In this document: positions 1 to 64,000 of the stretch, one piece after another
Layout: each line of letters opens with the position of its first letter
How positions within the stretch are numbered: position 1 is the stretch's first letter
Assembly: GCF_000309385.1 (NCBI RefSeq)
Contig: NZ_JH976537.1
Location: 2,152,029-2,216,028, forward strand
DNA from: Nodosilinea nodulosa PCC 7104
GTDB lineage: Bacteria; Cyanobacteriota; Cyanobacteriia; Phormidesmidales; Phormidesmidaceae
DNA: 64,000 bases
Direction: 5' to 3'
The notes under the pieces: model-generated
What the model was told of the DNA's origin: nothing
Databases searched by the model: none
What the model saw: only the letters and a program-made list of their open reading frames with translations
Program-made: the position numbers and the translations under genes

Positions 1-2
1 TG

Positions 3-800
3 CTGGCCTCGGTGCTGTGCTTTCGCAACTGGCGCAGTACCCAAATTGCCAGCGGTCGCAACGTGTGGTTCTGGATTGGCCTGGGGCTGTTGTTCTATGT
101 TTTCGGCAACATTTTGTTCTTCCTGTGGGGAAATATCTGGGGCCTCGACCCGGCGGTGTCGCTGGGCGACTTTTTCTACATCTTTAGCTATATCTTTCTG
201 GCGGCGGGCATGTTTAAGGCGGTGCTGCCCCGGCGGCTAAACCTGGAGCTGCCCCAGTGGCTGATGGTGATTGGCATTGGTCTGGGCGGTATTTTGCTGG
301 CAATTTTTGTCAATCTGGCGGCGGCGGAGGCGACGGTAATACCCAGCGCCCCAGGAGCCGAGGTTTACCTATCCCAGGCGGAGGCGCCGCCGGTGGCCGT
401 GCCGGACGCAGCGCCGGAGGTTGCCCCCACCCCCCCCGAGCCGTCCAAAGCCCCTGGCTGGGTGTCGCAGCTAGACAAAAAACTTGAGCCGCTGGCCGAT
501 GGGGTCGGCCTCATGTACCTGATTGGCGATATTGTGCTGCTGATTATTGCCGGGACGCTGCTGGTGGCGTTTTGGGGTGGGCGCTACTCGCAGTCCTGGA
601 AGCTGATTGCGATCGCGGCCTTTTGCCTCTATATCGCCGACATGTTTTTCGCCTACGCGGTCAACACTGACACCTACATCGAAGGCAGTCTTTGGGAAGT
701 CTTCTGGACGTTTTCGGCGGTGTTTTTTGGCCTCGGGGCGGTGGTCGAGCACGCGGTTTCTGTCCATTCCCGGCGCAGCACCCGGCGCCGCCGCAGTTAA
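3..800 (+). CDS. Multi-pass membrane protein, 5' end cut by window edge
   Basis: The frame is open at the left edge, so the true start lies outside the window; the first in-window start is a GTG at 12. About six hydrophobic segments can be seen (for example around WFWIGLGLLFYVFG and the WKLIAIAAFCLYIADMFF region). A proline/alanine-rich hydrophilic loop of about 40 residues lies between the third and fourth. The C-terminus is basic (SRRSTRRRRS), as expected for a cytoplasmic tail. I do not recognise the family. It is certainly a polytopic membrane protein, but no catalytic or transport motif is visible. The next gene lies 68 bp downstream on the same strand. Confidence 0.75.
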   Translation: MASVLCFRNWRSTQIASGRNVWFWIGLGLLFYVFGNILFFLWGNIWGLDPAVSLGDFFYIFSYIFLAAGMFKAVLPRRLNLELPQWLMVIGIGLGGILLAIFVNLAAAEATVIPSAPGAEVYLSQAEAPPVAVPDAAPEVAPTPPEPSKAPGWVSQLDKKLEPLADGVGLMYLIGDIVLLIIAGTLLVAFWGGRYSQSWKLIAIAAFCLYIADMFFAYAVNTDTYIEGSLWEVFWTFSAVFFGLGAVVEHAVSVHSRRSTRRRRS

Positions 801-868
801 GCCGATGGGACATCCTCCAGGGATATTGGCCTTAAGATGTTAGATGGCATTGTTACGGAACCCACGGC

Positions 869-2002
869 ATGGCACCCAAAAAGCTGACAGAGGCTGACAA
901 GACATCTATCTTGAGCCTGTACCGCCAGCCCAAAGAGACCACATCGACACTGGCGGAGCGCTACGGGGTCAGCAACAGCACGATCAGTCGGCTCCTGAAG
1001 GCCAGTCTGCCCGAGGCCGAGTACAGTGTTTTGATTCAGAAAAAGCGAGGCGCTACAGAGAAGACCGCTCCAGAGAAGGCTGCTTCAGAAAAGCCTGTAG
1101 TCGTCCCCCCAGCGCTATCCCTAGACGAAGCCCCGGCCAAAGCCAAGCCCCGCCGCAAAAAAGACGCCGATCCCGAGGTCGCTCCCTCCGAGCCAGCGGC
1201 TGAGGTCGCGCCCGCCGAGGCCGAAGCCGACGCGATCGCCCCGGCCAAACCCACTCGCAAGCGGCGCTCCAAGGCGGCTGAAGCATCCACCGCTTCTGAT
1301 GCCGCCTCCGACACCTCCGAAAGCTCCCCCGAGGTTCTGCCTGAGCCTGCCCAGCTTTCGCTGCCCGAGCCGACGGCGGCCCCAGAGAAACCGGCCCGCC
1401 CGGTCCTAAAGTCGTCCCAGGCGGCGGCGATCGCCCCTCCACCGACCTCGAACGAGGCCAAAGCTGCCTCAGAAGCCGCTCCAGAAGCCGCTGATCTCGA
1501 CGACGACTGGGACGACGACGCCATTCTGGGCGACGATTACGACGATGGCGACGACAGCGACGACGAGGATGACGACGACGAGGCCGGCTACGCCTGGGAG
1601 GGCAGCGGCACGGCCCAGCGGCAGGGCGCTGATAGCTCCAACCTTGGTATTTTAGAGATTTCACCCCTCACTGCCGAAGCGCTGCCGCCCTTGTGCTATG
1701 TCGTGGTCGAGCGCACTTCCTCGGAGCTGGTAGTGCTGCCCCTGCGCACCTTTGCCGACCTCGGCCAAATTCCTGAGGCCGAAGGCGATTCGCGCACCCT
1801 GCCCGTGTTTGAAAACCACAACGTGGCCCGTCGATTTTCGCGGCGCAACCAGCGGGTGGTCAAAGTGCCTGACGGAACCCTGCTCCAAACCACCAGTCCC
1901 TACCTCCAGGCTAAGGGCATTACCCGCCTGCTAATTGACGGGCAGGTATTTTCCCTCGGCCAGGACCCGGTAGAGGCGGTGGCCCCTAGCTCCGACGAGT
2001 AG
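869..2002 (+). CDS. Helix-turn-helix protein with long acidic low-complexity linker
   Basis: The 377-residue protein has three parts. Residues 1-50 form a transposase-like helix-turn-helix (LTEADKTSILSLYRQ, then LAERYGVSNSTISRLLK), expected to bind DNA. Residues about 65-250 are Ala/Pro/Glu-rich and end in a run dominated by Asp and Glu. Residues 255-377 are a compact, normally composed domain (ILEISPLTAEALPPLCYVVVERT and onward). There is no transposase catalytic domain, so this looks like a chromosomal DNA-binding protein rather than a mobile-element gene. The ATG at 869 is the natural start. Function is unknown; a nucleoid or regulatory role is a guess from the architecture. Confidence 0.85.
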   Translation: MAPKKLTEADKTSILSLYRQPKETTSTLAERYGVSNSTISRLLKASLPEAEYSVLIQKKRGATEKTAPEKAASEKPVVVPPALSLDEAPAKAKPRRKKDADPEVAPSEPAAEVAPAEAEADAIAPAKPTRKRRSKAAEASTASDAASDTSESSPEVLPEPAQLSLPEPTAAPEKPARPVLKSSQAAAIAPPPTSNEAKAASEAAPEAADLDDDWDDDAILGDDYDDGDDSDDEDDDDEAGYAWEGSGTAQRQGADSSNLGILEISPLTAEALPPLCYVVVERTSSELVVLPLRTFADLGQIPEAEGDSRTLPVFENHNVARRFSRRNQRVVKVPDGTLLQTTSPYLQAKGITRLLIDGQVFSLGQDPVEAVAPSSDE

Positions 2003-2147
2003 CCAGCCTGACTCCTCAGCGCTGGTCCCCCGGTCAGCGGGCAGGTCAAACCTAGGAGAAAGTGCCGAAAAAAGTTAACCTTACCCGCGTACATTTTCTC
2101 TCGATCTCCCCATAAACTAAGCTTTGGGGCCTGTACTGCGGGGATCT

Positions 2148-2705
2148 ATGGATGTACTTCTGCAAATCGCCATTGGCATTGGGCTGAGTGCAGCGGCCGG
2201 ATTCAGAATTTTGGTGCCTTTCTTAATTGCTGGCATTGCCGCCCAGCAGGGCTATCTAACCCTGTCTCCCGGCCTGGCCTGGATGGGAACAACCCCAGCC
2301 ATTTTGGCGTTTACCGCCGCCACGGTTCTGGAGGTGCTGGTTTACTTTGTGCCGGTGGTTGACAATCTCATGGATGCCGTAGAGCTGCCCGCCGCCGCGA
2401 TCGCAGGTACAGTGCTTACCCTCGCCGTCACCGGCGACATGAACCCATTTTTGCAGTGGAGCCTGGCGCTGATTGCCGGGGGCGGGGTGGCCAGCAGCAC
2501 CCAGGCCTTTACCGGGCTAACGCGGCTGGCCTCTACGGCAGCGGCTGGTCCGGTGGGCAACATTGCCGTTTCTACCACAGAGCTAGCCAGCTCAACCATC
2601 CTTTCGGTACTGGCGATCGCGGTGCCAATTTTAGTACTGATCGTAGTGGGCGTGCTGCTGTATTTGGTCTTTCGGCGGCGGGGCCGCAAACGACGGGTCT
2701 ACTAA
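2148..2705 (+). CDS. DUF4126 family membrane protein
   Basis: The 185-residue hydrophobic protein begins MDVLLQIAIGIGLSAAAG and has the Gly/Ala-rich helices and the FRILVPFLIAGIAA segment typical of DUF4126. It ends in a basic tail (FRRRGRKRRVY). I chose the ATG at 2148 over an in-frame TTG at 2124 because the family normally starts just before the first helix. Four to five membrane spans are likely. The molecular role of DUF4126 proteins is not known. It lies upstream of two more small membrane proteins on the same strand. Confidence 0.85.
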   Translation: MDVLLQIAIGIGLSAAAGFRILVPFLIAGIAAQQGYLTLSPGLAWMGTTPAILAFTAATVLEVLVYFVPVVDNLMDAVELPAAAIAGTVLTLAVTGDMNPFLQWSLALIAGGGVASSTQAFTGLTRLASTAAAGPVGNIAVSTTELASSTILSVLAIAVPILVLIVVGVLLYLVFRRRGRKRRVY

Positions 2706-2771
2706 AACCCCTGCCCCCTGCGTACCGCCAGCCCGCCCAACATCCACGCACCGCTACAGGAATCGCCAGCT

Positions 2772-3383
2772 ATGGCTACCAATACCACCATTACCCCAGC
2801 CCAGTCAGCCTTTGAGCACCATTTCAAGGCAATGGTGCCGCTGATTTTATCGGAATGGCCTCAGCTAATCGAAGAAAATTTGCTGGCCACCGAAGGCGAC
2901 CTGGATCTGGCTGTGGCCTATATCAGCGATGAAACCGATCACACTCAGACCCTTACTCGCCATCACCTCGACGAGTTGGCAACCCTGATTGCGCCAGCCA
3001 GTACCAAGGCCAAAGCGCCCGCCAAAAGCCCAGACGCCGCAAGCCCAGACGCCGCAAGCCCAGACGCCGCAAGCCCAGACGAGGAAGAAGCATTCAGGGC
3101 TGACACAGTCTTAGCAGATAGCGTGCCCACCAGAGTTGGCACCTTTTTAGAGGAGACAATCCCCTCCGCCGTCAGCACCATTCTGGAGGAGACGGTGCCC
3201 TCCAGCGTTGACCAACTGCTGAACGAGCTAGAATCTCGAGCCGAGCACCTGATCGCAGAACTCAAGGCCGACATGCTGCCTGAACTAGAGAAAAAAGCCC
3301 GTGGCAATCTCGGCACCAGTCTGCTGATTGCCCTGGGGCTAGGGTTTGTCTTAGGGTTGCTCGTAGGAGGCAAGCGTGACTAG
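2772..3383 (+). CDS. YqjD/DUF883-like membrane-anchored helical protein
   Basis: The N-terminal 75 residues are helical. They are followed by a short tandem repeat (DAASP three times, about residues 77-96) and two similar segments (FLEETIPSAVSTI and ILEETVPSSVDQL). The C-terminus is a single membrane helix with glycine-zipper spacing (LGTSLLIALGLGFVLGLLVGG) and a basic end, as in YqjD/ElaB/DUF883 proteins. It overlaps the next gene, a YqjE/holin-X-like protein, by 8 bp, so the two are probably translated together. The tail anchor and partner resemble the enterobacterial yqjD-yqjE pair, where YqjD is inner-membrane and ribosome-associated. That functional transfer is inference only. Confidence 0.75.
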   Translation: MATNTTITPAQSAFEHHFKAMVPLILSEWPQLIEENLLATEGDLDLAVAYISDETDHTQTLTRHHLDELATLIAPASTKAKAPAKSPDAASPDAASPDAASPDEEEAFRADTVLADSVPTRVGTFLEETIPSAVSTILEETVPSSVDQLLNELESRAEHLIAELKADMLPELEKKARGNLGTSLLIALGLGFVLGLLVGGKRD

Positions 3384-3765
3384 TTCCACATCCACCTGGG
3401 ATCACATCGAAGACTACTTGCGACGGGTGCTGCGGCTAGGAACCGTGCTAATCGACACCCATCTGGATATGGCGGTGCAGGAGGCCAACTACGAAAGCCG
3501 CCGCCTGATCGGTGGCGTTATTATGCTGGGCATTGGCATTGGCCTGTTGACCACCGTGGGGGTTTTAGCCCAAATTATGGGCGTTTTATTTGCCTACGAC
3601 CAGGGGCTTTCCTGGCTAGAGGCCGTTGGAGCCGTAGCTGGAGTTAACCTGCTGCTCGGCATTGTGTTGCTCGTGGCCGGTCGGCTGCGGCTGCGGGGTC
3701 CAGTGATGACCCAGACCCAGGCGCGTTTGGCGCGATCGATGGCGCTGCTCAAAGCTAAGGAATGA
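3376..3765 (+). CDS. Phage holin family protein (holin-X / YqjE-like, DUF1469)
   Basis: The 129-residue protein starts at GTG 3376, inside the end of the preceding gene. It has an amphipathic N-terminus (WDHIEDYLRRVLRLGTVLIDTHLDMAVQEA) and then two membrane helices (IGGVIMLGIGIGLLTTVGVLAQI and AVGAVAGVNLLLGIVLLVAG). This is the pattern of Phage_holin_3_6/DUF1469 proteins. These are chromosomal membrane proteins usually paired with a DUF883-type partner, and the name does not mean a prophage is present. No phage genes lie nearby. Confidence 0.85.
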   Translation: MTSSTSTWDHIEDYLRRVLRLGTVLIDTHLDMAVQEANYESRRLIGGVIMLGIGIGLLTTVGVLAQIMGVLFAYDQGLSWLEAVGAVAGVNLLLGIVLLVAGRLRLRGPVMTQTQARLARSMALLKAKE

Positions 3766-3801
3766 TCCAGAGCGGACCTGTGCCAATTTTAGAGTTCTGA
3801 T

Positions 3802-3903
3802 GTAGGTTGGTGTTGAGCGAAGCGTTCGCGTAGCGTCTCCAGGGGAGAAAACCCAACTCCAGCAAGGGTTTTGTTGGGTTTTGCCAGCTCAACCAAACCT
3901 ACG
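3802..3903. repeat. Palindromic interspersed repeat, MITE-like
   Basis: Nested inverted repeats lie in the gap between two convergent genes. The inner pair AAAACCCAAC (3847-3856) and GTTGGGTTTT (3873-3882) is perfect. The outer arms starting GTAGGTTGG (3802) and ending CCAAACCTAC (about 3893-3902) pair imperfectly. The left side holds GCGTTCGCGTAGCGTCTCC, a sequence style recurrent in cyanobacterial intergenic repeats. It may also act as a transcription terminator for the convergent genes. Confidence 0.65.
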
Positions 3904-3997
3904 ACTGGTCAAAGCTATAGCAACATCCAACTTTGAGCTGAATAGAGGGAATCAGGCTTTAGTCATGGCCTGCTGAGTCAGCAGAGTTGACTGCCAG

Positions 3998-4618
3998 TTA
4001 CCCAGAAAAACTGGTCTGCGTAATGGGAATGTGGTTGGGCTGGCCCGCCACATCCTGCAACCAGCGGCAGACATTGGCAAAGCGACTTAGCTCAAAGCCG
4101 CCCTCGGAGGCGACATGGGTATAGGCATAGAGAGCGATATCGGCAATGGTGTAGCGCTGTGCAACAAAGAACTGATGGGCTGCCAAATGCCGATCCATTA
4201 CCGCCAGAGCATCGTAGCCCTGCTCTTGCTTGTAGGGCAGGGCAATTTTTTGGTAGGGGTTGAGTTCGGGTACATGGCAGAGCCAAAACCGGGGTGTGGC
4301 AATATTCGGCTCGTGGCTATACTGCTCAAAAAACATCCAGCTCATCACCTGGGTTTGTGCCAGGCGCTCCTCGGGCAAAAAGGAGGTTCCCTGGGCCAGA
4401 TAGAACAGAATCGCGTTTGACTCTGCCAAATAATAGCCGGGCTCAATCTCTAAAACCGGAATGCGCCCGTTGGGGTTTTTGGCCAAAAACTCGGCGGTGC
4501 GGGTCTCGCCCTGGAGAATATCCATCTCGATATACTCGAATGGAAGGGATAGCTGAGACAGCAGCAGCCTGACCTTATAGCCATTGCCCGAGGGCTGGTA
4601 GTCGTAGAGTCGATACAT
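3998..4618 (-). CDS. Glutathione S-transferase family protein
   Basis: The 206-residue protein has a thioredoxin-like N-terminal domain with the signature NPNGRIPVLEIEPGYYLAES (residues about 50-70), where the cis-proline and Glu-Ser bind the glutathione gamma-glutamyl group. It also has an all-helical C-terminal domain including the YTIADIALYAYTHVA N-capping segment. The start ATG at 4618 follows AGGTGAGG; the frame extends further upstream but has no family similarity there. The substrate is unknown. It is divergent from nothing obvious and lies downstream of an ABC-2 permease on the same strand. Confidence 0.92.
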   Translation of the reverse strand: MYRLYDYQPSGNGYKVRLLLSQLSLPFEYIEMDILQGETRTAEFLAKNPNGRIPVLEIEPGYYLAESNAILFYLAQGTSFLPEERLAQTQVMSWMFFEQYSHEPNIATPRFWLCHVPELNPYQKIALPYKQEQGYDALAVMDRHLAAHQFFVAQRYTIADIALYAYTHVASEGGFELSRFANVCRWLQDVAGQPNHIPITQTSFSG

Positions 4619-4754
4619 CGCCTCACCTGTGGATGTTGCTAGGGGTGTTGTACCAAACCCGACTTCCAAAAAACCTGAATTAACATCAGGTATCTCGCAG
4701 GGGCAAACGGCTGCTTGTCCTGGCCCATTGGGAGTATACAACCAGAATTCGGGG

Positions 4755-5582
4755 CTAATCTTGCTGAGTCGAAAACTGGCGCGCGCCGATCGCCGCCAGC
4801 ACCGCCGCCGCCACAATCAACACCGGGATGGTAAACCACGGAAACTCGGCGATGGGCTGATAGGCCGCCGCCCGCAGGCCCACCGTGGTGTAGGTCAGGG
4901 GCAGCAGATAAACAATTACCTTCAGCGCCATCGGCAGGGTGCTGGGGTCGAAGAAGGTGCCGCCCAAAAACGACATCGGCACGATCAAAAAGTTGTTGAA
5001 CAGGCCTACGCTTTCCAGAGACTTTACGTTCAGGCCGACGATTACCCCCAGACCGGCAAACACGGCGCAGTTGAGCACCACCAGCAGCAAAAACAGCGGG
5101 TTAATAAAGCTCCAAAACCGCCCGGTGAAGAGAATCGCTACCAAAATCACCGAGCCTGCCGTCATTAGCCCGCGCACAATGCCCGCCAGCATTTTGCCCA
5201 GGTGCAGCGCCAGGGGATGCACCGGGTAGAGCAGCATTTCCTCAAAGGTTTTGGTAAACAGGCGATCGCCGCAAATTGAAAACGTGGTGCCGCCAAAGCT
5301 AATCACCATCGACGACAGCGCCACCATGCCCGGCAAAATAAACTCCAGGTAGTTGTCGCCCGCTGGGGGTGTCGTGACCTGGTCGATGGCGCTGCCCAGG
5401 CCCAGGCCAAAGGCCAAAATATAGATCAGCGGCGACACCAGCCCCGACGCCGCCACCTGGGGAATCCGCACCCGCAGATCTAGCCAGTCGCCCCAAAATA
5501 CCGTGAGCATATCTGCCCAGAGGGTGCGCAAAGGCAGCGCCTCGATCTGACGCGAACGGGGACGGGAGAGAATATTAGTCAC
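4755..5582 (-). CDS. ABC-2 type transporter permease
   Basis: The 275-residue protein has six predicted membrane helices and the ABC-2 signature region (GLGVIVGLNVKSLESVGLFNNFLIVPMSFLGGTFFDPSTLP read across residues 170-215). This resembles NodJ/YadH/DrrB-type exporters. It would form the membrane channel of an exporter for a polysaccharide, lipid or drug. No ATP-binding subunit is adjacent: the downstream gene is a GST and the upstream gene a 70-residue unknown, so the ATPase must be encoded elsewhere. The start ATG at 5582 fits the family length. Confidence 0.9.
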   Translation of the reverse strand: MTNILSRPRSRQIEALPLRTLWADMLTVFWGDWLDLRVRIPQVAASGLVSPLIYILAFGLGLGSAIDQVTTPPAGDNYLEFILPGMVALSSMVISFGGTTFSICGDRLFTKTFEEMLLYPVHPLALHLGKMLAGIVRGLMTAGSVILVAILFTGRFWSFINPLFLLLVVLNCAVFAGLGVIVGLNVKSLESVGLFNNFLIVPMSFLGGTFFDPSTLPMALKVIVYLLPLTYTTVGLRAAAYQPIAEFPWFTIPVLIVAAAVLAAIGARQFSTQQD

Positions 5583-5680
5583 GACATCATCTGTAACGCT
5601 TCTTAATAGTCTAGGGCGTCGGGGGCCTCTCGTCAGGCCGTCGGGGAATTAGGCACCCTAAATCTATCGGCGGACTCAGC

Positions 5681-5893
5681 CTAGGGGTTGAAGAGTTCGT
5701 CCTCGCGGCCAACCCACCACTCGCCCAACCCCATTAGCTCTTGGTGCAGGGCGCTGAGTTCTTCCATATAGACCTCAGGGGGCGTGGTATCTTTGCGCTC
5801 TTGCAGCTTTGTCAATCGCAACAGCACTAGCAGCCAGGGTTTGGAGATGCCATCTCTGGCCTCAATGAATTGGGCTAGTTCGCGACTATCCAT
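5681..5893 (-). CDS. Small conserved cyanobacterial protein, unknown function
   Basis: The 70-residue soluble protein (MDSRELAQFIEARDGISKPW at the start) is predicted mostly helical with an acidic C-terminus. It has no cysteine motif, membrane segment or signal peptide. It lies 98 bp upstream of the ABC-2 permease on the same strand. I do not recognise a named family. Composition and coding quality look genuine, but no function can be assigned. Confidence 0.65.
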   Translation of the reverse strand: MDSRELAQFIEARDGISKPWLLVLLRLTKLQERKDTTPPEVYMEELSALHQELMGLGEWWVGREDELFNP

Positions 5894-6221
5894 GGTGAAC
5901 CTGCAGGTCGGGGCTATGAATAACTTAGCAGTGGTTCAGAAGCGTTGCCTGCCTGGGGAGACTCCCTAGGGTTGTATATATCTATTGCATTCGAGACACG
6001 AAAATTTAGACTAGCTTGTTGCCTAATCCCCGGCTTTTTAGCATGAAGATAGGCCACGCCCTGGCGTTCGCCCTGGCGGAGCGTTCCGGAGGAAAGCGTT
6101 CCGGAGGAAGGCTTTGCCAAAGGAAACTCGTAGCCCCTACTCCAGACCAGCTCCACGTTTCTGGGTAGGGCCTTGCCAATGCACAGCAGTTCTATTGACT
6201 TAACAGATTTAAGGTGATCCC
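5894..6221. other. Intergenic region between divergent genes, with a palindrome and a 15-bp tandem duplication
   Basis: This 328-bp gap holds the 5' regions of the small minus-strand gene and of ppsA. A near-perfect 19-bp palindrome lies at 5952-5970 (CCTGGGGAG-A-CTCCCTAGG, one G-T pair). A 15-bp direct duplication of GCGTTCCGGAGGAA lies at 6081-6109. Both are plausible repeat or operator sequences. No convincing small gene is seen. Confidence 0.5.
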
Positions 6222-8714
6222 ATGGTAGCGACATCTACGGCCCAGCACCCACTGGTGCAGCGCGATCAGCAGCTAGTGCTCTGGCTGGACGAGCTACGCC
6301 TGGAGGATGTGCCCATCGTAGGCGGCAAAAATGCGTCCTTGGGGGAAATGATTCAGCAGCTTACTCCCCAGGGCATTCGCGTGCCATCGGGGTTTGCGAC
6401 GACCTCCTATGCCTACCGCCACTTCATTGAAAAAACTGGCCTCGATGCCCAACTGCGCGCAGTGCTGGGTGGCTTTGACATCAACGATGTCACCGAGCTG
6501 CGGCGGCGGGGTAGAAAGGCGCGATCGCTGATTCTCAACGCCGTTTTTCCCGACGACCTCAAGGCCGCCATTCTCAACGCTTACCACCAGATGTGCGAAG
6601 CGGCGGGCCAGAACCTGTGCCTGGGGGATGAGTCGTGCCTGGCCGACCACGCCTACACCGAGGTCGATGTGGCTGTGCGCTCCAGCGCCACCGCCGAAGA
6701 CCTGCCCGATGCCAGCTTTGCGGGCCAGCAGGAAACCTACCTCAACGTCTACGGCGACCAGGCGGTGCTGATCGCCTGTAAAAAGTGCTACGCCTCCCTG
6801 TTTACCGATCGCGCCATCTCCTACCGCACCACCAAACATTTCGATCACTTCGATGTGGCTCTTTCCGTCTGCATTCAGCGCATGGTGCGCTCAGATTTGG
6901 CTACCTCGGGCGTCATGTTCTCCATTGACACCGAGACCGGCTTTCAAAATGCGGTGCTGATCACCGCCGCCTACGGCCTGGGCGAAAACGTGGTGCAGGG
7001 CAGCGTAAATCCGGATGAGTACGTGGTGTTTAAGCCCACCCTCAAGAGCGGTCACGCCCCCATTCTCAGCCAGCGCTTGGGCACCAAGTCGCTGCGCATG
7101 GTCTACGACACCACCGGCACCGAGCTGACCAAAAACGAGCCCGTGCCCCTGGCCGACCAAAACCGCTTTGCGCTCGGCGAAGACGACATCTTGCAGCTGG
7201 CCCGCTGGGCCTGCACCATTGAAGATCACTACAGTCAGCTGCGCGGCGCCTACAGCCCGATGGATATTGAGTGGGCCAAGGATGGCCTGACGGGGGAGCT
7301 GTTCATCGTTCAGGCCCGGCCTGAAACCGTGCAGTCGCAGAAGTCACAGAACGAGCTGCGATCGTACATTCTAGACCTGCCCGATGGCGCGGAACCCGTT
7401 GCTAAGGGCCGCGCCGTGGGCGATCTGATTGGCCAGGGCGAAGCCTGCGTCATTCTCGATGTGCACCAGATCGCTCAGTTTCGCCCCGGCGAGGTGCTGA
7501 TCACCGCCCGCACCGACCCTGACTGGGAGCCGATCATGAAGCAGGCCAGCGCGATCGTCACTGACCAGGGCGGACGCACCTGCCACGCCGCCATCATTGC
7601 GCGGGAGCTGGGCATACCCGCGATCGTCGGCACGGGCAACGCCACCCAGCTGCTCACCACCGGAGAGCCTGTCACCGTGACCTGTGCCGGAGGCGAAGAA
7701 GGCCTGATTTATCGGGGTGAAATCCCCTTCCGCATCGAAACGACTAAGCTGGATAGCCTGCCCGAAACCCGCACCAAAATTATGATGAACGTGGGCAATC
7801 CGGAGCTGGCCTTTACCCTGGCGGCCCTGCCCAACGACGGCGTCGGCCTGGCCCGGCTGGAGTTTATCATCGCCAACCATATTCAGGTTCACCCCCTGGC
7901 CCTGCTCAACTTTGACCAGCTGCCCGACGGGGCCGAAAAACGGCAGATTCAGCAGCTCACCGCCCTCTACGACCACAAGCCCGACTACTTTGTAGACAAG
8001 CTCGCCCAGGGGGTGGGCACCCTGGGCGCGGCCTTTTACCCCAAGCCAGTGGTGGTGCGCCTGTCCGACTTTAAGAGCAACGAGTATGCCCACCTGCTGG
8101 GCGGCAGCAGCTTTGAACCCGACGAAGAAAATCCCATGATTGGCTGGCGGGGAGCTTCCCGCTATTACGACGATCGCTACCGCGACGGCTTTGCCCTGGA
8201 GTGCAAGGCCCTCAAGCGAGTGCGCGACGACATGGGCCTCACCAACGTAATTTTTATGGTGCCCTTCTGCCGCACCCCCGACGAAGGTCGCCGGGTGCTC
8301 GAAGAAATGGCCAAGCACGGCCTGGTGCGCGGCGAGAACGGGCTGCAAGTCTACGTGATGTGCGAGCTGCCCAACAATGTGGTGCTGGCCGACGAGTTTA
8401 GCCAGGTGTTCGATGGTTTCTCCATTGGCTCCAACGACCTCACCCAGCTCACGCTGGGGCTCGATCGCGACTCGGCCCTGGTGGCCCACCTGTTCGACGA
8501 GCGCAGCACCGGAGTCAAGCGCATGGTGAAAATGGCGATTCAAACCGCCAGGGAAAACAACCGCAAAATCGGCATCTGCGGCCAGGGGCCGAGCGACTAT
8601 CCCGAGTTTGCCCGCTTCCTGGTCGAGCAGGGGATTGATTCGATCAGCCTCAACCCCGACACAGTGATCAAAACCCGCCTGGAGATCGCCGACATGGAGC
8701 AGCAGATGACGTGA
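6222..8714 (+). CDS. ppsA: Phosphoenolpyruvate synthase (pyruvate, water dikinase)
   Basis: The 830-residue enzyme converts pyruvate, ATP and water to phosphoenolpyruvate, AMP and phosphate. The N-terminal ATP/pyruvate-binding domain begins with VGGKNASLGEMI. The mobile phosphohistidine domain has GGRTCHAAIIARELGIPA with catalytic His455. The C-terminal TIM-barrel has ICGQGPSDYPEF with the active-site Cys786. The length matches the family and no domain is missing. The start is ATG 6222. In cyanobacteria it serves gluconeogenesis and dark/light carbon switching. It is monocistronic here, with a convergent dihydroorotase-like gene downstream. Confidence 0.97.
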   Translation: MVATSTAQHPLVQRDQQLVLWLDELRLEDVPIVGGKNASLGEMIQQLTPQGIRVPSGFATTSYAYRHFIEKTGLDAQLRAVLGGFDINDVTELRRRGRKARSLILNAVFPDDLKAAILNAYHQMCEAAGQNLCLGDESCLADHAYTEVDVAVRSSATAEDLPDASFAGQQETYLNVYGDQAVLIACKKCYASLFTDRAISYRTTKHFDHFDVALSVCIQRMVRSDLATSGVMFSIDTETGFQNAVLITAAYGLGENVVQGSVNPDEYVVFKPTLKSGHAPILSQRLGTKSLRMVYDTTGTELTKNEPVPLADQNRFALGEDDILQLARWACTIEDHYSQLRGAYSPMDIEWAKDGLTGELFIVQARPETVQSQKSQNELRSYILDLPDGAEPVAKGRAVGDLIGQGEACVILDVHQIAQFRPGEVLITARTDPDWEPIMKQASAIVTDQGGRTCHAAIIARELGIPAIVGTGNATQLLTTGEPVTVTCAGGEEGLIYRGEIPFRIETTKLDSLPETRTKIMMNVGNPELAFTLAALPNDGVGLARLEFIIANHIQVHPLALLNFDQLPDGAEKRQIQQLTALYDHKPDYFVDKLAQGVGTLGAAFYPKPVVVRLSDFKSNEYAHLLGGSSFEPDEENPMIGWRGASRYYDDRYRDGFALECKALKRVRDDMGLTNVIFMVPFCRTPDEGRRVLEEMAKHGLVRGENGLQVYVMCELPNNVVLADEFSQVFDGFSIGSNDLTQLTLGLDRDSALVAHLFDERSTGVKRMVKMAIQTARENNRKIGICGQGPSDYPEFARFLVEQGIDSISLNPDTVIKTRLEIADMEQQMT

Positions 8715-8829
8715 GGCCACTGTTCCAGGAGTTGGCGAAAAACTCTGGGGGCAGAGCCGAGCAGATTAGGGCTCGCCTATGCCATCAGCAGAGTTTTGGA
8801 TTGGTTGGGCAGGACATCCAGAACCCTAA

Positions 8830-8853
8830 GAACGTTCGAACCTTGGAACGTTC
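8830..8853. repeat. Interspersed GAACGTTC inverted motif, copy 1
   Basis: The sequence GAACGTTCGAACC followed by TTGGAACGTTC, read on the minus strand, matches the motif at 44487-44507 in 18 of 21 positions. It sits between the convergent ends of ppsA and the dihydroorotase-like gene, so it may act as a terminator hairpin or be a dispersed repeat. See the related copies near 38614 and 44487. Confidence 0.55.
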
Positions 8854-8880
8854 TAGCAGACATGTCTCCAACCAGACTGG

Positions 8881-10179
8881 CTACAGCGGCGGCACCCAGC
8901 TGCGCAGGACTTGACCCGGTATGGACTTTCCCAGCCAGGGAGTGTTGGCAGAGAGGGATTGAAGCGTGGCGGGACTGACGGTCCAGCTTGCCGCTGGGTC
9001 AAACAAAATCATGTCGGCGGGCCGCTGGGGTTGAATGGTGGGCGGAGTTTGGCCCCAGCAGGCAGCAGGGTTCGTGCTCAAGGCTTGAAGCAATGTCAGG
9101 GGTGACCAATCGCCGCGGGTCACGAGGGCATCCCACAGCAGCCCCAGCGACAGCTCTAGGCCGATCGCCCCCGGCGGCGCGGAGGGAAAGCCGACGGTTT
9201 TGTCTTCGTAGGCTTGGGGGGTGTGGTCGATCGCGATCGCATCAATCACCCCCGCCTTTACCCCTGCAATCAGCGCCGCTTGGTCTGCGGGATTGCCCAG
9301 GGGCGGCGACAGCCGCAGGCTGGGGTCGTAGCCGCCCAAATCTTTGGCGCTAAACAGCAGATGCATCCAGGTGGTGCTGGCCGTCACGGGTAAGCCGCGA
9401 TCTTTTGCCTGGTGAACCAGCTCCACGCCCCGCGCCGTAGACAGGCGCATCAGGTGAACCGGAGTGCCCACGTCGGCGATGCATTCCAGCAGCGCCGCCA
9501 GGGCAGCGGTCTCAGAGCTGGCCGGATCGCCCACCAGGCCGTAGATTAGCGAGAAGGGACCCTCGCGGGCGACGCCACTGTCTCGCAGGGTGCGATCGCA
9601 GCTATACAGCGCCACCGGCTTACCCAGGGGCTGCACGTACTGCAACAGGCGCTGGGTTAGCAGCGGGTTTTGAATCGCTCGACCGTCGGCAAAGCCTGCG
9701 ATCGGGGCCTCTGCCAGTTCGGCCAACTCGGCCATCTGCTGGCCCTGGGCCGCTTGGGTCAGCGCGCCCCACAGGTGGAGGTGCGGCAGGGATGGGTGAG
9801 CGCGCGCCAGAGCTTCCCGCCGCGCCAAAATTCTATCCACCATGGCTGGATTGTCGATCGCAGGTTCGGTACCCGGCAATATGCCCAGGTGGGTAAAGCC
9901 TCCGGCCCGACCCGCCTTCAGCAGCGATTCCAGGGTTTCCCGCGATTCGTTCCCCGGTTCTCCCGAGTGGCTGTAGAGATCGACCAGGCCGGGCAGCAAG
10001 ACCTTTCCCTCGCCTGAGATCATCTCGGCCCTGGCGGGAATAACGGCGATGGAAGGGGCGATCGCCGTCACTACCCCATCCTGCACCAGCACGTCTACCA
10101 CCTGGTCGGCCTGCGTAACCGCATCCAGCATTCTCACCTGCTGAATTAGCTGTGCCTCGAGACTGGAAGACCCGGTCAC
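8881..10179 (-). CDS. pyrC: Dihydroorotase-like amidohydrolase with altered metal site
   Basis: The 432-residue protein has the amidohydrolase fold and overall dihydroorotase similarity (LLPGLVDLYSHSGEPG at 62-76, DHTPQAYEDK at 318-327). Dihydroorotase closes carbamoyl-aspartate to dihydroorotate in pyrimidine synthesis. Several canonical residues are changed: the usual HxH reads YSH, the arginine of HLREPG is glycine, MPNT reads LPGT, and the usual histidines in the HxED and AHxST segments are absent (YSCDRT, MRLSTA). Asp318 is retained. It starts at GTG 10179, overlapping the upstream phosphatase stop by 4 bp. It may be a non-catalytic partner of aspartate transcarbamoylase, as PyrX-like proteins are, or a divergent enzyme. 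Confidence 0.85.
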   Translation of the reverse strand: MTGSSSLEAQLIQQVRMLDAVTQADQVVDVLVQDGVVTAIAPSIAVIPARAEMISGEGKVLLPGLVDLYSHSGEPGNESRETLESLLKAGRAGGFTHLGILPGTEPAIDNPAMVDRILARREALARAHPSLPHLHLWGALTQAAQGQQMAELAELAEAPIAGFADGRAIQNPLLTQRLLQYVQPLGKPVALYSCDRTLRDSGVAREGPFSLIYGLVGDPASSETAALAALLECIADVGTPVHLMRLSTARGVELVHQAKDRGLPVTASTTWMHLLFSAKDLGGYDPSLRLSPPLGNPADQAALIAGVKAGVIDAIAIDHTPQAYEDKTVGFPSAPPGAIGLELSLGLLWDALVTRGDWSPLTLLQALSTNPAACWGQTPPTIQPQRPADMILFDPAASWTVSPATLQSLSANTPWLGKSIPGQVLRSWVPPL

Positions 10180-11537
10180 AATGCCCCCGCTGCGGTTTTG
10201 TCTAGCACGCTGCCCGACAGGTGAATGGTAATGTTGGCCGTGGTCAGCACCGGGGCACTGTCGATGCCGTTGGGGTAGTCGATCACGCTCACCGCTCCGT
10301 TGCCCTGCTTAAACCGCCAGAACGATGCAGGCCCCAGCCCCAGTACGTGGCACAGCAGCGCCTTATTCACCGCATCGTGGGCAACAACGAGAATGGTTTG
10401 CACCCGCTCGCCGCCGCTGTGGGCGGTCACGATTTCTTTCCAGGCTGCGATCGATCGCAGCCACACCTGCTCCAGGTTTTCGCCCCCCGGCATTTGCACA
10501 GTTTCGGGTGTGCCCTGCCACTGCTCCAGCAGGCCGGGGTAGCTGCTTTCAATCTCCGACTCGTACAGGCCTTCCCACTCGCCGTGGCTGATCTCTTGCA
10601 GCTCGTTCACCGAGTGCAGCGTCAGGCCGGGGTGGTGCTGAAGAATGATTTCCGCCGTTTCCTTCGGTCGGGCCATAAAGCTGGTGTAGGCGGCATCGAT
10701 GGCCACAGATTTGAGAAACTCCGCCGCCTTTTCGCCCTGGGCGCGACCGTTGTCATTCAGCGGCACGTCGATCTGGCCCTGAAAGCGGCCCTGGCGATTC
10801 CACTCGGTTTCGCCGTGGCGCACCAGCAGCAGGCGGGGACCTTTGTGGCCGCGCCGCATGTCGGGCAGCGGCGCACCCATGTGGCTGGTTAGGTTCATGG
10901 CCTCCACCTGCACCGGGCTGCCCCAGCCCCCGCCAAAATTCAGCACGCTGATGTTGCAGTTGGCCTGGTTGAGGCTGTTAAACCGCTCTGGCCCTAGGCC
11001 AATGGCGGTGCTAATTAGCGCCCGGTTAATGGCGCTGTGGGCCACGACCAGAATGGTCTGGCCCTGATGCGCGGCCAGCAGCTCCGGCCAAAACCGCGCC
11101 GCCTGCTGATACAGCTCGCGAATGGGGTAAAAGTCTGTCGTAGACCCATCGGGCTGGGGCACGGCCATAACAAAATTGGCCGGATCGGTGCGCCACTGGT
11201 CGAAGATTTCGGGGTGCTGGGCCTCGGCCTCGGCAAAGGGCACGCCCTCCCACAGGGGCAGGCTAACTTCCTTGAGGTTGTCGCTAAAGCTGGGCGCGGC
11301 CAGGCCAGGGGTCGCCTTTTGCAGCTCAGCGGCAATGATTTCCGCCGTTTTGCGGGCGCGCTTGAAGGGGCTGGCCCACACCGCATCGAAGGGAATGCCC
11401 ACCAGCGCCTGACCCACCTGCAATGCCTGGGCCTCGCCTGCGGGAGTGAGTTCTGATTCGTCGCAGTGGCCTTGAATGCGCTTTTGCTGGTTGTAGGTGC
11501 TCTGCCCGTGGCGAACGATAATAACGCGGGTTTTCAG
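10176..11537 (-). CDS. Tandem-domain histidine phosphatase, probable CTG start
   Basis: Two phosphoglycerate-mutase-like domains lie in one chain. Domain 1 has VRHGQSTYN (His10) and VVAHSAINRAL. Domain 2 has VRHGETEWN (His241) and VVAHDAVNKAL. Both keep the phosphoacceptor His and the later His. The first ATG/GTG/TTG-type start (TTG 11423) would remove the RHG motif of domain 1. The frame continues upstream to a TGA, and the only reasonable start is CTG at 11537, preceded by GAGAGGA seven bases away. That gives 453 residues starting (M)KTRVIIVRHGQS. It is annotated phosphoglycerate mutase in many cyanobacteria; the actual substrate is uncertain. It is translationally coupled to the dihydroorotase-like gene. 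Confidence 0.88.
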   Translation of the reverse strand: MKTRVIIVRHGQSTYNQQKRIQGHCDESELTPAGEAQALQVGQALVGIPFDAVWASPFKRARKTAEIIAAELQKATPGLAAPSFSDNLKEVSLPLWEGVPFAEAEAQHPEIFDQWRTDPANFVMAVPQPDGSTTDFYPIRELYQQAARFWPELLAAHQGQTILVVAHSAINRALISTAIGLGPERFNSLNQANCNISVLNFGGGWGSPVQVEAMNLTSHMGAPLPDMRRGHKGPRLLLVRHGETEWNRQGRFQGQIDVPLNDNGRAQGEKAAEFLKSVAIDAAYTSFMARPKETAEIILQHHPGLTLHSVNELQEISHGEWEGLYESEIESSYPGLLEQWQGTPETVQMPGGENLEQVWLRSIAAWKEIVTAHSGGERVQTILVVAHDAVNKALLCHVLGLGPASFWRFKQGNGAVSVIDYPNGIDSAPVLTTANITIHLSGSVLDKTAAGAL

Positions 11538-11667
11538 GGGTCTGTCCTCTCAGTTGCTCAACCAACGTCAGATTTTACCCTGTCGCGGAGACCCACCGCA
11601 GCTTTGCCGGGCACCTACTCCCCAAGAAACTGAGCCTTTTTCTTGAACGTTGCCCCTGCCTTACAGG

Positions 11668-11889
11668 TCAAGCTTGTTCATGAGCATCAAGCTTATCAAG
11701 AAGCTTTAAGCCTATTTGAGGATTTCCTGCCGCAGCCATAGCCTTAAATCGAGTATGTGTATCAAATTCTACGAGGGCAATGGTAGACAGCTCCTCCATG
11801 AGCTTATTAACGCTGATGCCTTTACTTTGAGCCAGTTCTTTCAGTCGCTCGTGCTTATCGTCGGGTAAGCGAATCGTTAAAGTAGCCAT
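11668..11889 (-). CDS. Ribbon-helix-helix antitoxin-like protein
   Basis: The 73-residue protein opens with a beta strand and RHH pattern (TLTIRLPDDKHERLKELAQ, then GISVNKLMEEL), typical of Arc/CopG-type antitoxins that bind operator DNA as dimers and neutralise a toxin with their C-terminal tail. The start at 11889 is 5 bp after the stop of the PIN-domain gene, so the pair is one transcript with the toxin first. Autoregulation of the pair is expected from the family but no operator was identified. Confidence 0.85.
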   Translation of the reverse strand: MATLTIRLPDDKHERLKELAQSKGISVNKLMEELSTIALVEFDTHTRFKAMAAAGNPQIGLKLLDKLDAHEQA

Positions 11890-11894
11890 GGATT

Positions 11895-12317
11895 TTACCT
11901 GTTAAGAATATCTGCTGGGGTGAGAATTTGCAGGCTGGGAAAAAGCAGCTCAGCGTTTTGAAAGTCTCGGATATTTTGGGTAGCAATGACGCTGGCACTA
12001 CCCGCTACAGCCAGCTCAATTAAATGATTATCAGCCTCATCTCTGAGATTAGGTCGCCAAGTGTAATAAATAAACGTCCACTTACATACCCCCATAAATG
12101 CTTGCAGCAAGGCACCTATTTCCGGCTTGGTGAGGGGACATTGAGCAAGAACGCGCTCTCGCTCTATTACAGCCTCATATTCAGCAAACAAGGCATTACC
12201 CATTAGAGGTTGATAGTCTCCCAAGAGACAACGTCGAATCAACGCTCGGCTGGGGCCGGTTGGCCCAATGAGAGCACCTACGAAAACGCTGGTATCGACA
12301 ACTATTCTGTCCGCCAT
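11895..12317 (-). CDS. PIN-domain ribonuclease toxin (COG1569 type)
   Basis: The 140-residue PIN domain has acidic metal-binding residues at Asp8 (IVVDTSVFV), Glu46/48 (FAEYEAV), Asp93/Asp96 (RDEADNHLIELA) and Asp118 (NIRDF). PIN toxins cleave RNA in a Mg-dependent manner and are held by a cognate antitoxin, here the RHH gene directly downstream. The toxin-first gene order is the reverse of VapBC but normal for COG1569 pairs. All acidic residues appear intact, so it is probably active. Confidence 0.9.
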   Translation of the reverse strand: MADRIVVDTSVFVGALIGPTGPSRALIRRCLLGDYQPLMGNALFAEYEAVIERERVLAQCPLTKPEIGALLQAFMGVCKWTFIYYTWRPNLRDEADNHLIELAVAGSASVIATQNIRDFQNAELLFPSLQILTPADILNR

Positions 12318-12376
12318 GACGCGATGATAGCCTATGTGCTATCAATTCTTCCTGAGCTGTGATGGAGGCTCTTAGC

Positions 12377-13114
12377 TCAAAGCCGCTGGGCGATCGCGAT
12401 CGCCAGCGGACTCAGCAGCAGGGCCGGTAAAAACGAGGCCACCCTCACCTGACCAATTTCCAGCAGGTTGAGGCCAATGCCCAAAATCATTAGCCCGCCC
12501 GTACCCGTAATCAGCAGCACCTGGGGGCTGGCGGTGGGGTCTGGAATAATGGCTCCCGAGACGCTGGCCACCAGCGACAGCGCCCCCTGCACAAGCAAGA
12601 CGCTCAGGGCCGAAAAGCCAACGCCAATGCCGTAGGTGCCAGTCAGAGCGATCGCGGCCAGCCCGTCCATGGTGGCCTTGAGGGTGAGCAGAGTGTTGTC
12701 GCCCGCCAGGCCGTTGTTGAGGCTGCCTACAATGGCCATCGGGCCAATGCAAAACAGCAGGCTGGCGGCCACAAACCCCTCCGTAAAGCGGCCCCCGCCC
12801 CGCACCCTGGCCTTGAGCCAGTCGCCCAGCACCGACAGGCGCTTCTCGATCTGCCACCATTCGCCCAGCAGCCCGCCTATCACCATCACCAGCAGCGCCA
12901 GAATGATGCCGTCGATGGGGCCAGCCTCTAGGGCTGAAAGGCTGCGGGCCATGGTGACCCCAATCACCAGGGTCATTAGCCCCACGGCCTGGGTGATAAT
13001 CTGCTGCATTGAGCGGGGCAGGCGACTGCGCAGCATCAGCCCCAGAGCCGTGCCCAGCACAACGGTGGCAACGTTGATCCAGGTGCCGCTGGTAGCAGCC
13101 CACAGGTTGAGCAT
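12377..13114 (-). CDS. DUF554 family membrane protein
   Basis: The 245-residue protein has about seven hydrophobic helices, starting with TWINVATVVLGTALGLML. It carries the conserved DUF554 segments (LLFCIGPMAIVGSLNNGLAGD and LKATMDGLAAIALTGTYGIGVGFSALSVL). Family members such as YdfK/YqgA are predicted transport proteins without a proven substrate. The start is ATG 13114. It is divergent from the DUF362 gene across a repeat-rich spacer. Confidence 0.92.
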   Translation of the reverse strand: MLNLWAATSGTWINVATVVLGTALGLMLRSRLPRSMQQIITQAVGLMTLVIGVTMARSLSALEAGPIDGIILALLVMVIGGLLGEWWQIEKRLSVLGDWLKARVRGGGRFTEGFVAASLLFCIGPMAIVGSLNNGLAGDNTLLTLKATMDGLAAIALTGTYGIGVGFSALSVLLVQGALSLVASVSGAIIPDPTASPQVLLITGTGGLMILGIGLNLLEIGQVRVASFLPALLLSPLAIAIAQRL

Positions 13115-13140
13115 AGGGGGTCCTCATGACGAACTAATAA

Positions 13141-13249
13141 AGTGCAAAATTCAAAGTGCAAAATTCAAAGTGCAAAATTCAAAGTGCAAAATTCAAAGTG
13201 CAAAATTCAAAGTGCAAAATTCAAAGTGCAAAATTCAAAATTTTGAATT
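13141..13249. repeat. 14-bp minisatellite, seven perfect copies, ending in a palindrome
   Basis: The unit AGTGCAAAATTCAA occurs seven times head to tail without a mismatch from 13141 to 13238. It runs into the perfect palindrome AATTCAAAATTTTGAATT at 13232-13249. There are no spacers, so it is a simple tandem repeat and not CRISPR. It lies in the divergent promoter region between the DUF554 and DUF362 genes. Confidence 0.95.
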
Positions 13250-13288
13250 GTCAATTTTGAACCTATCCCCACCCCACAACTATCAACT

Positions 13289-13340
13289 CCACCCACCCAT
13301 CTACTCACCTACTCACCCACCCATCCACTTTCCTCCCCAT
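13289..13340. repeat. Degenerate pyrimidine-rich short repeat
   Basis: Overlapping words of the CTACTCACC / CCACCCATC type recur here. The opposite strand is purine-rich and resembles the GGTAGGAGAGTG repeats at 23487-23522. It is comparable to the short tandemly repeated heptamer elements of cyanobacterial intergenic DNA. It lies immediately upstream of the DUF362 gene. Confidence 0.55.
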
Positions 13341-13384
13341 CCGCGTTATTCTCCAAACAGGCCTATATTTCCCTGGAGACTACC

Positions 13385-14350
13385 ATGGCGGTGTCAGTTA
13401 GCCTTGTCCGTGCCCAGTCTTACCGCCTAAGTGAACTGACGCGATCGCTGACCCAGGTGCTCGACCCGCTGGGGGGCATGGCGGCCTTTGTCAAACCCGG
13501 CGATCGCGTGCTGCTAAAGCCCAACCTGCTGACCGGCGCTCGCCCCACCAAAGCCTGCACTACCAGGCCCGAGCTAGTATACGCCGTGGCCCAGCAGGTA
13601 CTGGCCGCTGGCGGCAGGCCTTTTTTGGGCGATAGCCCCGCCTTCGGCAGCGCCCACGGGGTGGCCAAGGCCAACGGGCTGCTGCCCCTGGCCGAGGAAT
13701 TAAACCTCCCCATCGTTGAGCTGCACGGCCACCGCTACCCCACCGACAACCCCGAGTTTGACCATCTGCGCCTTTCTAAGGAAGCCATGGAGGCCGATGT
13801 GGTGATCAACCTGCCCAAGGTCAAGTCCCACGTGCAGCTGACCCTGACCCTGGGGGTAAAGAACCTGTTTGGCTGCGTGCCCGGCAAAATGAAAGCCTGG
13901 TGGCACATGGAAGCGGGTAAAGACGTGCAGCGCTTTGGCACCATGCTGGTGGAAACCGCCCGCCTGATCGACCCCGCCCTCACCATTGTCGATGGCATTG
14001 TCGGCCACGAAGGCAACGGCCCCAGCAGTGGCGAACCCAGGGACCTGGGCGTTTTAGGTGCTTCTGGCCATGTCTTTGCCCTCGATCGGGCGATGGTGAC
14101 CCTGCTAGGGGTCGATCCCCTCGTCGTGCCCACCGTGGCTCAGTCGATGCGGCTGGGGGTCTGCCCCGCCTGGGATGAGATCGCGTTTCCGCTGCTGGCC
14201 CCTGAGGATCTGCGGGTGGCCGACTGGCAACTGCCCGCCGAACTCATGCCCATCGACTTTGGCATGCCTCGGGTGGTGAAATCGACCTTCAAGCACCTGT
14301 ACATTCGCTTTATTCAAGAACCCGTAGCCACCTACGCCGGGCGAATTTAA
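13385..14350 (+). CDS. DUF362 domain protein
   Basis: The 321-residue protein has the DUF362 hallmarks: VLLKPNLLTG near residue 44, GDSPAFGS, VINLPKVKSHVQLTLTLGVKNLFGCVPG (about 138-165) and IVDGIVGHEGNGPSSG. Unlike many family members it lacks an attached 4Fe-4S ferredoxin domain, since no CxxCxxC cluster is seen. The function is not established; the fold is thought to bind a metal or phosphate ligand. The start is ATG 13385. The gene is convergent with ctpA. Confidence 0.9.
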   Translation: MAVSVSLVRAQSYRLSELTRSLTQVLDPLGGMAAFVKPGDRVLLKPNLLTGARPTKACTTRPELVYAVAQQVLAAGGRPFLGDSPAFGSAHGVAKANGLLPLAEELNLPIVELHGHRYPTDNPEFDHLRLSKEAMEADVVINLPKVKSHVQLTLTLGVKNLFGCVPGKMKAWWHMEAGKDVQRFGTMLVETARLIDPALTIVDGIVGHEGNGPSSGEPRDLGVLGASGHVFALDRAMVTLLGVDPLVVPTVAQSMRLGVCPAWDEIAFPLLAPEDLRVADWQLPAELMPIDFGMPRVVKSTFKHLYIRFIQEPVATYAGRI

Positions 14351-14377
14351 GTCGGGAACAGCGCTCCGAGTCACCCT

Positions 14378-15763
14378 CTACTCAGCGGGGGTAACCCGGC
14401 CCAGGCGGCTGGCTCCGGCCTCGGGCTGTCGCTCGCTGGCGAGGATGGTTTGCTCTAGCACCTCAGCGGCGCGGAGGTATTGGGTGTCAGCTTCCGTGCC
14501 GAGCAGGGCGGGGTTGCTAAACAACTCGCGGCGCTGGCGATCGCTCAGGGCGATCGCCACATCGGGGGTAATGCCCCGGCGGCTGATGTCGGTACCGTTG
14601 GGGGTGTAGTAGTGGGCCACGGTCACGGTCAGGCCAGAGCCATCGTTGAGGCCGTGGAGCGACTGCACCAGGGCTTTGCCGTAGGTGGGAGTGCCCACGA
14701 CGGTGGCGCGGTTGTTGTCGCGCAGGGCACCGGTCAAGATTTCGCTGGAGCTGGCCGATCGCCCGTCTACCAGCACCGTCAGCGGCAGGTCCGTCAGGGC
14801 GGTGCGATTGGCGGAAATCGTCTCGTCGTTGCTGCTGCGATCGAGGGTGCGCACAATCGCCCCGTGCTGGAGCCACATGCGGCCAATGTCGATGCTGGCC
14901 ATCAGCAGCCCGCCGGGGTTGCCGCGCAGGTCGAGCACAAAGCCTTCGACCCCGGCATCGCTCAGGCTGCGAATAGCGGCGGACATTTGGGCGGCCGCGT
15001 GGGCGTTGAACTCAATCAGACGAATGTAGCCAATGGAGCGGTCCCCGACGGTTTTTTGGGAGTACTCCACCGTGGGCAGATCCATCAGGGCACGGGTCAG
15101 AATGACGGTGCGGGATGCGCCGCTGTCGCGCGATACGGTTAGGGTCACCTGGGAGCCTTCGCTGCCCCGCAGCTGCTGTAGAACTCCCTCAGCGGTGAGG
15201 CGCTCGGTGCTCTGGCCGTCAACTAGCAAAATGCGATCGCCCACCACGATGCCAGACTGTTCTGCCGGAGAGCCGGGGGTAACACTGGTAACCAGCACCA
15301 CCCCAGACTGATCGTTGCGCTCCAGCTGTACCCCAATACCCGAAATTTCCCCCGAGGTTTGGTCGGTGAGGTCGGCATACTCCGTCGGCGAGAGAAAGCG
15401 GGTGTAGGGATCGTCTAGCCGCCGCAGGGCCGATCGCAGAGCGGTGTAGGCCGCCTCTTGAGAGCTGTACTCTCGCCCCAGCAGCTCCTGGCGCACGGCC
15501 TGCCAGTCCACGTGGTTGAAGTCACCGTCTACGTATTCCTGGTCGATAATTTGCCAGGCTTCATCGATAACGACTTTGGGGCTGTCTTTAAACTCTGCCA
15601 GGGGGGTAGCGGCCAAGGTAGTTTTGGCCGCCCCAGCGACCAGGGCCAACGGTACAAACGCCAGAATAGAAGGGCGCATCAGAGACAAAAGCCGCGGAGA
15701 GGGGGGGAGTGACATTGTGGTAATACCAGCCTGGGCAGGGGAGGAAGACAAGCCTAGGGCCAT
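14378..15763 (-). CDS. ctpA: Carboxyl-terminal processing protease CtpA (S41)
   Basis: The 461-residue exported serine protease has a signal-like segment (about 29-52, PSILAFVPLALVAGAAKTTLA). A PDZ domain runs from about 135 to 225 (SGIGVQLERNDQSGVVLVT, then SPAEQSGIVVGD). The S41 catalytic domain has Ser338 in DGRSASSSEILTGAL and Lys363 in TYGKALVQ, spaced 25 residues apart as in the D1-processing protease. In cyanobacteria CtpA removes the C-terminal tail of the D1 precursor so that the manganese cluster can form. An alternative start is ATG 15715. The gene is convergent with the DUF362 gene. Confidence 0.93.
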   Translation of the reverse strand: MALGLSSSPAQAGITTMSLPPSPRLLSLMRPSILAFVPLALVAGAAKTTLAATPLAEFKDSPKVVIDEAWQIIDQEYVDGDFNHVDWQAVRQELLGREYSSQEAAYTALRSALRRLDDPYTRFLSPTEYADLTDQTSGEISGIGVQLERNDQSGVVLVTSVTPGSPAEQSGIVVGDRILLVDGQSTERLTAEGVLQQLRGSEGSQVTLTVSRDSGASRTVILTRALMDLPTVEYSQKTVGDRSIGYIRLIEFNAHAAAQMSAAIRSLSDAGVEGFVLDLRGNPGGLLMASIDIGRMWLQHGAIVRTLDRSSNDETISANRTALTDLPLTVLVDGRSASSSEILTGALRDNNRATVVGTPTYGKALVQSLHGLNDGSGLTVTVAHYYTPNGTDISRRGITPDVAIALSDRQRRELFSNPALLGTEADTQYLRAAEVLEQTILASERQPEAGASRLGRVTPAE

Positions 15764-16053
15764 AGACAGTCGGTCAATGTTGACCTTATTGTGACCGATG
15801 GTCTATCTCTTTGGACAGATACGAAAGCTACTTTTGGTGATTTTAGGCTTTTCTTCAATTCAGCTGGGTAAAGCAGGCCAATTTTCAAACTGGCTCGCTT
15901 GGCGCTCTATTTTGGCAGGTATCGCTTTGGTGAGCATAGCCCCGTCAAACTTACCGGTCGCGCCGCGATCGCATCGCTCTTTCCACAGCACCCCTTGCCT
16001 GAAAATCCTCAGCCCCTGGAGATCTTTACGCTGGGCCATCGCCCTGGCTCTCC

Positions 16054-17031
16054 CTAGGCGCGGTTGGTGGCATTGATTTCGTCCAGAATGGTTTGGGCTC
16101 CCTTGGAGCGCAGATGCCGGGCCAGCTGGACTCCCAGATCCTCAGCCGCAGCGGTTGGCCCCTGCACGGCGTCTTTAATCACTTGCTGGCCGTCGAGGCT
16201 GGCCACCAGGCCGGTCAGGGTGAGGCCGTCGCCCTCCAGAACCGTGTTGACGCCAATGGGCACCTGGCAGCCGCCCTCTAGCTCCCGCAAAAAGGCGCGC
16301 TCGGCCAGGCAGCGGGCGGTGGTAGGCCCGTGGGAAAGCACGCTCAGCAGCGTCAGAATCTCCTCGTCGCCGGTGCGGCACTCAATGCCCAAGGCCCCCT
16401 GCCCCACGGCGTGGAGAGAGATATCGGCGGGCAAAATTTCGTGGATGCGATCGCCCATATCCATGCGCTGTAAGCCAGCCACCGCCAGAATGATGCCGTC
16501 GTAGCCGCCCTCGTCGAGCTTGCGCAGGCGGGTGTTGAGGTTGCCGCGAATGTCTTTAAAGGTGAGGTGGGGATAGTGGTGGCGCAGCTGAGCCAGCCGT
16601 CGCAGGGAAGACGTGCCGATCACCGCACCCTCGGGCAGGGTGGCCAGGGTTTTGTCCTTATTCTTTTCGTGCACCACCAGGGCGTCGGCAGGGTCTTCGC
16701 GCTCGGTGACGCAGCCCAGCATTAGCCCCTCGGGCAGGCGGGTGGGCAGGTCTTTAAGGGAGTGCACGGCAAAGTCGCTGTCGCCCCGCAGCATGGTGTC
16801 TTCTAGCTCCTGAGTAAACAGGCCCTTATCGCCAATTTTGGAGAGCGACACGTCGAGCACCTTGTCGCCCTGGGTTTCCATGGTGACGATCTCAAAGGCC
16901 AGCTCAGGAAAACGCCGCTGGAGTTCGTCCCGCACCCAGTGGGTTTGAATCAGCGCTAGCTGGCTCTTGCGAGACACGATGCGAATAGTGCGCTGGGGGG
17001 TTGAAACGGTAGGGGCGACGGTGGAGTGCAT
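16054..17031 (-). CDS. hemC: Porphobilinogen deaminase (hydroxymethylbilane synthase)
   Basis: The 325-residue enzyme polymerises four porphobilinogens to hydroxymethylbilane for heme, chlorophyll and bilins. Seen are [17 protein letters not shown] at the start, the [10 protein letters not shown] active-site loop ([12 protein letters not shown]), [11 protein letters not shown], and EGGCQVPIG with Cys255, which carries the dipyrromethane cofactor. I preferred ATG 17031 over an ATG 54 bases upstream, because homology begins soon after it. It stands alone; the preceding 290-bp gap to ctpA has no gene. Confidence 0.97.
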
Positions 17032-17351
17032 AGTCTGAAAGCGAGGCTTGCAAAGGGTTAGTAACGGCACTGCGGCGACTGCCATTCAAGTCAGATCCTT
17101 CCTATGGGGATCAGCCTGAGGCAGTTTCAAACCAAATAGAGGCCCTTAGTTCTCTTGGTCTCGGTCATAGACTGAGAAAACCTGGCTTCAGCGATTTGGC
17201 CAGCGCTATGGTAGGGCGGCTTAACCGCCACCGAATCTTCAGATTACAGGATGGCGGCTCTCTCTATGGTGAGCCTCCCAGAGATGTTAAGGGGTTGTCA
17301 CATTAGAGCACTGGCGGCGTTTATGATAAGTGGGCAGCTTGGGGAAAACCG

Positions 17352-18605
17352 TTGCTCTCTCCATTTTTTAACCGCAGGTTGTTGCCGAGCGCAAAGCACC
17401 GCCGTCGATGGATCGGTGCGCTCTCGCTGGCGATCGCGCTGACCTTGACCTCAACCGCTCGGGCGCTGGCCCAGGCCCTGCCGCCAGCGGTTCGCTTTCC
17501 CTTTTTGGCCGACCCGCTGCAAGACACCCCCCTTGACCCGCTGCTGCCCAGGCCGGTGGTGTCGCGCCCGCTCAGTCCGCTGGAGCTGTACGCCCTGGAG
17601 CAGGACCTCGATCAGCTGGCCCTGGAGGCCGAGGCCCTGGCTAAGGCCGGGAATCTAGACGAGGCCCGCCCGATGTGGCAGCGCGAGATTCGCCTGCGCC
17701 GCCTGCTGGGCCCTGAGGCCGAACTGGCGGCTATTGACCGGGTGGGGCAGTGGCTGCGCGATAGCAATGCCACCCAAGACCTCCAGCTCTACGCCGTGCG
17801 GCTGAACGAAATTCGCGCTGAGCTTACCCTGACCGAAGACCGCGCCCTGCTGGAGCGTATGGCCACCACCTATGTGGTGCTGGGGGATGTCGATGCCGCC
17901 GCCGAAATCCGCCGGGACCTGGCCGCTGCCGCCCTGGCAGCAGGTGACGGGGCGGAGTACCGCCGCCAGCTCGAAATTTTGGCGGTCCTGCGGGCCGACT
18001 GGTTTTACTTTCCCGAGGCGGCTGAGGTCTACGGTGAGCTGGTGGCACTGGCCCAGAATGAGGCCAACCGCGACGACGAACTGCGCTACCTGGGGCTACA
18101 GGCCGACAACCTGGAGCAGGCCCAGGATTTTGCCGGGGCGATCGCCCTCCAGCAGCGCCAGCTCACCCTTTACCAGAGCGACGAAAGCCTGTGGCCGCAA
18201 ATTGCTCCCCTACAGCACCGGATTGCCAACAACTACCGCACCCTGGGCGATCTCGACATCGCCGCGCGCCAGTACCAGGCCGCCTACACCAACGCCATTG
18301 AGCAGCAGCAGATCGAGGTTGCCGCCAACGCCATTAACGACCTGGCAGACATCTACAAAACTCTGGGCCGCTGGACCGATGTCGGCTATCTCTACGAACA
18401 GCTCTTGGTCGTAGAACAGCAGGCCCACAGCGCCTACGGCATGATGGCCGCCTATGACGAGCTGGGCCAGGTGCATGAGCAGCTAGGCTCAACTCCCATG
18501 GCCCTGGCCGCCTACCGCGAAGGATTGGTGCTGGCGCGGGTGTTGGGCACCCACCAGGACTACTTCGAAGCTCAGATTGCGCGTCTTACCGGGGAAGCAT
18601 CCTGA
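17352..18605 (+). CDS. Secreted tetratricopeptide-repeat protein
   Basis: The 417-residue protein has a signal peptide (RRRWIGALSLAIALTLTSTARALAQA, residues about 18-43). A helical repeat body follows with TPR-like units from about residue 95 to 400 (for example IAPLQHRIANNYRTLGDLDIAARQYQAAY and AAYDELGQVHEQLGSTPMALAAYREGLVLA). It starts at TTG 17352. It is probably a periplasmic or thylakoid-lumen scaffold; the partner is unknown. The stop overlaps the start of the next gene by one base (TGATG), so the two are translationally coupled. Confidence 0.85.
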   Translation: MLSPFFNRRLLPSAKHRRRWIGALSLAIALTLTSTARALAQALPPAVRFPFLADPLQDTPLDPLLPRPVVSRPLSPLELYALEQDLDQLALEAEALAKAGNLDEARPMWQREIRLRRLLGPEAELAAIDRVGQWLRDSNATQDLQLYAVRLNEIRAELTLTEDRALLERMATTYVVLGDVDAAAEIRRDLAAAALAAGDGAEYRRQLEILAVLRADWFYFPEAAEVYGELVALAQNEANRDDELRYLGLQADNLEQAQDFAGAIALQQRQLTLYQSDESLWPQIAPLQHRIANNYRTLGDLDIAARQYQAAYTNAIEQQQIEVAANAINDLADIYKTLGRWTDVGYLYEQLLVVEQQAHSAYGMMAAYDELGQVHEQLGSTPMALAAYREGLVLARVLGTHQDYFEAQIARLTGEAS

Positions 18606-18916
18606 TGGTGATTGAATGGCTGACCTTTGCGGTCGATCCCGATCGCCGCGAAACCTTTATTCGTCTCGACAGTGAGATCTGGACGGCGGCCCTCAGCCAG
18701 TATCCCGGCTTTATCTCTAAGGAAGTGTGGATATCGCCGGATCTGCTGGATCAGGTAGTAGTGGTGATCCGCTGGCAAACCCGTGAGCAGTGGAAGGCCA
18801 TTTCCCCGGCCGATTTGGAGGCGATCGAGCGCCAGTTTGACGAGGCCGCAGATTTCTTCCACCGCATCATCGACTCCCGCGAGTACCAGGTGCGGCGGTA
18901 TCCTGCGCCCGTCTAG
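18605..18916 (+). CDS. TIGR03792 family protein (dimeric alpha-beta barrel fold)
   Basis: The 103-residue protein matches the cyanobacterial TIGR03792 pattern: MVIEWLTFAVDPDRRETFI, then SQYPGFISKEVWISP, and IRWQTREQWKAIS. The sequence resembles small ABM-type alpha-beta barrels that bind heme or flavin-like ligands, but no substrate is known. The ATG overlaps the preceding TGA, so it is co-translated with the TPR protein. That makes this pair a likely functional unit. Confidence 0.88.
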   Translation: MVIEWLTFAVDPDRRETFIRLDSEIWTAALSQYPGFISKEVWISPDLLDQVVVVIRWQTREQWKAISPADLEAIERQFDEAADFFHRIIDSREYQVRRYPAPV

Positions 18917-19073
18917 CCGAGAGGCTCAGTATTTAGCAGCAAATTTAGCAGCAAAAATTGGGCTTTACCGGATTGATTGTGCGATCGCCCGAACCTTTGG
19001 TCTATATCTATACAGCTAGAATATGTGGAAACTTTCTCTCTAGATAAGATTGTTATCTCGCAAAGTTAGTCAG

Positions 19074-19580
19074 ATGTTGCCTCACGAGGAAGCCTGGGAT
19101 CTGAAACCTGAAAATGGTCATGTGAATGCCCAATCACTACTGATTGAGTCTTACTACTGGGACTGCGTCGACGAAAACTCTCCATTGGGAAGCGATACCG
19201 GTGCTGATATCCTCTCGTTCTACAGTAAGGCGATCACTAGCGACCGAGAATTAGACCCCGTGAAGTTTATTGAATCTACTCTGGAATCATGGGAGATGCT
19301 GATCGACGACTGGTCGTTGAGCGATGAAGCGTCAATTAAGCAGCGAATGGTAGATGATCCCCATACCATTCGAGTATCTAATGAAGCCGTGATTGCTTTG
19401 GCCTTCGCTATGTACGTTATGCACGGTGACGTTGATCCGCGAATACGTGATATGGCGATCATCGCAGTAGATCGTGAAAGTACTCAGGCACTACTCGCCG
19501 AGTGGTGCTCAGCACGTGAGCGATCGGAGCGACTGGCTGACTTTAGGTATAAGCTCACGCAAATGCGGGAAACGAGATAA
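19074..19580 (+). CDS. Hypothetical protein, unknown family
   Basis: The 168-residue soluble acidic protein starts at ATG 19074 (a TTG lies 24 bases upstream in frame). It is predicted mainly helical (FIESTLESWEMLIDDWSL and AVIALAFAMYVMHGDVDPRIRDMAIIAVDRE) with a basic C-terminal helix. There is no membrane segment, cysteine cluster or known motif. Base composition is lower in GC than the flanking housekeeping genes. It stands at the start of a small accessory island with BrnT/BrnA and a transposase, so it may be an orphan of acquired DNA. Confidence 0.65.
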   Translation: MLPHEEAWDLKPENGHVNAQSLLIESYYWDCVDENSPLGSDTGADILSFYSKAITSDRELDPVKFIESTLESWEMLIDDWSLSDEASIKQRMVDDPHTIRVSNEAVIALAFAMYVMHGDVDPRIRDMAIIAVDRESTQALLAEWCSARERSERLADFRYKLTQMRETR

Positions 19581-19764
19581 CAGTTGTAATCCCGGGGCAA
19601 TCTAAGTCCAAGCATCAAACTTCGCAGTGCGGTGATATAGGACGTTATGCCGCTAGGACAGAACTTGAAGTCACGTGCGGGACAAAGGCGATCAAAATCA
19701 CTTGGAACGGTGGCTGTAACGACGATTTGTAACTACAATTAATTCCTGTAGCTGCCGTACAGTG

Positions 19765-20040
19765 ATGGAATATGAATGGGATGCAGCAAAACGTCTCGCT
19801 AATCTTCGTAAGCACGGCATCGATTTTGCTGACGTTCCGGCTGTGTTCGATGGCGACATCGTAACAGTTGAGGACAATCGTTTTGGTTATGGAGAGCTGC
19901 GTTTTGTCACCTTCGGTTTGTTGCAAGGGCAAGTGATTGCTGTTGTCCATACAGAACGTGAGGATTCTACCCGGATCATTTCTGCAAGAAAGGCGACGAA
20001 ATATGAACGACGAACCTACTTCGAGCAACTCTCAAACTGA
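19765..20040 (+). CDS. brnT: BrnT family ribonuclease toxin
   Basis: The 91-residue protein has the BrnT pattern MEYEWDAAKRLANLRKHGIDF (residues 1-21), the DNRFGYGELRFVTFGLLQG core, and VVHTEREDSTRIISARKATKYERRTYFE at the end. BrnT toxins are RelE-fold RNases that block translation. The start chosen is ATG 19765, preceded in frame by GTG 19762. Its antitoxin gene starts inside its 3' end (38-bp overlap), an unusually deep overlap giving tight coupling. Confidence 0.93.
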   Translation: MEYEWDAAKRLANLRKHGIDFADVPAVFDGDIVTVEDNRFGYGELRFVTFGLLQGQVIAVVHTEREDSTRIISARKATKYERRTYFEQLSN

Positions 20041-20290
20041 TTGGCAACGATTGGATGCCATGAGTGATGACGATATAGACTTGTCAGACTGTCCGGAGAT
20101 CACACCAGAAATGTTTGCTAATGCAGTTGTACGGCGGGGTTTGCCTGCTCCAAGAGCCAAGGCTCAAGTTACCCTTCGCATCGATAGTGATGTACTGGAG
20201 TGGTTTAAGTCTCATGGGCAGGGCTACCAAACACAGATTAATCAACTGCTACGAGCGTATATGGAAGCACATCAAGAACGAGCCAGTTAA
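20003..20290 (+). CDS. brnA: BrnA family antitoxin
   Basis: The 95-residue protein has an acidic N-terminus (DWQRLDAMSDDDIDLSDCPEI) typical of BrnA. Its C-terminal ribbon-helix-helix follows (AQVTLRIDSDVLEWFKSHGQGYQTQINQLLRAYMEA). BrnA binds BrnT and represses their joint promoter through the RHH domain. The start ATG 20003 lies in another frame inside brnT. The next downstream object is a transposase, so the cassette may have arrived as part of an island. Confidence 0.93.
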   Translation: MNDEPTSSNSQTDWQRLDAMSDDDIDLSDCPEITPEMFANAVVRRGLPAPRAKAQVTLRIDSDVLEWFKSHGQGYQTQINQLLRAYMEAHQERAS

Positions 20291-20402
20291 TGCCGCGAGC
20301 TCTTTTTGACATGTCGAGGGGCAGCAGGGTACCAACGTAAGGTGGGATAAAGAGACACTTGATTTGGGGTATCAATAAGCACTCTATCAAAATGATATAA
20401 AA

Positions 20403-20426
20403 GGCTCTGGGCGTTGCCGCAGAGCC
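20403..20426. terminator. Hairpin, possible terminator on the minus strand
   Basis: GGCTCTG (20403-20409) and CAGAGCC (20420-20426) form a perfect 7-bp stem. On the minus strand the stem is followed by TTTTATA. It borders the left end of the transposon and could stop transcription leaving the element, or shield the transposase from outside reads. Confidence 0.4.
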
Positions 20427-22080
20427 GGGTATCGTTACCGGAACGAATTCAACCCGGAACGATGACCTCCAATATATGAGAACGGCGACACCAGGTCGCC
20501 GAATTTTTGAGAACGCAGGGTCGAGCGGCGCTGAGCGTGATAGCCGAGGCGACGGGAATGAGCCGTAGCAGTGTCCATCGCCATCAGCAGTCGATAGACC
20601 GTGCTGAGCAATACCCTGAGTCGGGTGGGTGGGAAACCGTAGTGGGGTATCAGTGGCTGGTGCGCTTGGTGATAGCGGTGGTGTATCACTTTGGGATTAA
20701 GCAAGGGGTGGGTGCCGAGAGCCTATCGGCATTTTTCAAAGCGATTCATGTCGATACTCATCTCGGCTGTTCGCCCACAGCGCTGCGACAATTGAAACGT
20801 CGGGTGGAGGCCGCTATCGTGGACTATGGCCGCACCCAAGCCGAGCGATGCCAACCGACTGAGGGCCAGGACGTCTGGCTGGGGGCCGATGAAACCTTCT
20901 TTGGCCTGCCCACCCTGGTGTTGATGGAGTTAGCTAGTGGCTTTATTTTCACTGAGGTTGAAACCCAAGACCGCACCTACAGAACCTGGACATCGCAGCT
21001 CCCGCCCGAGTGGGAACAAGCCGGATGGACCTGTCACAGCCTGGTTAGCGATGAGGCGCGGGCGCTGATTAAATTGGCCACCACAGGCTTAGGCACCGTC
21101 AGTGTAGCGGACTTATTCCATGTTCTGCGCAACCTGGGACGACCGCTAGGGCGGAGCCTGGGGCAACAGTTAGCGCAGGTGGAGACGCAAGCCAGGCAAC
21201 TGCTGCACCGTCTGAGTCAAGCGTCTACCGACGCACCTGACCCCAGCCTGCAGACTCAATATGACGCCGTTGTCCAACAGCAGCAGCAGGTCATCGACGA
21301 CCAACAGCGCTACCGTCAGACGCGACAAGCCATCAGTCTAAGCGTCCATCCCTTCGATCTCGAGACCGGCCAATGGCAACTGGCCACCGACCTCAGGGCT
21401 CGACTCAGCGCCCTGCTGCCCACCCTCAATGCCCTGGCCGCAGACTACGGTGGAGCATCCGCCTGGTCTGCCGTGGCGACCTTTGAACGTCAGATCCCGG
21501 CCTTAGCCCAAGGCGTCCACGCCTGGTGGCGTTGGGCCACCCACGCTCTATCGGTAGAAACCCAAGATCCTGAGGTGCAAACCTGGGTGCTGACGGTTCT
21601 ATTGCCCTGGCTATATTGGTCGCAACAAGCCGATAAAACCCGCACCCCTCACCTCAAGCATCGCTACCAGCAGGCCGCTAGTGATGCCTTCAATTCCTTG
21701 ATGAAAGCCGAGATGACGCTGATGCTCCAGGCGGCTGATGTCCTACGGTGGATACAATGGGGCCGACGGATGTGTGCCAACTATCAGCGCACCTCATCGG
21801 CGGTGGAGGGCCGCAATGGCTATCTCGCCCAGCGACATCACGCCTCTCGGGGCTTTTCGCCCCAGGCCCTCTCAGTGCTCACCATCCTCCACAATTTTGA
21901 CCTCAAGCGCCCGGATGGCTCCACCGCCGCCCAGCGTCTCTTTGGTCATCCCTTTCCTGACCTCTTTGAGTCTGTCTTAAGTACCTTTACGGAGCTGCCT
22001 ATGCCTAGACGGTCTTCTGTGTCACAACAGCCCAATCCCTGGTACGGTCAATCTGTCCCGGCTTAAGTTGATACCCGGGC
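20424..22080 (+). mobile_element. Insertion sequence carrying a DUF6399-type transposase (ends approximate)
   Basis: The single transposase gene is bordered by short inverted termini: CCGGGTATC at 20425-20433 and GATACCCGG at 22070-22078. A second left-end feature is the direct repeat CCGGAACGA at 20438 and 20454. The arms are only nine bases perfect, and no clean target duplication is visible, so the ends are tentative. Size is about 1.65 kb. Confidence 0.55.
20507..22066 (+). CDS. DDE-type transposase, DUF6399 family
   Basis: The 519-residue protein has an N-terminal helix-turn-helix (LSVIAEATGMSRSSVHRHQQ, residues 9-28). A catalytic region follows with plausible acidic residues Asp128 (WLGADETFFGLPT), Asp182/Asp202 (LVSDEARAL, SVADLFHVL) and Glu434 (SAVEGRNGYLAQRHH). 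The C-terminal part is typical of DUF6399 (FSPQALSVLTILHNFDLKRPDG). The only usable start is TTG 20507; the frame is closed by TGA at 20477. The N-terminus might therefore be truncated compared with homologs. No internal stop is seen. Confidence 0.82.
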   Translation: MRTQGRAALSVIAEATGMSRSSVHRHQQSIDRAEQYPESGGWETVVGYQWLVRLVIAVVYHFGIKQGVGAESLSAFFKAIHVDTHLGCSPTALRQLKRRVEAAIVDYGRTQAERCQPTEGQDVWLGADETFFGLPTLVLMELASGFIFTEVETQDRTYRTWTSQLPPEWEQAGWTCHSLVSDEARALIKLATTGLGTVSVADLFHVLRNLGRPLGRSLGQQLAQVETQARQLLHRLSQASTDAPDPSLQTQYDAVVQQQQQVIDDQQRYRQTRQAISLSVHPFDLETGQWQLATDLRARLSALLPTLNALAADYGGASAWSAVATFERQIPALAQGVHAWWRWATHALSVETQDPEVQTWVLTVLLPWLYWSQQADKTRTPHLKHRYQQAASDAFNSLMKAEMTLMLQAADVLRWIQWGRRMCANYQRTSSAVEGRNGYLAQRHHASRGFSPQALSVLTILHNFDLKRPDGSTAAQRLFGHPFPDLFESVLSTFTELPMPRRSSVSQQPNPWYGQSVPA

Positions 22081-22168
22081 AGCATTGACAAAACCTGGCA
22101 CGCAGGCTGTCAGACCGAATTTGAGGGCTGCGGCTGCGCTAGGATACGGGCAGTACTGCCTTCTTGCC

Positions 22169-22522
22169 ATGCTGTCGTGTCCCCGCTGCCAGGCCACCCT
22201 CGAACCCACCGCCATTCAGTGCCCTCGCTGTCGGCTTCCCCTCAAGGCCCACGGGCACCCTGGCATACCGCTGCACCGTACCGAGGGTGGTGAGGCCCTG
22301 TGTGCCACCTGTGTCTACGATGCCGATGACACCTGCAATTTTCCCCAGCGACCCCACGCCGAAACCTGCACCCTTTATCGGTCTGTCAATGCCGCGCAGG
22401 ATATGGAGCTGCCAGCCCTCTCACCGGGGCAGCAAATTAGTTTCTGGGTCCGCAACCACCGGGGGCTGATGGCCCTGGGCGGCCTACTGCTGCTGAGCCT
22501 GGTGCTGGTGCTGGTCCGCTAG
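22169..22522 (+). CDS. Zinc-ribbon protein with C-terminal membrane anchor
   Basis: The 117-residue protein has a double zinc ribbon at its start (MLSCPRCQATLEPTAIQCPRCRL). A second cysteine set follows (ALCATCVYDADDTCNFPQRP, then ETCTLY), and a single membrane helix sits at the end (LMALGGLLLLSLVLVLVR). It is tail-anchored with the metal sites in the cytoplasm. The start ATG 22169 is chosen because the CPRC motif follows at once. Function is unknown. It ends with a 4-bp convergent overlap with the alpha-E gene. Confidence 0.8.
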   Translation: MLSCPRCQATLEPTAIQCPRCRLPLKAHGHPGIPLHRTEGGEALCATCVYDADDTCNFPQRPHAETCTLYRSVNAAQDMELPALSPGQQISFWVRNHRGLMALGGLLLLSLVLVLVR

Positions 22523-23475
22523 GTCAGCGACATCGGCTCTAGGGCAAAAAAGTCCGAGAAGATGTTTGCTCCCACGTCGTTAAGTCGATTTTGCAGGCCG
22601 TCGAGAAACTCGTGCAGCCCCCGCTCGGTAATTTCTTCAATGGTGAGGTAGTCGAGCTCGGAGCGCAGGCGACCCAGGGCGCGATCGCTGCCCGTGCGCC
22701 AGGTGCCCGACGGCGTGCCGGAGATGCAGTGCAGCGATCGCTCCGCCTCAATCAAACAGAACTGGATCGAGCGCGGAAACTCTCGATTGAGAATCAAAAA
22801 CTCCGTCACCCCGCGCGGGGTAATGCGGTACTGGCACTTGCGGTACATCTCGTAGGCGCTGGCCGACTTCAGCAGGGCAATCCACTGCAAATCGTCCAGG
22901 GGCGAGCCCACATCGGTGACCGAGGGCAGCAAAATGTAGTACTTGACGTCGAGAATGCGGGCGGTTTTGTCGGCCCGCTCCAGCAGTCGCCCCAGCTGGC
23001 CAAAGTGCCAGCCCTCGGTGTGGGCCATGGTGGCATCCATCACCCCGGCAAACAGGTGACTGGCCATTTTGACCTCGGGAAAAAAGGTGTGCAGCTCCGA
23101 CAGCCGCCCCACATTCGCTGCCTCGTTCACCATCAGGTAAAACGAATTCACCTGCTCCCACATTTCTGAAGAAATCACCTCCCGCACCGATCGCGCATTT
23201 TCCCGCGCCGACCGGAGGCAGGAAATAATCGAGTTGGGGTACTCGCGATCGAAGGTCAGGAACCGCAGAATATTGTCGGCGGTGGCCTCGCCATAGCGCG
23301 CCGCAAACATCGCCTGATCGCCCGTCGTTCTGACCAGGGGTTCCCACTGCTGCTCCATATCCGGCGGGGCGTCCAGCAGCAGGTTGAGGTTTACATCCAC
23401 AAAGCGGGCCACGTTTTCGGCCCGCTCGACGTAGCGGTTGAGCCAGTAAATCGAATCGGCGACGCGGCTGAGCAT
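22519..23475 (-). CDS. Alpha-E domain protein
   Basis: The 318-residue all-helical protein starts MLSRVADSIYWLNRYVERAEN, the family signature. Inner motifs are REVISSEMWEQVNSFYL and FHGLGRLLERADKTARILDVKYY-like (here FGQLGRLLERADKTARILD). Alpha-E proteins are encoded with circularly permuted ATP-grasp enzymes and transglutaminase-like proteins in a peptide-forming or amide-ligase system of uncertain product. The ATP-grasp partner lies upstream on the same strand, separated by a Uma2 gene. I chose ATG 23475 rather than an upstream start in the repeat tract. Confidence 0.92.
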   Translation of the reverse strand: MLSRVADSIYWLNRYVERAENVARFVDVNLNLLLDAPPDMEQQWEPLVRTTGDQAMFAARYGEATADNILRFLTFDREYPNSIISCLRSARENARSVREVISSEMWEQVNSFYLMVNEAANVGRLSELHTFFPEVKMASHLFAGVMDATMAHTEGWHFGQLGRLLERADKTARILDVKYYILLPSVTDVGSPLDDLQWIALLKSASAYEMYRKCQYRITPRGVTEFLILNREFPRSIQFCLIEAERSLHCISGTPSGTWRTGSDRALGRLRSELDYLTIEEITERGLHEFLDGLQNRLNDVGANIFSDFFALEPMSLT

Positions 23476-23486
23476 AAGAGTGGATA

Positions 23487-23522
23487 GGTAGGAGAGTGAG
23501 TGGGTAGAGGGGTAGGAGAGTG
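23487..23522. repeat. Purine-rich short repeat
   Basis: GGTAGGAGAGTG occurs at 23487-23498 and again at 23511-23522, with GTGGGTAG words between. It is similar in kind to the reverse complement of the tract at 13289-13340. It lies just upstream of the alpha-E start. Confidence 0.6.
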
Positions 23523-23540
23523 GGTGGGGGTTCTTGCCGC

Positions 23541-24104
23541 TCACTCCAGGAGCCAGTTGAACAAATCCTGAATGGTGAGGGCTAAATCACTAGCGAAGGT
23601 GGGTACGGGCAAGACATCCTGGGGTCGATCAAAAACAGCCGTCTCTTGTTTAGGGCGATAGACAAAGACCGTTTGTTCATCAGGGTCGATCAGCCAGCCC
23701 ACTTGAGTGCCGTGCCTGAGGCAGTGGAGAATATTTTTTGTGACCCTGGTTTGGCTTTGGTCTGGGGAGAGGATTTCAACTGTCCAGTCTGGAGCAACAG
23801 CAAAAGTATTAGCGACTTCACCATTGTCATCGCGAGGAATGCGGCTCCACGTCATTACCACCACATCTGGGACTACAGAGCGATTCCCAAATGTGCACCG
23901 CAGTTCTGGAAAAGCGCGAGCAGTGCGTTTTGGTTTTAAAGCAGTGTTAACAAATGGTACAAATTCACCCTGAATGGCACTGTGCTTTCCTTGAGGCATA
24001 GGTTTTTGAAGAATTTGTCCATCCATAAACTCACTGGCAGGTTTGGTTTCTGGTAGCTTCAGAAACTCTTCCAGAGTCAATGTTTTAGAGGAGAGTTGCA
24101 CCAT
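23541..24104 (-). CDS. Uma2 family endonuclease-fold protein (DUF820)
   Basis: The 187-residue protein has the PD-(D/E)XK-like Uma2 pattern: LTLEEFLKLPETKPASEFMDGQI, SVVPDVVVMTW (catalytic Asp), APDWTVEILSPDQS (Glu) and GTQVGWLIDPDEQTVFVYRP. Such genes are very abundant in cyanobacteria, often mobile, and their true activity is unproven. It sits between the alpha-E and ATP-grasp genes, which elsewhere are neighbours, so it looks inserted. Codon usage is more AT-rich than its neighbours. Confidence 0.92.
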   Translation of the reverse strand: MVQLSSKTLTLEEFLKLPETKPASEFMDGQILQKPMPQGKHSAIQGEFVPFVNTALKPKRTARAFPELRCTFGNRSVVPDVVVMTWSRIPRDDNGEVANTFAVAPDWTVEILSPDQSQTRVTKNILHCLRHGTQVGWLIDPDEQTVFVYRPKQETAVFDRPQDVLPVPTFASDLALTIQDLFNWLLE

Positions 24105-24196
24105 TTAAAACCTACAACTAGCTAATTGAAGGGTGAGCTGTTCCCATCGTAATGAGTTCTTGAATGTGCTGTTGCTCGCGCGCTTTGTCCGACGCC

Positions 24197-25678
24197 CTAT
24201 TGGCTTTGACCCTGTCTTTGAATCGGTAGCTGGGCGTTGGGGTCGATCGATTTCACCACCCAGGTGTCTTTGCTGCCGCCGCCCTGGGAGGAGTTGACCA
24301 CCAGGGAGCCGCGCTTGAGGGCGACGCGGGTGAGGCCACCGGGGTTAACGTAGATATCCTGGCCGTAGAGGATGTAGGGCCTGAGATCGACGTGGCAGCC
24401 CTCGAAGGTGTCGTCGATTAGGGTGGGTACCCGCGACAGGCAGAGGGTGGGCTGGGCAATGTAGCCTCGGGGGTTGGCGCGAATGCGATCGCTAAACTCG
24501 GCCTGCTGTTCCTCGGTAGAGTGCGGGCCGATCAGCATGCCGTAACCGCCGGAGGCGTTGGTGGCCTTCACCACCAGCTGGTCTAGGTTGTCGAGTACGT
24601 GGGCCTGCTGGGTCGCGTCTTCGCACAGGTAGGTGGGCACGTTGGGGATGATCTGATCTTCGTCGAGGTAGTAGCGGATCATCTGGGGCACGTAGGCGTA
24701 GACCAGCTTGTCGTCGGCGACGCCGGTACCAAGGGCATTGGCCAGCGCCACTCGCCCCGCCCGGTACACCTCCATTAGCCCCGGCACCCCCAGCAGCGAG
24801 TCGGGCCGAAAGGCTTTGGGGTCAATGAAGTCGTCGTCGATGCGGCGGTACATCACGTCTACCCGCTCCAGGCCTTTGGTGGTGCGCATCTTCAGGTAGC
24901 CGTCCGACACCACCAGGTCGCGACCTTCCACCAGTTCAGCCCCCATCTGCTGAGCCAAAAAGGAATGCTCAAAATAGGCCGAGTTGTACATACCGGGGGT
25001 GAGCACCGCCACCCGGGGATTGATCAGCGTCTCAGGCACCAGGCTCAGCAGGGTTTCGAGCAGCTGGCTGGCGTAGTCATCTACGGCCGCAATGTCCATG
25101 GCGGCAAACAGGTGGGGAAAGGTGTTCTTCATCACCCGCCGATTTTCCAGCACGTAGGAGACCCCGGAGGGGCAGCGCATGTTGTCTTCCAGCACGTACC
25201 AGGTGCCGTCTTTGTCGCGCACCAGGTCGGTGCCGGTGATGTGGCACCAGATATTGTTGGGCGGGTTTAGGCCCATGCAGGGCTTTAGGAAGCCCGGTGC
25301 CGACTCCACTACGTGGCGCGGAATCACGCCGTCGTTGAGAATCTTTTGGTCGTTGTAGACATCGTGAATGAAGCAGTTGATCGCGTAGATCCGCTGCTTT
25401 AGGCCTTTCTCTATCCACTCCCACTCGTGGCCGGGCACGATGCGGGGAATCACGTCGAAGGGAAAGATGCGCTCGGTACCCTGGTTGTCGCTGTAGACGT
25501 TGAAGGTGACCCCCAGCTTAAACAGGGCATTTTGCGCCGCCTGCTGCCGCTGTTGCAAATCGGCCAGAGACAAAGCATTGACCCGCTGCACGAGCAGGTC
25601 CGCCTCGGGGCGCGGCTGGCCTTGGCCTAAAAACAGCTCATCAAAAAAGTCGCCGGGGTCGTAGGCGTCAAATAGCAC
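24197..25678 (-). CDS. Circularly permuted ATP-grasp type 2 protein
   Basis: The 493-residue protein starts MLFDAYDPGDFFDELF. Family landmarks include GTERIFPFDVIPRIVPGHEWEWIEKGLKQRI, WYVLEDNMRCPSGVSYVLENR, VAVLTPGMYNSAYFEHSFLA, NASGGYGMLIGP and RPYILYGQDIYVNPGGLTRVAL. It is predicted to catalyse ATP-dependent ligation of a carboxylate to an amine and works with the alpha-E protein. The system product is unknown. A transglutaminase-like third member is not present in the window. Confidence 0.95.
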   Translation of the reverse strand: MLFDAYDPGDFFDELFLGQGQPRPEADLLVQRVNALSLADLQQRQQAAQNALFKLGVTFNVYSDNQGTERIFPFDVIPRIVPGHEWEWIEKGLKQRIYAINCFIHDVYNDQKILNDGVIPRHVVESAPGFLKPCMGLNPPNNIWCHITGTDLVRDKDGTWYVLEDNMRCPSGVSYVLENRRVMKNTFPHLFAAMDIAAVDDYASQLLETLLSLVPETLINPRVAVLTPGMYNSAYFEHSFLAQQMGAELVEGRDLVVSDGYLKMRTTKGLERVDVMYRRIDDDFIDPKAFRPDSLLGVPGLMEVYRAGRVALANALGTGVADDKLVYAYVPQMIRYYLDEDQIIPNVPTYLCEDATQQAHVLDNLDQLVVKATNASGGYGMLIGPHSTEEQQAEFSDRIRANPRGYIAQPTLCLSRVPTLIDDTFEGCHVDLRPYILYGQDIYVNPGGLTRVALKRGSLVVNSSQGGGSKDTWVVKSIDPNAQLPIQRQGQSQ

Positions 25679-26041
25679 CAGGGATCTCCAAAAATAAGCT
25701 TCGGGTATCGAATGTATGGCTAGGCACCATAGGATTGATCATTACCGGGGAGGGTAGACCTAAGGCTGTAGTTTACGCTACGAAGTCGTTGGTCAAGCCC
25801 GCCGAATGCGCACTTCCGGGCTAGCTTTAGGATTCAATCAGCCTCAACCTGGCGGGGCCGCGCGATCGCCCAAACCGCACCAAACCCAAAGCAATCGGCA
25901 GCGGCAGCCCGGCATTTGGCCATCGCTAGCCCTGCTGGACAGCGGGGGGGCCAAATCTCAATCCACTCGCTAAAAGCGATCGCACGAGCTACCGCGCGAT
26001 CGCCTAGATTCCTTAAAAACTAGCTCTCAAAACCCCAGCGG
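25679..26041. other. Intergenic, promoter region of the ATP-grasp gene
   Basis: This 363-bp stretch lies between two minus-strand genes. It holds several GCGATCGC HIP1 octamers in its second half and no open frame with coding quality. No clear terminator was found for the ATP-grasp side. Confidence 0.5.
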
Positions 26042-27214
26042 TTAGGCCAGCTGAAAGGCCGCGCCCAGCCCAGCCCCAATTTCCGCCGGGGAGAGCTTGC
26101 CGTCGTGGTCGAGGTCGAGGGCGTCGAAAACGGCGTCGGTGCCCAGCCACTCTTCTCGGGTGATAAAGCCATCGCCATCAAGGTCGTAGGCCTTGAACAG
26201 GTCGTCGCGAGCGTGGGTAATTCTCACCTCGCCCTCGGAAAGCTGAGTCAGACGGGTCGCGAGGAAATCCTCCAGCGATTCGAGGGCCTTGCTAAAGCCC
26301 TTGATGCCTTCGTCGAGCTTCTCCTTGGCCATGCGATCGCTCTCGTGCATCGATCGGAAGGTGGCCTCGTCGATAGACAGCTTTTCAATATCTAGGTTGG
26401 CGGCCTTGGCGGGATCGAGCTTGCGGGGTAGGTCGGCCTGGGTACTGTCGAGCTGGGCCAGCAGCTGGGGCGAAATGGTCAGCAGGTCACAGCCAGCCAG
26501 CTCGGTGATTTCGCCCACATTGCGGAAGCTGGCCCCCATCACCTCGGTCTTATAGCCAAACTTCTTGTAGTAGTTGTAGATCTCCGTCACCGACACCACG
26601 CCCGGATCTTCGTTGGCGGGATACTCGTCGCGGCCGGTGTCTTTCTTGTACCAGTCGAGAATGCGGCCCACGAAGGGAGAGATCAGAGTAGTGCCTGCCT
26701 CGGCACAGGCGATCGCCTGGTGAATACCAAACAGCAGGGTCAGGTTGCAGTGAATACCTTCTTTTTCTAGAATCTCAGCGGCTTTGATACCCTCCCAGGT
26801 GGAGGCAATTTTGATCAGCACTCGCTCGGGGGTAATGCCCAGCTTGTCGTACTGCGCAATGATATCGCGGGCGGTAGTGACGGTAGCCTCGGTGTCGTAG
26901 CTGAGCCGGGCGTCGACCTCGGTAGAAACGCGGCCGGGGATAATGCCCAAAATCTTGTGGCCAAAGGCCACCGCCAGACTTTTAAAGGCCAGGTTGGCGA
27001 TGTCCTTATCCGACGCGCCGGGCCCCGAGTCGGCTTTAGCCTTGAGCAGGGTGTCATCCACAATGGCCTGGTACTGGGGCATCTGGGCCGCCGCCGTAAT
27101 CAGTGAAGGGTTAGTGGTGGCGTCGCGGGGGGTAAATTTTTCAATGGCTTGAATGTCTCCGGTATCGGCGACAACAACGGTCATTTGCCGGAGCTGCTCT
27201 AAGAGGCTGGCCAT
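26042..27214 (-). CDS. tal: Transaldolase fused to a C-terminal EF-hand pair
   Basis: The 390-residue protein has a transaldolase barrel at residues about 1-320 ([12 protein letters not shown]; Schiff-base Lys135 in [25 protein letters not shown]). It moves dihydroxyacetone units between sugar phosphates in the pentose phosphate pathway. Residues 344-355 ([12 protein letters not shown]) and 367-378 ([12 protein letters not shown]) are two well-formed EF-hand calcium loops. The start ATG 27214 follows AGGAG. The fusion suggests calcium-sensitive regulation; similar fusions occur in other cyanobacteria. All transaldolase motifs appear intact. Confidence 0.96.
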
Positions 27215-27549
27215 GGGTTTCTCCTGAAAAAAAGTCGAGGGGCAAGGGGACGTCTCGTGTTGCCCACATTCTAAACAGGGGATCACAGGCGATTATTAAC
27301 CCTTAATTAAAGCTACCGGGGGGTTACAAAACATTGCGTACCCCCTGAACAATTCCCAATTCCTAACGCTTTCTTAAGGGTTTGGGACAATGCGAGGCGA
27401 GCTGGGGCTGGTTTCCCAGGGCCGTCGCCCCATCTGCCCGGCTTCGGCCAGTCGTTATTGGCTGGCGGCGGCTTTAAATTGGCTGCCCCAGATGGGCCAA
27501 ACCTTGGCATGATGGGAGGGATTTATCCCCTCACCTGCGCTCAAGACCC
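27215..27549. other. Divergent promoter region between tal and ictB
   Basis: The 335-bp spacer holds the start regions of both genes. An AT-rich patch at about 27290-27312 (TTATTAACCCTTAATTAAAG) is a candidate promoter area. No gene or strong hairpin is apparent. Confidence 0.45.
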
Positions 27550-28941
27550 ATGCTGACCGACTTTTGGCAACAGTTTACCCTGTCGACCTTTGCCTTTAGC
27601 CAATGGCGCGAAGCCAGCCTTCTGCACCGCCTGCTGGCTCCCCTGCGGCGCTGGCGACAGGGCAGCTGGCTGCTGCGCTGGGGCGATTGGATTGGCCTGG
27701 CGATCGCGATCGTGCTGTTTGCCCTGGCGCCCTACGTCTCAACCGTGCTGATTGGGGTGCTGCTGATAGCGGTGGCGGCCCTGTGGGCCTTGCTTACCCT
27801 CACCGACGATGCCGGGGCGGGGTTGTCGCCGGTGCACATTGCGGTGGCGCTCTACTGGGGCACGATGGTTCTGGCCACGGCGCTGTCGCCGGTGCGGAGG
27901 GCGGCCCTCACGGGTTTAGTTGAGCTCACCCTCAACATTGTCCTGTTCTTGCTGATCGCGCGGGTGGCGCGGCGCCCCAGAGCCAGGGGGTTGCTGATTC
28001 TGGCCTATATTTTGACTACCTTGCCGGTGTCGATCTACGGGCTGCGGCAGTACTTTTTTGGCGCGACGGCCCTGGCCACCTGGGTTGATGCCAACTCCGC
28101 AGCGGCCGATCTGACGCGGGTGTACAGCTTTTTGGGCAACCCCAACCTGCTGGCGGGCTACCTGCTGCCGGGCATCATGCTCAGCGGCGCCGCGGTTTTT
28201 GCCTGGCCCCGCTGGGGGCCGAAGGGGCTGGCGCTGCTGGCCACCCTGGTGAATACGCTGTGCCTGATTTTCACCCTCAGCCGAGGCGGCTGGATCGGCT
28301 TTTTGATCGCTGGTTTTGTGCTGATGACGCTGCTGGTGCAGTACTGGAGCCTCTGGTTTTCACCGTTTTGGAAGCGCTGGGCACTGCCGGTGCTGCTGGG
28401 CGGGGCGGCTGCGGTGGTCATCCTGGCGATTGTTTCCATCGATTCGCTGCGGGAGCGGGTGCTGAGCATCTTTGTGGGCCGGGCCGACAGCAGCAACAAT
28501 TTCCGCATCAACGTGTGGGCGGCGGTGCTCGACATGATTCGCGATCGCCCCATTTTGGGCATCGGCCCCGGCCACGATGCGTTTAATGCCGTCTATCCGC
28601 TCTATCAGCGGCCGCGCTACACGGCCCTGAGCGCCTACTCCATCTTTCTAGAGGTGCTGGTGGAGGGAGGAATACTGGGGCTGCTGGCGTTTCTGTGGAT
28701 GCTGCTGCTGATCTTCCACCAGGGCTGGGTGCAGCTCCAGCGGCTGCGCGAAACCCAGGATGCCCAGGGATACTGGCTGATGGGGGCGATCGCCTCGCTG
28801 ATCGGCATTTTGGGCCAGGGCATTGCCGACACAGTGATGTATCGGCCCCAAATTAGCACCCTGTGGTGGATGGCGATCGCCCTGGTGGCCAGCTTCTACC
28901 CCAGCCAGGGCAAGCGCTTTTTCAAGGTCCAGCCCGATTGA
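27550..28941 (+). CDS. ictB: IctB family putative bicarbonate transporter / O-antigen ligase-like protein
   Basis: The 463-residue protein has about ten membrane helices and the IctB signatures WDWIGL-like start (LRWGDWIGLAIAIVLFALAP), YSFLGNPNLLAGYLLPG, FTLSRGGWIGF and GIGPGHDAFNAVYPLYQRPRYTALSAYSIFLE. It belongs to the Wzy/WaaL polymerase-ligase superfamily. IctB was linked to inorganic carbon accumulation in Synechococcus, but whether it is a transporter remains doubtful. The start is ATG 27550. Confidence 0.94.
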   Translation: MLTDFWQQFTLSTFAFSQWREASLLHRLLAPLRRWRQGSWLLRWGDWIGLAIAIVLFALAPYVSTVLIGVLLIAVAALWALLTLTDDAGAGLSPVHIAVALYWGTMVLATALSPVRRAALTGLVELTLNIVLFLLIARVARRPRARGLLILAYILTTLPVSIYGLRQYFFGATALATWVDANSAAADLTRVYSFLGNPNLLAGYLLPGIMLSGAAVFAWPRWGPKGLALLATLVNTLCLIFTLSRGGWIGFLIAGFVLMTLLVQYWSLWFSPFWKRWALPVLLGGAAAVVILAIVSIDSLRERVLSIFVGRADSSNNFRINVWAAVLDMIRDRPILGIGPGHDAFNAVYPLYQRPRYTALSAYSIFLEVLVEGGILGLLAFLWMLLLIFHQGWVQLQRLRETQDAQGYWLMGAIASLIGILGQGIADTVMYRPQISTLWWMAIALVASFYPSQGKRFFKVQPD

Positions 28942-28968
28942 GCCTCCGGCGGGGTGCTACCGAGCGAT

Positions 28969-28988
28969 CGGGCTGGGTACGCAGCCCG
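28969..28988. terminator. Hairpin after ictB
   Basis: CGGGCTG (28969-28975) and CAGCCCG (28982-28988) form a perfect 7-bp stem with a 6-base loop, 27 bases after the ictB stop and between convergent genes. No T-run follows, so its function as a terminator is uncertain. Confidence 0.35.
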
Positions 28989-29035
28989 GCGGGACCAACG
29001 GCTACCAGCTGAAGTCTAGGGGGCCAAGAGTCGGC

Positions 29036-29353
29036 CTAGTCGTTGCCCTCGGTACCGTCCCAGGTGGCGTGGGGCATGAGCTTGACCTTGCCCTTGCGGG
29101 GCAGATCTTGGCTGGTGGCCAGGGTGCCGCCGTTGAGGGCGAGGTGGGCCTTGAGGCGCTTTTTGGCCTCGGCGATGGACCCCACCCGCAGGTTGAGAAT
29201 GTAGAGATAGGGCGATGGGCTTTGATCTAGCTCAGAGGCACTTTCCCAGATCCGCAGCCGAATGCCGTCGGGATCGCTAATGATTTTATAGAACAGCAGA
29301 TGATCGACTGCTGGGGCATAGCGACTGAACTCGGCGGAAAACGAACTGTGCAT
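29036..29353 (-). CDS. Hypothetical protein, conserved-looking
   Basis: The 105-residue soluble protein has an alpha/beta pattern (LLFYKIISDPDGIRLRIWES, then PYLYILNLRVGSIAEAKKRLKAHLA) and a polar tail. It shows no known motif, membrane segment or signal. The start is ATG 29353. It is convergent with ictB. Amino acid composition and codon use look like a true gene, but I cannot name a family. Confidence 0.65.
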   Translation of the reverse strand: MHSSFSAEFSRYAPAVDHLLFYKIISDPDGIRLRIWESASELDQSPSPYLYILNLRVGSIAEAKKRLKAHLALNGGTLATSQDLPRKGKVKLMPHATWDGTEGND

Positions 29354-29665
29354 GTCCCAACACCAAAATCAAACGACCCAACCAGCGACCTGTACCATCA
29401 GCACCTTCCTTGAGATTACCCAGGGGAGGACCTGCAATCTAAGATGTCTTTATAATTTCCTTACATTTAGGCAAAGGCCACCTGCCCGATTAGGGATAGG
29501 GGAGCGCCGCAAAATGGTCAGGATTATGCCCCGATCCCAGGTGAAAAGGCATTGCCAATAATCTGCGTCATCGGCAGTTGCCTTGGTCCAGTATCCAGTA
29601 AAGTGCGATCGCGGCTCGGGTCTTTACGGTTAAACCCAGTAAAAATGCCTAAAAATTCACACTTC
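29354..29665. other. Intergenic stretch without recognised features
   Basis: This 312-bp region lies between a minus-strand start and a minus-strand stop. There are AT-rich segments near 29440-29465 (TCTTTATAATTTCC) that could be promoter elements. No gene, repeat or strong hairpin was seen. Confidence 0.4.
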
Positions 29666-30244
29666 CTAAAGATTAGACGAAGCGGCCCGTCGCTCCATTT
29701 CGGTCCGCAGGGCCTTGATAGTATCTACCAGACCAGCTTCAAACAGGTTGTAGAACATGGCCTTGAAGGGTCCGACATCGGCTTCTGCCCTGACCTGCTG
29801 CGAGAGCAGGCACACCAGCTCACCCCCCAGGGAGGGTGGGGCCGCGTCAATGCGCCAGTGGCCGTACATGTACTCCAAATTGCCCTCCAGCAGGCGAAAG
29901 CTAATCTGCTGACCGTGCAGCTCCAGGTTCTCGGTCAGCACCTTAGATTCCATCGTGGTGAGCAGAATGCGCCGCCGATCGACCTGTTCGACAATGGTGC
30001 GATCGCCGTCTGATTCAACAACCCGGCTTTTGACCACCGTCGGCAGGAACTTATAGAAGCTGCCGTAGTCGGTTAGCACGGCCCAGGCAGTAGCCTGGGA
30101 TACGGTGGTGGCGATCATGAGGCCGTACTGCCCCTGGCCTCCCTTGACCAGTACGTTGCGCTTGGCCAGGGTTGCCCAGTCAGCCTCAGTGAGTTTGGCC
30201 AGATAGGCCTCGGCGGGCTGAACCTGACGGGATAAACGCGACAT
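29666..30244 (-). CDS. SRPBCC (START/Coq10-like) family protein
   Basis: The 192-residue protein has the Coq10/polyketide-cyclase core: VKGGQGQYGLMIATTVSQATAWAVLTDYGSFYKFLPTVVKSRVVE at about 33-77. It continues through FRLLEGNLEYMYGHWRIDA and ends with the long C-terminal helix ALRTEMERRA. The fold makes a deep hydrophobic pocket for lipids or isoprenoids. The start is ATG 30244; an in-frame extension of 18 residues upstream is hydrophobic and could be a membrane segment if used. The ligand is unknown. Confidence 0.85.
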   Translation of the reverse strand: MSRLSRQVQPAEAYLAKLTEADWATLAKRNVLVKGGQGQYGLMIATTVSQATAWAVLTDYGSFYKFLPTVVKSRVVESDGDRTIVEQVDRRRILLTTMESKVLTENLELHGQQISFRLLEGNLEYMYGHWRIDAAPPSLGGELVCLLSQQVRAEADVGPFKAMFYNLFEAGLVDTIKALRTEMERRAASSNL

Positions 30245-30336
30245 AATACCAGAGAACCAGAATGCAATAACTGTAGCGCAACCCGCAGCGGCAGCCACAG
30301 TCCCGGTTGCATTTATAGCGCGCCTAGCCCCTACCT

Positions 30337-30849
30337 ATGCCCAGTTTCGATGCAGTTTTAACGGCCTACCAGGGGTTGCCCGCCCGGGTGCTCAGCCTGA
30401 TGCTAAGCACGGTCGATGGCCAGGGCCACCCCCACGCCAGCTATGCTCCCTACGTCATCGACGACGACTACCAAATTTATATCTTTACCAGCGGCCTATC
30501 GACCCACACCCACAATTTGCAAACCACAGGCCTCGCCAGCGTGCTGCTGATTGAAGCTGAGGCCGAGGCCCCTCAGGTATTTGCCCGCCAGCGCATTACC
30601 TACGACTGCCAGGCCCAATGCCTGCCCAGAGGCACCGAGGCCTGGGACGGCGTTGCCGATCGCTTCGAGCAACGCTTTGGGGAAATTATTGCCATGCTGC
30701 GATCGCTGGAGGATTTTCAAATCTTTTGTCTCAGTCCCCAGGCGGGGCGATTTGTGATGGGGTTCGGAGCTGCCTACACCGTGGATCCCCAGAATCTAAG
30801 CCAGCTGGTGGGTCCACCCCAAACTGGCGCCGAAAACTCGCCCGGCTAG
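30337..30849 (+). CDS. HugZ-like pyridoxamine 5'-phosphate oxidase fold protein
   Basis: The 170-residue split-barrel protein includes LMLSTVDGQGHPHASYAPYVIDDDYQIYIFTSGLSTHTHNL (residues 21-61), the FMN/heme-binding half. It also has RITYDCQAQCLP and FQIFCLSPQAGRFVMGFGAAYTV at the end, as in HugZ/HutZ heme-utilisation proteins. It probably binds heme or a flavin and handles heme breakdown or storage. It ends with a 4-bp convergent overlap with the EamA gene. Confidence 0.88.
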   Translation: MPSFDAVLTAYQGLPARVLSLMLSTVDGQGHPHASYAPYVIDDDYQIYIFTSGLSTHTHNLQTTGLASVLLIEAEAEAPQVFARQRITYDCQAQCLPRGTEAWDGVADRFEQRFGEIIAMLRSLEDFQIFCLSPQAGRFVMGFGAAYTVDPQNLSQLVGPPQTGAENSPG

Positions 30850-31727
30850 CCGTTGACCAAAATGGCAATGCCCGCCAGGGCCACCCCTGCCCCGGCGGCG
30901 GCCCGCAGGCTGACGCGATCGCCCAGGGCTACCGCCAGGGGCAGAACAAACAGCGGGCTGGTCGAAGTCAGCGCCTGGGCCACCCCTGTCGCGGCATACT
31001 TGAGCGCCATTTGCTGAAGGTAAATGGCCAGATAGGTGCCCAATACCGCTGCGATCGCCACGCCCAGCAGCAGTCGGGGCGATCGCAGCGGCCTCAGCGC
31101 TCCCGCCACCGACCCCTGGTAGCGCAAGATGCCCAGAATGATGACGCAGCCCCCCGTCAGCCGCAGCAGCGAACTCCACAGGGGATCTACCGCGGTGTCG
31201 GCCAGCGCGGCCCGTGACAACACGGCCCCCGTGGCCTGGCCCAAAGCGGCCAAAATGCCGTAGCACACACCTCGAAAGTCGACGCGGCCAGGGGTGACTC
31301 CACTGGGCACTCGCTCAGCAATGACCCACCCCACCCCAGCCAGGGTAAGACCAATGCCCAACCACGCCTGCGGGGTTAGGGTCTCCTGCAAAACAACGAG
31401 GGCCAGGAGGGCCGCCAGCGGCGTAGAAAGGGTTTCGAGCAGCAGCGCCCGCCGCGGGCCGAGCCGATTGATGGTGGCAAAGTAGGCCGTGTCGCCCAGG
31501 CCAATGCCAATCCCGCCACTCAGGGCCAAAAGGCCTGTGGTCTGACGATCTAAGCCAGCGGTATTTTGTCCCAGCAGGAGCAAAGTCAGGGTCAGCAGCA
31601 CCAGCGCGATCGCTCCCTTGGCCAGGTTTAACCCCAGGGGCGGCAGGGCTTTGCCCAGCCGCCCAAACATGACCGTGGCCATCGCCCACAGCCCAGCCGC
31701 CATCAGTGCTGCCAACTCACCCTGCAT
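30846..31727 (-). CDS. DMT superfamily (EamA) transporter
   Basis: The 293-residue protein has ten predicted membrane helices as two EamA repeats. Repeat 1 includes LSGGIGIGLGDTAYFATINRLGPRRALLLETLSTPLAALLALVVL. Repeat 2 ends ATGVAQALTSTSPLFVLPLAVALGDRVSLRAAAGAGVALAGI. EamA proteins export amino acids or other metabolites; the substrate here is not predictable. The start is ATG 31727. It is divergent from the low-complexity secreted protein. Confidence 0.92.
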   Translation of the reverse strand: MQGELAALMAAGLWAMATVMFGRLGKALPPLGLNLAKGAIALVLLTLTLLLLGQNTAGLDRQTTGLLALSGGIGIGLGDTAYFATINRLGPRRALLLETLSTPLAALLALVVLQETLTPQAWLGIGLTLAGVGWVIAERVPSGVTPGRVDFRGVCYGILAALGQATGAVLSRAALADTAVDPLWSSLLRLTGGCVIILGILRYQGSVAGALRPLRSPRLLLGVAIAAVLGTYLAIYLQQMALKYAATGVAQALTSTSPLFVLPLAVALGDRVSLRAAAGAGVALAGIAILVNG

Positions 31728-31892
31728 AGACCGTGGGGCCAGCGTTTGCCGCCATTCCAGAAACGTTGAGTACTGCCACCATACCCGAGCGCAACAGAAT
31801 CTTTACACTTCATGGCCCAGGATTTTACTGATCGGTCGCTTGACCACCGTAAAGAGAGCTAAGACAGTCTGACCAATCCTAGGAAGTGAGTT

Positions 31893-33617
31893 ATGCGTGT
31901 CTGGGTTTTAGCATCATGCGGTGGGCTGCTGGCTTTAGCGGCCTATAGTGCTGAAAAAACTAGCTCTCCCACGCCGAGCGCAGAGTTGCCCGAAGGGGAT
32001 GATTTGGCCCAGATTGAGGCTCAGGCAGGGCTGCAGGCAACCGGCTCTAGCCCCATGGCCCAGCCTGAGTTAGCCCCGTCCCAGGGGCGGCTAGATCCGT
32101 CTCGCCTCAGCCCGCGATTGGCGAGACCCTTGCCTTTGGCCAGCGGTTCGAGTGGCATTGACCAAACTCTTCCCCAGGTCGAACAGCTGCGGGAGCGAGT
32201 GCAGCGCCTGCGAGCCCAGCACGAGTCGAGGCTCTCATCCACCAAAGCTCTGGGCACGACTCCCCTGCCTGCCGCCTTCAGCCTCAGCACCCCGCCTCGC
32301 CCGGTGCCTCAAGCCGCAGTCGGCCAACCCGTCGAGGGGCCTCCTGTTTTCGCTGACGCAGCGAGTGCCACCAACTCCAGGGGCCAAGGGCCTCTGCTAC
32401 AGCCCTTAGGGGAAACGACTCCGCCTACCTCGCTAGGCCCCAATATCGCGGCTCCAGAAACCGCCCCCGTGGCAGGGCTGCCAACCCCTAACGGCACCAG
32501 TAACAGCGCCAGTAGCGCCACTAACCTAGGCCCGATCGCCTCTGCCAACCTAGCGCGTAACTATCCAATTGCCCCTTCGCGGCACCAGGGCTACAGTGCC
32601 CAATCCCAGCATCCGGCCCCTCTGATTACCACGGCCTCTACCAATCAGCTAGGAGGGCTGACGGCACCAGCCTCGCCCAGGCTCTCCAGGGGGAGCGGTG
32701 CTCCGCTAGTCGCCTCATCCGAAACCTCTCCAGGGGGGATAGCGACGCAACCCTCACCGCCCCCAGCGGCGGCGGCACCAACTCAGACTGAAACCCCTGC
32801 CTCCGAAGCGGCTCTGCCCGCATCCGTAGCTCTGGGGGTGGGTGCCCATGCTCGTCCGGCGGATCCTGAGCTACCTGCGGCGACAACCCACCATCAGTCG
32901 AATGCCCCTGCTTCCCTAAGACTCACTCCCGAGCAGGTAGGAGGATTAACCTCGACGGCAGCCGTTGCCAGCCACCACAGCCGGGGGGCCGTCACCCAAC
33001 CAGAAACAGCGATCGCGCTCCCCGAAAGTCTGCCCCTAAACCCAGAATCTCCCCGCCTGCATTCGCTGCCCGCCGTCGCAGCATCCTCCAGGGGCGCGAT
33101 CGACAATGCTCAGGCTTTAGAACCGGAGGTTCCTCAGGCTCAGATACCCCAAGATCCAGAGCTACAGGTGGCCCAAACGCAGGCCCTAGAGCTGCGGGTG
33201 GCCCAGGCCCAGGGCCAGGGTGATGACAGTCTCTCAGGTCAGCTAAGCCAGGCCCAGCTAGACTCCCTGGGCTTTGCTGACGCCAACCCTAAACACCTTT
33301 CCGCGAGCTACTGCCGGCAATTTCAGCCCAACGCGCCCGGCCTCACCCCCGACAGCGCCAGCCAGGCTGGGAGGAACCTCGACGCCTCCCACCTTCAGCC
33401 TGCGGCCAACCCCGACCTCCGCGCTGATCTAGCAGAGACGGCTCTGGCCCTGGAGATGGGCCTGGACAAAGCTGATTCCGCTGCCGCTGCCTGCCTGGAG
33501 AAGATGGAGCCTGCGGCTATAGCCCCCAATCCAGACTCCGATCTAGAGCGAGGTGTAGCCCGCGCCCCTGGGCAAGAGCCAGCCCGCAACGTTACCCAGG
33601 CGGGGGCTGCAAACTAG
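31893..33617 (+). CDS. Long low-complexity exported protein, unknown function
   Basis: The 574-residue protein starts at ATG 31893 after AGGAAG. An N-terminal hydrophobic segment (VWVLASCGGLLALAAYSAE) could be a signal peptide or lipid-attachment site. The body is rich in Ala, Pro, Ser, Gln and Thr without repeats of fixed length. A short coiled-coil segment lies near residues 90-115 (QVEQLRERVQRLRAQHESRL). The C-terminal 130 residues are more ordered, with two cysteines (SYCRQFQPN and AAACLEKME). It is probably a disordered envelope or extracellular protein. I recognise no domain. Confidence 0.7.
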   Translation: MRVWVLASCGGLLALAAYSAEKTSSPTPSAELPEGDDLAQIEAQAGLQATGSSPMAQPELAPSQGRLDPSRLSPRLARPLPLASGSSGIDQTLPQVEQLRERVQRLRAQHESRLSSTKALGTTPLPAAFSLSTPPRPVPQAAVGQPVEGPPVFADAASATNSRGQGPLLQPLGETTPPTSLGPNIAAPETAPVAGLPTPNGTSNSASSATNLGPIASANLARNYPIAPSRHQGYSAQSQHPAPLITTASTNQLGGLTAPASPRLSRGSGAPLVASSETSPGGIATQPSPPPAAAAPTQTETPASEAALPASVALGVGAHARPADPELPAATTHHQSNAPASLRLTPEQVGGLTSTAAVASHHSRGAVTQPETAIALPESLPLNPESPRLHSLPAVAASSRGAIDNAQALEPEVPQAQIPQDPELQVAQTQALELRVAQAQGQGDDSLSGQLSQAQLDSLGFADANPKHLSASYCRQFQPNAPGLTPDSASQAGRNLDASHLQPAANPDLRADLAETALALEMGLDKADSAAAACLEKMEPAAIAPNPDSDLERGVARAPGQEPARNVTQAGAAN

Positions 33618-33700
33618 CGCGACGGACTGACCTGGTGCCGATGGGCTAACCCAGGCTATGGTTTAGGCGGCTATGCTAGGGGTCCAGCATCCGTCACGCT

Positions 33701-34507
33701 ATGCAACTTCACTGTGAGATCCGGGGCGCTGGCTTCCCCATCCTGTGCCTGCACGGACACCCTGGCTCGGCCAAAACGATGTCGGTGTTCACGGAAAGCC
33801 TGAGCGATCGCTACCAGACCCTGGCGCCCGATCTGCGGGGCTACGGCGGCAGCCGCACGCGATCGCCCTTTAACATTGAAGACAGCCTGCTGGATCTAGT
33901 AGAGCTGCTCGACGCCCAGGGCATCGAGCGCTGCCTGGTATTGGGCTGGTCGCTGGGGGGGATTCTGGCGCTGGAGCTGGCCCTGCGCCATCCGGAACGG
34001 GTGGCTGGGCTGATTTTAGTGGCGACCGCCGCCCGGCCAGTAGGGGCGCACCCACCCGTCACCTGGGTAGAGCTAGTCAACACCGGACTGGGATCAATTT
34101 TAAATGTGCTGGCCCCAGGCAATCCACTGGTTGTCAGGGGGCTGGGGCCGCGATCGCTGTACCGATACCTGCTGCGGCAGCATACGCCCCTGGCCTACCG
34201 ACGGCTGGCCAGGGAAGGGGTTTGGGCCTATCTGGGCACATCGTCCCAGGCCAACCGTGCCCTCACCCGAGCGCTGGCGCGACGCTACAACCGCCTGGCC
34301 GACCTCAGCGCGATCGCCGTGCCATGCCTGGTGCTGTGCGGGGCCGAAGACTGTCATATCACCGCCCAGGCCAGCCTGGAGACGGCAGCCCATCTGCCGC
34401 TGGCCCAAAGTCGCTGCTACCCAAATACGGCCCACCTGCTGCCCTGGGAAATTCCAGAGCAAATTTTGCCTGACATCAATCACTGGCTACGACAGCAGCA
34501 CCTGTAG
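33701..34507 (+). CDS. Alpha/beta hydrolase
   Basis: The 268-residue enzyme has the classic fold: LCLHGHPGSAKTM oxyanion loop, LAPDLRGYGGS, nucleophile Ser84 in LGWSLGG, acid Asp217 in CGAEDCH, and His245 in NTAHLLPWE. All triad residues are present. The substrate cannot be told. The start is ATG 33701, 83 bp after the low-complexity protein. Related proteins include esterases, haloperoxidase-like and MhpC-like hydrolases. Confidence 0.94.
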   Translation: MQLHCEIRGAGFPILCLHGHPGSAKTMSVFTESLSDRYQTLAPDLRGYGGSRTRSPFNIEDSLLDLVELLDAQGIERCLVLGWSLGGILALELALRHPERVAGLILVATAARPVGAHPPVTWVELVNTGLGSILNVLAPGNPLVVRGLGPRSLYRYLLRQHTPLAYRRLAREGVWAYLGTSSQANRALTRALARRYNRLADLSAIAVPCLVLCGAEDCHITAQASLETAAHLPLAQSRCYPNTAHLLPWEIPEQILPDINHWLRQQHL

Positions 34508-34540
34508 CCAGGGGGCTGGAATTGCCTCAGACGGCGAGGG

Positions 34541-34831
34541 TCAGGAGCGGCCAAAGGCCGGGGCCGTAAAGCCCCCCAGGGGAGTATCCCACTCGTCGGT
34601 GATAGTCAGCTGTTCGGGAAAGCTGCACAGCTGTACCAGGGTTTGAATGTTGTGCGCCCCTTCCTGCTCTAGATCTTCGATGTAGCCACCCTTGGCAGCA
34701 TGGGCCTCAGACTCACTGTCAAAGGGACCAAAGTAGTAGGTACAGGCGGGCTGGCTGGTTTTGATCTCTACCCACCAGGCTTTGTTCTGGCCCAGAATGC
34801 TGCCTAAAAGACGACCTAAAAGATTGTTCAT
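34541..34831 (-). CDS. DUF1816 domain protein
   Basis: The 96-residue protein has the DUF1816 pattern WWVEIKTSQPACTYYFGPFDSESEAHAAKGGYIEDLEQEGAHNI, found mainly in cyanobacteria. Some DUF1816 proteins resemble CpcD-like linkers, but a role is not established. The start is ATG 34831. It is downstream of rlmB on the same strand. Confidence 0.88.
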   Translation of the reverse strand: MNNLLGRLLGSILGQNKAWWVEIKTSQPACTYYFGPFDSESEAHAAKGGYIEDLEQEGAHNIQTLVQLCSFPEQLTITDEWDTPLGGFTAPAFGRS

Positions 34832-34875
34832 AGATCCTGCCTATCTGCCGAGTTCCAAAGTTTTTTATGGGGTAG

Positions 34876-36330
34876 TCATGGCTCTAAGCCGCCCTGGGGT
34901 AGCATCGCGCCATTTTTGGTTATACTCCCTAGCTTTTGATTTTGCAAAGAGGAAATTTCCAACTGCGCCATCCATTGATGACGATAGATCTCATAGAGCG
35001 CCATGCCTGTAGCCACCGATGCATTTAGGCTGGGAACCGTTCCCCGCAGAGGAATTGACACCAGCGTGTCGCAGCTCTGCTGCACCGTCAGGCTGAGACC
35101 GCTGCCCTCGGCCCCGACGACAATAACCGTTGGGCGATCGAAGGTGGTGCGGTGCACGGGCTGGCTGGCTTCTGATGCCAAACCGTAGATCCAAAACCCT
35201 TTTTCTTTTAGGGTGTCAAGGGCGCGCTTGAGATTGACGACCCGCGCCACGGGCAGGCGCTCTAGGGCACCTGCGGCGACCTTGGCCACCGTAGAGGTCA
35301 CCCCTACCGCCCGGCGCTGGGGGATCACCATGCCCTGGGCACCCAAAGCTTCGGCAGTGCGGATAATCGCCCCCAAATTGTGGGGATCGGTAATGCTGTC
35401 GGCGGCAATAATGACCGGCACCTTGGCTGCCCCAAGGGCGGTTTCAATCATCTCATCGAGGTCGTAGTAGGTATGGGCCGCGGCCTGGGCGGCAATCCCC
35501 TGGTGATTGGCCCCAGCGGTGATCTGGTTAAGCCGTTTAGTATCGACCTCATCGATGACGGCCCCACCGGCTTTGGCCTGATCAATGAGCGATAAAAATC
35601 GGGGATCGTAGCGAATGCGATCGTTAACCCACACCCGATTGAGCGGGCGTTGGGCCTGTAGCGCTGCCTCAACCGCGTGACGACCGTAGAGCAAATCGGT
35701 CTCATCCTGCGGCTCATCTGCTTCGCCTAAACCCTGGTTGATTACCCCCAGATGACGGGCATTGGTCCCCTCATAGGCGGGTTTATCACCTTGGTAGCGG
35801 GGTTTGCCGCCCTCGTAGCGGGGCTTAGCACCCTCGTAGCGGGGTTTACCGTCCCCATAGCGGGGCTTGTCGTCTTTGCCGCGAGGTTTGTCGTCCCCAT
35901 AGCGAGGCTTGTCGTCTTTGTAGCGAGGTTTGTCGTCCCCATAGCGAGGCTTGTCGTCTTTGTAGCGAGGCTTAGCGCCCTCGTAGCGAGGTTTGTCGTT
36001 ACCGTAGCGGGGCTTAGCACCCTCGTAGCGGGGTTTGCCGTCCCCATAGCGGGGCTTATCGTCTTTGCCGCGAGGCTTGTCGTCGCCGTAGCGGGGTTTA
36101 GCGCCTTCGTAGCGGGGTTTGCCGTCCCCATAGCGGGGCTTGCCGTCTTTGCTGCGAGGCTTAGCGCCCTCGTAGCGGGGCTTGTCGTCTTTGCCGCGAG
36201 GCTTGTCGTCGCCGTAGCGAGGCCTATCACCCTCGTAGTGGGGCTTGCCACCCTGGGAGCCTTCGGAACGCGGGCGGGGCTTTGACCCCGAGGGGCGGTT
36301 GGGGTTGCGAGAAGGCTTTGGGGACGACAT
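34876..36330 (-). CDS. rlmB: 23S rRNA (guanosine-2'-O)-methyltransferase RlmB with heptapeptide-repeat N-terminus
   Basis: The C-terminal half (from about residue 210) is a complete SpoU/TrmH methyltransferase. It has the substrate-binding domain ([15 protein letters not shown]), then the knotted SAM domain with [33 protein letters not shown] and [24 protein letters not shown]. RlmB methylates G2251 of 23S rRNA. The N-terminal 190 residues are a basic, charged tail of heptapeptides of the PRYGDDK type. The start taken is ATG 36330; GTG 36336 is an alternative. The tail is probably disordered and RNA-binding. Confidence 0.94.
35782..36222. repeat. 21-bp coding repeat, about 21 units, in rlmB
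   Basis: The DNA repeats with a 21-base period and encodes heptapeptides [28 protein letters not shown] and PRYGDGK in mixed order (residues 39-185 counted from GTG 36336). Units differ by point changes and are arranged in higher-order blocks, which points to recent duplication and shuffling. All other frames across the tract are nearly stop-free, which creates false open frames on both strands. Confidence 0.95.
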
Positions 36331-36648
36331 GGCCACACCTGATACGGGTCAGAAACCAAAATTAAGCAGAAATCCTAGGCTAGCATGCCTTGCCCATTAC
36401 CCTAGCATTCTGCTACTTGTGGCTCGCGGACTGCCGTGGAGGAAATGCCCAGGGATGTGCGCCATGGCTGGTACAGCCACCTACGGCCACTCCTCAAAAC
36501 CAAGCAGCCACCCGTTGACAATACCGGGGGCGGCTCAAACACCTTTCAGTTCTGAAAAGAAGCTTAAGTTTCTAGCATCTGGTACCAGAGTAACCACATC
36601 CTCGGAATAATCCTTCACAATGGAAAATGACATGCCCATACCGGAGTG
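36331..36648. other. Divergent intergenic region between rlmB and the HxlR gene
   Basis: This 318-bp spacer would hold the promoters of both genes. HxlR regulators often bind near their own start, but I could not identify a definite operator. No other gene is supported. Confidence 0.45.
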
Positions 36649-37026
36649 ATGCCAATGCCTCACCCATCCAGCGGTACGAAGCTCGATTGTCCGGTTCATC
36701 TGGTGTTGTCGTACATTGGCAGCAAATGGGCCATTCTCATTCTGCAAGAGCTGTTTCAAGGCAGCCGTCGCACCAACGAATTTTTGGCGGCGCTGCCGGG
36801 CATCAGCACTAAAACGCTCACCGCCCGTTTGCGGGAGCTAGAAAGCTATGGCCTGGTCAAGCGCACGGTTTTCCCTGAGGTACCTCCACGGGTTGAATAC
36901 TCCCTGACGGCCAAGGGACGAGAGGTGCAGCCAATTATGGCTGCACTCAATCAGGTGGGAGAGCAGTGGCTGGTACATGGCCCCTGCGATCGCCCGGCTA
37001 CTCTCTACGGCCCCCGGAGCCGCTAA
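36649..37026 (+). CDS. HxlR family transcriptional regulator
   Basis: The 125-residue winged-helix protein has the HxlR signature LVLSYIGSKWAILILQELFQGSRRTNEFLAALPGISTKTLTARLRELESYGLVKRTVFPEVPPRVEYSLTAKGREVQPIM. In the usual signature a Cys near the start (here DCPVH) precedes the helix and can sense redox or aldehydes. The start is ambiguous among GTG 36646, ATG 36649 and ATG 36655. The target gene is not obvious: rlmB is divergent, and DUF4327 follows on the other strand. Confidence 0.93.
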   Translation: MPMPHPSSGTKLDCPVHLVLSYIGSKWAILILQELFQGSRRTNEFLAALPGISTKTLTARLRELESYGLVKRTVFPEVPPRVEYSLTAKGREVQPIMAALNQVGEQWLVHGPCDRPATLYGPRSR

Positions 37027-37039
37027 GATACCGGAAAGT

Positions 37040-37282
37040 TCAGTCATTGCTCCAGACTTCGTGGGTGAGCAGATCGCCAATGCGATCGCGCAAAAAATAG
37101 TCATTTTGCTCTAGCTCAGCCTCAATAAATGGCCACTCACGGGCAGCAATATAGCCGCACAGCGCGCAAATAGGCTGGCATCGATCTAGCGTGCCGCAGT
37201 CCACCAGCTGCTTTGCTTCGTCCCGAATCGCCTCAATGGTGTAGTGTCTTCCGGCAGGTCGCTTTGTGGTTGTAGTTGTCAT
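37040..37282 (-). CDS. DUF4327 family protein
   Basis: The 80-residue protein matches the cyanobacterial DUF4327 pattern (YTIEAIRDEAKQLVDCGTLDRCQPICALCGYIAAREWPFIEAELEQNDYFLRDRIGDLLTHEVW). Three cysteines fall in the middle region. It is soluble, of unknown function, and common near photosynthesis or stress genes in the phylum. The start is ATG 37282. Confidence 0.9.
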   Translation of the reverse strand: MTTTTTKRPAGRHYTIEAIRDEAKQLVDCGTLDRCQPICALCGYIAAREWPFIEAELEQNDYFLRDRIGDLLTHEVWSND

Positions 37283-37613
37283 GGTTGTAGCCCTCCCATA
37301 GTGGATGGCAATGAGAACATTTACTTACCACCCATATACATAGTGCAACTACTATTCTGGGGATTGAAGCAGTTGAAGCGTATCCTTACCTTTGTTTACC
37401 TAGCGCAATACTGTAGCCTGCTACACCGTTTCAGGTGCTCCTGAGGGCCGCTATGGGCCAGAAAAATTCGCCTCGGCCTCTCAATTTCTCAATCAACATC
37501 ACTTGGCATTGCCAGACCGACAAGCAAACCCATAGCAGCCTGCATTGAGGCTACAATTCCGCGAGGCTGCACGGAGTGGTTAGTCTAGTGGCGCCGAGCC
37601 TAATTATGCTTCT
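37283..37613. other. Intergenic stretch without recognised features
   Basis: This 331-bp spacer lies between the DUF4327 start and the lipA stop, both minus strand. It is moderately AT-rich at 37310-37410, where the DUF4327 promoter is expected. No gene, repeat or strong hairpin was identified. Confidence 0.4.
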
Positions 37614-38483
37614 CTAGCGAGGGTTCTGGGCCATCAGCCGCTGTACATCTTCGGCGTGGTATGAACTGCGGGTCAAGGGCGACGACACCACCTGCAAAAA
37701 TCCCTTCTCCTCCCCGGCTACTCGCCAGGCATCAAACTGGGCAGGGGTCACAAACTCTGCCACCGGAAGGTGTTTCGGCCCCGGCGATAGATACTGGCCG
37801 AGCGTCAAAATATCGCAGTCTACGGCCCGCAGATCATCCATGACCTGCTGCACTTCGGCGTCAGTCTCACCGAGTCCTACCATCAGCCCCGACTTGGTAT
37901 ACACCCAGGGAGCCAAATCTCGGCTGCGCTTCAGCAACTCTAGGGAGCGGGCATAAACTCCCTGGGGCCGCACGCGCCGGTAGAGGCGGGGCACCGTTTC
38001 GGTGTTGTGGTTTAGAACGTGGGGACGAGAGGCCAAGATTGTCTCTAGCGCCTGCCAGTTACCGCACAGGTCAGGGATCAGCACCTCAATAGTGGTGTCT
38101 GGAGTGCTCTGTTTAATCGCCTCAATGCAGGCGACAAACTGACTGGCTCCGCCGTCGGCCAGATCGTCGCGATTGACGGAGGTAACCACGACGTGGTTAA
38201 GCCCCATGCGCCGCACCGACTCTGCCAGACGCAGGGGCTCGGTGGGGTCGAGGGGCTTGGGTTTTTTCTCAAAATCAATATCGCAGTAGGGGCAGGCCCG
38301 CGTGCAGGCAGGCCCCATAATCAAAAACGTGGCCGTACCGGCTTTAAAGCACTCCCCAATGTTGGGGCACGATGCCTCTTCGCAGACGGTGTTGAGACCC
38401 AAGTCTTGCAGAATTGCCTTGACTTGACCCACTCGTTCCCACTGGGGAGCTTTTACTCGCAACCATTCTGGTTTTACCGCCAC
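37614..38483 (-). CDS. lipA: Lipoyl synthase (radical SAM)
   Basis: The 289-residue enzyme inserts two sulfurs into octanoyl groups to make lipoyl cofactors. The auxiliary cluster cysteines Cys34, Cys39 and Cys45 lie in [12 protein letters not shown]. The radical-SAM cysteines Cys60, Cys64 and Cys67 lie in CTRACPYC. The C-terminal RSSYHAED serine motif is present. The GTG at 38483 gives the usual family start [13 protein letters not shown]; a TTG at 38501 is the only alternative in frame. All clusters are complete. Confidence 0.96.
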
Positions 38484-38613
38484 AGTCTCAAGCCCCGGCA
38501 ATACATCTGCGCCTCAATCATATCAAGCCTGGCATCCCTTGACCCTGCGGGACTAGACTATGCCCTGCGCCCAGGTTATAGCTGTAGCCAGTTTGGTTAA
38601 GACATTTCCCCAA

Positions 38614-38634
38614 AAACGTTCAAACGCTCGAAGG
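38614..38634. repeat. Interspersed GAACGTTC motif, copy 2 (degenerate)
   Basis: AAACGTTCAAACGCTCGAAGG matches the GAACGTTCC-N3-GTTCGAACG pattern with a few mismatches. It lies in the divergent region between lipA and the L,D-transpeptidase gene, unlike the other two copies, which lie between convergent genes. Confidence 0.4.
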
Positions 38635-38714
38635 TTTTTAGATGTTCTAGCCTAAGTGACTATAGCGATAAATCCTTGGTCTAAACTGCGACCTAGAAGC
38701 CAGTCGATGGCAGT

Positions 38715-39326
38715 ATGCTGGAGCTAGGCGAGGGTAAACAGTCACGGTCTATGGATGCGCTATCTCCCCTAAATCGCTGCTTGATGGTGCTGTGCTACAC
38801 TGCCGCCGGGTTGCTGGCCACTGGTGCCTGGCAAGATCAGGTGGGTTCTCGATGGCGGTTTGAAGCCCCCTTTGAGCGAACTCGGCTGGCTCGCCTGGGC
38901 CCAGTTATGACCCAGGCGCCCGAGAACCTGATGACGGCCAACACCCGCGTGGTAATAAGCCTCAGTCGGCGGCGGCTAACCCTTTACCAAAACGACAGCG
39001 TCCTCGACGAGTTTCCCGTTGCCATTGGCCAAGACGATTGGCAGACTCCGGTAGGCCAGTTTGCTGTCCGAGATATGCGCACCGATCCTGTGTGGCAACA
39101 CCCCATCACCAAAGAGGCAATTGGCCCTGGTCCCCAGAATCCCCTTGGCTCTCGCTGGATTGGCTTTTGGTTTGAGGGTCAGTATCACATTGGCATTCAC
39201 GGCACTAATCAGGAAACCCTAATCGGCGAAGCGGTTTCCCACGGTTGCGTGCGGATGCTTGAAAAGGACGTTCACACGCTCTATGACCACATCAAAGTAG
39301 GTACCCCTATTCAGGTAGTACCTTAG
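38715..39326 (+). CDS. L,D-transpeptidase (YkuD domain)
   Basis: The 203-residue protein has an N-terminal hydrophobic anchor (LNRCLMVLCYTAAGLLATGAW, about residues 19-39). A YkuD domain follows from residue 77. The active site is His162 (IGIHGTN), His176 and Cys178 in SHGCVRM. It forms 3-3 peptidoglycan crosslinks or attaches proteins in the periplasm. The start is ATG 38715. It ends with a 4-bp convergent overlap with the oxidoreductase gene. Confidence 0.95.
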   Translation: MLELGEGKQSRSMDALSPLNRCLMVLCYTAAGLLATGAWQDQVGSRWRFEAPFERTRLARLGPVMTQAPENLMTANTRVVISLSRRRLTLYQNDSVLDEFPVAIGQDDWQTPVGQFAVRDMRTDPVWQHPITKEAIGPGPQNPLGSRWIGFWFEGQYHIGIHGTNQETLIGEAVSHGCVRMLEKDVHTLYDHIKVGTPIQVVP

Positions 39327-40405
39327 ACCTGAAGGGCGACGGGCAAATCGCTGCCCATAATGTTGAGGTCAAGATGGTGCCAGGGCTTGCCGTCGAGGGC
39401 CATTTGCTCAATTAGGCTAGCCAGTCGCAGGGCTTTGAGCGCCTGCTCGCCGCCAACGGAGGGCTTTTCGCCGCCGCGCACGCAGTTGACAAAGTGCTCA
39501 AGCTCGGCGTGAAGGGGCTCAATATTGCTGGTGTAGACTTTTTCTATTAAGCCATCCTGGCGATAGAGCACCTGACCATAGTCAGTGGAGCAGTCGGCGG
39601 TGGTCTGCCGATGAATCAAAATCTCGTTGTTGAGAAAATCGGCATCGGTAAGCGAGTTTTTGCAGTGGGCAGTAATGCTGCGAATTTTGCGGTGGGTCAC
39701 TTTGCTAGAGGTGAGCGTGGCCACAATGCCGTTGCTAAAGCCCAGGGTAGCGGTGACGTAGTCTAGATAACCGGAATTAGAAGCCCGACTGCCGCTGGCA
39801 GTGAGGGTGATGACCGTTGACCCAGCTAGCTCCAGCAGCAGGTCAATGTCGTGGATCATGAGGTCAAGCACCACCGACACATCGTTGGCCCGCTGGGAGT
39901 AGGGGCTCATGCGGCGGGCTTCTAGGGCCAGTAGCTCTTCGGTTTTGAGGACTTTGTGGAGTTCTTGAAAGGCTGGATTAAAGCGCTCAATATGGCCCAC
40001 TTGCAGAATGCAGTTTGTCGCCGCAGCGGTGTTGACCAAGGACTCGGCTTCGGCAATGCTGGCGGCAATGGGCTTTTCGATCAGAATGTGTACTCCAGCC
40101 TGCAAACAGGCCATGCCCACAGTGTGATGGAGCCGAGTTGGTACGGCTACACACACGGCATCAACATGCTTGAGCAGCTCCTGGTAGTCTTCAAAAAAAC
40201 GAATTCTGTACTTGCCAGCGGTGTCTAATCCTCGCTCCACATTGACGTCAGAAACTCCAACTAGCTCTACGTCCTTAAATCGGCTGAGGACGCGAGTGTG
40301 GTGCTGGCCCATATTGCCTACACCAATGACGCCGACACGAATAGGTTCTGGCAAGTTTCGAGATAGGTGCATGTCTAGGGCAGATGACAACATGGGGTTT
40401 TGCAC
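39323..40405 (-). CDS. Gfo/Idh/MocA family NAD(P)-dependent oxidoreductase
   Basis: The 360-residue protein has a Rossmann domain opening with VGVIGVGNMGQHHTRVLSRF. It has the family EKPIA motif (HILIEKPIAASIAEAE, about 110-125) and the C-terminal substrate domain with HDIDLLLELAG. It most likely oxidises or reduces a sugar or nucleotide sugar; UDP-N-acetylglucosamine dehydrogenases of this family are a candidate. The start could be residue 1, 5 or 12, all Met; homology begins about residue 20. Confidence 0.92.
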   Translation of the reverse strand: MQNPMLSSALDMHLSRNLPEPIRVGVIGVGNMGQHHTRVLSRFKDVELVGVSDVNVERGLDTAGKYRIRFFEDYQELLKHVDAVCVAVPTRLHHTVGMACLQAGVHILIEKPIAASIAEAESLVNTAAATNCILQVGHIERFNPAFQELHKVLKTEELLALEARRMSPYSQRANDVSVVLDLMIHDIDLLLELAGSTVITLTASGSRASNSGYLDYVTATLGFSNGIVATLTSSKVTHRKIRSITAHCKNSLTDADFLNNEILIHRQTTADCSTDYGQVLYRQDGLIEKVYTSNIEPLHAELEHFVNCVRGGEKPSVGGEQALKALRLASLIEQMALDGKPWHHLDLNIMGSDLPVALQV

Positions 40406-40709
40406 GCCTGTCCTTCCTCAAGGAGACAAAGATACGCCGACAGCTGATAGGTTGCGAACGTCAGAGCAAATGAAGAACTGAGACGGCCAGGTAAAATTAC
40501 TCAGATACTATCACAATGCTTCACACTGTAAAGAATAGCGACATTCTCTAACGGAGGGACAAAGATTTTCGGTCAGACTTGGCAACTGACCCAGATTCAT
40601 ACCCATTTTTGAGTATTTTGCCTTTTTTTATGCTATCGATCCTCGCTTCGGCCGCTTGGTCAACTGTGGCAGTTATGCATCTGGCTAGGGAACGTGTCCC
40701 TAGAGCCGT
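40406..40709. other. Intergenic region with a hairpin after the CNNM gene
   Basis: The stretch holds the oxidoreductase promoter area and, at 40685-40703, the perfect stem CTAGGGA-ACGTG-TCCCTAG. The stem sits 7 bases beyond the CNNM stop codon, where a terminator or RNA-stabilising hairpin would be. The T-rich tail is missing, so rho-independent function is doubtful. Confidence 0.45.
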
Positions 40710-42152
40710 TTAGGGCAGGGGCGCTTCATCGGAGTCGGAATGGTCTCCCGCTGAGGCATCTGGCCCGTGCTCTGGCAGCGGCACGGGGATCGATCGCACC
40801 AGAATATCTTTGAGCCTCGGACCGTCGGTCGAGAGAACGACCCATTCGCGATCGCCAAAAACAATGCGATCGCCCGCATGGGGGATTTTTTGCATCTGGT
40901 AGATCAAAAATCCTCCTAGGGTTTGGTAGTCATCGGCGTAGGGCAGCGCTAGGTTGAGGAGATCATTGACTTCTTCGAGGTCGGTATGGGCCTTAATTCG
41001 GTATGACTGATCGTCAAGGATCTGCACCAGCTGATCTTCGTCGTCATCGGGTTCGTGAATGTCACCAATAATCTCAGTGGTGAGGTCATGGAGGGTCAAC
41101 AGTCCGGCTGTGCCGCCGAACTCATCGACAACGATGACCAGTTCTTGCCCGGTGCGCTGCATGGTGGCCAGCAGCTCGTGGAGAGGGGTGTACTCGGGCA
41201 CAAAGCGGGCGGGCTTGACCCAGGGACGAATCGGGGTGTCAACGCTAATTTGCTGGCGGGCCAGGGGCTGCAAAAACTGCTTCAGTTCGACCATGCCCTG
41301 GATGTCGTCAAGGGAGTCTCCCGTGATTGGGTAGCGGGAATGTTCGGTGTTGGCCACCACATCAAACAATTCCCCGAAGCTAGCGCTCAGCGGAATGGCG
41401 TTGATTTGGGTGCGGGGAACCATGATTTCGCCAGCGGTGACATCCCGAAACTCGAAGACATTGTTGAGCAGTTCGCGTTCTTCGGCCTCAAGGCCAGGGG
41501 TTTCGGCGGTAGTGCGAATAATCAGCTGAAGTTCTTCGGGGGTGAGGCGGCTGTAGCTGACCTGATCGCTGTCCTGGATATTGGCCAGCCTCAGCAGCAG
41601 CCGGGTGGACTGGTTCAAAATCCAGATGAAGGGGTTGAACAGCCGGGCAATGGTGAGGCTGGGGGGACCCAAAAACCGGGCCACTTGCTCGGGGTAAAGC
41701 ATGGCGACCGACTTAGGGCACAGCTCCCCCAGCACGATCTGCAGGTACGCAACCAGGAAGAAGGCCAGGGGAATGGCCAGCGCGTGGGCCAGCGCCTCGC
41801 TCTGGGCGGCGCTCAGGGGGGTTTGGGTAATCCAAAAGGCCAGGGTGACGGCCATCGTGCTTTCGCCCACCCACCCCAGAGCCAGGCTAGACAGCGTAAT
41901 GCCTAGCTGGGTGGTCGAGAGCAGGCGGTTAAGGCTGCGCTGCAGCTGCTGGACGGTCTTGGCCTGCACATCCCCTTCAGAGACCAGCTGGCTAATGCGC
42001 GATCGCCGCACCGACACCATGGAAAATTCCGCTGCCACAAAAAAGGCATTGATGCCAATCAGCAGCAGCACCGCCAGGAGTCGAGACGCGATCGCGGTGG
42101 CGGGCAGCTCTTCGGGAATAACGACGGTCAATATACAGGGTAAAACGCCCAT
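40710..42152 (-). CDS. CNNM/CBS-domain membrane protein (hemolysin family, HlyC/CorC)
   Basis: The 480-residue protein has an N-terminal DUF21/CNNM domain with four membrane helices (residues about 15-200, including LLLIGINAFFVAAEFSMVSVRRSRI). Next comes a CBS pair (about 215-340, GEIMVPRTQINAIPL and PVRPWVKPARFVPEYTPLHELLATMQ). The last part is a CorC_HlyC domain (IKAHTDLEEVNDLLNLALP). The family handles Mg2+ or cobalt efflux; 'hemolysin' is historical. The start is ATG 42152. It lies 17 bp after a small protein on the same strand and may share its transcript. Confidence 0.95.
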   Translation of the reverse strand: MGVLPCILTVVIPEELPATAIASRLLAVLLLIGINAFFVAAEFSMVSVRRSRISQLVSEGDVQAKTVQQLQRSLNRLLSTTQLGITLSSLALGWVGESTMAVTLAFWITQTPLSAAQSEALAHALAIPLAFFLVAYLQIVLGELCPKSVAMLYPEQVARFLGPPSLTIARLFNPFIWILNQSTRLLLRLANIQDSDQVSYSRLTPEELQLIIRTTAETPGLEAEERELLNNVFEFRDVTAGEIMVPRTQINAIPLSASFGELFDVVANTEHSRYPITGDSLDDIQGMVELKQFLQPLARQQISVDTPIRPWVKPARFVPEYTPLHELLATMQRTGQELVIVVDEFGGTAGLLTLHDLTTEIIGDIHEPDDDEDQLVQILDDQSYRIKAHTDLEEVNDLLNLALPYADDYQTLGGFLIYQMQKIPHAGDRIVFGDREWVVLSTDGPRLKDILVRSIPVPLPEHGPDASAGDHSDSDEAPLP

Positions 42153-42169
42153 GGTCCAGTGCCTAACAG

Positions 42170-42421
42170 CTACTGGCCGCCGCCGCTAGTGCGAGCCTTC
42201 ACCTGCTGCAAAATTTCGGCTTCGTTGACCAGAGTGATATCTCCGTGGCTGGCTGAGCCCGGTTCGCGGGCCACGGGCGAACCGCTGCTGGGGCGAGTTT
42301 CTGGCTGGCGTACCCCGGTCAGCGCTTGACGACCCAGGGTAAATCCCCACGATGCGCTGACCACCCCCGAGCCAATCATGAGCGAGAGCAAAATTAACGT
42401 AAACGCTACGGCAGGGTTCAT
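42170..42421 (-). CDS. Small single-span membrane protein, unknown
   Basis: The 83-residue protein has one membrane helix at the start (VAFTLILLSLMIGSGVVSASWGFTLG) and a polar, disordered C-terminus. The start is ATG 42421. It stands 17 bp before the CNNM gene on the same strand, so an operon is likely. No family is recognised. Confidence 0.72.
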   Translation of the reverse strand: MNPAVAFTLILLSLMIGSGVVSASWGFTLGRQALTGVRQPETRPSSGSPVAREPGSASHGDITLVNEAEILQQVKARTSGGGQ

Positions 42422-42600
42422 GGCAGGGGCAAACGTGGATAGCTTAGCAGTCTGAAATGCAGCGGGCAGAAAACCAGAAGCCGAAAATGCTTTTGCTGGT
42501 CTCGGATTGAAACAGCCTCAGCTTTAGACTAATTATAAAGTTTAAGCCTCAAACAAAATTTAAGATTAGGGTTTAGACCTGCGCATACAATAGAAAATGC

Positions 42601-42634
42601 CTTATCGTTTACCGATGGCTTATCGTTTACCGAT
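42601..42634. repeat. Direct repeat upstream of the tRNA
   Basis: CTTATCGTTTACCGAT occurs twice (42601-42616 and 42619-42634) with an 18-base period. Each copy contains the mini-inverted sequence ATCG-TTTAC-CGAT. It lies 10 bases before the tRNA and could be part of its promoter or an operator. Confidence 0.55.
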
Positions 42635-42644
42635 AGATAGTATC

Positions 42645-42717
42645 CCAGGGTTGGCCGAGCGGATTAGGCAGCGAACTCATAATTCGCCTCAGGCAGGTTC
42701 AACTCCTGCACCCTGGA
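42645..42717 (+). tRNA. trnI: tRNA with CAU anticodon, probably tRNA-Ile(CAU)
   Basis: A full cloverleaf is visible: acceptor arms CCAGGGT and ACCCTGG, a three-base D-stem GCC/GGC, anticodon stem GCGAA/TTCGC with loop CTCATAA, a five-base variable loop, and T-stem GCAGG/CCTGC with loop TTCAACT. The discriminator is A, and CCA is not encoded. The initiator tRNA is excluded because the anticodon stem lacks three G-C pairs. The AACTCATAATT context resembles the lysidine-modified isoleucine tRNA, but elongator Met is possible. Confidence 0.9.
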
Positions 42718-42781
42718 TTGTCAGCAGCCTGACGGCTGAAGCTGGGAGCCTAGAGTAGAACCTGCCTCTGCCGGAAAAGGG

Positions 42782-43183
42782 CTAAAACGACGATTCAAAA
42801 ACGAACTCAGACCCAACGTAGGGAGCGCTGCTGGTGGGCATGGTGAGTAGGCTGCTGCTATAGGGGGTGGCTAGATCTGGCACCCGGATGGTGGGATCGG
42901 AGGTGTTTTGTAGGGCCATAATGTCTCTCACCGCAGCGGCAGTGGCGTTGCTGTCCCACTCGAGGGAGCGCTCGGGGAAGTCGAGGCCAAGGATTCGCTT
43001 GCCCTGACGGACAATGCCCCGGTTTCTAAAGAAGTCGCCGGAGTAGTTGGTGACCAAATCGTCCATGGCGGCGGGGATAGTCTGGGGTGTTGTATCCTGA
43101 GCGTGCCCTGCCGGGGCGGCAACGGCCGCCATCGCCAGCAGCGCCAGCGTTAGACCAGAAATATGATTTAATTGAATGCCCAT
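42782..43183 (-). CDS. Exported protein, unknown function
   Basis: The 133-residue protein has a signal peptide (LNHISGLTLALLAMAAVAAPAGHAQ) and then a short soluble domain (AMDDLVTNYSGDFFRNRGIVRQGKRILGLDFPERSLEWDSNATAAAVRDIMALQ). The start ATG 43183 follows GAGGAGG. It is probably periplasmic or lumenal. I recognise no family. Confidence 0.72.
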   Translation of the reverse strand: MGIQLNHISGLTLALLAMAAVAAPAGHAQDTTPQTIPAAMDDLVTNYSGDFFRNRGIVRQGKRILGLDFPERSLEWDSNATAAAVRDIMALQNTSDPTIRVPDLATPYSSSLLTMPTSSAPYVGSEFVFESSF

Positions 43184-43367
43184 GGCCAAGCCTCCTCAAC
43201 TCAGTGAATTGGTGCGGTTCCGGCGGTACTCGTCTCTGCCCTAAACCCATGCCTGGAGCCAAAAATACCCCCGGCCTGCACAAAACTATGCCGAACCGAT
43301 CACCCGGTGCATGTCCTTTATAGCGCGATCGCAGAAAACTGGAGCATTTTTAAGGAATTAACCGCCC

Positions 43368-43985
43368 ATGGAAGAGCTTTTGCTGGATACCCCTACCCCT
43401 AGCCTGCTAGCCCTGCCAACCCACGATCTGCGATCGCCCCTGCTGGATTTGTTTTGTCGCGGAGCCTACCAGGAGGGCGACTTCGTGCTCACCTCCGGCC
43501 AGCGCAGCACCTACTACATCAACGGCAAGCTGGTCACGCTGCACCCCCAAGGAGCGCTGCTGGTGGGGCGGCTGCTGCTCGATCTGGTGCCCGCCGACAC
43601 CCTGGCGGTGGCCGGGCTGACTTTGGGGGCCGACCCGCTGGTAACAGCGGTGAGCCTGGTCGGTGTCTACTGTGAGCGCAATCTGTTTCCGCTGATCATT
43701 CGCAAAGAGGCCAAGGGGCACGGCACCCGCGCCTACATTGAGGGCGTTACCCTGGCGCCGGGCAGCAGTATAACCGTACTCGAAGACGTAGTCACCACCG
43801 GACAGTCGGCCCTGAAAGCCGTCGATCGCCTTCAGGCAGCTGGGTACCAGGTCAACCAAATTTTGGCCCTGGTCGATCGCCAGCAGGGCGGGGCCGAACT
43901 CTACCAGAGCCACAATCTGCCCTTCAAAGCCCTGTTCACCATCCAGGATATTCAGGCCCACTGGGCCACCCTCAACCCCGTCTAA
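43368..43985 (+). CDS. pyrE: Orotate phosphoribosyltransferase
   Basis: The 205-residue enzyme joins orotate with PRPP to make OMP in pyrimidine synthesis. It has the substrate-loop FVLTSGQRSTYYINGK, the LIIRKEAKGHGTR flexible loop, and the PRPP-binding VLEDVVTTGQSALKAV at about 136-151. The start is ATG 43368. The TAA stop overlaps the ATG of the next methyltransferase by one base, so the two are co-translated. Confidence 0.96.
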   Translation: MEELLLDTPTPSLLALPTHDLRSPLLDLFCRGAYQEGDFVLTSGQRSTYYINGKLVTLHPQGALLVGRLLLDLVPADTLAVAGLTLGADPLVTAVSLVGVYCERNLFPLIIRKEAKGHGTRAYIEGVTLAPGSSITVLEDVVTTGQSALKAVDRLQAAGYQVNQILALVDRQQGGAELYQSHNLPFKALFTIQDIQAHWATLNPV

Positions 43986-44464
43986 TGTCTGCCCTGCCTC
44001 GCCCCGCCATCGGCTTTGTGCCAACCCCCGCTGACGCCTGCTCCGCCATGCTAGAGCTGGCGGAGCTAAAGGCCGCCGACGTGGTCTACGACCTGGGCTG
44101 TGGCGACGGTCGCCTGCTCATTCAGGCGGCGGTAGATTACGGCGCTAGCGGCGTCGGTATTGATGTGGATGCCCGGCTGCTGGAGGTGGCCCTGGCCCAG
44201 GCCCAGGCTGCGGGGGTCAGCGATCGCCTCACCTTTCGCCAAGAGAACCTGTTTGAATGCGAGATAGCCGCCGCTACCGTCGTATTTATCTACCTGCTGC
44301 CCCACCTGAATCTGCGGCTGCGATCGCGCCTGCAAGCCCAGCTGCGCTCCGGCAGTCGCGTTGTTTCCCACATGTTCGACATGGGCGACTGGCGACCCGA
44401 CCTTACCCTTCGCCTCCAGCCCTCGGAGGAAGACTCCGTGCTCTACCTCTGGCGCATTCCCTGA
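43985..44464 (+). CDS. Class I SAM-dependent methyltransferase
   Basis: The 159-residue protein has FVPTPADACSAMLELAELKAADVVYDLGCGDGRLLIQAA, the SAM-binding motif I at residues 34-43, and IDVDARLLEVALAQA as motif II. The order TP.....ML then DLGCGDGR resembles FAM173/ATPSCKMT-type lysine methyltransferases, but the substrate is a guess. The start overlaps the pyrE stop. The protein is compact and lacks extra domains. Confidence 0.88.
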   Translation: MSALPRPAIGFVPTPADACSAMLELAELKAADVVYDLGCGDGRLLIQAAVDYGASGVGIDVDARLLEVALAQAQAAGVSDRLTFRQENLFECEIAAATVVFIYLLPHLNLRLRSRLQAQLRSGSRVVSHMFDMGDWRPDLTLRLQPSEEDSVLYLWRIP

Positions 44465-44486
44465 CCTCATGCCCTCACTAAAAAAG

Positions 44487-44507
44487 GAACGTTCCGACGT
44501 TCGAACG
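44487..44507. repeat. Interspersed GAACGTTC inverted motif, copy 3
   Basis: GAACGTTCC-GAC-GTTCGAACG lies between two convergent methyltransferase genes and matches the minus-strand form of the copy at 8830-8853. The arms can form stem-loops. A perfect 12-bp palindrome GTAGACGTCTAC follows at 44553-44564, next to the stop of the minus-strand gene. Confidence 0.55.
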
Positions 44508-44564
44508 CTGGCTCTGCGAAATGTCCTAACCTACCCGTTGGCGTAGGCCTGCGTAGACGTCTAC

Positions 44565-45623
44565 CTAGCCTATCGCTGGCTTGCGGCCAATCCAGTACTT
44601 ACTCATGAAGTGGACCTGGTTACCAATGGCCTCAAAGCCCGCTTCCGACAGCCGCAGGTTGAGGTCGTCGGTGGTGTAGTGGCGGTAGTAGGGCTCGTGG
44701 AACATCGCCGTAAAGTTATCCATTGCCACCTCAAACTCAGGGGAATCGAGCCGCTGAATTGAATCGCACAGAACGACGGTACCGCCCGGCTTTATCACCC
44801 GGTACATCTCATTGATGGCATTTTGCCGGGCCACCCCTGGCAATTCGTGGAACAAAAACACACTCACTACCCCGTCGAAGTAGTTGTCTACAAAGGGCAG
44901 GCTTTCGCCGTTGGCCTGAATCAGCTGGGGCAGCACCCCAGGCTTTGCCGCCAGGGTTTCATTGGCTTTACGCAGGTAAGTTGGGGACAGGTCTACGCCG
45001 TACAGCGACACCTTGGGCAGGGCATCGCGCAGCATGCTGAGGGTGCGCCCCGTGCCGCAGGCTACATCCAGTACCTTAGCGCCAGAGGCTGCACCCACCT
45101 CGGCTAGTCCCTGCTTCAGCGGAGCCAGGACTCGGCGCCGCATGGGGTCAGCGGTGCCGTTAAAGAGAATCTCTACCTGGAGGTCGTAGAGATTTGCCGA
45201 CATCTCGCTCAGGTAGCCGTTGGTTTGGTGATGAAAATTTTGTAGGTAATACTTGGGGTAGCCTGCGGTGTCTATATCGTGGGTAAAGGCGTGGTAGTCG
45301 CGGCTATTTAGGCGATTCCAAATATTGGGCAAGTCCAGGCAGACCAGTGGGTAGAACCGAAAGAAGTCATCCCAGGGATTGTCAAACAGGAGTTCTTTGG
45401 GATAAACCCCTGCCTCTGCCTCCTGCCAGTCTAGCTCCAGCAGGGCGTTCATGCGCCGCTGAAGAAGCTGAAGAGCCTCTAAATCTAAGGGCTTGGTGTG
45501 GATATGCTTAGGCGGATTGACAGCCTGCATAACCCGGGTGCTAACGGTTTTATGGGCTAACCCAAAGTAGCTTTTGCCCTGCTGCAAGGCTTGGTAGGCC
45601 AGTTTTGTAATGGTGTCAGGCAT
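44565..45623 (-). CDS. Class I SAM-dependent methyltransferase with N-terminal helical domain
   Basis: The 352-residue protein has a N-terminal domain of about 160 residues (TITKLAYQALQQGKSYFGLAHK, FRFYPLVCLDLPNIWNR). The methyltransferase domain follows with KVLDVACGTGRTLSMLRDALP (SAM motif I), LYGVDLSPTYLRKANETLA and VFLFHELP, resembling UbiE/MenG-like enzymes. The start ATG 45623 is preferred to an upstream TTG. The substrate is unknown; a lipid or quinone is plausible for this subgroup. Confidence 0.88.
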   Translation of the reverse strand: MPDTITKLAYQALQQGKSYFGLAHKTVSTRVMQAVNPPKHIHTKPLDLEALQLLQRRMNALLELDWQEAEAGVYPKELLFDNPWDDFFRFYPLVCLDLPNIWNRLNSRDYHAFTHDIDTAGYPKYYLQNFHHQTNGYLSEMSANLYDLQVEILFNGTADPMRRRVLAPLKQGLAEVGAASGAKVLDVACGTGRTLSMLRDALPKVSLYGVDLSPTYLRKANETLAAKPGVLPQLIQANGESLPFVDNYFDGVVSVFLFHELPGVARQNAINEMYRVIKPGGTVVLCDSIQRLDSPEFEVAMDNFTAMFHEPYYRHYTTDDLNLRLSEAGFEAIGNQVHFMSKYWIGRKPAIG

Positions 45624-45770
45624 ACAACCAACGGATGAATTAATTGCTGAGCACAAAATATTGGCTCAATGTGAATGATTGTAACGAAGTTTTGGGCAAA
45701 GTGGGATCTGCCCGACGATTGGAAGTCTTGCCCAACGGGAGATATAGGGGTTTAGCGCGATCGCATCTAG

Positions 45771-47081
45771 CTAGCGATCGCGGCGAATTTGCTGGACAAA
45801 CTCGTCGATGTCGCTGAGCAATGCGGCCTGGGACAAACTGGTTTGCTCGCCAGAGCCCAGCCATTTAACCTGCACCGTGCCCTGGGCCGCTTCGTCGTCA
45901 CCCACAATTAGGCAGGCGGCGGCGCCGCTGCGATCGGCCCGCTTAAACTGCTTGCCGAAGGCCGAACCACTGAGGTCTAGCTCCACCGCCAGCCCGTGAT
46001 GGCGCAGTTTCTGGGCCAGCTGAAGGGCGTTGGCCTCGGCCAGTTCGCCTCGCGACACCAGGTAGAGGTCAGGGGCGACCGCGCGCGGCTGCTGAAGAGT
46101 TTCGAGCAGCAGGGTTAGGCGCTCTAGGCCAATTGCCCAGCCCACCGCTGGCGTCGCCGCACCGCCCAGTTCCTCAACCAGGCCGTCGTAGCGACCGCCG
46201 CCGCACACCGTCGCCTGGGCACCCAAGTCCTGCGACTGAATCTCAAAGGCCGTGTGGGTGTAGTAGTCGAGTCCCCGCACCAGCCGGGGGTTGAGCTCAA
46301 AGGCAATACCCAGGGCGCTGAGCTGGGCCAGGACCCGATCGAAGTGGCGCTTTGAGTCTGGCCCCAGATAATCTAAAATGCTGGGCGCGGCGGCGGTAAT
46401 AGCCTGGGTCTTTTCATCTTTGCTATCGAGAATGCGGAGCGGGTTCCGGCTGAGGCGATCGCGTGAATCCGCATCCAGATCTGCGGCGAAGGGGCTCAGA
46501 TAATCCACCAGAGCCTCGCGGTAGCGGGCGCGATCGCTCCTATCCCCCACCGAATTGAGAAAAAAGGTCAGGTTTTTGAGCCCCAAGGCCTGCAAGATGT
46601 CCGTGGCCAGGGCAATCACCTCCACATCGGCGCGGGGGTCGGCGCTGCCCAGCACCTCGACCCCCAGCTGGTGAAACTGCCGCTGGCGCCCTTTCTGGGG
46701 ACGCTCGTAGCGAAACATGGGGCCGGTGTACCAGAGCCGCTGCACGCCGCCCAGAGCATCGAGCCTGTGCTGGACGTAGGCCCGCACCACCCCGGCGGTG
46801 CCCTCGGGGCGCAGCGTACAGCCGCGATCGCCCTTATCCTTAAAGCTGTACATCTCCTTACCCACCACATCGGTGGCTTCGCCAATTCCCCGCTCAAACA
46901 GGGTGGTAGCCTCAAAGGTGGGCGTGCGAATTTCGCGGTAGGCGGCCCGGCCTAAAATATCGCGCGCCGTAGCCTCCACCCACTGCCAGGTGAGGATGTC
47001 GGCCACCTTGAGATCCTGGCCCACAAACTGCGCCTTGGGCAAGATATCTTCGGTTCCAGGCAGAGATTGAATCGGCTCCAT
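45771..47081 (-). CDS. hisS: Histidyl-tRNA synthetase
   Basis: The 436-residue class II synthetase has LPGTEDILP near the N-terminus, motif 2 FRYERPQKGRQRQFHQLGVEVLG (about 123-145), and the histidine-A motif LVRGLDYYTHTAFE. It also has GGGRYDGLVEELGG, motif 3 GWAIGLERLTLLLE, and a C-terminal anticodon-binding domain. It charges tRNA-His. Start ATG 47081. No gap or missing motif. Confidence 0.97.
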   Translation of the reverse strand: MEPIQSLPGTEDILPKAQFVGQDLKVADILTWQWVEATARDILGRAAYREIRTPTFEATTLFERGIGEATDVVGKEMYSFKDKGDRGCTLRPEGTAGVVRAYVQHRLDALGGVQRLWYTGPMFRYERPQKGRQRQFHQLGVEVLGSADPRADVEVIALATDILQALGLKNLTFFLNSVGDRSDRARYREALVDYLSPFAADLDADSRDRLSRNPLRILDSKDEKTQAITAAAPSILDYLGPDSKRHFDRVLAQLSALGIAFELNPRLVRGLDYYTHTAFEIQSQDLGAQATVCGGGRYDGLVEELGGAATPAVGWAIGLERLTLLLETLQQPRAVAPDLYLVSRGELAEANALQLAQKLRHHGLAVELDLSGSAFGKQFKRADRSGAAACLIVGDDEAAQGTVQVKWLGSGEQTSLSQAALLSDIDEFVQQIRRDR

Positions 47082-47153
47082 AGCTGAATGGGGGCTCTCA
47101 AGGATAAATACAGGACACCCATCATAACCTGCGGTGAGCCTGGGACCAGCGCC

Positions 47154-47441
47154 CTAGGCCTCTTGGCCCTCGACCTTGGCCTCTGGCAGCAGGCAGCAGT
47201 TGACCTCATCGATGCAGACCTTGCCCGACTGCAATGCCCAGCGAAACAAAGCCACCCGGTTGCCCGTCGCCGTCTTGGTCAGAATATTGCTGATATGGTT
47301 GTCGACGGTGCGTTTGCTGATCTCTAGCTTTTCAGAAATTTCCTGGTTGGTTAACCCCGATGCCACTAGCTCAACGATCTGTAGCTCCCGGTCGGAAAGA
47401 CTTCCCTGGCCGGGCACCGGAGATATATCATCGCTTGCCAT
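47154..47441 (-). CDS. pedR: Small LuxR-type regulator, PedR-like
   Basis: The 95-residue protein is a stand-alone LuxR helix-turn-helix (LSDRELQIVELVASGLTNQEISEKLEISKRTVDNHISNILTKTATGNRVAL). It then has WALQSGKVCIDEVNCCLLPE with redox-type cysteines. This matches PedR of Synechocystis, a small regulator that responds to photosynthetic electron transport through cysteines reduced by thioredoxin. The identification rests on this cysteine tail and size. It is divergent from the DUF4168 gene. Confidence 0.85.
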   Translation of the reverse strand: MASDDISPVPGQGSLSDRELQIVELVASGLTNQEISEKLEISKRTVDNHISNILTKTATGNRVALFRWALQSGKVCIDEVNCCLLPEAKVEGQEA

Positions 47442-47565
47442 GGCGGTCTGTTCCCTTTGTCATTATGTATTTATGCTTATATCTACCCCTACTATAGGCG
47501 ATCTGGTTTCGGCTGAGCCTCTGGGCAGCATTCTGGGCTATTTCGCGCTGGGCTACAGGCCGATC

Positions 47566-48030
47566 ATGGCGGCTGTCTATAGGTTGTGGACCTGGCTGAC
47601 CACGGCATTCGACCGGCGCAGCCGGTGGCGCGGCGGCCTGATTGGCCTAGGCCTGGGCACCCTGCTTTGGCTGGGGCCTGCGGGGGCGGCGATCGCTGCC
47701 CCCGCAGCGTTTGCTCAGGCCGACCCTACGCCACTGACGCCCCTCGCCGCCCCCGATGCCAACGACATACCGTCCGAGACGGTCAGCCGTTTTGTCAAGG
47801 CCTACATTGCCGTAGTCAAGCTAATTGAGTCGCGCGAACTCAGCCTACAGCGGACCGAAACCGAAACCGAGTCGCGGCAAATGCAGCAGGAGATTCAGGC
47901 GGCCGCCCTGGAGCTAATTCAAGCCAACGGACTCACGCTGTCGGCCTACTGGGAATTGCTGGGGTTAGCCAACAGTGACCCTGAGTTTCGCGATCGCGTT
48001 CTGGCCCAAGTCGATGAGGCTAACCTCTAG
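47566..48030 (+). CDS. DUF4168-like exported protein
   Basis: The 154-residue protein has a signal or membrane segment (GGLIGLGLGTLLWLGPAGAAIAAPAAFAQA). A helical domain follows with ETVSRFVKAYIAVVKLIESRE and ALELIQANGLTLSAYWELLGLANSDPEFRDRVLAQ, typical of DUF4168. I chose ATG 47566; ATG 47473 is in frame upstream and would add 31 residues. The upstream part of the frame runs through the pedR promoter and is not coding. Function is unknown. Confidence 0.82.
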   Translation: MAAVYRLWTWLTTAFDRRSRWRGGLIGLGLGTLLWLGPAGAAIAAPAAFAQADPTPLTPLAAPDANDIPSETVSRFVKAYIAVVKLIESRELSLQRTETETESRQMQQEIQAAALELIQANGLTLSAYWELLGLANSDPEFRDRVLAQVDEANL

Positions 48031-48055
48031 ACCAACCTCTAGACAGCAGACCCAT

Positions 48056-49975
48056 CTAAGGCTGGACAAACTCCGAAGGGCGTCTAAAGTTTTCTACCGG
48101 GACGTTTTCCAGGGCCTTGCGCATAAAGTCCCGCCAGACCGGGGCTGCATAGGTTCCCCCGGCAGCGCCAGAGCCCATCGGTGCATAGTTATCGTTACCA
48201 ATCCACACGGCGGCGGCCAGCTGCGGCACATAACCCACAAACCAAACGTCTCGCTGGGAGTCAGTGGTGCCGGTCTTGCCTGCGGCAGGCCGACCAATCT
48301 GTGCATTTTTGCCGGTGCCCCGGGCAATCACCCCCTGCAGCACATCGGTGAGCGAGGCGGCGGCCCACGGGTCGAGCACTAGCTGCGGCTGAGGCGTGTT
48401 GTCAAGCAGCACATTACCGCTGCTGTCGCTCACCCGCACAATAAATGTAGGCTCAGAGTGCCACCCGTTGTTAGCAAAGGTGGCGTAGGCTCCGGCCATT
48501 TCCATCGGCGTCAGATCGACCGCCCCGAGGGGCAGCGAGGTGACCGGCTGCATTGGGCTCTTAATGCCCAGGGTGCGGCACAGCTCAATCACTTGGTTTA
48601 CCCCCACCGCCTGCCCCAGCTTCACCGCAGGCACATTGCGCGACAGCTCCAGGGCCGTGCGAATGGGAATGTTGCCCATAAAGCTGCCATCGTAATTTCT
48701 AGGGGTGTAATAGCGATAGCCGTCGGGATAGCTCACCGGGGTATCGGCGATGCTGCTGTCGGGGGTATATCGTCCGGTTGCAAAGGCTACGTAATAGACA
48801 AAGGGCTTAAAGGAAGAGCCTGGCTGCCGATAGGCCTGCAGAACCCGGTTAAACTGGCTCTCTTGGTAGTTGACCCCGCCTACCATAGCCTTGACAAAGT
48901 GCGTGCGGGGGTCAATGGCCACCAGGGCCATCTGGTCGGCTACCCGTTTGAGCTGCTCATGGTGGCGTTGCACCGTCTCCTCAGCCATGTGCTGCATGTT
49001 GAGGTCCACGGTGGTTTGCACCCGCATGCCCCCTTTGAGCACCGCCTCGTTACCGAAGCGCTGTTTGAGCTCTTCCACCGCCGCCTCAGTAATGTAGGGA
49101 GAGATGCTGCTGCGAAATGAGGTGACTTCGCCCAGTAGGAGGGGAGCATTTCTGGCTTCCGTCTCTTCTTCCGGAGTAATCCAACCCAGCTGGCGCATGC
49201 GGTTGAGCACAACGGCCTGACGCTGCTTAGTCGCCTGGTAGTTATGGAAGGGGCTATAGCTCTCTGGGGCCTGAATCAGCCCTGCCATCATGGCCGCCTC
49301 GGGCAGGGTTAAATCCTTGGCCGACTTATTGAAATAGCTCTGGGCTGCGGTTTCTGCCCCATAGTTATTGTGTCCCCAATACACCTGGTTGAGGTACATC
49401 TCCAGAATTTCATCTTTGGTGAAAATCTGCTCGAGGCGTAAGGCCAGCACCGCCTCCGTCACTTTGCGGCTGACGGCACGCTCGGGAGTCAAAAATAAGT
49501 TTTTGACCAGCTGCATGGTGATGGTCGATCCTCCCTCCACCGTTGACCCGGCCGCTACGTTGGCCAGCAGCGCCCGCCCCACGCTGCTGGGGTTAATGCC
49601 ATTGTGGGAATAAAAATAGCTGTCTTCCACCGCCAGCACGGCCCGCTTTAGGTTGGGAGAGATGTCGTCGAGATCGACAACTTTGCGGTTAGCCTCATCG
49701 TGGAGGCTATAGAGCAGGGTGCCGTTGATGTCGTAGATGTAGCTGGTTTCGCTGGGCACATAGTTGCGCAGCACTCGCACATCGGGCAGGTTGCGGAAGC
49801 TGATTGCCAGCCCCACTAGCCCGCCAGCCATGACAGAACTGGCGATCATGGTGGTGCCCAGTAGCGCTGCCGCCGCTACCTGCCCCACGTCTTGCACATA
49901 CTTGAGTGCGTTGGGCGCTCGGCGCAGGGGCTGAGGCTGAGATCGACTTTTGCGGCGGATGGTGTTGGATGACAC
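48056..49975 (-). CDS. Bifunctional penicillin-binding protein, class A (PBP1A type)
   Basis: The 639-residue protein polymerises and crosslinks peptidoglycan at the outer face of the plasma membrane. It has one membrane helix (AAAALLGTTMIASSVMAGGLVGLAI), then a glycosyltransferase-51 domain with catalytic Glu117 in VLAVEDSYFYSHNGI and VEGGSTITMQLVKNLFL. The transpeptidase domain has Ser387 and Lys390 in GSSFKPF and Lys567 in KTGTTD. The start is ATG 49975. All catalytic motifs are present. Confidence 0.96.
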   Translation of the reverse strand: MSSNTIRRKSRSQPQPLRRAPNALKYVQDVGQVAAAALLGTTMIASSVMAGGLVGLAISFRNLPDVRVLRNYVPSETSYIYDINGTLLYSLHDEANRKVVDLDDISPNLKRAVLAVEDSYFYSHNGINPSSVGRALLANVAAGSTVEGGSTITMQLVKNLFLTPERAVSRKVTEAVLALRLEQIFTKDEILEMYLNQVYWGHNNYGAETAAQSYFNKSAKDLTLPEAAMMAGLIQAPESYSPFHNYQATKQRQAVVLNRMRQLGWITPEEETEARNAPLLLGEVTSFRSSISPYITEAAVEELKQRFGNEAVLKGGMRVQTTVDLNMQHMAEETVQRHHEQLKRVADQMALVAIDPRTHFVKAMVGGVNYQESQFNRVLQAYRQPGSSFKPFVYYVAFATGRYTPDSSIADTPVSYPDGYRYYTPRNYDGSFMGNIPIRTALELSRNVPAVKLGQAVGVNQVIELCRTLGIKSPMQPVTSLPLGAVDLTPMEMAGAYATFANNGWHSEPTFIVRVSDSSGNVLLDNTPQPQLVLDPWAAASLTDVLQGVIARGTGKNAQIGRPAAGKTGTTDSQRDVWFVGYVPQLAAAVWIGNDNYAPMGSGAAGGTYAAPVWRDFMRKALENVPVENFRRPSEFVQP

Positions 49976-50346
49976 GTTGGCTATTTATTATAAGGCTGCT
50001 AAAGATGACAGGTATGGCATAACAGGGAGGCTGGAGGCTGCTTTTAAGTAGCTAGGCGCGCGTCGATAGGTAACGGTTAGGCCATTATAATGACCCTCTA
50101 GGCAAGTGAACCCTGTCGTTACTGCCCAGTGTGCCAAACCAGGTGGTAAAACGGCGATGGTTATAGGCCAGTCCAGGGGACTATCGCGGGCAAGCCTATC
50201 CTAGCCTTGCAGATGGTTATAAGGAGGAGCTAAAGATCAGTTTTGCCAAAATTCAGGCAGTGGCTTTGGCTTTCTAGCCCCGGGGACCGCTGCAATGCTT
50301 GTTTATCTTGCCTGTCTGCCTATCAATTCCGCCCGTACTCACTACC
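49976..50346. other. Divergent region between the penicillin-binding protein gene and tyrS
   Basis: The 371-bp spacer carries a direct repeat GATGGTTATA at about 50156 and 50212 and a GTAACGGTTAGGCCATTATAAT segment at about 50072, which may hold a promoter. A ribosome-binding-like AAGGAGGAG lies at 50221 but is not followed by a start at the right distance. No gene is supported. Confidence 0.4.
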
Positions 50347-51579
50347 ATGCTTCAGGTCAACCCCACTGTGCCGTCTGCCCAGTTCACCAGTATCTATCGG
50401 GGCCTTAGCGAGATTTTTCCCGATCAGCCCGACTCTAGCGATCCTGACCAAAATTTGGCTCAGCGGCTGCTACAGTGCGATCGCCCGCTGCGGGTCAAGC
50501 TGGGCATCGACCCCACGGGGGCGGAGATTCACCTGGGCCACAGCATTCCGGTGCGCAAGCTGCGCGCTTTTCAGGATGCTGGCCACACTGCGGTACTGAT
50601 CATCGGTGACTTCACGGCCCGAATTGGCGACCCCACCGGCAAGTCAGAAGTGCGCCGCCAGCTGACTGAGGCAGATGTCAAAGCCAATGCTGAAACCTAC
50701 CTTGACCAGGTGCGACCTATTCTCGATTTTGACACGCCCGGGCGGCTGGAAATTCGCTACAACTCTGAATGGCTGTCGGGTCTGGATTTAGGCAAAATCC
50801 TAGAGCTGCTGGGCACCATGACCGTGGGGCAAATGCTGGCCAAAGAAGGTTTCGCCGAGCGCTATGGCAAAGGCGATCCGGTGTTTCTTCACGAGTTTTT
50901 GTACCCTTTGATGCAGGGTTACGACTCTGTGGCCATTCGATCGGATGTGGAGCTGGGTGGCACAGACCAGAAATTTAATATTGCTGTGGGCCGCGACCTG
51001 CAGCGGCACTTTGGGCTCAGACCTCAGTTTGGACTGCTGATGCCCCTCTTGCTGGGCACTGACGGCAGCCAAAAAATGTCTAAATCCCTCGGCAACTACG
51101 TAGGGCTGCAGGACGATCCGCTCAGCATGTATTCGAAGCTTGAGAAAGTTCCCGATGCGCTGATTGGCGACTATTTTGAGCTGCTTACCCGCTTCGATCT
51201 CAGCACTTTGCCGGAAAATCCGCGCGATCGCCAAAAGCTTTTGGCCTTAGAAGTCACCCGCCAGTTCCATGGGGCGGCGGCGGCACAGCAGGCGCAGCAG
51301 GCCGCCATCAACCTGGTGCAGGGAACTGGCGAACCCGCTGCCGGGGTGCCTGAGTTTTCCCTGGCTGGGGTTAACTTCCCTGCCAAGTTTTTTTACCTGT
51401 TAGGGGCAACACACCTCTGTGCCAGCAGCAGCGAAGCCCGCCGCCAGATCCAGGGAGGGGCCGTTAAGCTAGACGGCGAAAAGGTTAGCGATCCTAACAA
51501 AGAGTTCACTAGCCCCGATGAGCTGGTAGGCAAAGTGGTGCAGGTAGGCAAAAAAAAGTTTGCTCGACTGGTGCTCTAG
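50347..51579 (+). CDS. tyrS: Tyrosyl-tRNA synthetase
   Basis: The 410-residue class I synthetase has the HIGH-type signature HLGHS (62-66) in [21 protein letters not shown] and the KMSKS loop at 243-247 ([11 protein letters not shown]). A C-terminal S4 RNA-binding domain has [27 protein letters not shown]. It charges tRNA-Tyr. I chose ATG 50347 over an upstream in-frame start at 50299. Confidence 0.96.
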
Positions 51580-51611
51580 CCGAGGGCCATAGGGCAATGC
51601 CGGATGTCGCG

Positions 51612-52355
51612 CTAGTGGGCAGGCTGCATCAGAAGATGGCGCAGCTTGTCGCGATCGGCAGCGGACAGGGTAGAGGCAAATTTTTCTAAATCCTGCGGTC
51701 CCATGGTGCTGAGCACCTGATGCAGAGCCTCCAGCCCGGGGGTAGTTGCTGAAGTGGGGCCAGAGGTCTGAGCAGCGGGTAGACCACAGCTGCCGCCGTC
51801 ACAGTTGAGGCGCAGATCGTGCCAGGTCATTGTTGGTACAATCCAGCCCCGTCGACCATGCAGTTCGTGGAGCAGAATATCAGTTTCCAAAAAGGTCTTG
51901 GGGGAGGGATAGCTTTCTTCGCTCCAGGCGTGAGGCACGGTAAAGCAGCCAAAATGCCTCAGATAGTCTTCTGAATCGAGCAGGGCGGTAATCATGGCCT
52001 TTACCCCGTGACGCATAAGAATGTCGCAGTAGTGGCGCATTTCTGTCTGTCCACCGGGGGCGCGACCAATAAAGTGCTTAAAACAAAGCTCAATAAATTT
52101 AGGATTTGAGGAGTTGTAGTAAAACTCATTGAGATATACCTCGGAGTGGCCCAACTCTCTCAAAAACCGCTTGACGCCAATTTTATTTCTTAAAAATTCT
52201 GCCTCACTTTTCGCCAGCTGCTTGCGCTCAAATCCATAGGGTTGTCGTTCTAAGACCTGAGCATAGATCTGACACAGGGCAGCCTGGCGCTCTTCCCCCG
52301 GAGACTGCCGACTGACTGTAATTTCTTTAACTGAGAACTCGTCTATAGACGTCAT
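51612..52355 (-). CDS. Phycobilisome linker-domain protein
   Basis: The 247-residue protein has a pfam00427 linker domain at residues about 20-150 (QIYAQVLERQPYGFERKQLAKSEAEFLRNKIGVKRFLRELGHSEVYLNEFYYNSSNPKFIELCFKHFIGRAPGGQTEMRHYCDIL). This domain joins phycocyanin discs. The remaining 100 residues have no second linker, CpcD domain or hydrophobic anchor, so it is neither standard CpcG nor CpcL. It could link a minor rod type or help assembly. It stands alone, away from phycobiliprotein genes. Confidence 0.9.
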   Translation of the reverse strand: MTSIDEFSVKEITVSRQSPGEERQAALCQIYAQVLERQPYGFERKQLAKSEAEFLRNKIGVKRFLRELGHSEVYLNEFYYNSSNPKFIELCFKHFIGRAPGGQTEMRHYCDILMRHGVKAMITALLDSEDYLRHFGCFTVPHAWSEESYPSPKTFLETDILLHELHGRRGWIVPTMTWHDLRLNCDGGSCGLPAAQTSGPTSATTPGLEALHQVLSTMGPQDLEKFASTLSAADRDKLRHLLMQPAH

Positions 52356-52777
52356 GGCAAACCTTCCTGCAAAAGAAAATATCAGCCATCCTGTGGCTTA
52401 TGCTCAGGCTGCCCAGAGACAAATTCCGGTCTGTGATTTTGATGTTTTTCTTAACTAAAACAGCGGCATCTCTCTCCTGCCATGGTCGGATCCAATCGAT
52501 GCCTAAGATTGTAGAAACAACGGTTCAGTTAAGAGCACAACGGGTCAGAACAGAGGGGGTTTTACCCCAGACAAGACGGTTTTAGTCGGTATAGCGCCAT
52601 CCTGGGGAAACCTCGCCAGCTATGTTGGATATCCTCAGCCGTGCCTAAGTGCAGAAAACTCCCGTGATTGGTTCGCACCTCTTGATGGCCGGGCGCGATC
52701 GCGCAGCAGCAGCCAGAATCTTCCCCTCCCCTAGCTCCGAAGCCTTTAATTCCAGGAGCGATTAACCCTGACGCTCT
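52356..52777. other. Non-coding 422-bp region upstream of the linker gene
   Basis: The region separates the linker-gene start from the rph stop, both on the minus strand. It holds a small GGGG-TTTTA-CCCC hairpin at 52556-52568 and a HIP1-rich patch near 52695. Its length and structured look suggest a possible untranslated leader or small RNA, but I cannot match it to a known RNA family. No coding frame is convincing. Confidence 0.35.
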
Positions 52778-53494
52778 CTACAAAAATACCGCCTGCTGGG
52801 CAGCCAGGAGTTGTTTAATGCCCAGTTCGCCAACCTCTAAAATCTGGTTCATCTGCTGACGGCTAAAGCTGCCCTCTTCGGCTGTGCCCTGCACCTCAAT
52901 GATATTCAGGCTTTCATTCAGCACCACGTTGAAATCTACGGCGGCGGCTACATCTTCGTCGTACTGTAAATCCAGAAAGACGTCGTTTTCGATCAGGCCC
53001 ACCGATACCGCTGCTACACCGTGCACTAGAGGTGAATCCGTCAGTACTCCCTGCTCTGTTAAGCGCCGTATGGCATCTCTCAGAGCTACGTAGCCACCGG
53101 TAATCGAGGCCGTGCGAGTACCCGCATCGGCCTGGATCACATCGGCATCCACTAGCAGAGTGCGCTCTCCCAGACAGTCAAAATCCAGGACCGATCGCAG
53201 GCTGCGCCCAATCAGACGCTGAATTTCTTGGGTCCGGCCCGATAGCTTCATCACTTCGCGGGGCTGCCGCTGGGGGGTAGCTCCAGGCAGCATACGATAC
53301 TCCGCTGTAAGCCAGCCCCGGCCAGTGCCCTGCAAAAAACGGGGTACCCCCTCTTCTACCGAAACCGTGCAGAGCACCTGGGTATTGCCGCACCGAGTTA
53401 GCACAGACCCCGCCGCGAATGTCGTAAACTGTCGCTCAAAGCTCACGGGGCGCAGTTCGTGGGGTTGCCGACCGTCTGGACGTTGCCAAGCCAT
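52778..53494 (-). CDS. rph: Ribonuclease PH
   Basis: The 238-residue enzyme trims tRNA 3' ends with phosphate. It has [19 protein letters not shown] at the start, [37 protein letters not shown] (substrate loop), [42 protein letters not shown], and [17 protein letters not shown]. This is the full RNase PH pattern. Start ATG 53494. Confidence 0.97.
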
Positions 53495-53785
53495 ATAGGA
53501 TGCCTAAATTGCCCTCCCTAGAATACAGCACGCGATCGCGACCGCCCTGGTCTTTCAATTTCTTTCCAGCTTTAGACGTTAGCTCCAACCAGCCGCAGCT
53601 CCATTGCAGTGCGTTAGTACTTAAAGAATGCATATAGGGTAATCTGTCGATTCATTCTGGGCAAATCACGCTATATTTAGCCCAGCTATCAAGGCTATCC
53701 CCAGTCTGTAGTCCGTTCCAAGCGGTTCTACTCAAGGGTGTAGCCGATAGATTCTCGCCCCTTTTTGCCTCTGCTGTAATAGCCC

Positions 53786-54340
53786 ATGGTCTCTCAGCTC
53801 AAGCCCCTTTCCCTGGCACCGTCGCCGTCTTCCATTGTCCGTCATCCGCTCCTGCAAACAGTTGAAGGGACCGTACAGGTTTTCACGGCGGCCCACCGTA
53901 ATTTTTTCACCAACGTTATGGCGCAGGCGCTGCGCATCGCCGACCAAGGGAAGGCCGTGCTGATTGTGCAGTTTCTCAAGGGTGGCATTCACCAGGGGCC
54001 GACCCAGCCTACGCAGTTTGGCCAAAACCTGGATTGGATTCGCGCCGATATGCCCCGCTGTGTCCATACCCCCGAGGTGGGTAATGACGAACGGGAGGCC
54101 ATTAAGGATCTCTGGCTGCACACGAAGGCCGTCGTGGCGAGGGGCCGCTATGGCTTAGTTGTCCTAGACGAACTGAGTTTAGCGGTCAACTATGGCCTGA
54201 TTCCGGCCCAGGATGTAGTGGATTTTCTTCAGCAGCGCCCCCCTCAGGTCGATGTCATTCTGACAGGTCCGGCTATGCCAGATCTATTGCTCACCGTTGC
54301 CGACCAGGTAACGGAGTTTCGCCGCCACGTCTTGCCCTGA
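53786..54340 (+). CDS. CobA/CobO-like P-loop protein with degenerate Walker A
   Basis: The 184-residue protein follows the cob(I)yrinic acid adenosyltransferase fold: LIVQFLKGGIHQGPT (59-73), LWLHTKAVVARGRYGLVVLDELSLAVNYGLI (109-139) and VDVILTGPAMPDLLLTVADQVTEFR. The position of the Walker A loop reads FTAAHRNFFTNVMAQALRIA (33-52), lacking the GxGKGKT signature needed for ATP. It is thus probably not an active adenosyltransferase. Start ATG 53786. Its neighbour downstream is dcd, and the original dcd remnant lies beyond the insert. Confidence 0.85.
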   Translation: MVSQLKPLSLAPSPSSIVRHPLLQTVEGTVQVFTAAHRNFFTNVMAQALRIADQGKAVLIVQFLKGGIHQGPTQPTQFGQNLDWIRADMPRCVHTPEVGNDEREAIKDLWLHTKAVVARGRYGLVVLDELSLAVNYGLIPAQDVVDFLQQRPPQVDVILTGPAMPDLLLTVADQVTEFRRHVLP

Positions 54341-54445
54341 CCTTGGACTTAGAATATATACATCTATAGGCTTAGATTTCGTATATGGTGCTAAAGTCGT
54401 ATTCTTGAATTTAAAGCTTCCCCATAGTTCTTTAGAGTGATAAAG

Positions 54446-55027
54446 ATGTTGAAAAACGATAAATGGATTCTTGAAAAAGCTAAACATGGCATGATAGAAC
54501 CCTTCGAAGAAAGCTTAGTACGTCATGTTGAAGATAGAAAAGTAGTTAGTTATGGCCTATCAAGCTATGGCTATGACTTGAGATTAGCACCTTCAGACTT
54601 TAGAGTCTTTAAGCACATACCTGGGACTGTTGTTAATCCTAAGAGGTTCAATCCGGCCAACCTTGAAGCAGTAGAGCTGCAATCGGATGAAGACGGATCT
54701 TTCTTTATCATTCCTGCCAATTCTTATGCGTTGGGTGTGTCTCTTGAAAGGCTTAAGATACCTTCCAATATAACAGTCATATGTATAGGAAAGTCTACAA
54801 TGGCCCGCTGCGGGATTATCGCAAATATTACTCCCGCTGAAGCATCTTGGGAAGGATATCTAACTTTAGAATTTAGTAATGCTTCCAGTGCTGACTGTAG
54901 AATTTATGCTAATGAGGGTGTTTTACAACTTTTGTTTTTAGAAGGGGAGCCTTGCCAAACGACTTATGCAGACCGTTTTGGCAAGTATCAAGACCAGCCT
55001 CAGTTTGTGACTCTTGCTAAAGTTTAA
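54446..55027 (+). CDS. dcd: dCTP deaminase, AT-rich copy
   Basis: The 193-residue enzyme deaminates dCTP to dUTP. It has SYGLSSYGYDLRLAP near residue 38, the GKSTMARCGI catalytic segment (Ser117, Arg121), and Glu142 in LTLEFSN, the general base. All key residues are present. The start ATG 54446 matches the family start MLKNDKWI. The DNA is markedly poorer in GC than flanking genes, whereas a GC-rich fragment of the same gene lies 1 kb downstream, so this copy is probably acquired. Next on the map is a convergent membrane gene. Confidence 0.95.
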   Translation: MLKNDKWILEKAKHGMIEPFEESLVRHVEDRKVVSYGLSSYGYDLRLAPSDFRVFKHIPGTVVNPKRFNPANLEAVELQSDEDGSFFIIPANSYALGVSLERLKIPSNITVICIGKSTMARCGIIANITPAEASWEGYLTLEFSNASSADCRIYANEGVLQLLFLEGEPCQTTYADRFGKYQDQPQFVTLAKV

Positions 55028-55063
55028 GCATTTACCATTTATGTTGATTGCAGCTTTACCACC

Positions 55064-55795
55064 TTAAGGCAAGGGCTGTTTTTGCTGAGGCTGACTCGGA
55101 GCAGTAGGTAATTGGGATGGTGTCGATTGCTGTGTTTTCTGAAACTGCTGTACAAGAACTGCAATATTTGCAAAAGTTGCTAGTAGAGTAACTACTGTCA
55201 GTAATACGTTCAAGAAGGTTGATCGCCTTTCTCCAAAATCAACGAGCTTTGCCCAAAACGTTTGTGATCCCGTCGTTGGCTGTTTTTGTTCAGGTTTATC
55301 GTATGGAATTACACCTTTGCCAACTTCAATAACATAAAGAGAACAAAATTTGTCCCCTCTTTTTAGTGATACAGGTTTCTTCCCAAGATTGAAGAGAGTC
55401 ACAAGCAAAAAGCCATCATAACCGGGATCAATTTTTGACGAAGTATTTGATATTCCTTTTTGCAAGAGTTTCACTTTTGGTACGATATGCCCGAATCTAG
55501 TTTCTGGAAAGTTAACCGATTCCATTGTTTCAATAATAACTGATGAATTTGGATCTAAGATAAATTCTTCTTTATCTTTCAAGGGCAAACCAATAGCGTG
55601 CTTGTCTAGCTTGTATGAATTGCCAATTCTTAAGTCATAAGAAGCGTTGCCTGATTCAGTATCAGTAAGCTGATCAATGTCGAGGTTCCTTATGCAAATC
55701 ATAAATCCTGTAGAACCACCTGATTCACGATATTCCGTAGGCGTTGTAACGACTGTTCTGTATTCACCCTGTAATACAAACGGAATTAAACTCAT
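55064..55795 (-). CDS. Membrane-anchored dUTPase/dCTP-deaminase-fold protein
   Basis: The 243-residue protein contains a dCTP deaminase/dUTPase-type beta barrel: ASYDLRIGNSYKLD (51-64), TRFGHIVPKVKLLQKGISNTSSKIDPGYDGFLLVTLFNLGKKPVSLKRGDKFCSLYV. The Dcd catalytic Glu position is Thr (GFLLVTLFN), and Asp123 in KIDPGYDG could serve as in dUTPases. After the domain there is a linker, one membrane helix at about 193-217 (TFLNVLLTVVTLLATFANIAVLV) and a Gln/Pro tail. The gene is AT-rich (18 of 60 bases are G or C in 55501-55560) and convergent with dcd. Role unknown; a nucleotide sensor at the membrane is conceivable. Confidence 0.88.
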   Translation of the reverse strand: MSLIPFVLQGEYRTVVTTPTEYRESGGSTGFMICIRNLDIDQLTDTESGNASYDLRIGNSYKLDKHAIGLPLKDKEEFILDPNSSVIIETMESVNFPETRFGHIVPKVKLLQKGISNTSSKIDPGYDGFLLVTLFNLGKKPVSLKRGDKFCSLYVIEVGKGVIPYDKPEQKQPTTGSQTFWAKLVDFGERRSTFLNVLLTVVTLLATFANIAVLVQQFQKTQQSTPSQLPTAPSQPQQKQPLP

Positions 55796-56032
55796 GTTCG
55801 AATTATTAACCCAATATATTCGTTGCTATCTAAAGTATCCCTGAAGAGAATCGAATTCAGCTATTCTCTTAATTAATTTCTAAGCAGATATTGTCGGTTT
55901 TAGAGTTATCCCCGACGATCCTGGCGATATGTCCATAAGGTGAAAGCCTTGCAGAGTAATGGTTAAGAGAGTTCGGTGTATATAGTCTCTATGTCTTACG
56001 GGCTGCCATGTAGAAAACTTTTCTTACATAAC

Positions 56033-56293
56033 AACATCAGCGTGATTTGCATCGGCAAATCGACCTATGCCCGCTGCGGCATTATTGCCAACCTCACCCC
56101 CGCCGAAGCCGGTTGGCGGGGGCACCTCACCCTGGAATTCTCAAACTCCTCTAGCGCCGACTGCCGCATCTATGCCGCAGAAGGAGTGGTTCAGCTCATC
56201 TTCTTTGAGGGTGAACCCTGTCAGGTGAGCTACGAAACCCGCCGCGGCAAGTACCAGGATCAAGCTGAACAGGTTACCCTGGCTCGGATTTAG
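56033..56293 (+). pseudogene. dcd: 3' remnant of the native dcd
   Basis: The 86 codons from [17 protein letters not shown] to the stop align without gaps to residues 108-193 of the upstream Dcd, with 65 of 86 residues identical by my hand alignment. It keeps Ser, Arg and the catalytic Glu (LTLEFSN), but the first half of the gene is missing. This stretch is GC-rich (39 of 60 bases in 56101-56160), like the rest of the genome. The frame extends upstream to 55976, but that part matches nothing. It is a truncated gene, probably not functional. Confidence 0.88.
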
Positions 56294-56433
56294 GCTGGCT
56301 TACATTTAAACCATAGCGGAGCATAGACTCACTAATGCCGCTGGGCAAAAATCCAGGCCACCGCCTGCCCCGCCTGCGGTCAACAAACGGATGCCGTAGT
56401 CTGCCAGCCTACTGCTTCAACCCATTTGTCCAC

Positions 56434-56931
56434 TCAAACCGATAGATCGCCATCGGTCAGGCTGAGATAGAGCAGCACAAAGCCTACGCAGCCAATAAAG
56501 CGGAACGCGGGTTGCTGCCCATTCCAGTCGGCGGACTGCCACATGGTGAACCACTCACCGGCTATCACCATAAAGCCCACAAACCAAAATAGAAAGGCCA
56601 GGGTCAAACCACAGATGGCCGTAGCTTTAGCTTGGTTAAAGGCTGCACCACTGCCGCCTATGTTTTGCATCAACCTCACAGTGCCCGCTAAGCAAAGCAT
56701 CGCGATCGCAAATTCTGTAGCAATAATCGCTCCGTAGGTCGCCCTTTGCAAGGTCGGAGAAGCGACAGCACGCCAGGTTAACTGGCTATCTGCCAATACG
56801 GTATCCATGCTCAGCACGTGTTGGATATATCTAAAGTTGGCGCTGTAGTCGGTCAAATTGTTGAGCACAATGACCAGCGCCAGCAGGCCAATCGAGGCAA
56901 CCAGCAGGGTTTTTGAGATCCGCACCGCCAT
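56434..56931 (-). CDS. DUF2165 family membrane protein
   Basis: The 165-residue protein has four membrane helices (LLVASIGLLALVIVLNNLTDYSANF, then GAIIATEFAIAMLCLAGTVRLM, AICGLTLAFLFWFVGFMVIAGEWF and FRFIGCVGFVLLYLSL). It has the family NLTDYSANFRYIQHVLSMDT region and WFTMWQSADWNGQQPAFRF. Function is unknown. The start ATG 56931 is chosen over an upstream TTG. It is divergent from nanE with only a 29-bp gap. Confidence 0.9.
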   Translation of the reverse strand: MAVRISKTLLVASIGLLALVIVLNNLTDYSANFRYIQHVLSMDTVLADSQLTWRAVASPTLQRATYGAIIATEFAIAMLCLAGTVRLMQNIGGSGAAFNQAKATAICGLTLAFLFWFVGFMVIAGEWFTMWQSADWNGQQPAFRFIGCVGFVLLYLSLTDGDLSV

Positions 56932-56960
56932 AGAATTAAGCAATATAGGTCAACGCTCGG

Positions 56961-57674
56961 GTGAGCACTACTATAGGAGCAATCTCTCCATTGAAGACTA
57001 TTCTGGAAACGTTACGGGGGGGCTTGGTGGTCTCCTGCCAGGCTCCCACTGACTCGCCTTTACACAAACCAGAGGTGATCGCGGCGATCGCTGAAGCAAG
57101 CCTCAATCGCGGGGCTGTAGGGGTCCGTATCGACACTCCTAGCCATATTCAGGCCGTGCGATCGCGCTGTAATCACCCCATTATCGGCCTATGGAAGCAG
57201 GTTATTCCGCCTTCTTCGGTGTACATCACCCCCCAGTTTCACCACGCTGAGGCCGTAGCTCAAGCTGGCAGCGACATTATTGCCGTCGATGCCACCCAAC
57301 GCCGCCGCCCCAATGGTGAAACGCTGGCCCAAATCATTCAGCGCATTCACGACCATCTAGGCAAAACTGTTATGGCTGACGTCGACACCCTCGACAATGC
57401 CTTGCGGGCCGTGGAGGCCGGAGCAGATTGCGTCGCTACTACCCTCTACGGCTATACCGAAGAAACGCAGGGCCAAACACCACCAGGGTTTGAGCTGCTC
57501 AAGGCCATGGTGGCCCAATGTCCTCTCCCGGTTGTCTGTGAAGGAGGCATTGCCTCACCAGCCCAGGCTCACTATGCCCTTACCCTTGGCGCTTACGCTG
57601 TTGTTGTCGGCACTGCCATCACCGGCATTGACAGTCTGGTGACGGGTTATCTCAACACCCTTAACCAGTCCTAA
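56961..57674 (+). CDS. nanE: N-acylglucosamine-6-phosphate 2-epimerase (NanE)
   Basis: The 237-residue TIM-barrel enzyme interconverts ManNAc-6-phosphate and GlcNAc-6-phosphate. Landmarks are LRGGLVVSCQAPTDSPLHKPEVIAAIAEASLNRGAVGVRID, PIIGLWKQ, SDIIAVDATQRRRPNGE, VMADVDTLDNALRAVEAGADCVATTLYGYT and VVCEGGIASPAQA. It begins at GTG 56961. Other nan genes are not nearby, so it may serve general amino-sugar recycling. Confidence 0.94.
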   Translation: MSTTIGAISPLKTILETLRGGLVVSCQAPTDSPLHKPEVIAAIAEASLNRGAVGVRIDTPSHIQAVRSRCNHPIIGLWKQVIPPSSVYITPQFHHAEAVAQAGSDIIAVDATQRRRPNGETLAQIIQRIHDHLGKTVMADVDTLDNALRAVEAGADCVATTLYGYTEETQGQTPPGFELLKAMVAQCPLPVVCEGGIASPAQAHYALTLGAYAVVVGTAITGIDSLVTGYLNTLNQS

Positions 57675-57686
57675 AAAACCAAAAGC

Positions 57687-57718
57687 TAGGGCAAGCAAAG
57701 TTTAACCTGCTTGCCCTA
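57687..57718. terminator. Bidirectional intrinsic terminator between nanE and psbJ
   Basis: TAGGGCAAGCA (57687-57697) and TGCTTGCCCTA (57708-57718) form a perfect 11-bp stem with a 10-base loop. On the minus strand, the direction of the psb operon, it is followed by GCTTTTGGTTTTTT, a T-rich tail. It would end transcripts of psbEFLJ and probably of nanE as well. Confidence 0.85.
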
Positions 57719-57748
57719 ACCCCTAAAATATTGACGCTGTGGCAGAAG

Positions 57749-57868
57749 CTACATCGCTGAACCGACGCCAGCATAGGCCCCATAGAAAAACAGGCCTACT
57801 ACGACCAGCACGCCGGTGCCGGCTACAGTTGCCACAATCCACAACGGAATCCGTCCACTCTGAAGCAT
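57749..57868 (-). CDS. psbJ: Photosystem II protein J
   Basis: The 39-residue single-span protein starts [19 protein letters not shown] and ends AYAGVGSAM. Seen are the GRIPLW motif and the long hydrophobic helix [14 protein letters not shown]. It lies near the QB site and aids electron flow out of photosystem II and assembly. It is the last gene of the rubA-ycf48-psbEFLJ set, 82 bp after psbL, and ends just before a terminator hairpin. The start codon is ATG. Confidence 0.96.
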
Positions 57869-57950
57869 AACCTCAACCTCCTACTAATCTGGTAAATGAC
57901 TCAACACAGCCTAAGCAAACGGCTAACGCCGCCTCGACAAAACGCCCAGC

Positions 57951-58070
57951 TTAGTTAAAGAAGTAGCTAGAAAACAGCAGACCCAGCACAAAAATCATTA
58001 GCAGACCCAGAAATAGGGACGTGCGGTTTAGTTCGACGGGCTGCTTATTAGGATTTGGAGTACGTTCCAT
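57951..58070 (-). CDS. psbL: Photosystem II protein L
   Basis: The 39-residue protein begins [19 protein letters not shown] and has one helix ([20 protein letters not shown]). This is the standard PsbL sequence. It lies at the photosystem II monomer interface and is needed for the QA site and dimer. It follows psbF by 9 bp. Confidence 0.97.
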
Positions 58071-58079
58071 GGATTTCTT

Positions 58080-58214
58080 TTATCGTTGGATAAACTGCAT
58101 TGCCGCGATCGCCCCCAGGAAAAACACGCTGGGCACCCCTAGGGTATGGACAGCCAGCCAGCGTACGGTGAAGATCGGATAAGTGACCTGCTCGTTAGGA
58201 GAATTGCTTTGCAT
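58080..58214 (-). CDS. psbF: Cytochrome b559 beta subunit
   Basis: The 44-residue protein starts [20 protein letters not shown] and continues [24 protein letters not shown]. His23 binds the b559 heme shared with PsbE. The start is ATG 58214; the upstream frame extension has no homology. It lies 31 bp after psbE and 9 bp before psbL. Confidence 0.97.
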
Positions 58215-58245
58215 AGGTAAAATCAAACGTTGGAATACTAAAGAG

Positions 58246-58494
58246 TCATCGATTCGAAAACATGTCGATCTGATCTTTCGCATCAAAGCGATCGCTCACA
58301 ATCGGCAGCTGCATCTGATTGTCGGGATAGTAATCATTCGGTCGGGGGGTGCCAAAGGCATCGTAAGCCAAGCCAGTGCTGACAAACAGCCATCCAGCAA
58401 TAAACAGCATTGGGATGGTGATGCTGTGGATAATCCAGTATCGAATGCTGGTTACGATATCGCCAAAGGGGCGTTCCCCTGTAGAACCTGCCAT
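58246..58494 (-). CDS. psbE: Cytochrome b559 alpha subunit
   Basis: The 82-residue protein starts [20 protein letters not shown], with heme-ligand His23 in WIIHSITIP, then a membrane helix and the lumenal domain ([26 protein letters not shown]). Cytochrome b559 is essential for photosystem II assembly and photoprotection. The ATG 58494 follows AGGAG. First of the four psb genes and 97 bp after ycf48. Confidence 0.98.
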
Positions 58495-58591
58495 ATCAAC
58501 GTCTCCTCTCTGAACACGAAGAATCTAACTTAATCATAGAGAACACCGGAAACCCTAACAAGCTATTTCTGAGAAGTTCCCTCAACTTTTC

Positions 58592-59596
58592 CTAGGCGGA
58601 CTCAGGGTGATACTTGAGGATAGTGCCCTGCTGACCCAGGATAAAGCCCCGATCAGGACTCACAAACTTAACCCTGTAGAAGTTAGACGGCACGTCCGCA
58701 ACCGATTTATCCTTAAACCAAGTTGTGCCGCCATCAAAGCTACACAGCAAGTTGCCGCCGCCGCCAGTCACCCAAACCTCGTTAGCGGTACGAAACGCCA
58801 TATCGAGCAGCCCCCAACTCGTCCCAAACTCTGGGCTAAGAGCCTCAGTGAAGTCATCCGAAGCTCGCGAGTTGGAGAACCTAAGCTGACCGCCTCGGGC
58901 GATCGCCCAGAGCTTACCACCCCAATCAAAGCCCATATTTTGCAGGCGCCTAGAATTCTGGCGATTGTGGGGAATCCACTGATCTTGTCCCATCGCCCAC
59001 GTAGAGTAAAAGTTACCCCGCGACGACACGGCTACGTACCGCCCGTCATCAGAGCGCACCATATTTCGAACAACTCCGACTGCTCCCTGCACCAGAGCCT
59101 TCCATGTACGCCCACCGTCTTCTGTGCGATAGATAGCGCCAATGTCAGTCGCCATCTCAACCGACTTAGGCCCTATAGCAGTTACCAGGAAAGGCGCTCC
59201 CGGCAGTTCCTTACTCAGGGGCACATTCTCCCAGGTCTTTCCACCGTCTCCTGTGTGCAAAAGCACTGATGGAATACCGGCAACCCAGCCTTCATTCCCC
59301 GCAAAATCGACAGAGGTAAAGGTATAGGGCTGATCGCCTAGGGATAGCTCTCTCACTTCCCAAGTATCACCGCCATCCAGGCTTTCTAGCAGTGTATTGC
59401 GACTGCCCACAATCCAGCCGTGGCTGGGATCTTCAGTAAACGCAACATCAGACAAGGTAGATTCAACCGGAACTTGGATAGTTTCCCAGGGATGCACATC
59501 TGCGTCCGCCAGAAAATAACCAGAACAACCGGTAGCTAGAGTTATGGCCACCAGTACCACCAGTCCTCGTTTTAACCAGTTAAACGCAGCATGCAT
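58592..59596 (-). CDS. ycf48: Photosystem II assembly factor Ycf48 (HCF136)
   Basis: The 334-residue protein has a lipoprotein signal with lipobox LATGC (Cys24) and a beta-propeller built from bacterial neuraminidase-like repeats: DVAFTEDPSHGWIVGSRNTLLESLDGGDTWEVRE, TSVDFAGNEGWVAGIPSVLLHTGDGGKTWENV, IYRTEDGGRTWKAL and so on. Ycf48 binds D1 precursor at an early step of photosystem II assembly. Start ATG 59596. It stands between rubA and psbE, a conserved cyanobacterial order. Confidence 0.97.
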   Translation of the reverse strand: MHAAFNWLKRGLVVLVAITLATGCSGYFLADADVHPWETIQVPVESTLSDVAFTEDPSHGWIVGSRNTLLESLDGGDTWEVRELSLGDQPYTFTSVDFAGNEGWVAGIPSVLLHTGDGGKTWENVPLSKELPGAPFLVTAIGPKSVEMATDIGAIYRTEDGGRTWKALVQGAVGVVRNMVRSDDGRYVAVSSRGNFYSTWAMGQDQWIPHNRQNSRRLQNMGFDWGGKLWAIARGGQLRFSNSRASDDFTEALSPEFGTSWGLLDMAFRTANEVWVTGGGGNLLCSFDGGTTWFKDKSVADVPSNFYRVKFVSPDRGFILGQQGTILKYHPESA

Positions 59597-59721
59597 AAGT
59601 AACTCGAACCCGTACTCGTTAAACAACAACTAAAGCCACAATACGCCGATTGGGATACGTTCAGCCTATCTTTACTGGCCATACCCGCCCAGGGCAGCCC
59701 ACGACTGACCCGCTGGATGTA

Positions 59722-60147
59722 TCACTTCAGGCCATAAAGGCTAATGAAAAACAGAAAGCCCAGGGCTAAAGCGCTAAAAATTAAAATGTTCTTCTGTCCC
59801 GGCGTTAGGCGGTTGACACCTAAGCCGTAGTTCAAATTTTCCTTAAAACCAGAGGGCGAACCAGCCGGACCAATATTGCTAAACTGCTTCTTTGGAGCGC
59901 TACACACCGGACAGCGCCAGTTCAAAGGAAGATCTTCAAAGGCCACTCCAACAGGAATCTTCCCTTGGCTGTCACCCTTGGCAGGTTCGTAGGAGTAACC
60001 GCAAGCCCGACATTCATAGCGATCCATGTCTTGGGGAGAGATTACAACAGCCTCAGCAGAAGCTTCAGCTACCCCTGACGGTTCATCAAAACCGGCAGCA
60101 TCCATAGGCTCTGCCGAGTTAGCCGTAGGCTCAGATTCAATGCTCAT
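59722..60147 (-). CDS. rubA: Membrane-anchored rubredoxin RubA
   Basis: The 141-residue protein has an acidic N-terminal extension and a rubredoxin domain with iron ligands Cys46 and Cys49 (YECRACGY) and Cys79 and Cys82 (RCPVCSAPKK). A C-terminal membrane helix follows (ILIFSALALGFLFFISLYG). RubA is required for assembly of photosystem II and I complexes. The start ATG 60147 is preferred over an upstream start in a non-homologous extension. First gene of the cluster, 125 bp before ycf48. Confidence 0.96.
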   Translation of the reverse strand: MSIESEPTANSAEPMDAAGFDEPSGVAEASAEAVVISPQDMDRYECRACGYSYEPAKGDSQGKIPVGVAFEDLPLNWRCPVCSAPKKQFSNIGPAGSPSGFKENLNYGLGVNRLTPGQKNILIFSALALGFLFFISLYGLK

Positions 60148-60473
60148 AAGACTTAGGCACCTCGAAATCCAGCAAAAGCAAGGGAAAACAGCGCAACCCT
60201 TGGTCACCAGTAGGTCTGCAACCCATCGGGTAGCTGACTCACTGTTGTAAACAATTATGACATGGTTAGCTCCTCACTCTCATCTGGCTTCTCGCAAAAC
60301 CTGCGCAAGTAGTCGTCTGTATCGTATGTATAAGGATGTATAAAGACTGATCCCTCCCCGTACGCCAGTTTTTCCGGTAAAGTGACCTAAGATAGTTTTT
60401 GATTTTACAGAGCTTCCCGGCCTCAAGCCCTGGCTAAGTACCTTTGAATTAGGCCTTTCGCGTGGTGAAACCT
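60148..60473. other. Divergent promoter region between rubA and ndhC
   Basis: The 326-bp spacer must hold the promoters for the photosystem II assembly cluster and the ndhCKJ operon. AT-rich blocks near 60255-60350 and 60390-60415 are the likely sites. I could not define -10 boxes or an operator with confidence. Confidence 0.4.
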
Positions 60474-60836
60474 GTGTTTGTTTTATCCGGCTACGAGTAT
60501 TTTTTGGTTTTTTTGCTGGTCTCTTGCTTGGTACCAGTGGCGGCACTGACTGCCTCCAAGCTCCTGCGCCCCATTAGTCGTGGGCCAGCTCGCCGAACCA
60601 CCTACGAGTCTGGTATGGAGCCTATAGGTGGAGCCTGGATTCAGTTCAATATTCGCTACTACATGTTTGCTCTGGTCTTTGTTATTTTTGACGTAGAGAC
60701 TGTGTTCTTGTATCCGTGGGCAGTAGCTTTTAACCAGCTAGGCCTGCTAGCCTTTGTAGAAGCGCTTATTTTTATAGCTATCTTGGTTGTCGGTCTTGTA
60801 TACGCCTGGCGTAAAGGAGCTCTGGAATGGTCTTGA
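60474..60836 (+). CDS. ndhC: NDH-1 subunit 3 (NdhC)
   Basis: The 120-residue membrane subunit has [73 protein letters not shown] and the end [11 protein letters not shown], the standard NdhC. NDH-1 drives cyclic electron flow, respiration and CO2 uptake. GTG 60474 gives the usual 120-residue length; GTG 60462 or 60465 would add four or three residues. It overlaps ndhK by 10 bp. Confidence 0.96.
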
Positions 60837-61570
60837 ACTCTCCTACAGCAAACAATAAGGTGTCTCTCATTCCCGGAGAGAAGATTGCCAATCCTTCGGC
60901 CCCTCCGACCGTTACCCATGGGTTATCGGAGAACGTCATTCTCACCACGGTAGATGACTTATACAACTGGTGTCGTCTGTCCAGCCTATTTCCTCTGCTG
61001 TATGGCACAGCCTGCTGTTTCATTGAGTTTGCTGCTCTGATTGGCTCTCGCTTCGACTTTGATCGTTTCGGCCTCTTACCCAGGGCGAGCCCAAGGCAGG
61101 CTGATTTACTAATTACTGCTGGTACTGTCACGATGAAGATGGCCCCAGCCTTGGTCAGGCTCTACGAGCAAATGCCAGATCCTAAATACGTAATTGCCAT
61201 GGGAGCCTGCACAATTACAGGCGGGATGTTTAGTAGCGACTCTCCTTCGGCAGTACGCGGCGTTGATAAGCTTATTCCTGTGGATGTTTACATTCCCGGC
61301 TGCCCCCCCCGGCCAGAGGCTATTATTGATGCCATCATCAAGCTGCGTAAAAAAGTAGCGACGGAGTCAATGCAGGACAGAGCCTATACTCTTCAAACCC
61401 ATCGGTTCTATGAACGCAGCCATGACCTCAAGGTCGTGCCTCCAATTTTGACTGGTCGTTATCTTCAGACTGGCGCTCACTCGGCACCACCCAAGGTGCT
61501 CATGGAATCTATGGGCATGCCTATTTCTGAAGCGATCGCTGAGCTTGCTCCTGAGGATAAGGAAATTTAA
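60827..61570 (+). CDS. ndhK: NDH-1 subunit K (NdhK)
   Basis: The 247-residue peripheral-arm subunit carries the N2 iron-sulfur cluster: Cys63, Cys64 ([10 protein letters not shown]), Cys128 (GACTITGG) and Cys159 ([10 protein letters not shown]) are the four ligands. It links the hydrophilic arm to the membrane. Start ATG 60827 lies within the end of ndhC; the stop abuts the ATG of ndhJ. Confidence 0.97.
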
Positions 61571-62128
61571 ATGGCTGAAACGGAATCATCCCAATCTCCA
61601 TCTCTTGAGCAACCTTCTGTGCCCAACATAGAAGCGGCAGATTCTTTAGTTGAAGTCGGCGCTGTTTCAAGCTGGCTAACAGCTAATGGTTTTGATCATG
61701 GGCTAGCCCCCAGAGATCATTTGGGCATAGAGGTGCTTACTGTAGATGCGCAATTCCTCCTTCCAATCTGTACAGCGTTATATGCCTATGGCTTTAACTA
61801 TCTTCAGTGCCAGGGTGCCTACGACGACGGTCCTGGCAAGGAGTTGGTTAGCTTTTATCATCTAGTCAAGGTGGACGATAATGCTGACAAACCAGAAGAA
61901 GTAAGGGTTAAGGTATCTTTGCCCCGTGATAATCCTCGCTTGCCATCTGTTTACTGGATTTGGAAGGCGGCCGACTGGCAAGAGCGTGAAAGCTATGACA
62001 TGTACGGCATCGTTTATGAAGGCCATCCTAATCTAAAGCGTTTGCTCATGCCCGAGGACTGGGTAGGCTGGCCCTTGCGGAAAGACTATATTTCTCCTGA
62101 TTTTTACGAGCTTCAGGACGCCTACTAA
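61571..62128 (+). CDS. ndhJ: NDH-1 subunit J (NdhJ)
   Basis: The 185-residue protein has a variable acidic N-terminus. The NdhJ/NuoC core follows with [112 protein letters not shown]. It begins immediately after the ndhK stop (TAAATG). Third gene of ndhCKJ; a hairpin follows. Confidence 0.97.
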
Positions 62129-62160
62129 AGGGTAATATTCCGTGAATACCGTATGAACAA

Positions 62161-62227
62161 CTAGGGGCTGTCATCAATTAACCGCCAATAGTCTAAGAAC
62201 TAGCGGTTACAGCCCCTAGCCTGTTTT
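62161..62227 (+). terminator. Strong hairpin with T-run after ndhJ
   Basis: CTAGGGGCTG (62161-62170) pairs with CAGCCCCTAG (62210-62219), and inside it AACCGC (62180-62185) pairs with GCGGTT (62203-62208). The stem is followed by CCTGTTTTTT. This is a good rho-independent terminator for ndhCKJ, 32 bases after the stop. Confidence 0.75.
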
Positions 62228-62291
62228 TTGGGTTGGGCGTGTCAATGCCCATGGGATAAGGATCGTAGCAAAAATTGATGACACACCCTAG
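62161..62291. mobile_element. MITE-like element with CTAG duplication
   Basis: The sequence between two CTAG tetramers (62161-62164 and 62288-62291) has imperfect terminal inverted repeats: GGGCTGTCATCAATT at the left and AATTGATGACACACC at the right (13 of 15 positions pair). The element is 123 bp and has no gene. CTAG duplications and such ends suit IS5-group transposases acting in trans. The left part coincides with the terminator hairpin. Confidence 0.6.
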
Positions 62292-62916
62292 GCAAAGGTC
62301 ATTGACCCACTTGCTAAAGCTCAGCGGAGAAGCTTTAAGTATAAATACCGTGTTGCGCTGGTTTTTTGTGGCTGGTAGCCTTCACAGTTATGTGGGTAGT
62401 CTTGGTATATAGATCCTCAGTGTAACTCACTAAATACTGATAGGACTTTCGTCCAGGGGAAAAATTAATTTTTGTACCCACAGTGAGCCGGATTCGCTAA
62501 CTCTTTGCCCTTTAGCCATCATGGAGCTACCATACATCCTCAGATCTTGGGTTGTGTAGGCTACCTCTTTTCCTTAAGCAGGATTTTTACATTACACAAT
62601 CGTCATCATTATTAAGACAGTACTAGACAGTTCTACAGTATCTCCCCTGCCCTGCTTCTGTGAGATATGCTGACTTGTAGGGTTTGTGCATCTGTTTGAA
62701 TTTAGATAGGTAGTTATACGAGTGGTTGACTCACTGGTTAGCTATATCAGCCGTTCAGCGTTAGGGAACCTTAGGCTTGCCAATGAGTTGACTAGCTGCT
62801 GCAACCAAAGCGCTTAAAGTAAGGTTGAGTATGCTGTAGTTAGCTCGGGATGGCTTATTTGTCGTCTCTAGTGAACTGGCAGATTGTTTTCAGACGTATT
62901 TTATTGCTATCCGTCT
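62292..62916. other. Long non-coding leader before the exopolysaccharide gene
   Basis: About 625 bp without any supported gene. AT-rich patches near 62340-62350 (AAGTATAAATACC) and 62570-62600 may hold promoters. The length suggests a long untranslated leader or an unrecognised RNA gene. I saw no riboswitch I could name. Confidence 0.4.
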
Positions 62917-64000
62917 ATGACTAATAAGACCTACCAAGACTACGTTGAAGAGATTGACCTGCAACGCTATTGGCTGGTTCTCAAGCGACGTTGGTTGCCA
63001 GCGACTCTTGTGCTAGGCACCTGTATAGCAGGTTCGGTGTTCGTTGCCTTGACGCGCGACCCATCCTACAGTGCTGAGGGAAGTATCCTGGTACGTCCAG
63101 ATCTAACGCCAACCCTAACTGGGGTGGGAACTGATATCAGAGAGCTGCCTATCTCGATAAATAATTTGCAAAACCAGAGTTCCGTTGTATTGTCCACAGC
63201 AGTAATGCAGTCTGCTATCGACAATTTAGGACTTGTAGACGATGATGGTGTACCCCTTGAACCTGCGGCATTAAGTTCAAAAATTAAGGTAGAGCCAGCG
63301 GACAAGGCCGATATTTTGCAGCTTTCCTACAGTTCAGACGATCCTGATGAGTCTGCTGCTGTTGTTAATGCAGTAATGGATGCATATTTGGAAAGAGATA
63401 TTCTTAGCAATAGGCTAAAGGCGGCTACAGCACGAGAATTTATCGAACGGCAGCTGCCTATTGCTGAAGCTGATCTGGACCGTGCGGCAGCAGCGCTACA
63501 GCAGTTTAAGGACGCTAATGGCATTGTTGTCCTTGAAGATGAAGCCACTGTTGCGGTTAATGCGATCGCTGATTTAGACACTCAAATTCGTACCGTATCT
63601 TCCACCCTCGCTAGTGCTAACACCCAGGCAAGTGAGTTGCAGAAGCAATTAAAAATCCCGCTTGAGCAAGCTAAGCGCATTGAAGCGCTTAGCCAATCTA
63701 CGGCTGTACAGCAAGCCTTAAAGGATCTACAAACGGCCCAAGCCGAGCTGGCAAGTCAACGCAGCCTTTATAGGGAGACTCACCCCACGATTATTAATTT
63801 AGAGCGTCGAGTTGAGTCGTTGCAAAACCTCTTAAGTGAGCGGGTTCAGGACATTGTAGGCACATCTTCTCTTGATAGCCTAGGTAATCTACAAATGAGT
63901 CCTCTAGACCAGCAGCTAACGACAGATTTAGCGACTGCCGAGGTTACTCGCTCTAGCCTAGCTAGCCAGCTTCAGAGCTTAGTGACATCGCGTAACCGTT
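62917..64000 (+). CDS. Wzc-like polysaccharide chain-length / tyrosine autokinase protein, 3' end cut
   Basis: The open frame starts at ATG 62917 and is still open at the right edge after 361 codons, so it is partial. It has DYVEEIDLQRYWLVLKRRWL and then a membrane helix (ATLVLGTCIAGSVFVAL, about 29-45). The Wzz domain follows (YSAEGSILVRPDL, SDDPDESAAVVNAVMDAYLERD). Long coiled-coil segments extend beyond (LDRAAAALQQFKDANGI, LKDLQTAQAELASQRSLYRETHPTI). These proteins control exopolysaccharide export. The kinase part, if present, lies outside. Confidence 0.92.
   Translation, partial: MTNKTYQDYVEEIDLQRYWLVLKRRWLPATLVLGTCIAGSVFVALTRDPSYSAEGSILVRPDLTPTLTGVGTDIRELPISINNLQNQSSVVLSTAVMQSAIDNLGLVDDDGVPLEPAALSSKIKVEPADKADILQLSYSSDDPDESAAVVNAVMDAYLERDILSNRLKAATAREFIERQLPIAEADLDRAAAALQQFKDANGIVVLEDEATVAVNAIADLDTQIRTVSSTLASANTQASELQKQLKIPLEQAKRIEALSQSTAVQQALKDLQTAQAELASQRSLYRETHPTIINLERRVESLQNLLSERVQDIVGTSSLDSLGNLQMSPLDQQLTTDLATAEVTRSSLASQLQSLVTSRNR

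Follow-up and report, generated by a model that had tools for sequence, protein, structure and literature searches.

The displacement of a gene in situ by a xenologue is a general phenomenon, and the dcd locus of Nodosilinea nodulosa PCC 7104 described here bears its marks: an orthologue of foreign type at the same, native locus, an incongruent tree and a remnant of the native gene. It differs in that its layout recurs in several species and its remnant is host-like, which points to repeated exchange. For dcd itself, a self-excising intein with an HNH domain was described in cyanophage vB_AphaS-CL131 (PMC6293099). Both cases present dcd as a target of mobile sequences in cyanobacteria and their phages, and since the C-terminal parts of the phage gene product and of one intein-bearing dcd in our set (G001) have the same length (72 aa), the intein site is probably the same (PMC6293099). 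However, the phage gene has an in-frame intein and not a displacing cassette (PMC6293099), while the dcd copies of the window carry no intein. A further related system is the Vibrio-type defence enzyme AvcD, a deoxycytidylate deaminase and thus likewise active on deoxycytidine nucleotides according to the section consulted (PMC10511110). The two cassette proteins of our locus were matched by no PADLOC-DB profile (0 families at E ≤ 0.01). AvcD is of a different protein family, with the fold of the zinc-dependent deaminases and not the Dcd/dUTPase fold. Finally, the Hma locus of Dolichospermum ST_sed8 resembles ours in its order, in which cobA is followed by a complete dcd of a different type, then by cargo and by a 3′ fragment of dcd; its cargo comprises approximately 10 kb with a defence system, whereas ours is one membrane Dcd-like gene.

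The window, i.e., the whole stretch analyzed, comprises 64,000 nucleotides (contig NZ_JH976537.1, positions 2,152,029 to 2,216,028), and all coordinates of our locus refer to it. Directly 3′ of cobA, a cobA/cobO-type corrinoid adenosyltransferase gene in the host-type flank (53786..54340, + strand; Pfam PF02572 CobA_CobO_BtuR, E 4.4e-27), lies a low-GC cassette (54341-55996, GC 0.39), and the order is an intact dcd, a convergent membrane-protein gene and the 3′ half of the native dcd. The left end of the cassette is an AT-rich gap (54341..54445, GC 0.33). It is followed by the intact foreign-type dcd on the + strand (54446..55027, 193 aa), assigned by its TIGR02274 score and its clade position; its likely start is the ATG at 54446, while the list of open reading frames places it at an upstream GTG (54437). 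The next gene, on the − strand (55064..55795), codes for a Dcd/dUTPase-fold protein of 243 aa with one C-terminal membrane helix, assigned by PF22769, hydropathy and the dcd neighbour in other genomes. An AT-rich spacer (55796..55996) aligns with the spacer of the congener G009, and no homology with codons 1-95 of native dcd could be detected in it. The native remnant on the + strand consists of a decayed 5′ end (55997..56032), starting at approximately native codon 100, and a well preserved, host-like 3′ part of 86 codons (56033..56293). No other ORF above 70 aa was found within 54341-55996.

The stretch 54341-55795 has a GC content of 0.388, compared with a window mean of 0.573 (sd 0.050), and an equally low value occurs in 3 of 1251 stretches of the same length, all of which start at 54351-54451 and overlap it almost wholly. 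Third codon positions differ accordingly, with a GC3 of 0.325 for dcd and 0.303 for the membrane gene versus 0.665 for cobA and 0.690 for the remnant. The intact copy, the membrane protein and the remnant all match Pfam DCD (E 8.9e-24, 6.5e-16 and 4.2e-13, respectively). An earlier sequence-only reading, which had reported an AT-rich stretch with a complete Dcd and a membrane dUTPase-fold gene, is borne out by these values, and its hand counts were exact on recount (GC 18/60 in 55501-55560 and 39/60 in 56101-56160; 65/86 identical positions when the remnant is aligned with the C-terminal 86 residues of the intact Dcd). Its start of native homology had to be shifted from 55976 to near 55997, where similarity becomes detectable, the first approximately 40 nt being decayed.

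The intact Dcd scores above the curated cut-off of TIGR02274 for dCTP deaminase (118 vs 92.8 bits), and in alignments it keeps the active-site block GKSTxARCG and the LEF glutamate, whose role we take over from E. coli Dcd. A search of the own genome at E ≤ 0.001 returned only the intact copy and the remnant as dcd matches and no complete second dcd; a complete GC-rich copy elsewhere, with no sign of transfer here, is what the earlier reading had named as evidence against transfer. An assembly artefact is unlikely, since two other genomes (MAGs) show the same layout. Two other readings of the spacer were considered. As the end of an intron it gained no backing from Rfam, which gave two streptococcal sRNA matches on the cassette, far under the gathering score. 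A native dcd present as a full-length pseudogene behind an intergenic insertion was rejected, as the comparison of 55796-55988 with codons 1-95 of three natives was no better than shuffles (z −0.5 to 0.8). That the spacers of the window and G009 are kin is based on alignments; when the spacer DNA was searched for by itself in the 26 genus genomes (E ≤ 0.01), G009 was not listed and, besides the window, only two 30-nt matches appeared (E 0.005-0.008).

Of these 26 genomes, 25 have a dcd match, and foreign-type dcd (89-99% identical) was found in three, the window genome (G000), G009 and G021; the remaining copies are 65-71% identical to the window's dcd. The predicted uninterrupted state was encountered at 19 of 23 congener loci, which have a full native dcd (GC 0.52-0.61) no more than 200 nt from cobA. 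The congener G009 has the whole layout, with cobA, a foreign-type dcd (97%), the membrane gene (87%) and a remnant preceded by stops, and in G021 a foreign-type dcd follows cobA on a contig that ends soon beyond. In a search at the order level, all 63 genomes covered belonged to the same family and 61 gave a match; five have the foreign type (G000, G009, G021, G046 and G050), and in three of these a remnant follows it within the contig. In Halomicronema (G050), cobA is again followed by foreign-type dcd, membrane gene and dcd 3′ remnant; its membrane protein is 44% identical to that of the window, and its displacement may be a separate event. Foreign-type dcd likewise follows cobA in five Nostocales, among them Cyanocohniella, Westiellopsis and Fischerella. 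The comparison covers one genome per species and is to be read between, not within, species.

In the Dcd tree (117 distinct of 143 rows, leaving out the split dcd of G001), the copies of the window and G009 are sisters (100/92) and form a set with those of G021 and Halomicronema (100/85). A larger clade (100/94) adds G046, G287, an unclassified cyanobacterium, Nostocales and the viral contig L069; the foreign-type dcd of G046, a genome of the same family, thus stands outside the Nodosilineaceae set. Of the 22 native-type Nodosilinea rows, 21 form one separate clade (100/98), and the last, a second copy in G018, stands apart on a long branch. That a foreign dcd displaced the native one, as the sequence-only reading proposed, is therefore upheld by a clade away from the native dcd of the genus, the native locus and the 3′ half left behind. 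The dcd of L069 is 84% identical to the window's, and as the tree places it, with modest support, beside two Nostocales, this contig may have taken it from a Nostocales-like host. By eye, its ORFs resemble ribonucleotide reductase, methyltransferases and ParB, and the record has no match to the membrane protein. In the annotated phage collection, the nine nearest relatives reach 60-66% identity; going by their names or listed hosts, all of them infect filamentous cyanobacteria. No donor of the same haplotype was found, and no plasmid record contained the cassette DNA (54341-55996). For the membrane protein, 23 plasmid records matched, all below 60% identity and none covering 80% of the query, and six viral stretches matched a pattern, none of which was confirmed.

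The explanation that we consider best, and probable, is displacement in place by a divergent dcd allele that passes between species by homologous recombination. A dcd of foreign clade in the same slot, the same layout in relatives, scattered hosts and host-like flanks and remnant are observed; recombination as the carrier, the direction of transfer and any benefit are inferred. The divergent allele, with its linked convergent membrane gene, would have taken the place of the 5′ half of the native dcd downstream of cobA and would move among Nodosilineaceae with the shared cobA side as left arm and the dcd 3′ half, carried by the cassette as remnant, as right arm. As an intact Dcd arrives with the cassette, dCTP deaminase need at no time be missing from the recipient. 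The remnant would be renewed with recipient DNA at every exchange, so that only its junction end would decay. If this is right, the locus is a clear natural case of a basic-pathway gene swapped between species without ever being lost, in which a working copy arrives with the new allele and the end of the former gene serves as the landing strip. Of the single foreign acquisition proposed before, the foreign origin and the insertion in place stand, while the single event gives way to an older allele apparently moving between species (G009 and G050 have the same layout).

In both the window and G009, similarity to native-dcd relatives extends to the cobA stop and breaks at the edges of the cassette. 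On either side of the cassette, as far as the cobA stop and once more from the remnant onwards, G009 shows 85-90% identity with the native-dcd genomes G020, G008 and G004; the DNA values for G008 are 86.0% as far as the cobA stop and 89.6% from position 4986 onwards, versus 77% to the window. The flanks and remnant of G009 are closer to native-dcd hosts; the grouping of the cassette thus cuts across hosts, whereas that of flanks and remnant goes with the host. The flank tree groups G009 with G020, G008, G004, G010, G017 and G019, the window with G022, G007, G016 and G025, and G021 with G014. This tree of cobA and rph includes 22 of 28 rows (L017, L023, L037, L039 and L154 were dropped for missing genes and L038 as a duplicate). 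Its three carriers need three changes, all three forced by well supported branches; as shuffled labels give a mean of 2.9 changes and most inner branches lack strong support (5 of 19 starred), the scatter of carriers shows a lack of clustering only. Against the exchange model also speaks that, between the window and G009, dS is little lower in the cassette (0.93-0.98) than in the flanks (1.0-2.0). A weak point of the model is that the breaks coincide with the cassette edges in both species, as more scatter of crossovers would be expected.

The remnant is the place where vertical inheritance has to be weighed, i.e., a single entry in the ancestor of the family with the remnant maintained as a selected short gene and the cassette lost in the other species. 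Between the window and G009, the remnant shows 38 synonymous versus 5.8 nonsynonymous differences over 78 codons, far from neutral decay, and G050 also keeps 82 of its codons open, both as expected of a selected gene. The comparison of the G009 remnant with the native dcd of G020 gives 27 synonymous and 4 nonsynonymous differences. However, the remnant of G009 has no ATG, GTG or TTG in the first 86 of its 92 open codons, so that translation is an unlikely reason for its preservation; G050 has indels near the junction end, and the start candidates of the window and G050 differ. The remnant as a working gene was rejected on these grounds. Vertical inheritance would moreover need a full native dcd restored in many species, and the carriers are scattered; we regard it as unlikely. 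Relatives with the same ancestral arrangement had been named beforehand as speaking against a transfer: the arrangement does recur (G009, G050), but with its carriers scattered among native-dcd species it does not appear ancestral.

Decay is confined to the junction end of the remnant in the window, G009 and G050. In the two junction-side blocks of 30 columns, identity is 61% for G009 against G008 and 57% for the window against G007, compared with 90% and 85%, respectively, in the next 240 columns, where natives agree with each other at 83-87%; in G050, the poorly matching part extends approximately 60 nt further. The simplest reading, and one in line with exchange between species, is that the preserved remnant is recipient DNA from a recent exchange, silenced only lately.

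A defence role of the cassette had also been suggested, and the cobA-dcd slot offers a case in point. The locus of Dolichospermum G182 (L277, 3295-14256) comprises cobA, an intact dcd with 77% identity to that of the window, an Hma system (HmaA E 3.7e-189, HmaC 1.1e-125, HmaB only as a 110-aa fragment), toxin-antitoxin-like ORFs by eye between dcd and fragment, and a 62-codon dcd 3′ fragment. By eye, the fragment is like the dcd of two genomes of the same genus; since dcd of Nostoc and Anabaena phages also matches it (8 records, most at 60-80%), it is only likely, not certain, to be native. By analogy, the window could hold an integrative element that targets dcd and carries its own rescue dcd along with the membrane Dcd-like gene as anti-phage cargo, and a weak 18-nt inverted pair (83%; 54145-54162 and 56302-56319) does flank cassette and remnant. 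Against this, 54341-55996 contains neither a recombinase-sized ORF, dcd and the membrane gene being the only ones above 70 aa, nor terminal repeats, no direct repeat flanks it, its two proteins lack a PADLOC match, and the neighbours of the membrane family are dUMP-supply genes in 7 of 8 distant loci read. With no recombinase-sized ORF and no defence-profile match, a defence role of the window cassette is unsupported, and the integrative element appears quite improbable to us. The G182 locus keeps the defence link of the slot open, though not that of the window cassette.

In the class search, 298 of 388 genomes had dcd at E ≤ 1e-8. Of the 18 genomes with two dcd matches, 17 were searched again (all except the window's own), and seven have one open frame with an insert, read as an intein by sequence and tested with an HMM in G001. 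The sites are ICIGK^S (G139, G352, G374), STYAR^C (G001, G031, G335) and TPAEA^SW (G345). The insert in G041 looks like these cases, and among the in-frame inteins (L045, 4220-5470, from G001, and L278-L283), some are endonuclease-sized and others short. In L188 (2399-5444), dcd is split by a group II intron (RF00029 at 4925-5001) with a reverse transcriptase/maturase and an HNH domain. Intein homing endonucleases, or group II introns, might thus have cut the active-site block of native dcd, with repair from divergent DNA producing the displacement. The three intein sites in this block, the intron, the intein with an HNH domain in phage CL131 (PMC6293099) and the G182 fragment, which begins at about one intein site, would fit such a course. 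The breakpoint of the window and G009 (approximately native codon 100) lies approximately 23 codons upstream of the nearest intein site, however, and with only three remnant types known here the agreement in G182 may be coincidence, which makes this origin highly improbable. If displacement by exchange is right, the cobA-adjacent dcd slot would be a settling place not only for inteins and a group II intron but also for alternative genes of dUMP supply and a defence system. As a separate observation, an intact dcd in Anabaena FACHB-1237 (L162, 5004-5793) is directly preceded by a 36-residue 5′ piece of dcd, which mirrors the remnant in the window.

The membrane protein reaches 59.2 bits with PF22769 (DCD superfamily fold; gathering score 27) and stays below the cut-offs for dCTP deaminase (TIGR02274, 59.3 vs 92.8 bits) and dUTP diphosphatase (TIGR00576, 37.2 vs 102.55 bits). 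Hydropathy gives its single C-terminal membrane helix from residue ~193. In all 12 aligned members of the family, the position of the catalytic glutamate is T, P or S, and IDPG(Y/W/F) or VDPG(Y/W) is kept; motifs of this IDPG/VDPG type occur in dUTPases and E. coli-type Dcd. A structure search finds Dcd and dUTPases, which is no independent proof, as the profile held two true Dcd rows, and the AlphaFold2 model has a mean pLDDT of 47.1. Judged from its sequence features, the protein probably does not deaminate and may serve dUMP/dTTP supply as a partner or sensor. That it replaces a missing dUTPase was considered and not upheld: non-membrane PF00692 is found in 0 of 13 carriers of the membrane gene versus 3 of 11 non-carriers (P = 0.082), the other 8 of 11 non-carriers being without it as well. 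A wider reading would have the protein act as a nucleotide sensor or effector that reads, e.g., dCTP, dUTP or dTTP at the membrane together with the adjacent dUMP-supply enzyme, and would make the cobA-dcd slot a contested site between cyanobacteria and phages at which rescue-dcd alleles are exchanged; we consider this speculative and rather unlikely. Our literature search gave no on-topic account of a membrane Dcd/dUTPase in cyanobacteria, which is no proof of its absence from print. The membrane-anchored Dcd-like family is uncharacterised and in our view the most open lead from this work.

Among the 388 genomes of the class, 41 match the membrane protein at E ≤ 0.001 and six at E < 1e-50. 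In six of eight close homologues, the gene is convergent with and adjoins dcd behind cobA (in G157, this dcd is not of the foreign type, 70%), and in the other two (L156, L157) a second Dcd-type gene (150 bits) lies in between. The latter two have dcd, the second Dcd type and the membrane Dcd-like gene in a row, followed by a thyX-type gene (L156, 5004-7063, Pfam-tested there). Eight loci were read among the 35 weaker-matching genomes: four have the gene beside dcd, three between dCMP-deaminase-like and deoxyribosyltransferase-like genes (calls tested with Pfam in L235, where the deoxyribosyltransferase match is just below the cut-off), and one (L240) beside neither. The locus thereby points to a membrane Dcd-like family that accompanies dUMP-supply enzymes. 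In L237 and L239, a set of thymidylate synthase, dCMP deaminase, membrane Dcd-like and deoxyribosyltransferase-like genes, recognized by eye, lies beside cobA in place of dcd.
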